23,128 bases of DNA from Saccoglossus kowalevskii (taxonomy: Eukaryota > Hemichordata > Enteropneusta > Harrimaniidae), in assembly GCF_000003605.2 (NCBI RefSeq), contig NW_003139331.1, positions 63,729 to 86,856 of the forward strand, read 5' to 3'. The notes beneath the pieces are model-generated. The model was given only the letters and a program-made list of their open reading frames with translations. It was not told the origin of the DNA and made no database searches. Below are positions 1-23,128 of the stretch, piece after piece. The position numbers and the translations under genes were made by a program. How positions within the stretch are numbered: position 1 is the stretch's first letter; the number at the start of each line of letters is the position of its first letter.

Positions 1-26
1 CTCGTACGCAATAAATGATATTTGGT

Positions 27-62
27 ATGCTCTTCTTGAAGATGCGATTCTAATAGAGCAAA
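27..62 (+). repeat. Dispersed repeat, GATGCG/TCTAATA family, copy 1
   Basis: The core GAAGATGCGATTCTAATA recurs in diverged form at 3289-3330 (GGAGATGCGCTTCTAATA) and 19958-19995 (GAAGATGCGCATCTAAT). A TTTGGTAT-like stretch precedes it in copies 1 and 3. Three copies in one window show an interspersed family. The class and the full length are unknown. Confidence 0.5.
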
Positions 63-355
63 CATGATAACACAGTACATGTGGTAGTTTTGTATTTGCA
101 TAATAATCAACATCTGAAAGATACACTCTGTATACATGTAGGTGACAGTAAGGTTAGTAACCGTTAGTAACCGTGGTCATGGTAAGAATCCAGGTCAGTC
201 GTTATAATCTGGTACATTTTTTTTAGCTCTGCTGTCATCAAAGGTGACACAGCAAAGCTGTTAATATTATTGATTGATTGTTGTTTGTCATCCAGCGTCC
301 GCCCACCAACAATTACATTTTCATTTTGAAAACCAGTAGTCTAAGTGATAATGTT

Positions 356-564
356 TGGTATACAAGTACCTTGGATGATTCTCTCTCTATCAAATTGTTC
401 ATTTTGGGTCATTTTTAGTTAAAACTGATATATTTTGACTTCTTTCCCAAAATCCCTACTCAGAACGTTTTAAAATTTTGATATAGAAGTACCTTATGTG
501 ATTCTCTCCCAAATTTTGTATGTTTAATGAATGTCATTGGGTCATTTTTGGTGGAAACTGATAT
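356..564 (+). repeat. Diverged direct duplication of about 80 bp
   Basis: Segment 356-432 and segment 479-564 share AGTACCTT followed by TGATTCTCTC, then TTGGGTCATTTTT and AAACTGATAT, in the same order. They look like two old tandem copies with a period of roughly 125-130 bp. I see no coding potential. Confidence 0.5.
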
Positions 565-1014
565 TTTCTGCTGTCAGAACACAAGTGGATACCACTAAAA
601 ATGAAAAAAAAAAATAGCCAGTCACAGGGATGAATTTAGCAACATTTTTATGTAATTCCTATGTCAAAACATAATTTCCTATTGAGTCAATTTTTTTTCT
701 CAAAAAAGAGTTTGACTTTAGTTTTTGAGTTTGACTTTTTCGTTATTACTAGTATATGTCTTCACTTTTTGTCAACAGAGGGTGCTGTACAGTGGCAAAA
801 TAAGAGATATCAAATTTTGATGGTATGCTCACTAACCATAAATATTAACTAGTGTTTTTAGGTCTAATAGAATTCGATCAAATCAAAAAATATATTTCAG
901 CTTGTAGTGCTATTGAGGGATAATCCCAAATTGTGATGAAAAAAACATTTTGAATTGTGTTAAAGTTTATGTTCAGTGAGACACTATTGTGCTTCTGTGT
1001 CCGATGAAATCCTA

Positions 1015-1218
1015 TACTCTAGAATAATTTATTTTCGCTTGTAATTAATTTTCGCTGAAGGAATGATTGAGTGAAAATAAAATCCAGCGAATATACCTTT
1101 TTTCCTACATTTTACATTAAACTCATAAAAAAATCAGTGAAAATAAATTCCACACAAAACATCCAAAATGTCTTTTCAGCGAAAATAAATTCCAGCTAAA
1201 ATAAAGTATTTCACAGTA
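1015..1218. mobile_element. TA-flanked MITE, AGCGAAAATAAA family, copy 1
   Basis: The element runs from TA-CTCTAGAATAATTTATTTTC to AAAATAAAGTATTTCACAG-TA. The ends are imperfect inverted repeats flanked by TA, as expected for Tc1/mariner-type MITEs. The inside repeats TTTTCGCT and its complement AGCGAAAA several times, and also TCAGTGAAAATAAATTCCA. A second, better-preserved copy lies at 17513-17674 with the same order of internal motifs. It carries no ORF. Confidence 0.75.
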
Positions 1219-1501
1219 TATGTGACATAAATATTCTGGAATACATTCAATATTGGTGACATAGTTTATCTCAAATGAGGTACAATTCAAAGAAAAATTC
1301 AAAAGTGCAAATATGTTTTGAGCGAATGCGTAAATGACAGAGATGCATCATAGTGGTAAAAATAAGTTGTATTTTAACCACTCAGTATATAAAACATTTT
1401 GGTTTATTTCTGCTCCTATATGGTAGGGATTTTTATAGTACCGTACAATGCAATGCAAAATTGTTGGTGTGTAACAAATGCTCTTATCTTATCTGCATTA
1501 G

Positions 1502-3133
1502 GTGCGTGTGTACAGTATCCATACAGCTGTGATCTGTGCGACAAGTCCATTAATTCAATGATAGAGTTAGAAGTACATTACCAATGCTGGCATAACGTGA
1601 TAACGTCATCTGGTAATAACCGTAAAGTGAGATTCAATAAACCGAAAACAAGTGTACTACGATCAACTTCCGTGCCGGCTGACAAAGATCAGACTTCAGT
1701 GATCTCGGCGGTTACGCAGCTTCCTTCCATTTTAAATGGAGCTTCGTGCGAGGATGAGGCAGAGCCGAAAAACTCGCTATCTAATGACAAATCTGGTTTA
1801 GAGGTTAACCAGGACATTGTTGGTGCACTGCACGGTGTGGCTTCTGCTTTGCAACCGATAACTAGTGCTGGGTACAGTACGACTGATGCAACGCCTGAAA
1901 CTCAGCGCATAGTGGGCGTGTTGCAGAATGTAGCAACTGCCCTTCAGCCGCTACTAAGAGCGAATCCTGATGCAAAATTGCAAACCGCTGATAAAGCAAT
2001 GCTAGATAAAATGGAAAAAGAATCAGTTGAGCAGTTACTGGATCTCCATAACTCGTTAGAAAAAGCGTTAAAAATGATGATATCAAGCGAAAGGGAGACC
2101 AGTAAGAGGGATGTACCTTTTGTCTGTACGTCTCTGACGTTGATTGTTAATGGCACAATAGAGCTGACTGCCAAACCAAAACAAAAAGAGACTGTTAATA
2201 GAACAAAAACCCAACATCAGATAAATAGTGATATAGTACATTCGCTTATTGGGAAATCACAGTTGGTTCCTAAAATTGCAATCCGGGAATACAAGCAGTC
2301 TGTACCAGTCAAAGCTACCCTGTGTAATCAGGTTTTTAACGATAATCAGTTACCACCGAGAATGGTAATGGTCAGGTGTCCGACCACACAAGCAGTGCCG
2401 ATGATGAAAGTTCCAATGCATCAGATTTCAAGAACATCTGCACCGCAATCTGCGATTCCTATCAGATCAATGTCACCCATAATCCTGACTCCGTCTGTCA
2501 TTGCCAACTCGGGCAAAGCTATGAAGTCGCTACCAAAAGTTGTTTTTGTTCCAGGACTGCAAAGCCCACGTACTAGCATACAACCGATCTGTCACGAGTC
2601 TGTGACGTTGACACCTCAGACAGCAACATCTACTCCAACATTACTTCAACAGACTGTGCAATTTGCACAAGCCTCAATGTTGCCAAGATCCAGGACCCAA
2701 AATTTGATGAAGGAAAACACGGAAGAAAAAATCAATAATCTGACCACACAGTTGCCAACACCTATAATGAAAAATACTCAGTGTACAACAACTCAACAGC
2801 TGCAACCGAATAGCGTACAAGCATCTACAAAACCTACTGTTCCCATAGCAACCACCATCAGTATGGACGTTGATGACCTCTTAGTACGAAAAAGACCTTT
2901 ATCGAATTCAGACACAGAATCGACTTGTCCAGCTAAGCAGCAAAGAGTTGAGAGTGTGGCGCTACACACAAGTGGGGCCGATACCACTACAAACACTACA
3001 GACATTAGTGGACATGCGTCACAGATTCATACGATTCTTCAAAACCGGTTTCTTGGTCCAGCAGGGGTGATGTATACAATGGAGCCTGTTGCTAAGAAAA
3101 GTGTTGGTACACCAGCTGGGAATAAGGGTCTGG
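1502..3133 (+). CDS. Zinc-finger gene, large internal exon
   Basis: The acceptor is TCTGCATTAG/GTGCG and the donor CTGG/GTAGGT. The open frame continues upstream to 1399, but the part before 1502 reads as intron. The exon begins with the finger CDLC...VHYQCWH. Two related helical motifs follow: DIVGALHGVASALQP (about 1816-1860) and RIVGVLQNVATALQP (about 1909-1953), which look like an internal duplication. A predicted helix EQLLDLHNSLEKALKMM is at about 2029-2079. The rest is low in aromatic and acidic residues and rich in Pro, Thr, Ser and Gln. A basic stretch at about 2884-2950 could be a bipartite nuclear localisation signal. The exon enters after one base of a codon and leaves after one base. 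Confidence 0.88.
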
Positions 3134-5967
3134 GTAGGTCTCATTTATAGTATAGATTGTACCCATTCTACATAGTGTAATTACTGTATTCCTCTATTAG
3201 TAGTGAGCATACAGGTAAAATAACAGTTGGATATATGGCCACTTTATGTCACATTTTAATCATCCAACATTAAATACAATTGTTGGGTTTTGTGCACTTC
3301 TTTTGGAGATGCGCTTCTAATAAAGCAAATACTGTATGTACATTTCACTGCATGGAATCAGTACCCTCAATCATTTTTTGTGTTGGAGATTCAACCATTT
3401 ATACGAGCCCAGTGGACGCTTTTCCAAAACATGTTCTGTAGCCGTTCCAATCTTACGAGAGACAAATATTCAAAAGTTGGTGAAAATCACAAATTAATGT
3501 AGCAGTGATAATTTCGTTGGGTTCCTAAAGACACAGTCACAAAATATTTTCTAAAAAGTGCTATAAAATTATCAAATTGGGAAAATTCTATAGTACTGTT
3601 GAATTTAGATCACCAGAAATTAATGCGAGATGACTTTAATTTCTAGTAATTTACTATGGTAATATGAAATAAAAAGTTAGCGTTTGTGTCGCTTTGTTCT
3701 TGTTTACAAATGTGGTGGTTATTCCATTATGCTTGCTAGCTCATGGTCATGGATGGTCACCAATGCTTATAAAAAATTGAATATAATTTCCAAGTGGCTA
3801 CAGTCTTGAATAACATTTTTTTGAAAAAGATGGACAAAACTATTTTTGTTTGTTTTTTGTGAAAGGTGAAAAATTTGGTTTTGGTGCTCAGAGAAGGTGA
3901 AAGTTTATTACTATTTGTTTGTTTGTTTCATATCTAGCTGTAGACTCCACTGTGAGTACTGGTAATGATGCTGTGTCAGTGGAAGTTGATATGACAAATG
4001 CAGTACAGGAACAAAACGTCAGTGTAGTGCTACGTACTAATGCATACATGAAAGACAGCAACGGTCAAGCCACGGAGAATAAGCCGACAGACAGCAGGAG
4101 TCAAGCCACGGAGAATAAACCGACAGACAGTAGGAGTCAAGCCATGGATAATAAGCCGACAGACAGCAACGGTCATGCTGTGGACAATAAGCCAATAGAC
4201 AGCAGCGGCGTGATGTCAGGTGATTGTGAAGGATGTAGGGAATCTGTACCCTTCGTGTTTGAGCATTTTTCGAAAATCAAAAATGTACACAGGGTAAGAG
4301 ATTAAAATTTTTTTACAAGTCACACATTATGAAGTGATGTCATCAAGAATGGGATTTCGACGTTATTGCTCTTCGTTTTTTTGGGGAGGGGAATAATCAA
4401 TACACGTTCCGGTAAAAAAAAAGTACCACAAATGTGTATCACTGCTCTCTAAGCTGATATGATGGGTCACTGATATGATGCGTCGCTGATGTGATGCATC
4501 ACTGATATGATGCGTCGCTGATATGATGCGTCGGTGATATGATGCGTCGGTGATATGATGCGTCGCTGATATGATGCGTCACTGATATGATGCGTCACTG
4601 ATATGATGCGTCACTGATGTGATGCGTCGCTGATGTGATGCGTCGCTGATGTGATGCGTCGCTGATGTGATGCGTCGCTGATGTGATGCGTCGCTGATGT
4701 GATTCATCGCTGATGTGATGCGTCACTAATGTGATGCGTCGCTGATGTGATGCGTCGCTGATATGGTGCGTCGCTGATATGGTGCGTCACTGATGCACAG
4801 GGATCATTTGTGATGCAGAAATGTGCACATTTTCTGGTGCAACAAAAGCTTGTACACTGACATAGCAATCTTCAAATAAGTGTTACCATGGTTATGGGAT
4901 TTGTATTTGGTAATGTGAAATTCACGATTTATAAACAATGCATGTGTAAAAATGAAAGAAATGAGTTCTATTTTGACTCAAGATTCTTACAAATTCAGTT
5001 CTGTTTAATAGAGGATTAACCAGTGTCACATAACACGTTGATTTTCTACCATCTCATTTTCCCATATTTGAATACAAAAAGTAAATTTTTATTGCATTTT
5101 ATAAAATGTAACCTGCATAAATTGATTCCATATTTTTTCAATTCGTTTGATCAAGACCTATTGTTAGTGGGAAATTATGTCCAACCAAGGGCATTAGGCA
5201 AAAGTGTTGGATCAGTGATGCATTCTGTTTTGAAAGATTTGTGGAATAATGTAATTGTAATGTAAGTGTACTAGTTACACTCCCTTGGTTAAACTGGTGA
5301 CTAGACAAAATAATAATTAATAGATATATATGCAATAAATATACAAACAAACTGAATACTACGCCATTATATCTGTATTTTTTTGGTGTCTGAGCAGGGC
5401 GCAAAACCAATACGAGTGAAAACATGTACTGCCTTTTTTATTTCAGACTACAATGTTAATAAGAACTTATTTTAGCCAAGAAGGAAAATATTCATGTGTT
5501 ATTTCTAGTATTGTACTACTCGAAGCACTTTGTCCTACACTTGCTCCAACTGGTCCAAAATTAATGAATTACAGAAGTACATAAAAATGACCAAAATATT
5601 GCTCCACATTTTTCCCGGAAAAATGTATGGCATTGGAAGTTCAAGGAAACATCAGAATTGACTTGATGACCGAAACGTGATGCTATGTTTTCAGATATTA
5701 AATATAACCGAAGTTGTACACTAGATACAAACACTAATAGTTGTTCCCAATATTTTGATGTTTGTAATGCAGGTGACGTTTTCTGATTTAAAGACTGCAC
5801 CATATAAGTGCCCAGACTGTGTATACGAAACCAGCATAGATGTGATGTTGTTATCACACCATTACGCACAGTTCCACGGTGGCTATAAATGTCCACAGTG
5901 TGAGACTGTGAGTTGCGATGCAGCCAACCTCAAACTCCACTTAGATTCTAAGCACCTAGTTATATAA
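1502..5967 (+). CDS. C2H2 zinc-finger protein, 3' part of gene (three exons)
   Basis: The coding exons are 1502-3133, 3938-4293 and 5773-5967. Phases match at both joins (1/1 and 0/0) with GT-AG introns, and the product is about 726 residues plus an unseen N-terminus. An N-terminal C2H2 finger (C-x2-C-x12-H-x4-H) lies near residues 8-29. A long Ser/Thr/Gln/Pro-rich, probably disordered region with a basic cluster (VRKRPL...KQQR) follows. Next comes a four-fold 12-residue repeat, and two C2H2 fingers sit within the last 55 residues. Fingers set this far apart suggest a nuclear DNA- or chromatin-binding regulator rather than a poly-finger array factor; that is inference. I do not recognise an ortholog. 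The 5' exon or exons are not identified. Confidence 0.85.
3289..3330 (+). repeat. Dispersed repeat, GATGCG/TCTAATA family, copy 2
   Basis: It carries GGAGATGCGCTTCTAATA followed by AAGCAAA, as in copy 1 (GAAGATGCGATTCTAATA then GAGCAAA). Confidence 0.5.
3790..3900 (+). repeat. Diverged interspersed repeat, TTTTGTGAAAGGTGAAAA type
   Basis: The order GTCTTGA, AACATTTTTTTGAAAAA, TTTTTTGTGAAAGGTG and GGTGCTCA is repeated at about 11850-11945 (GTCTTGA, AACATTTTTGAAAAAA, TTTTGTGAAAAGTG, GGTGTTCA). A weaker relative lies at about 18050-18170. It is an old repeat of unknown class and carries no ORF. Confidence 0.4.
3938..4293 (+). CDS. Zinc-finger gene, exon with 12-residue tandem repeat
   Basis: The acceptor is TTTCATATCTAG/CTGTAG and the donor CACAGG/GTAAGA. 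The exon takes the split alanine codon (G from the previous exon plus CT) and ends on a codon boundary. It encodes an acidic, polar segment with no Cys pairs except CEGC near its end, and the repeat DSxxQAxxNKPT in four copies. It is probably a disordered linker. It joins in frame to the two C-terminal fingers of the next exon. Confidence 0.85.
4054..4197 (+). repeat. 36-bp coding tandem repeat, four units
   Basis: Four units of exactly 36 bases start at 4054, 4090, 4126 and 4162. The encoded unit is DS(N/R)(G/S)(Q/H)A(T/M/V)(E/D)NKP(T/I), and a fifth partial DSSG follows. Units 2 and 3 are most alike, and units 1 and 4 share DSNG. The length is always a multiple of three, so copy-number change would keep the frame. 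Confidence 0.9.
4294..5772 (+). other. Intron 2 of zinc-finger gene
   Basis: A phase-0 GT-AG intron, GTAAGA ... TTTGTAATGCAG. The first third is occupied by a 16-bp minisatellite (4454-4789). The remainder is AT-rich. The open frames at 5023-5265 (+) and 5561-5896 (-) show no splice context or recognisable motif, and I treat them as chance. Confidence 0.75.
4454..4789 (+). repeat. 16-bp minisatellite, 21 units
   Basis: The unit is CTGATRTGATGCGTCR, at a strict 16-base spacing from 4454 to 4789 (336 bases, 21 units). A truncated unit follows at 4790. Two variants alternate in blocks: GATATGATG in units 1-10 (apart from unit 3) and GATGTGATG in units 11 onward, with GATATGGTG in the last two. 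This shows expansion by block duplication. It lies in an intron, and no part is open over the whole array. Confidence 0.95.
5773..5967 (+). CDS. Zinc-finger gene, C-terminal exon with two C2H2 fingers
   Basis: The acceptor is TTGTAATGCAG/GTGACG, phase 0, matching the previous donor. Two fingers follow each other: YKCPDC...HHYAQFH, whose histidine pair is C-x2-C-x12-H-x4-H if the second H of HH is used, and YKCPQC...LKLHLDSKH, also C-x2-C-x12-H-x4-H. A short GG linker joins them, not the TGEKP type. The stop TAA is at 5965-5967. A consensus donor CAG/GTGAGT sits six bases after the stop (5974), so the 3'UTR may be spliced, or a different isoform may exist. Confidence 0.9.
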   Translation: MTFSDLKTAPYKCPDCVYETSIDVMLLSHHYAQFHGGYKCPQCETVSCDAANLKLHLDSKHLVI

Positions 5968-6198
5968 ATACAGGTGAGTATATCTGCTGATGAAAACAGT
6001 GGTTACTAGATGGTGAGGTTGGATGATTCGTAAGCAAAATGTAGTGAGCAAATTCTCACTAAAATTCAAAGAACCAAAACTCCATGAGAACCATGAGAAC
6101 AGCCATAACATTTTGCTCACTAAATCAAACCACAGCTGTGAAAGTAAAGCTTTCCAAATCAGATTTAATTCCACACAATTAACAAGATTTTGCTTCAG

Positions 6199-6505
6199 GC
6201 CAAGTTGTATGCCAGTCTTATACTCGGCTTGGATGAGTGTGTTGATAATTTGAAGATCTGCCTGAAATCAACTTCTGGAACTCTGGTTACTGCAAATATA
6301 TATGCAAAGCATGTGTTCACAATATTCGGGATGTATACACATATTATAAATTTGGTGACAGTGACTTTGACTGTAACTTGTACACTCACAATATTATTTT
6401 TGTTATTAACCAATATGCGGAAGTTACAATTACAGATGACAAAAAAAAAAAACATAAAAAACAATTACAGGTCATAATATTCAATAAAAGTCCCTTGCTT
6501 CTTTA
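6199..6505 (+). other. Candidate spliced 3'UTR or alternative last exon of zinc-finger gene
   Basis: An acceptor TTTTGCTTCAG/GCCAAG lies 225 bases after the consensus donor at 5974. The frame that starts at 6199 in phase 0 is open for 92 codons, to a stop ending at 6477. If exon 5773-5967 were skipped, the phase-0 donor at 4293 would join to it in frame and replace both fingers with a different C-terminus. A second frame is open from about 6251 to 6659 and contains CKYICKAC. A poly(A) signal is at 6483. The role is uncertain: the simplest reading is spliced 3'UTR. Confidence 0.4.
6483..6488 (+). promoter_or_regulatory. Poly(A) signal AATAAA, candidate 3' end of zinc-finger gene
   Basis: AATAAA is followed by a T/GT-rich run (TTTGTTCTCTTTTGTGC) within about 25-45 bases, as expected for a cleavage and polyadenylation site near 6500-6520. 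Other AATAAA motifs at about 6807 and 6855 are weaker candidates. Confidence 0.5.
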
Positions 6506-6889
6506 TGAACTTTGTTCTCTTTTGTGCTTTTGCAATTATACCTTTCAAAACAAAGATTTGTTTTGCATAGGATTATTTACCACTGTTGCTGCACATAAGT
6601 TATTAAAGTCACATTTCATGTCCACTTTCTGGTTTTTAGCCACATTTGTACATTGCTAAAAGATCTATTTTATAATTAATTATTTAAAATTTAAATATTG
6701 TTACTTCACTTTACTAACTTCATTATATACATAATTACATATATTTTAGACCTATGGTCTCAATCATTTGTGATAGAGAACTCTTTATTTCTTCGACTTT
6801 GCACAAAATAAATAGCTTTGCTGTCCATTATTGAACCAGCGTGAAGAACACTAAGAAATAAACCCAAAATATATCTGTTTTATTCACAG

Positions 6890-6984
6890 AATTGCTCAAA
6901 CTTAGATGTAATAATTGCCAAGCTTCTTTTTGTTAAAATAAATGAATTACGAGAATATGTGATATTCGCACATGAAGGTTTCAG
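6890..6984 (+). other. Orphan exon-like segment
   Basis: A good acceptor (CTGTTTTATTCACAG) and a good donor (TTTCAG/GTGAGT) bound 95 bases. One frame is open throughout; it begins NCSNLDVIIAK and ends AHEGF, leaving two extra bases. No protein family is recognised. It could be a downstream exon of the zinc-finger gene, an exon of an unseen transcript, or chance. Confidence 0.3.
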
Positions 6985-7489
6985 GTGAGTTGGATATACA
7001 TGTATTTCATTTGCCGTACTAGTATCTTCAAATCCAGTTGCATAAATTAGTTGCTATGCTCCCTCCTTCCACATTAAAAGAAAGTTGTTACAAGCAACAC
7101 TCACGTATATGAATTTCCATTAAATTTGTGTGAATGTACATTGTCAGAGCTCATATTCCCTGCTTGTCATTCAAATTAAACCTGTCTATTTTTGATCATA
7201 ATTTTTCTCACAAAATTCTACTTCAATAATATGACTGCTTGTGCAAGTCACTTTGAATGCTATATCATAATTTCACGAGTACAAAACCAGCTTCACCTGT
7301 CAACCAGTAACAAACTTGGCAGAAAAATTGAAATGGAAAAGGCACTATTACTGGTATCACCCCCCCCTGAAATAGCTGAAATCATTGTCACCTTGTTAAT
7401 GCCTGTCAATTCATTATTCCAAATTATACCTTGTATCAATGAACAAAGGCAAGGTTATAATTGTTGCGCTATGTTTTATTATTTCAGAA

Positions 7490-7645
7490 GAAATATGTAA
7501 GAGTATGCAAGTATCGTTACATTATGGTATACATACATGTAAATGCAAAACTCAGAAGAGCTGTGAACGCAACTGTTGTGGATATAATGCGAACAATCAT
7601 TTATGTATGGCTACACTCCACAGGAACACGAACAATGAATCATAG
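7490..7645 (+). pseudogene. Decayed Cys-rich, CXC (tesmin/TSO1-like) remnant
   Basis: The frame reads C-K-C-x5-C-x3-C-C-G-Y-x6-C and then runs to NTNNES and a stop. The spacing resembles the Cys-rich CXC block found in many invertebrate transposon-associated proteins, but expected cysteines are replaced (Y in CCGY, and L before H) and the frame stops at once. It is probably a fragment of an old mobile-element ORF. The similarity is recalled by pattern, not by a search. Confidence 0.3.
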
Positions 7646-9116
7646 AAATGCGATAAGCGTCATGATACACTGGCTGAACACTATATAGATACTCACCACA
7701 TGCCAAAGCAGATTGACCTTGAACCCAGATGTTTTCTCAAGATGGTTACGCTACAGATACTGAATTGTCAGTAACTTTTTATTCTATGAGCTCTCTAAGC
7801 AGGGAATTAAACTTTTTAATAATTGATTGATTGATTAATGTTCTACTGGAGTGCATGCCATCACAATCCTGTTGGTAGTTCTAGTGAGTCTGCCCATAGA
7901 GGGTACATTAGTGTATCACATAAGATCATCTTCCATAATTTCTCACATCAAATATCAGAAACTTGCATAGATACAATTACATCTTAATACTAAATATTTT
8001 AAGTTTCATTTGCCCTGTGAATAAAAGTTGGTTAGATTTTTATCTACAGCAGGTTGGCACTCTGTGGGAGAAATGAATGAATTCTTTATTTGACTTGCCC
8101 GTAATGAGAGATAACCATTGATGCAATGAGGTGTATGCCAGGCATTGCAACGAGATCATGGTTATGCCTTCTGTAAGATGCCATACATGTATCTGTTTGG
8201 CCATACATATGTATTGATACAAAATACAGTGGACCTAGTCAAAAAAGATGACCAAGTAACTGAGTCTGGTTTTGCTGTACATGTATAACTTGTCCAAGCA
8301 TGACTTGTATATTCTTTTTGATTTTAGGTCTGTACATTTATGTTATCTGAAACCTTCATATTCATTCCCGCTTTTTTTATATAATATTTATTTATTATCT
8401 TTATGTGTTCACAAAGTGATCATTTTTGTAATAAATTTTTAGGCATGTGCTTAAATTCTAATTGGTAAGTGTGTCTATTTATTGCTGTCTAGATTGAGTC
8501 GTGTATTTTGTACTCAATGTCAACAATCCTGTATTTTGATGAACCTTTAATTTTCAGCTTTTAAGAAGAGCGCCACCATGTTACAGATTTGTTTAAAGCC
8601 TTTTAAAGTGTCAATTATTATGTGTACTGTATTCACCAGATATCTACATTGGCAATTTCTTGCCAATCAATTTTCGTGAACTCTGTGCTGAAGTGGTGTT
8701 TAGAATGATGGATCTGATGTAAAGTTTAGTACAGTATGGCTTGGGGAATTTTTTTTTCAAAACTACTAAACAAAATTTCAAAGGTCTGAAAGTCTAATAT
8801 GCAAGGATTTGTCCCACAGGTCTTTTGACATAACAAGTACTTGTTACCCTTATTAAATCAATGCTTGCAGATATTCCTGGGAAAGTGCAGGTGGGAGACT
8901 ATTTCAAGGTAATCCAAATCTGAAAACCTTGGGTCACCTCTGAAAACCTTACACATAAAGCAAAAATTTTTGAAAAGTTGTATTGATAACAGTGATGCGC
9001 CCACTATGGTGGAAGTGAAACATTTTTTTCATGTTCTTATAGTCCTGTATACATACATGTATTAATCTTTCTCCATACACAATAATAGTGGTGTAGATAT
9101 GTACGGCTCATAGCAG

Positions 9117-9532
9117 TTAGGCCAGACTTTTATTATTCCTTGTTTCGCGAACCCGCCGAAAGAACAGGAGCCAAAAATGAAATAAAAATAAAATTTTATT
9201 TCAGCGTAATTTCTCGCGCCCGCCGACTTGTAAGCGCAAACAATATTTTCATTTCATTATTTACCGCCCGCCGCATAACAAATCCAAGTTGCATTTTCGT
9301 TGGAGTATCATGATTAAAGTACCGAATTCTCGCGCAGATGAGAAACAAGGTTATACATGGAATAAAATTTTATTTCATTTCTTCTCTCCGATCAATAATC
9401 TCACTTACAATTCTTTGAGAATCACACAAACCTAATGGGAAAAAATTAATTAATTTTATTTTTATTCCGCCTTCCTCAAAAAAATTGCCCTATAAAACCA
9501 GAGAAACAAGGAATAAAAAAAATATGGCCTTA
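9117..9532. mobile_element. TTA-flanked MITE, PIF/Harbinger-like
   Basis: The ends are TTA-GGCCAGACTTTTATTATTCC and GGAATAAAAAAAATATGGCC-TTA. They form an inverted repeat of about 30 bases (with TTCCTTGTTTC / GAAACAAGGAA) inside a 3-bp TTA duplication, which fits PIF/Harbinger MITEs. The inside carries AAATAAAATTTTATTTC twice and several CGCCCGCCG patches, with no transposase frame. It lies in the tail-to-tail intergenic region near the likely 3' end of the exchanger gene. Confidence 0.75.
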
Positions 9533-10328
9533 CCCACAATTAAAAAATAAAATATAGCGCAATAACTTTGTCAAACACTTATCACACTTGCATTCTTTGT
9601 TTTATGTCAGATTTTATTCATTAATAAATACGGCTATTTACAAAGCATTTCATTACAGCTTTCAGGAAAAAATTACATAAAAAGCTCTTGCTTCTCCCAC
9701 AAACACTGTATAAAGAAAAACAGCAAGACTAAAAAGTGTTTAGTCTATGATATGTGACGTCCCATTATGATATCAAGCAGTTGCTGTCCAAATTGACACA
9801 CACAGAAAAAAATAAAATCACATGCATTTGGCTGTCCACATGCGGCAACTGTGAGAACATGTAAACATCTACATTGCACCAATATGGAATCTCTTGACAT
9901 GATCTGAAAAATTCTCCCTTATTTTGAAATCTGTACAAGCCTCAAAAATACTTCCTGTCCTTGAAATACTTAAAGGCCAAGAACGAATTGTATACCTTAT
10001 GTTCATCATTGACACCCCCACCCTTTCCCCCTCCCCCCCTTAATTCATTGTTCCAAATTAAAATCTAATACTGGGGGTTATATGTGAAATAAATAACCCT
10101 GTTTAAAGTTCATATTAGCTTTGATCTATACAAAATTAATAAAAAAAAAAACACAGCATGTACGACAATGCCTTTTCCTTGTTGTCTCAGTATAAACTCA
10201 TACCAGCTCTGTGATATTGCTGTATCCACCCACACTGACACCCCCCCCCACCCCGGTTATCGTTTTACTTAAAAAACTACATAATCCTGACAGATGAGCA
10301 TGTATGTTCTCAAAAACGAGTGGGAGTT

Positions 10329-10686
10329 TACTGTAAAACATGTCTTTTTTGCGAGCATGTCTTTTTAGCGAATTTAGCGAGAGAACTAATTCGCTAATTT
10401 AAGATGTCGCTAATGACTTTATTATAAATTCAAAATGGCAGCCAAACAACGTCTTTTTCACAACACACACACTTTATAAACAACACAGAAATCTGGAGCA
10501 CTTCCTAATTACACTTGACAGTTTTTCTTTGTTTTTATAGAGGTAATAACTGCGCATTTGTTTTGGCAGACGACAAACAAGTATTGTGAAAACAGGAAAT
10601 CAACAAAGACGAGAGATTTCGCTATTACGTCATTTTACCACAATTCGCTAAAATAGTATGTCACTTTTTCAACATGTTTTACAGTA
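10329..10686. mobile_element. TA-flanked MITE with TTAGCGAA motifs, about 350 bp
   Basis: The ends TA-CTGTAAAACATGT and ACATGTTTTACAG-TA are perfect inverted repeats flanked by TA. Subterminal motifs TTTTTAGCGAATTTAGCGA, AATTCGCTAA and the opposite AATTCGCTAAAATA repeat the AGCGAA theme of the elements at 1015, 16406 and 17511. It has no ORF. It starts about 230 bases past the exchanger stop, so it probably contributes to that gene's 3'UTR. Confidence 0.8.
10418..10423 (-). promoter_or_regulatory. Candidate poly(A) signal of SLC9A8-like gene, inside MITE
   Basis: AATAAA on the - strand, about 490 bases past the stop codon and inside the TA-flanked MITE. If used, the transposon supplies the 3' end of the mRNA. 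A competing signal lies at 9613-9618. Confidence 0.3.
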
Positions 10687-10914
10687 TATACCAAGATAAC
10701 TAAAGTGAAAAAAAAAAATCTACATAGAAGCTTTAAACTCTGCCCTGCAGACAAATTATGTGCATCTTACAAGATGCATTATTAAAGTAAAAAGGTCGAT
10801 CTATAGAGGGCGCTCATCATCTTGTCCCACCAAAAGCTCAATCCTCACCAATACCATACCCATATTTACAATGTTTCATAAATATTATGAACATTCATTT
10901 TTGATATATTATTA

Positions 10915-11022
10915 TTATATTTCTGTTTCTCTCTCATCTTCTTCATCAGATGCTGGTCCCCTTACTTCAGCATACCATCGGTTTGTTAGATGCTTCATTT
11001 GGATTCGCCCATCGCGTAATTC
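10915..11022 (-). CDS. SLC9A8: SLC9A8-like, last coding exon
   Basis: The acceptor is GTATTTTTATAG/GAATTA, phase 0. The exon encodes 35 residues starting ELRDGRIQMKHLTNRWYAEV and ending in an acidic run (SDEEDERETEI) before TAA at 10915-10917. The GRIQMK..TN.WY block is the conserved end of the NHE8 tail, and an acidic terminus is usual. Confidence 0.95.
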   Translation of the reverse strand, partial: ELRDGRIQMKHLTNRWYAEVRGPASDEEDERETEI

Positions 11023-14000
11023 CTATAAAAATACACAATACAAACATTTTTTAAATATCATTTTTCATAATATCCAAATAAATAAATATATGAATAGTTC
11101 ATCTATTCTCCCTCCCACCAACCTGCTTCTCTAGCCTATCCCCTCAGGTTCCTCATTTTAATATTCATTCTTAACCTCACTATCCCTCACTTTCTCAATG
11201 TCCATTCTTACTTTACCCTGTCACTTCATCTCAGTGCCTTAATCTGCCTTTACCTTATCTCCCCTCCTTGTACTGCCTCAGTACTCCAGTCTGACACTCC
11301 ATCCTCAACCTGTCGTTTGCCCTCAGACCACATCCTGTCTCCCTCATCCTGCCAATACTCGCCACACCCCGTCCCATCCCACGTCATCCTACCCCTCCCC
11401 CTCTGACCAAACCTAATGTACACACACATACTAACCTCATTTGTAAACCTTCTTGTGAAGAAAGGAATAAAATATTTGGTGTCCACTCGGATAAAACCTT
11501 TCAGATTAGGTTTTACAAAATTAAATTCGTATTCTTCCTCCGTTAATTCCGATAAGTGCTCAGCATCAACAGCGTGGCCCTGAGAAAAATGAGAAAATGC
11601 GCATTAGAATAATAATGACAAATTCATGTGAAACTGTGTAGCAATGAAAATTTTCCTGGGTTAAGACCTGGAGTCATATTCACTAATTTTGTGCAGCAAA
11701 TATTTCACTGTACATTATCCATTTGTTAAAGGATTATAAGAAGCACTGTTCACTGAAATCATTTATATCAGTGTTTTTTTGTATTTTTCCACAAATTGTA
11801 ATTTTCTAAGGGTAATTTTGGACCAAATGATCATTTCCCATTATCTACAAGTCTTGATCAACATTTTTGAAAAAATATTGAAAAATTGTGTTTATTTTGT
11901 GAAAAGTGACGACAGATGACTTTCGGTGTTCAAAGGGTTAAAAGGTCAAACGATTATTATAGTTCAGAAGTTGTTCTTCAAGTTACAGTAAACCATTAAA
12001 GCGGGAGGGTCGTCACCTGCACATGTGCGGGAATTGAGTCCCAAGCGACGATGACACACACTAAAAACGCAAAGGCGTCATGGGTAGACGCTTGTTTGTA
12101 AACAATGGCACGCAATGGCCATCTGACGCATGCGCAGGTGACGACTCCCCCGCTTTAAGTTTTTGCTGCTAGAAATGTTCACGATTTTTATGGCATTCCG
12201 GAAGACCCTAGATAAATTTTTACTGCTACCAAATTTGGAATTTTACTCATGAACATTTATCTCTTGTGAAATTAAAGCAATTCACAGAATTCTATTAACA
12301 TACAGTGAGTAAGTGACGTAGACATTGATTGTTAAAATGTCATGTGATATTAAAGTGAAAATGCAAAATGGAAAGCTAACATGACCAGTCAAACAGTATG
12401 AAATGTATCCATGAGAACAGTTTATGAAGACTTACCATTTCCTCTGTCTTGCTGAGTGATAACTCCTTTGGCTTCTTTTCAGCTTTTAAGAACTACATAA
12501 TGGAACAGAGGTGAAATACTACGTGAGAATAAAGCATTTATCATGGGTCCCACAAATAAATGTTACGTTAACACTCTGTACGCCATATAGAGGCTGAATG
12601 TTTCTCGTAATATTTAGTTTAAAATTTGCATAGCACATAGACAAAGATGTAATGTAACACAAGGACAAAAATATTGAAACAAAAATAATGGTTTTAACAC
12701 ATGGTCTAATGAAAGCTTCCACATGTAGCCGAAATGAACGATCTAAGCCGGCAATGTGTTAATATGTAATGAATGCACAAAACTATGGGAAACGCATTTA
12801 CTCAGATGGAACCGATAATGTGTTAACTCTTTTAGAAGTACATCTTTAATAGTAGTCCATGTGAACCCAGAAATGAATTTATGGTATACAGGATTATTAA
12901 GTATTTATATGTATTACAAATGGAGTGAATATTGTAAATGTACCGGGGTAATTCAAAAAGTGGTACCACTATTGTCACCATAATATTAATCACACCACTT
13001 CCATCATCAATTAATTAATTTGTTTCTTACCAGTAGCAATGGGAATGAAAACTCATTCTTTGAAAGTGACAAGTTCATTGTTACAATTCTTCCCAAATTA
13101 AATGCATGCAATAGATAGTAACACAATGTCCTAATGTTTGGCACACACCCTCACCTCACCCAGCAACTATATTTTGATATGTGTGTATATTGCCCAGAAA
13201 AAGACACCAAACACGTAACTAAGACAGACTTACCTTAAGTAATGGAAGCGTTGAACCTCCCAAAATTAAAATCGTGAATAAGACGATAATAAGGGTTGTT
13301 GTAACGAGCACATGCCTCGTTTCTGGATTGGCAAATTTTAAATGTAGACTTAGAGCAAATGCAATAGCACCACGTAGACCTAGAGACAAAGAAAGGTGAA
13401 ATGTGTCTTATTACATATGTTGTACAGGGGTATCTGAAAAGGTGGAACATCCTTAAGAAAAAGAACATGTGCTGTTCCATTTCAAGAATTTCACTTACAT
13501 GTAAACAGTGATGAGTTCTGATAAAATGCAAAGTACTTACAAGGGTATTTGCAGAGTTGTGTACATACTCGATTAGGTTGCTTATTTTTAAATGAAATTA
13601 CCAAGCTCAATAACATTTTGAAGGAGCTGAAAATGTTTTCTCGTGAAATAAATTGAGATTTCAAAACTGAGAGTTGTCAGATAACACATATGGCTTAATT
13701 ACAAAAAAATAGAACTAGAAATGGAATTCATGTACATATTTCAAATTTGAAGTCATAATTTCTGTCGATGAGAGGGAGAATAATCCACTATTATTTCCCT
13801 AATTATTACTGTGATTATTCATTCTTATTATTGATTCAATATTATTCAATTGTGTTTCAGTGCTTTCTTGAATTTTTCATATTGGGTTTATTCAATTCAA
13901 TTGTCAAGTGTATAGCACAAATAAGGATAGCAGACGCCATTTCAATGCTATTCTCTTATTAACCAATCATAGCTCATAGCAATATGAACCAATCAGCACT

Positions 14001-17000
14001 AAGACCGCTAAAATTTGTTATGGTGGCTGATCCTACCAAAGCTATAAAAGGCCTGAATACTTGTTTTAGCATGCAAGTACATGTAACCTTTTCCAGTGGC
14101 GTGTAATAAGTAGTTTCTTTGTTTCCTATTCCTTGTTTTACGCGCCTTGAACTTTACGCTCGTTAGGGTTGAGATAAGTGTGAAACCCTATTCTCAATTC
14201 TCCTCACATTTACACACATACAAAAAATTTTAAATTTTCTGTTCTACCGGTATTTGCATACAGGGATTATTTTTAATAACAATGTTTTGTAGTTGGGAAT
14301 GCATGAGACTGAAAATATGATTGTAATTTGACGTACTTACCGCTAAACCACATAATGGATTGCATTTTTCGTGTTATTTTGTGTTCTCGGAATCTATTTA
14401 CAATTAACGACAGAGGATAAATATTGGTTGCTCTTCCAAATAACACTAACACCTGAAGTAATAATACATAGAAAGTATAGTCAGTAACTGCATTTGTTTG
14501 TATGCGATAAACCACAGGACACTTTAACAAGGTGTTTCTTCCTAGGTCATCTGCTGTGTTATTTTTCAACTCATATCAATCTGATTAAAATCTGATGTAT
14601 TGTACGGCATCAATTTTATTTTATTTTATATATTTTATTTATACTATTAATTTTATAATTGTTTTTATTACGGTATGTACAAATATGTTTTAAATATTAC
14701 CAAATACATGTACTTGTGGACTTTGGCGATTACCAAAACTTTAAAAAAACTGCCAGCAAAAATAAATAATAGATTCAATGAAAAAAAAGTGTATAATAAA
14801 AATAATTAAAAAAAATTTAAAATCCAAACCAGGATCATATTTTAAATCAGATTGTATAATGCTGTAAAACCAAATGAATACACATCCCTGTGTGTGACAC
14901 ATTACAATTTAAATGCTAGCTATATGCTATATTTTCGAACAGAAATCCATTTCTACAAGCTGCAAGTAATGAAAAGGAGACCATGTGACCTGAGATAGTA
15001 GCCTGCATTTTATAAAGGATAAGAATATGTCTATGTATGGTGATATATTGTTGAAGATTCTATTTTACGTTTAAACCAATCGCATCACAAAATGCAGCAG
15101 AGGCTTGGAAATGTTTGATCATGTGAACAGAAATGAGCGAGATTATTGTTGTACTCAAAGACGCAAAACACACGTGGTGATAAATATTTTGTGTATAAAC
15201 ATAAACACTAGCAACACAGCCCAAGATGATTTTTAGTATTTTTAGCAGTGTACATGTATGTTTACCATGTGAGTTCATGATTGGTATGACTACTCTGCAC
15301 TTAAATCACATCCTAATTTTATTACTCATTTGGTGCATCATTGTTCATTTTTTCACCACACTACTTGAATTGTGAAAACAAGAACAGCATATGAAACTAT
15401 TAAATACCTAAACATATTGCACACAATGACAGGATAAGATATTAACCATCATTGCTCTGCACAGTGTTCAAAATTGGTACCAAACAACATGTAAGCATGC
15501 AAAATATATTGTTTGATTTCGCCAAAATTTAACATGCAGTGTCAATAGCACTTTAACCTTTAACCGTTCATTTCCAGGAATATTGAAGAATATAAGAAAA
15601 AAGTGTAGAACAATTTGGGCGTGAAATTCTGGTGGTGAACATATGAATTATTAAAGTAAAACTGAGAATAACAAAAGAATGTACTCACTATGCTCCATAT
15701 AACAAATGCGGCTTTAAATTCATGTTTAAAACTAAATATGGCTAAACCAAGATACGCAAATATGCAAGTTTCTGTAAAAGAAGCAGAAAACAAATTTAAA
15801 GGGCGGTAGTCATCGCGCCACGCATGTGCGAGATACATGGGTCTCATATAAGCAAAGATGGCGACTTTGGCTGTTGCGCAGATCAACGAGTACGAACTGA
15901 GACGTTTCCAAGCTTTATTTAGGTAATTTTTAGGTGATTGGAAGGTATCAAAGGAGTCACCGGCGGTAATTAGTGCAAGTCGCGCCCAGGTCAAACCTCA
16001 TACTTGTGATTTCCATTTGAAGAGCGCATTGGATTGTGGGAAAATGTTTATCAGCACAAATGTCGCACATGCACAGCGCGACGACCACCGCCCTTTATTT
16101 AAGTGATACACCTACAGGAGTGAAATACAGAATATTGTTACAAGTGTGAGGCATAAACATGTTCAGTATCAACACAAAACAATGAATTCAAGTTGGTATT
16201 ATGGTGAACTCGGTTGATCAATCATCCCCTAATTCTATACAGCTCCCTCTAGTGGCAATATTGTGAAAACTTGAAATCTACTTTTCTTATTCTACCATAT
16301 GGAAAGCTTCAACAAAACAATTGATACAAATCATGAAAATGTCACCTAGGTTTTTAATATAGGCATGAATTTATAAAATGTCAACCATCTTCAAAAATGC
16401 CATTATACTGTAAAAGGGTTAATTATTCACTGGGTTTTAATTTTACTTATTTCGATGACTGGAAAATGTGCTAAATTGAAACCCAGTGAATATGTAAAAT
16501 TTAGCATAGAACACATTATCTAAATGATAAAACCGTGAAATTTAAAACTCACTGAATATGCCTGAAATGTTAAATCAGCGAAATTTAAACCCAGAGAAAA
16601 TTAGTCATTTTACAGTATTAATTTTAGTGATGTTCATTTCATGGTTTGCACTATTTCATTAAGCCTTAATATATTTATAAATATACAGTGAATGGCTTTT
16701 TTCAAATTCATAAAAATCGACAAAATGCTGAAAAACAGAGCTTGAAATTCACAGAGACATAAAAGGCATCATTGCATTCGTTTGCCCTTCTATACTCCAG
16801 ATGCTTTTTTATGTTACCAAGGTAATATCATAAATTTTGGCCTTGACAATGGGTGACCGCTCAAGTTTAAGCATTGTGAAAATGTTCATGTTCAACGGTC
16901 AGGTTTTGCACACAACACTGGTCATATTGGATCACGTCACATTTGTTATATATATATATTCTGATCACTTTCTTTTCGCCTTACCTGCAATAAAAGCCGC

Positions 17001-20000
17001 AGTTCTGAACGTCTGCTGTACCGTAATCTGCGTCACCGGTGATAGATTATGATGTGTGTAATGAGACATAACAATACCACAAAACAATATTGCCATTATG
17101 CCTAATTAATCAAATAAAAAATAAAAACAATATTCTAAGTTCGACGGGTCAGACATTTGGGGCCTAAGAAGCAATCAATTGTCCTTATTTTGTTCACTCT
17201 TGACACACAGACAAATAGTTTAAATTCCAAATCAGTTATTGAACACACATAATATTTTTAATATATTTTTTTTTTTAATTTTTATCAAATTGTTATAGAA
17301 AATTATGTTTAATTCGGTTCTAAATCAACGAAAAAAATGCCATAAAAATAGGTAAAATTTTGGCTGGAAAAGTAAGTTCAAGATTAAATTTAATGCAAAA
17401 AAATAAAATAAAACCACTAACAATTGAGAGAGGAATATACATAAACATATTTCCATTATACATTTTATTAAAAAGATGTTAAATTATTCGTTTGATACCT
17501 TCCAAATACAAATACTGTAGAATACTTTATTTTCGCTTGAATTTCGCTGAAATATATTTTTCCTATATTTTACATTAATCTCATCAAAAATCAGTGAAAA
17601 TAAATTCCAAGCAAAACACCCAAAAAGCCTTTTCAGCGAAAATTAATCCAGCGAAAATAAAGTATTCCACAGTAAACTAGCAACAAGTTATTTTTTAATT
17701 GCAAAAAAAAAGAAATTGAATAAAAACTTTAGTCATATTTTCACCTAAAACCGACAAAAATTAAATTTTCACAATAGCATTTCTCTATTAATAGTCAATA
17801 ATGCATATTCGCTTTCTATTATTAGACTAAATGACTGCCATATAATATTAGCTGTCACTACCACATGTACACACAGTTAAATACTAAATAATATATTATA
17901 CACACATCAATCTATTGCAGAAAAAGTAATTACAAATTGTCTAAATGAACTGCATTTTGAAGCCAGACTTTATGTATTTCAATTTTTTTGCAATATTGCA
18001 AATTGTCAGCGACATGAATTCAAAATTTTTATGTATTTTTCAATAATTTCTTTGTTAATTTTGAACCAAAGGGCTTTATTTCTTATTGACAAAATGTGGT
18101 GAAAATAATGCTGCTTTATTTTGTGAAAGGTTAAAAAAAATCAAATTTTGTTCTACTACGTTCAATGGTCATTAAATATTCTTGGACACAGCTGTTTCAG
18201 AACAACAAACAATGCCTTTGATTCAAAGTATCTCATACTGGGATCAGTACAATGAGATAATTTTTATATTTCCATTGAAATTCAACCAATGGCAAGTTGC
18301 AGGTATACATTTTTTTTTTTAACTTCATGAATAACTGACAATGGAAGATAAAAGATGCTGGTGAAGATAAAAACAGCGACAGCTTTATGAAAATTATATA
18401 TTTTGAAAATACAAAGAACTTGTGATAAAAATAGAACTATAAGTATGCATTTTATTCTTTTTTTATATTTGATCATATCAAAATTTAATTACGCATGTTC
18501 TGTCTAGTTCCGCAGAGAACATACATAGAACATAAATAAATCATTTAAAACACACATGTCAAAACAAGATCCATGCGCCAACATTGCAGTGTTTAACTGC
18601 TAGTACCTACCTGATAGCTCGATACCTTCCGCCAGTCCATATGGTAAATACGAAAATATCAAGATCATTCCAAATTCTAATGACGGTGTTTTTCTGAGGT
18701 CGATATGTTTTAACATGTGGACAAACGTCAAGGAAATATACACAGCACAAATTCAACCACAAATGCAATATTTTACACAATTATCATTATCGGATAATAT
18801 TGTATATTTACAAGAGTTTTAAATGTTAAAATGTTTGTGAGCAATTTATTTATTGAAACTGATTTCCTATTTTTATTTGTTTTATTTTGGCAACTGTGCT
18901 CTATTTTTGTATTCAGCCCTTAAGGTAGATAGCTACCATTAAAAAAACATGTTTAAAACATTCTTCAAATCCAGCAACTGAAGGAGTGGCTTACTGTAAT
19001 GTTCAAAATTCTGAAAAAAATTGTCACCGAACAACCTCAAAATTTATAAAAAATGTGTGTTTTGACTAGTTTATAATTGGATCCTATGGCAGAAACATTC
19101 CATCACATCTCAGAATTTCAGGAACCTATGCTAAAAAATGATAAACAGTGTTAATAGGGCTACATATGGCTGCAATGAACAAATAAAAAACTTTGAATAT
19201 TAATTATCCACGGAATATTGTGTTTTAATACATGGATTCCAAAATTTCAAAATGTTCCAAAATTGTTTCCTTAGAAACACATCCTTACTCCGTAAAACTG
19301 TTAAAAATGAATGACATACATGTGTGAATCATCAGGAAACAATTTTTGAATGATTTACTTTGATAAATTTTTTTCTATGTTTTAATGGTAGCAAACTTTT
19401 TTATTTTATAAATTGCATATCTTAGTGATTTTAATCTCAAAATAAATATAGAGAACCAAATATAGCTCAAATCCACAAAATATGGTTGACAGAAATAACC
19501 AATCACCATATATGACAAACCAAGGTCAAAAATCATACAACACTATTTGGTTGGTTGATTGGTTTGTTTGTTTGTTTGTTACTATATCTTGATAAAAATA
19601 TACTATGAAATGAAGATGTTGATTTGGCATGAAATATATTGTGTCTGCACTTCAAAATAATTTGATGTATATGCAAATCATGTACATTTGCATTTCTCAA
19701 TTATTTCATATTCACTTTTAGCACTTTTCCACTAACATTTTGGTCAACATTTTGTGAAGTTGTATTTATTTGTTTACACTTTCATTGCAGAGATATGATT
19801 TTCTGTTAGTTACATGTCTTGAACCAAATTTTCGAATAAAAAAAATAAAAAAAAAATGTGGGTTATTTTCATTAAGAATTAAAAAGAATATGGCTGCCAT
19901 AATTGTTTTATCAGTAACGTATACGCTTACGTAAATTTTAATGATGTGCGATTTTTGGTATATATTCGCTCATATTGAAGATGCGCATCTAATTTTGTTG

Positions 20001-21432
20001 CCAAAATAATGGTTTAGTTTTTTTCCATTTTACAATAAACCATCCTGTACCATATTGATCACAACGTAGCCCCCCCCCCCCCTCAGAATTGAGCTACTAG
20101 TATTAATATATTCACATAAAGCCATTGTCATTTTGGTGTAAAACCTGATAATAATCACTCACGTTCACAGAAATCATTCAGCAATTCAAAATTAAAGATA
20201 CAATGATACCACTTCTCATCATGGTATCTCACCAAAAGAGAAACTGTCTCATTCTGAAATGATTTGATCGAGAAACTGTATCGATTAATTATCTTTAAAA
20301 TCCACAATTCTATTATTCACATATCACGCTTAAAAATTGTGAAAGTTTCCATAATTATTGAATTATGAAAATGCGATATTGCCATAAGCAGTATAATATA
20401 GATGCAGAAAATAATATCATATTTCCATGGCAATATAAGGTGACGATGAAAAATTGCACCAATTTATATTTTGATCTTTTGAAAAATAAACTACCGAGTA
20501 TTATTTACAAGACTGAGAGGAAAGCTATATCTGCAAAAAAATACTGTTTTTGTTAAAATCAGATTTTTTGAAAAAATGAGCGGCAGTACAAAGTATGTAT
20601 GCACATACACTACAGGATATTTGAGTAAATTGAGATGATGATGAAAGGTTTCCAGGGAAACAAATGTTTTGTGATTTTCAATTATAACTAAATTCACCAA
20701 TTACTTTTTAGGAGTTGAATGACACAAATTGCACATCAATATACAACAAAACCATGAGCGACTGTTTGACAATAATCAATGTTATCATACATGTATACAT
20801 GAATTACATTTTGCAATTGTTCTCATCACCAGATGAAATGTGTTATTTGGCTATCATTTAGATGATAGTGTCCACTCTATTGAACCACAGAACAATGGAT
20901 AGAGAAGATCTGGCAACATGTACCACGGATATCACTACTATACATGTACATACCAATTTAAGAAATTTTGTGAGATTTGGAAAATCACAAAATATTGGAT
21001 CCTTAAAAGTTAAAGCAGGGGAGTCGTCACCTACGCATGCGTCAGATGGCCATAGCATGTCGTTGTTTACAAACAAGCGTCTACCCATGAGCCTTTGCGT
21101 TCTTAGCATGTGTTGTTATCATCACTTGGGACTCAATTCCCGCGCATGTGCAAGTGACAACCCTCCTGCTTTAAAGGCAGTCTAAATGTTTGATTTTCCA
21201 GACATAACGTCATTAGCATACCACAACAAACACATACATGTATTAAAGTGATGTCACTTTAGATGTTGTTTTTTTCATTTAAAAAAAGGATATAAGAGCA
21301 CTTGCAAGACCGAAAAGTATTCCGATACCCGCTGACGCAAAAAACATTATACAGAAGTATCCAATGGCTTGGAAAAGCGCTGCTGTGGAGCTGACATCTT
21401 TCATGGCAGGCGAATCTAACATGATGATGGTA
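10915..21432 (-). CDS. SLC9A8: Sodium/proton exchanger NHE8 (SLC9A8), last nine coding exons
   Basis: The exons (- strand order) are 21294-21432, 18611-18716, 16985-17101, 15689-15771, 14341-14452, 13234-13379, 12436-12492, 11436-11579 and 10915-11022. All phases agree and they give 336 residues with a stop. Family members exchange Na+ or K+ for H+ across Golgi/endosomal and apical membranes. The visible part holds the later membrane helices with LKHIDLRKTPSLEFGM, MSHYTHHNLSP, LFGRATNIYPLS and FSGLRGAIAFALSL, then a cytoplasmic tail with EHLSELTEEEYE and the acidic C-terminus. NHE8 proteins are about 575-580 residues, so roughly the first 240 residues, including the ND ion-binding helix, lie beyond the right edge. 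These NHE8-specific motifs distinguish it from NHE1-5 and NHE6/7/9. Confidence 0.96.
11023..11435 (-). other. Intron of SLC9A8-like gene, purine-rich on coding strand
   Basis: GTTAGT ... TTTTTATAG. Between about 11100 and 11400 the + strand is strongly C/T-rich, so the transcribed strand is G/A-rich. This is a compositional oddity compared with the AT-rich surroundings. No exon or ORF of note. Confidence 0.7.
11436..11579 (-). CDS. SLC9A8: SLC9A8-like, tail exon
   Basis: The acceptor is TTTTTCTCAG/GGCCAC and the donor ATGAG/GTTAGT, both phase 0. The 48 codons include EHLSELTEEEYE and, near the end, PFFTRRFTNE. These are conserved NHE8 tail blocks in the cytoplasmic C-terminal region. Confidence 0.96.
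11850..11945 (+). repeat. Diverged interspersed repeat, second copy
   Basis: Related to 3790-3900 through GTCTTGA, AACATTTTTGAAAAAA, TTTTGTGAAAAGTG and GGTGTTCA in the same order and orientation. Confidence 0.4.
11996..12158 (+). mobile_element. TTAA-flanked MITE, copy 1
   Basis: The ends TTAA-AGCGGGAGGGTCGTCACC and GGTGACGACTCCCCCGCT-TTAA form an inverted repeat of about 30 bases, including CGCATGYGC-type dyads. TTAA flanks both sides. The inside includes GTAGACGCTTGTTTGTAAAC. The copy at 21010-21174 matches in reverse orientation. TTAA target sites suggest piggyBac- or Kolobok-type mobilisation, but the family is not fixed. It is GC-richer than its surroundings. Confidence 0.85.
12436..12492 (-). 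CDS. SLC9A8: SLC9A8-like, 57-base microexon-sized tail exon
   Basis: The acceptor is ATTATGTAG/TTCTTA and the donor GAAATG/GTAAGT, both phase 0. It encodes FLKAEKKPKELSLSKTEEM, which corresponds to the basic juxtamembrane stretch and the LSKTE..M block of NHE8. The length of 57 is a multiple of three, so skipping it would keep the frame. Confidence 0.92.
12493..13233 (-). other. Intron of SLC9A8-like gene
   Basis: GTAAGT ... CCATTATGTAG. AT-rich, with no repeat or exon recognised. Confidence 0.7.
13234..13379 (-). CDS. SLC9A8: SLC9A8-like, exon with GLRGAIAFALSL helix
   Basis: The acceptor is CTTTGTCTCTAG/GTCTAC and the donor CTTAAG/GTAAGT. With the G from the previous exon it encodes GLRGAIAFALSLHLKF, an acidic/basic loop, and the last membrane helix VTTTLIIVLFTILILGG followed by STLPLLK. 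The GLRG motif is a hallmark of the exchanger core. From memory, vertebrate NHE8 has PY where this protein has AF after GAI, so this position looks more like the NHE6/7/9 type. Confidence 0.96.
13380..14340 (-). other. Intron of SLC9A8-like gene with antisense promoter-like motifs
   Basis: GTAAGT ... TTTGTCTCTAG. It contains two CCAAT boxes and a TATA box on the + strand (13963-14050). The open frame at 13768-13962 (+) has no recognised content. No exon of the exchanger is missing here, because the flanking phases match. Confidence 0.7.
13963..14050 (+). promoter_or_regulatory. CCAAT-CCAAT-TATA promoter-like arrangement, antisense in intron
   Basis: CCAATCA at 13963-13969, CCAATCAG at 13989-13996 and TATAAAAG at 14043-14050. 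The second CCAAT is 50 bases from the TATA box, the usual spacing for a TATA promoter, which would start near 14073. The first ATG downstream (14071) opens only 11 codons. It could drive an antisense transcript or be the control region of an old retroelement. Confidence 0.4.
14341..14452 (-). CDS. SLC9A8: SLC9A8-like, exon with LFGRATNIYPLS
   Basis: The acceptor is TTATTACTTCAG/GTGTTA (phase 0) and the donor TTTAGCG/GTAAGT (phase 1). It encodes VLVLFGRATNIYPLSLIV, a charged cytoplasmic loop NRFREHKITRKM, and the start of the next helix SIMWFSG. All are conserved NHE8 core elements; the loop carries the basic cluster. Confidence 0.97.
14453..15688 (-). other. Intron of SLC9A8-like gene
   Basis: GTGAGT ... 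ATTACTTCAG. AT-rich. Open frames on the - strand at 14453-14569 and 15060-15278 have no supporting motifs. No mobile element recognised. Confidence 0.65.
15689..15771 (-). CDS. SLC9A8: SLC9A8-like, exon with TCIFAYLGLAIFSF
   Basis: The acceptor is CTTCTTTTACAG/AAACTT and the donor AGCATA/GTGAGT. The first two bases complete a glutamate codon started by the previous exon. It encodes ETCIFAYLGLAIFSFKHEF and the start of the next helix AAFVIWSI. This is the core E-T-C-x-F-x-x-L-G helix shared by NHE8 proteins. A MITE ends 24-25 bases upstream of the acceptor. Confidence 0.97.
15796..16097. mobile_element. MITE with GGGCGGT..CGCATGTGCGA inverted repeats, next to 3' splice site
   Basis: The left end AAAGGGCGGTAGTCATCGCG and the right end, read on the - strand, AAAGGGCGGTGGTCGTCGCG match for about 34 bases, including GCATGTGCGA. 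The left flank is TTAA and the right flank TTAT. ATTT on both sides is an alternative target duplication. The inside differs from the 11996/21010 family, though the end style (TTAA, AAAG, GCATGYGC dyad) is similar. It has no transposase. Confidence 0.75.
16241..16255 (-). promoter_or_regulatory. CTCF-like motif
   Basis: The - strand reads CCACTAGAGGGAGCT, one base off the bilaterian CTCF core CCASYAGRKGGCR. Related AGAGGG(T/C)GCT matches occur at 773-788 and 10801-10814 (+). Motif match only. Confidence 0.3.
16406..16617. mobile_element. TA-flanked MITE, CTGTAAAA termini
   Basis: The ends TA-CTGTAAAAGGGTTAATT and AATTAGTCATTTTACAG-TA are inverted repeats that extend to CACTGGGTTTTAATTT / AAATTTAAACCCAG. 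Internal CAGCGAAATTTAAA and CACTGAATATG motifs repeat. It shares the CTGTAAAA terminus with 10329-10686. It is non-coding. Confidence 0.75.
16985..17101 (-). CDS. SLC9A8: SLC9A8-like, exon with MSHYTHHNLSP
   Basis: The acceptor is GATTAATTAG/GCATAA and the donor ATTGCAG/GTAAGG, phase 1 at both ends. It encodes GIMAILFCGIVMSHYTHHNL and then SPVTQITVQQTFRTAAFIA. The SHYTHHNLS block is among the most NHE8-specific stretches known to me. The 117-base length keeps frame if skipped, but skipping would delete a membrane segment. Confidence 0.97.
17102..18610 (-). other. Intron of SLC9A8-like gene
   Basis: GTAGGT ... TTTGATTAATTAG. Very AT-rich. It contains the TA-flanked MITE at 17511-17676 and a weak relative of the 3790 repeat at about 18050-18170. 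No exon seen. Confidence 0.7.
17511..17676. mobile_element. TA-flanked MITE, AGCGAAAATAAA family, copy 2
   Basis: Inverted ends TACTGTAGAATACTTTATTT (from 17513) and AAATAAAGTATTCCACAGTA (to 17674) pair with one mismatch over 25 bases. TA flanks each side. The order of internal motifs (TTTTCGCTT, TTTCGCTGA, CAGTGAAAATAAATTCCA, TCAGCGAAAAT, CCAGCGAAAATAAA) is the same as in the copy at 1015-1218. No ORF. Confidence 0.85.
18611..18716 (-). CDS. SLC9A8: SLC9A8-like, exon after U12-type intron
   Basis: The exon starts directly after CCAC with ATG TTA AAA CAT, phase 0, and ends TATCAG/GTAGGT after one base of a glycine codon. It encodes MLKHIDLRKTPSLEFGM, then the helix ILIFSYLPYGLAEGIELS. The LKHIDLRKT.SLEFG loop is typical of NHE8. 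The first AUG is internal, not a start. Confidence 0.97.
18727..18735 (-). promoter_or_regulatory. U12 branch-point sequence TTCCTTGAC
   Basis: A perfect match to the TTCCTTRAY consensus. The branch adenosine (18728) lies 11 bases before the last intron base (18717), within the narrow range used by U12-type introns. Confidence 0.9.
18920..19400. mobile_element. Possible TTAA-flanked foldback element, one end eroded
   Basis: TTAA-GGTAGATAGCTACC begins at 18920. AGCTACCATTAAAAAAACAT (18931-18950) pairs with ATGTTTTAATGGTAGC (19377-19392). The outer part of the right end does not match, so it may be eroded. No coding capacity. Confidence 0.3.
19958..19995 (+). repeat. Dispersed repeat, GATGCG/TCTAATA family, copy 3
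   Basis: GAAGATGCGCATCTAAT preceded by a TTTGGTAT stretch, as in copy 1 at 27-62. Confidence 0.45.
21010..21174 (-). mobile_element. TTAA-flanked MITE, copy 2 (inverted relative to copy 1)
   Basis: TTAA-AGCAGGGGAGTCGTCACC ... GACAACCCTCCTGCT-TTAA. The inside reads GTTTACAAACAAGCGTCTAC, the complement of the corresponding part of 11996-12158, so the two copies face opposite ways. A GC-rich patch of about 165 bases in AT-rich intron. Confidence 0.85.
21286..21293 (-). promoter_or_regulatory. U12-type 5' splice site ATATCCTT
   Basis: It directly follows the exon end GCTCTT (Ala-Leu). It matches the minor-spliceosome consensus at all eight positions. No usable GT lies at the homologous exon boundary. 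Confidence 0.9.
21294..21432 (-). CDS. SLC9A8: SLC9A8-like, first visible exon
   Basis: The acceptor is CTTAATTACAG/TACCAT. One base completes the previous codon, then TIIMLDSPAMKDVSSTAALF leads into the helix QAIGYFCIMFFASAGIGILF and GLASAL. It aligns with the DVS...FLQALDYF..MFFGSA..G...GLISAL region of NHE8. The preceding exon, expected to end in the NDAV..V segment after two bases of a codon, is not found in the remaining 1.7 kb. Confidence 0.94.
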
Positions 21433-22082
21433 CTGTAATTAAGGAAATGTGACATATTTCATATATCAGTACAGTGTAATTTGACATGCATTTAAGATGC
21501 AAAGCAAAACATGACATGACAGAGTCCCCATTAGTTAAATAGTAAACAAAATTGAAATGATCAGAACATGAAAAAAATTACACATAAGTACGGAAGTACA
21601 TGTAAGAGAGTAAGTATTTTCACTTCCAAGGACGAGAAAATTCTATTTCAGTTTCCTCTTCATGTCATGTATAGTTGTAAAGTTGGATTGAAATCAGTCA
21701 ATGGATGTCAGGGACATTTTGAATCCTTTCTGAGAAAAAAACATCATGGCTTCATGATATATGTTGAATATATGTATCAAGATGGACAATAGATGTCCAT
21801 GTATAACCAAGATATCAGTCCCGAATGACCAAAATGCTTTGGTGAATTTTAAGCATATAAAGCCACCACCAGTCAACCATTTTAAATAAGATCGTGAAAC
21901 AAATTGATCCAAGATGTATGATGTATGTGTGAAGTTTGAGTGTGATCAGCCCAGGCATTTCCGAGATAGAGGTGGTCATGCATGCACGGACACACAGATG
22001 TCAATACATGAATATAAATAATACATAGACATTTATATAGGCCCATATATTCAGAGAACTGATCATAAACACTTTACATTAA
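21433..22082. other. Intron of SLC9A8-like gene, diverged repeats
   Basis: No exchanger exon is found. The segment at about 21930-22000 (AAGTTTGAGTGTGATCAG, CATTTCCGAGATA) resembles a repeat common in marine invertebrate genomes, but I cannot name it with certainty. The open frames at 21568-21792 and 21694-21912 are unsupported. Confidence 0.5.
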
Positions 22083-22270
22083 TACAGTCAAACCTGTGTT
22101 AACGGCCACCTGGATACAGCGGCCACCTGTCTATAGCGGTCACAACCGAACAGTCCCTACGAATTTTACATGTAAAGTACCCTGTTTATAGCGGCCACCT
22201 GCCTAACGCGGCCAACGGCCACGCTTCAGCGGCCGCAGTGATCAGTTGAACTGCATATAACGGACATAGT
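22083..22270. mobile_element. One-sided pogo/Tigger-like terminus with GGCCACC repeats
   Basis: TA-CAGTCAAACCTGTGTTAAC is a typical pogo/Tigger-like end (TA target, CAGT start). It is followed by repeated GCGGCCACCTG(T/C)CTA(T/A) modules and ATAACGGACATAG. No matching opposite end occurs in the next 850 bases, so this is a truncated element or its partner is outside the window. Confidence 0.5.
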
Positions 22271-23128
22271 TCCTGGATGTCTTGCAGAGTACAAAGATTA
22301 AGCGAGGCTCCAAAGACCACAAAGGACAAAGTTAGCACGTTTTCACACCTGTCATTCAACCGATGGCTTCGGCAATTATGTTTTATTCTTGTTTATAATT
22401 CGGTTTACCACAACAAACACACCGTACCGATGGCTATGGAACGCCAAAAACATAATTACGAACTTGAGTGTCTTGATAAAAAAAACATGCTGTCATTAAT
22501 GTTTTGTTGAAATATGTATACCATGGGAATAACTTACAATTTTGTTCAATGAATGAATCAAGCAACCACAACGATGACGACCCGGAAAAGTTGTGCGAGT
22601 CGCTGGGACAGTCACGGTCCCTATGCATGTGGCTGGGGTAAATCGGAATACCGACGGTAAATCCCTGATCGAATTGATTACCAACAAAAAAACATAACAG
22701 CTCACTTGTTATTTAGTATCGGTATTTATTCACTTTGAACTCCTATAAATATCGATAAATACACATGTAACTGGAACTGATAGCAAAAAGGAAAACAATC
22801 AACGCAACGGCCATGCCTGTTTATCCATCCAAATAAATTATGCTAATTAGCCTTGCGCATGTGCGTTCTTGTTCTTCCGGGGTTATGATAACTCGGGTCA
22901 ACAAGTAGAGTCGTATCCGTCAGCCCTGCGTTAGTGTGTATCGATCAATGCGAGGGAATGTGTGTGCAGTATCGTCTCGTTGTCTAAACTAAATTCGTTC
23001 AACAATTTTTTTTTTGGTCGCTACTGCCTCGGTACATGTAACAATAGATGCTTTTAACAATGATGTTAAATTGACTTCAGTTCACCGGCCAAAGTAGCCA
23101 GGCATATTTCACATGTTTTGTATTGTTT
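22271..23128. other. Right edge, more CpG-rich, possible promoter region
   Basis: No exon of the exchanger is recognised. The short + frame near 22553-22657 (MNQATTTMTTRKS...) and the overlapping - frames have no known motif. From about 22560 to 22960 CpG is visibly more frequent than elsewhere in the window, and NRF1-like and ETS-like motifs occur at 22854-22880. Confidence 0.45.
22854..22880. promoter_or_regulatory. NRF1-like and ETS-like motifs
   Basis: TGCGCATGTGCG (22854-22865) is close to the NRF1 palindrome TGCGCATGCGCA. CTTCCGG (22874-22880) is an ETS core on the opposite strand. The pair is common in housekeeping promoters. Direction and target gene are unknown. Confidence 0.35.

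Follow-up and report, generated by a model that had tools for sequence, protein, structure and literature searches.

Minor introns have already been reported in SLC9A8 and its relatives, and the intron described here is an expected further example. Drosophila Nhe3 and human SLC9A7 belong to the NHE6/7/9 subfamily of Na+/H+ exchangers, which is paralogous to the gene considered here. The AT-AC intron of Nhe3 (CG11328) and SLC9A7 is marked as U12 in both columns of a table in PMC2831892. Going by that table, the likeness is one of class, in that a Na+/H+ exchanger gene carries an AT-AC intron of the U12 type. SLC9A8 itself is named in a passage of the review PMC8329584 among the U12-intron genes with activated cryptic U2 sites. 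This would be the same gene with a U12-type intron, and the passage gives neither position nor subtype; two of the three sources cited for the statement do not name SLC9A8 in their main text.

SLC9A6 is handled as a minor-intron gene in a section of PMC6865273, and plant NHX6 appears among the tested U12-intron transcripts in a section of PMC3422263. Two U12 positions are common to animal and plant Na+/H+ antiporters according to a passage of PMC2426677 (citing Zhu and Brendel 2003). These antiporters are of the same family as the present gene, a likeness at family level, and such common positions would make the U12 introns concerned very old. Molluscs and the brachiopod Lingula are described as relatively rich in minor introns in the relevant part of PMC10639083. 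A sequence-only reading of the DNA had held that minor introns are documented in Na+/H+ exchanger genes, which agrees with these partial sources for SLC9A8, SLC9A6, and Nhe3/SLC9A7.

Structure and identity of the exchanger gene

The window, the whole stretch of 23,128 nucleotides that was analyzed, forms the right-hand terminus of C3054, a contig of 86,856 bases in a 572-Mb genome of 4830 contigs. Nine minus-strand exons, from 21432 to 10915, join into 336 codons in one frame with a single final stop. The exon 5’ of the AT-AC intron (21294..21432) is 139 nucleotides in length and ends in ...FGLASAL. The exon 3’ of this intron (18611..18716) is 106 nucleotides in length and begins with MLKHIDLRK.... 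The third to ninth exons lie at 17101-16985, 15771-15689, 14452-14341, 13379-13234, 12492-12436, 11579-11436, and 11022-10915, respectively. Among the eight intervening introns, the first is AT-AC and 2577 nucleotides long, and the other seven, of 413 to 1509 nucleotides, are GT-AG.

The joined protein matches the Na+/H+ exchanger membrane domain (PF00999) at 1.6e-31; the two flanking exons run alone against Pfam gave no match. The best relatives with a solved structure are NHE9 (7.2e-51) and NHE6, and NHE8 is absent among the 17 solved-structure matches in all. The SLC9A8/NHE8 label comes from a sequence that we take to be human NHE8 (KHIDLRKTPSLEFGM, LSELTEEEYE), and by sequence the minus-strand gene appears to be an SLC9A8/NHE8-like animal exchanger.

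A whole-genome search with the joined protein returned 11 places. Nine are the gene’s own exons and two lie in a distant exchanger on contig C4510, so one copy was found. The search for 5’ exons with an NHE8-like N-terminal query returned one place only, within another exchanger gene, where the sequence looks like an N-terminal stretch of NHE1/3 type. On C4510, a 180-codon open frame (L037:1413-1952, reverse strand of that locus) resembles the first half of an exchanger of NHE1/3 type; the other exons of this type lie approximately 42 kb away on C4510, in the same orientation. At gathering scores, Rfam returned nothing for the window. Viral contigs yielded two pattern stretches when scanned, and neither was confirmed to be related.

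The AT-AC intron

The intron (18717..21293, minus strand) is in phase 0, a minority phase that averages 22% of minor introns in the relevant part of PMC10639083. It opens with the U12-type 5’ splice site ATATCCTTT (21285..21293) and closes with TTCCTTGACGTTTGTCCAC, in which the AC of the 3’ splice site occupies 18717..18718; the next exon, ATGTTAAAACATATCGAC, begins at 18716. The branch-point motif TTCCTTGAC (18727..18735) places the branch A at 18728, 11 nucleotides from the exon. In U12-type introns of the AT-AC subtype, the 5’ splice site reads ATATCCTT and the A of the branch motif TTCCTTRAY lies about 10-13 nucleotides from the intron 3’ end. The donor and branch motifs each match the U12 consensus at nine of nine positions. 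The exon end at 21294 (...GCTCTT), the intron from ATATCCTTT to TTCCTTGACGTTTGTCCAC, and the in-frame resumption SAL/MLKHIDLRK had all been proposed in the sequence-only reading, and all were recovered exactly on the minus strand, with the join in phase 0. The in-frame stop that it had expected on read-through is also present, where ISFF is followed by TAA as the fifth intron codon.

The mRNA is unchanged if the join slides by one nucleotide (TA-CA) or two nucleotides (AT-AT). The U12 motifs favor AT-AC over these slid joins.

Alternative joins and explanations

Alternative joins were sought up to 60 nucleotides from the donor, and from 80 nucleotides before to 60 nucleotides after the acceptor, with stop-free, in-frame GT-AG, GC-AG, AT-AC, and AT-AG pairs counted. 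There are 18 such joins including the AT-AC join, which is the only one that neither gains nor loses residues. Its junction is gapless against the NHE9 and NHE6 chains (the best five of the 17 solved-structure matches). A nearby GT-AG pair could be the true join if the motifs were present by chance, and taken singly they offer little resistance to this reading. ATATCCTT occurs once on both strands of the window where 1.01 occurrences are expected by chance, and 1.12 chance occurrences of TTCCTTRAY are expected; with either motif due about once per window, neither is significant alone. Genome-wide, ATATCCTTT is found in 3040 places and its reversed control in 7333, and single matches are therefore uninformative for want of enrichment. 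Chance was nevertheless rejected, because the probability of both motifs at the ends of the frame-restoring join is approximately 3.7e-9 (first-order Markov). A GT-AG join was rejected as well, since the five GT-AG pairs among the 18 would each cost a conserved region 16 or more residues, and the nearest of them removes 48 nucleotides. This combination of chance motifs and a GT-AG join is very improbable.

Excision of the AT-AC intron by the major (U2) spliceosome is about as improbable. Major-spliceosome AT-AC introns do exist (PMC8280824, in the passage concerned), but here the donor and branch point fully match the U12 motifs at the right spacing, and the explanation was rejected on that ground. 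U12-type introns have no separate polypyrimidine tract, but the share of pyrimidines ahead of the acceptor, 0.68 versus 0.54-0.79 in the seven GT-AG introns, fails to set the AT-AC intron apart. Least probable is that the copy is broken or a pseudogene and is not spliced at 21294/18716. The 5’ exons were not found and the contig stops at the right end of the window, but contig breakage could account for the absent part; a single open frame runs through all nine exons to one stop, the splice sites are good, and this is the only NHE8-type copy found in the whole-genome search with the joined protein.

The intron at 21293-18717 is thus very probably a genuine, ordinary A-type (AT-AC) U12-dependent intron, with its splicing predicted from sequence. 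Its motifs, their spacing, the frame, the lack of a residue-preserving GT-AG alternative, and the U6atac encoded in the genome all bear out the U12-type AT-AC class given in the sequence-only reading. In the predicted reaction, U11 and then U6atac would pair with ATATCCTTT. U12 would pair with TTCCTTGAC, leaving the branch A bulged out 11 nucleotides from the exon. The minor spliceosome would link ...GCTCTT to ATGTTA between codons.

Minor-spliceosome RNAs

The U6atac snRNA is specific to the minor spliceosome. Two U6atac loci were located in the genome with a 33-nucleotide pattern (one and two mismatches; the reversed control gave 0 places). Rfam, for which the cut-off is 33 bits, confirmed both with scores of 136.2 and 111.8. 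The copies lie at L031:1486-1610 and L032:1486-1616. In the L032 copy the internal stem is disturbed, and a tRNA gene lies approximately 900 bases away on the opposite strand. The 5’ part of U6atac can form seven pairs with the donor, with a predicted duplex of −7.1 kcal/mol. This duplex ranks 95th by energy among the intron’s 2565 12-mers, so the pairing is consistent with U6atac recognition and not specific.

The U12 snRNA model RF00007 gave no matches in a search that scored just 44 of 18940 candidates and detected U12 in none of 14 control genomes. A 22-nucleotide U12 pattern with up to three mismatches was found in two places (three in the reversed control), neither of which is U12 by Rfam. 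A gapped pattern was found in four places (two in the reversed control), none of them U12 by Rfam, and three of the four have one repeat-like sequence in common. Since the 5’ exons of the exchanger gene were not found, the genome assembly is probably incomplete, and the missing U12 match therefore says little.

A candidate second minor intron

The acceptor of the exon at 21432-21294 contains TTCCTTAAT (21446-21438), which agrees with the U12 branch motif at every position. After its branch A, an AG occurs at 6 nucleotides and an AC at 9 nucleotides. A distance of 6 nucleotides from branch to acceptor is shorter than usual, and the 9 nucleotides to the AC would suit an AC end, with the exon start shifted by one codon and the frame kept. 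By post hoc arithmetic, the chance of such a motif at nine acceptors with seven allowed places is approximately 0.0015. Two motif-plus-AC places per window are reached in 12 of 100 shuffles, so two are not rare. The pyrimidine share at this acceptor is 0.57, and the donor of the preceding intron lies off the contig.

That this exon is flanked by two minor introns, the preceding one being a candidate, is a tentative reading of the sequence to which we give somewhat less than an even chance. If true, the gene would have two consecutive U12 introns, possibly at the two animal/plant antiporter positions.

Repeats and neighboring sequence

The AT-AC intron contains a short MITE-like inserted repeat with inverted ends (21005..21177), 173 nucleotides in length. 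In the within-window comparison it is 88.5% identical to 11993-12163, which lies in another intron. The sequence-only reading had placed transposons, in the plural, inside the AT-AC intron; the within-window comparison shows this one element only.

Two related inverted-end repeats with TTTTCGCTG motifs, at 1013-1220 and 17508-17674, are approximately 88% alike over 129 nucleotides and make up another family of short insertions. Between the two genes, a tandem minisatellite recognized by eye (4453-4795) is composed of GACGCATCACATCAGC-like units of approximately 16 nucleotides. Plus-strand open frames at 1393-5967 may belong to a neighboring gene. Within them, 5725-5964 matches the C2H2 zinc-finger model PF13909 at 1.1e-6, above the cut-off, and a 585-codon open frame at 1393-3150 has no Pfam match.

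Age and significance of the intron

The exchanger on C4510, which we take to be a paralogue of the NHE1/3-type subfamily, has an exon that is continuous through the homologous place (GLLTGF-VTKF), so the intron position is not common to that gene. An NHE6/7/9-type gene was not found with an NHE6 query, which returned six places, three in the window gene and three in the C4510 NHE1/3-type gene. The literature makes it plausible that the AT-AC intron may be old and kept, as the sequence-only reading had suggested.

Knowledge of minor splicing is unchanged by the intron at 21293-18717. A gene finder restricted to GT-AG introns would be expected to mis-model the AT-AC join and truncate the exchanger gene. 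The intron would add one animal more to those with a minor intron in this Na+/H+ exchanger family.
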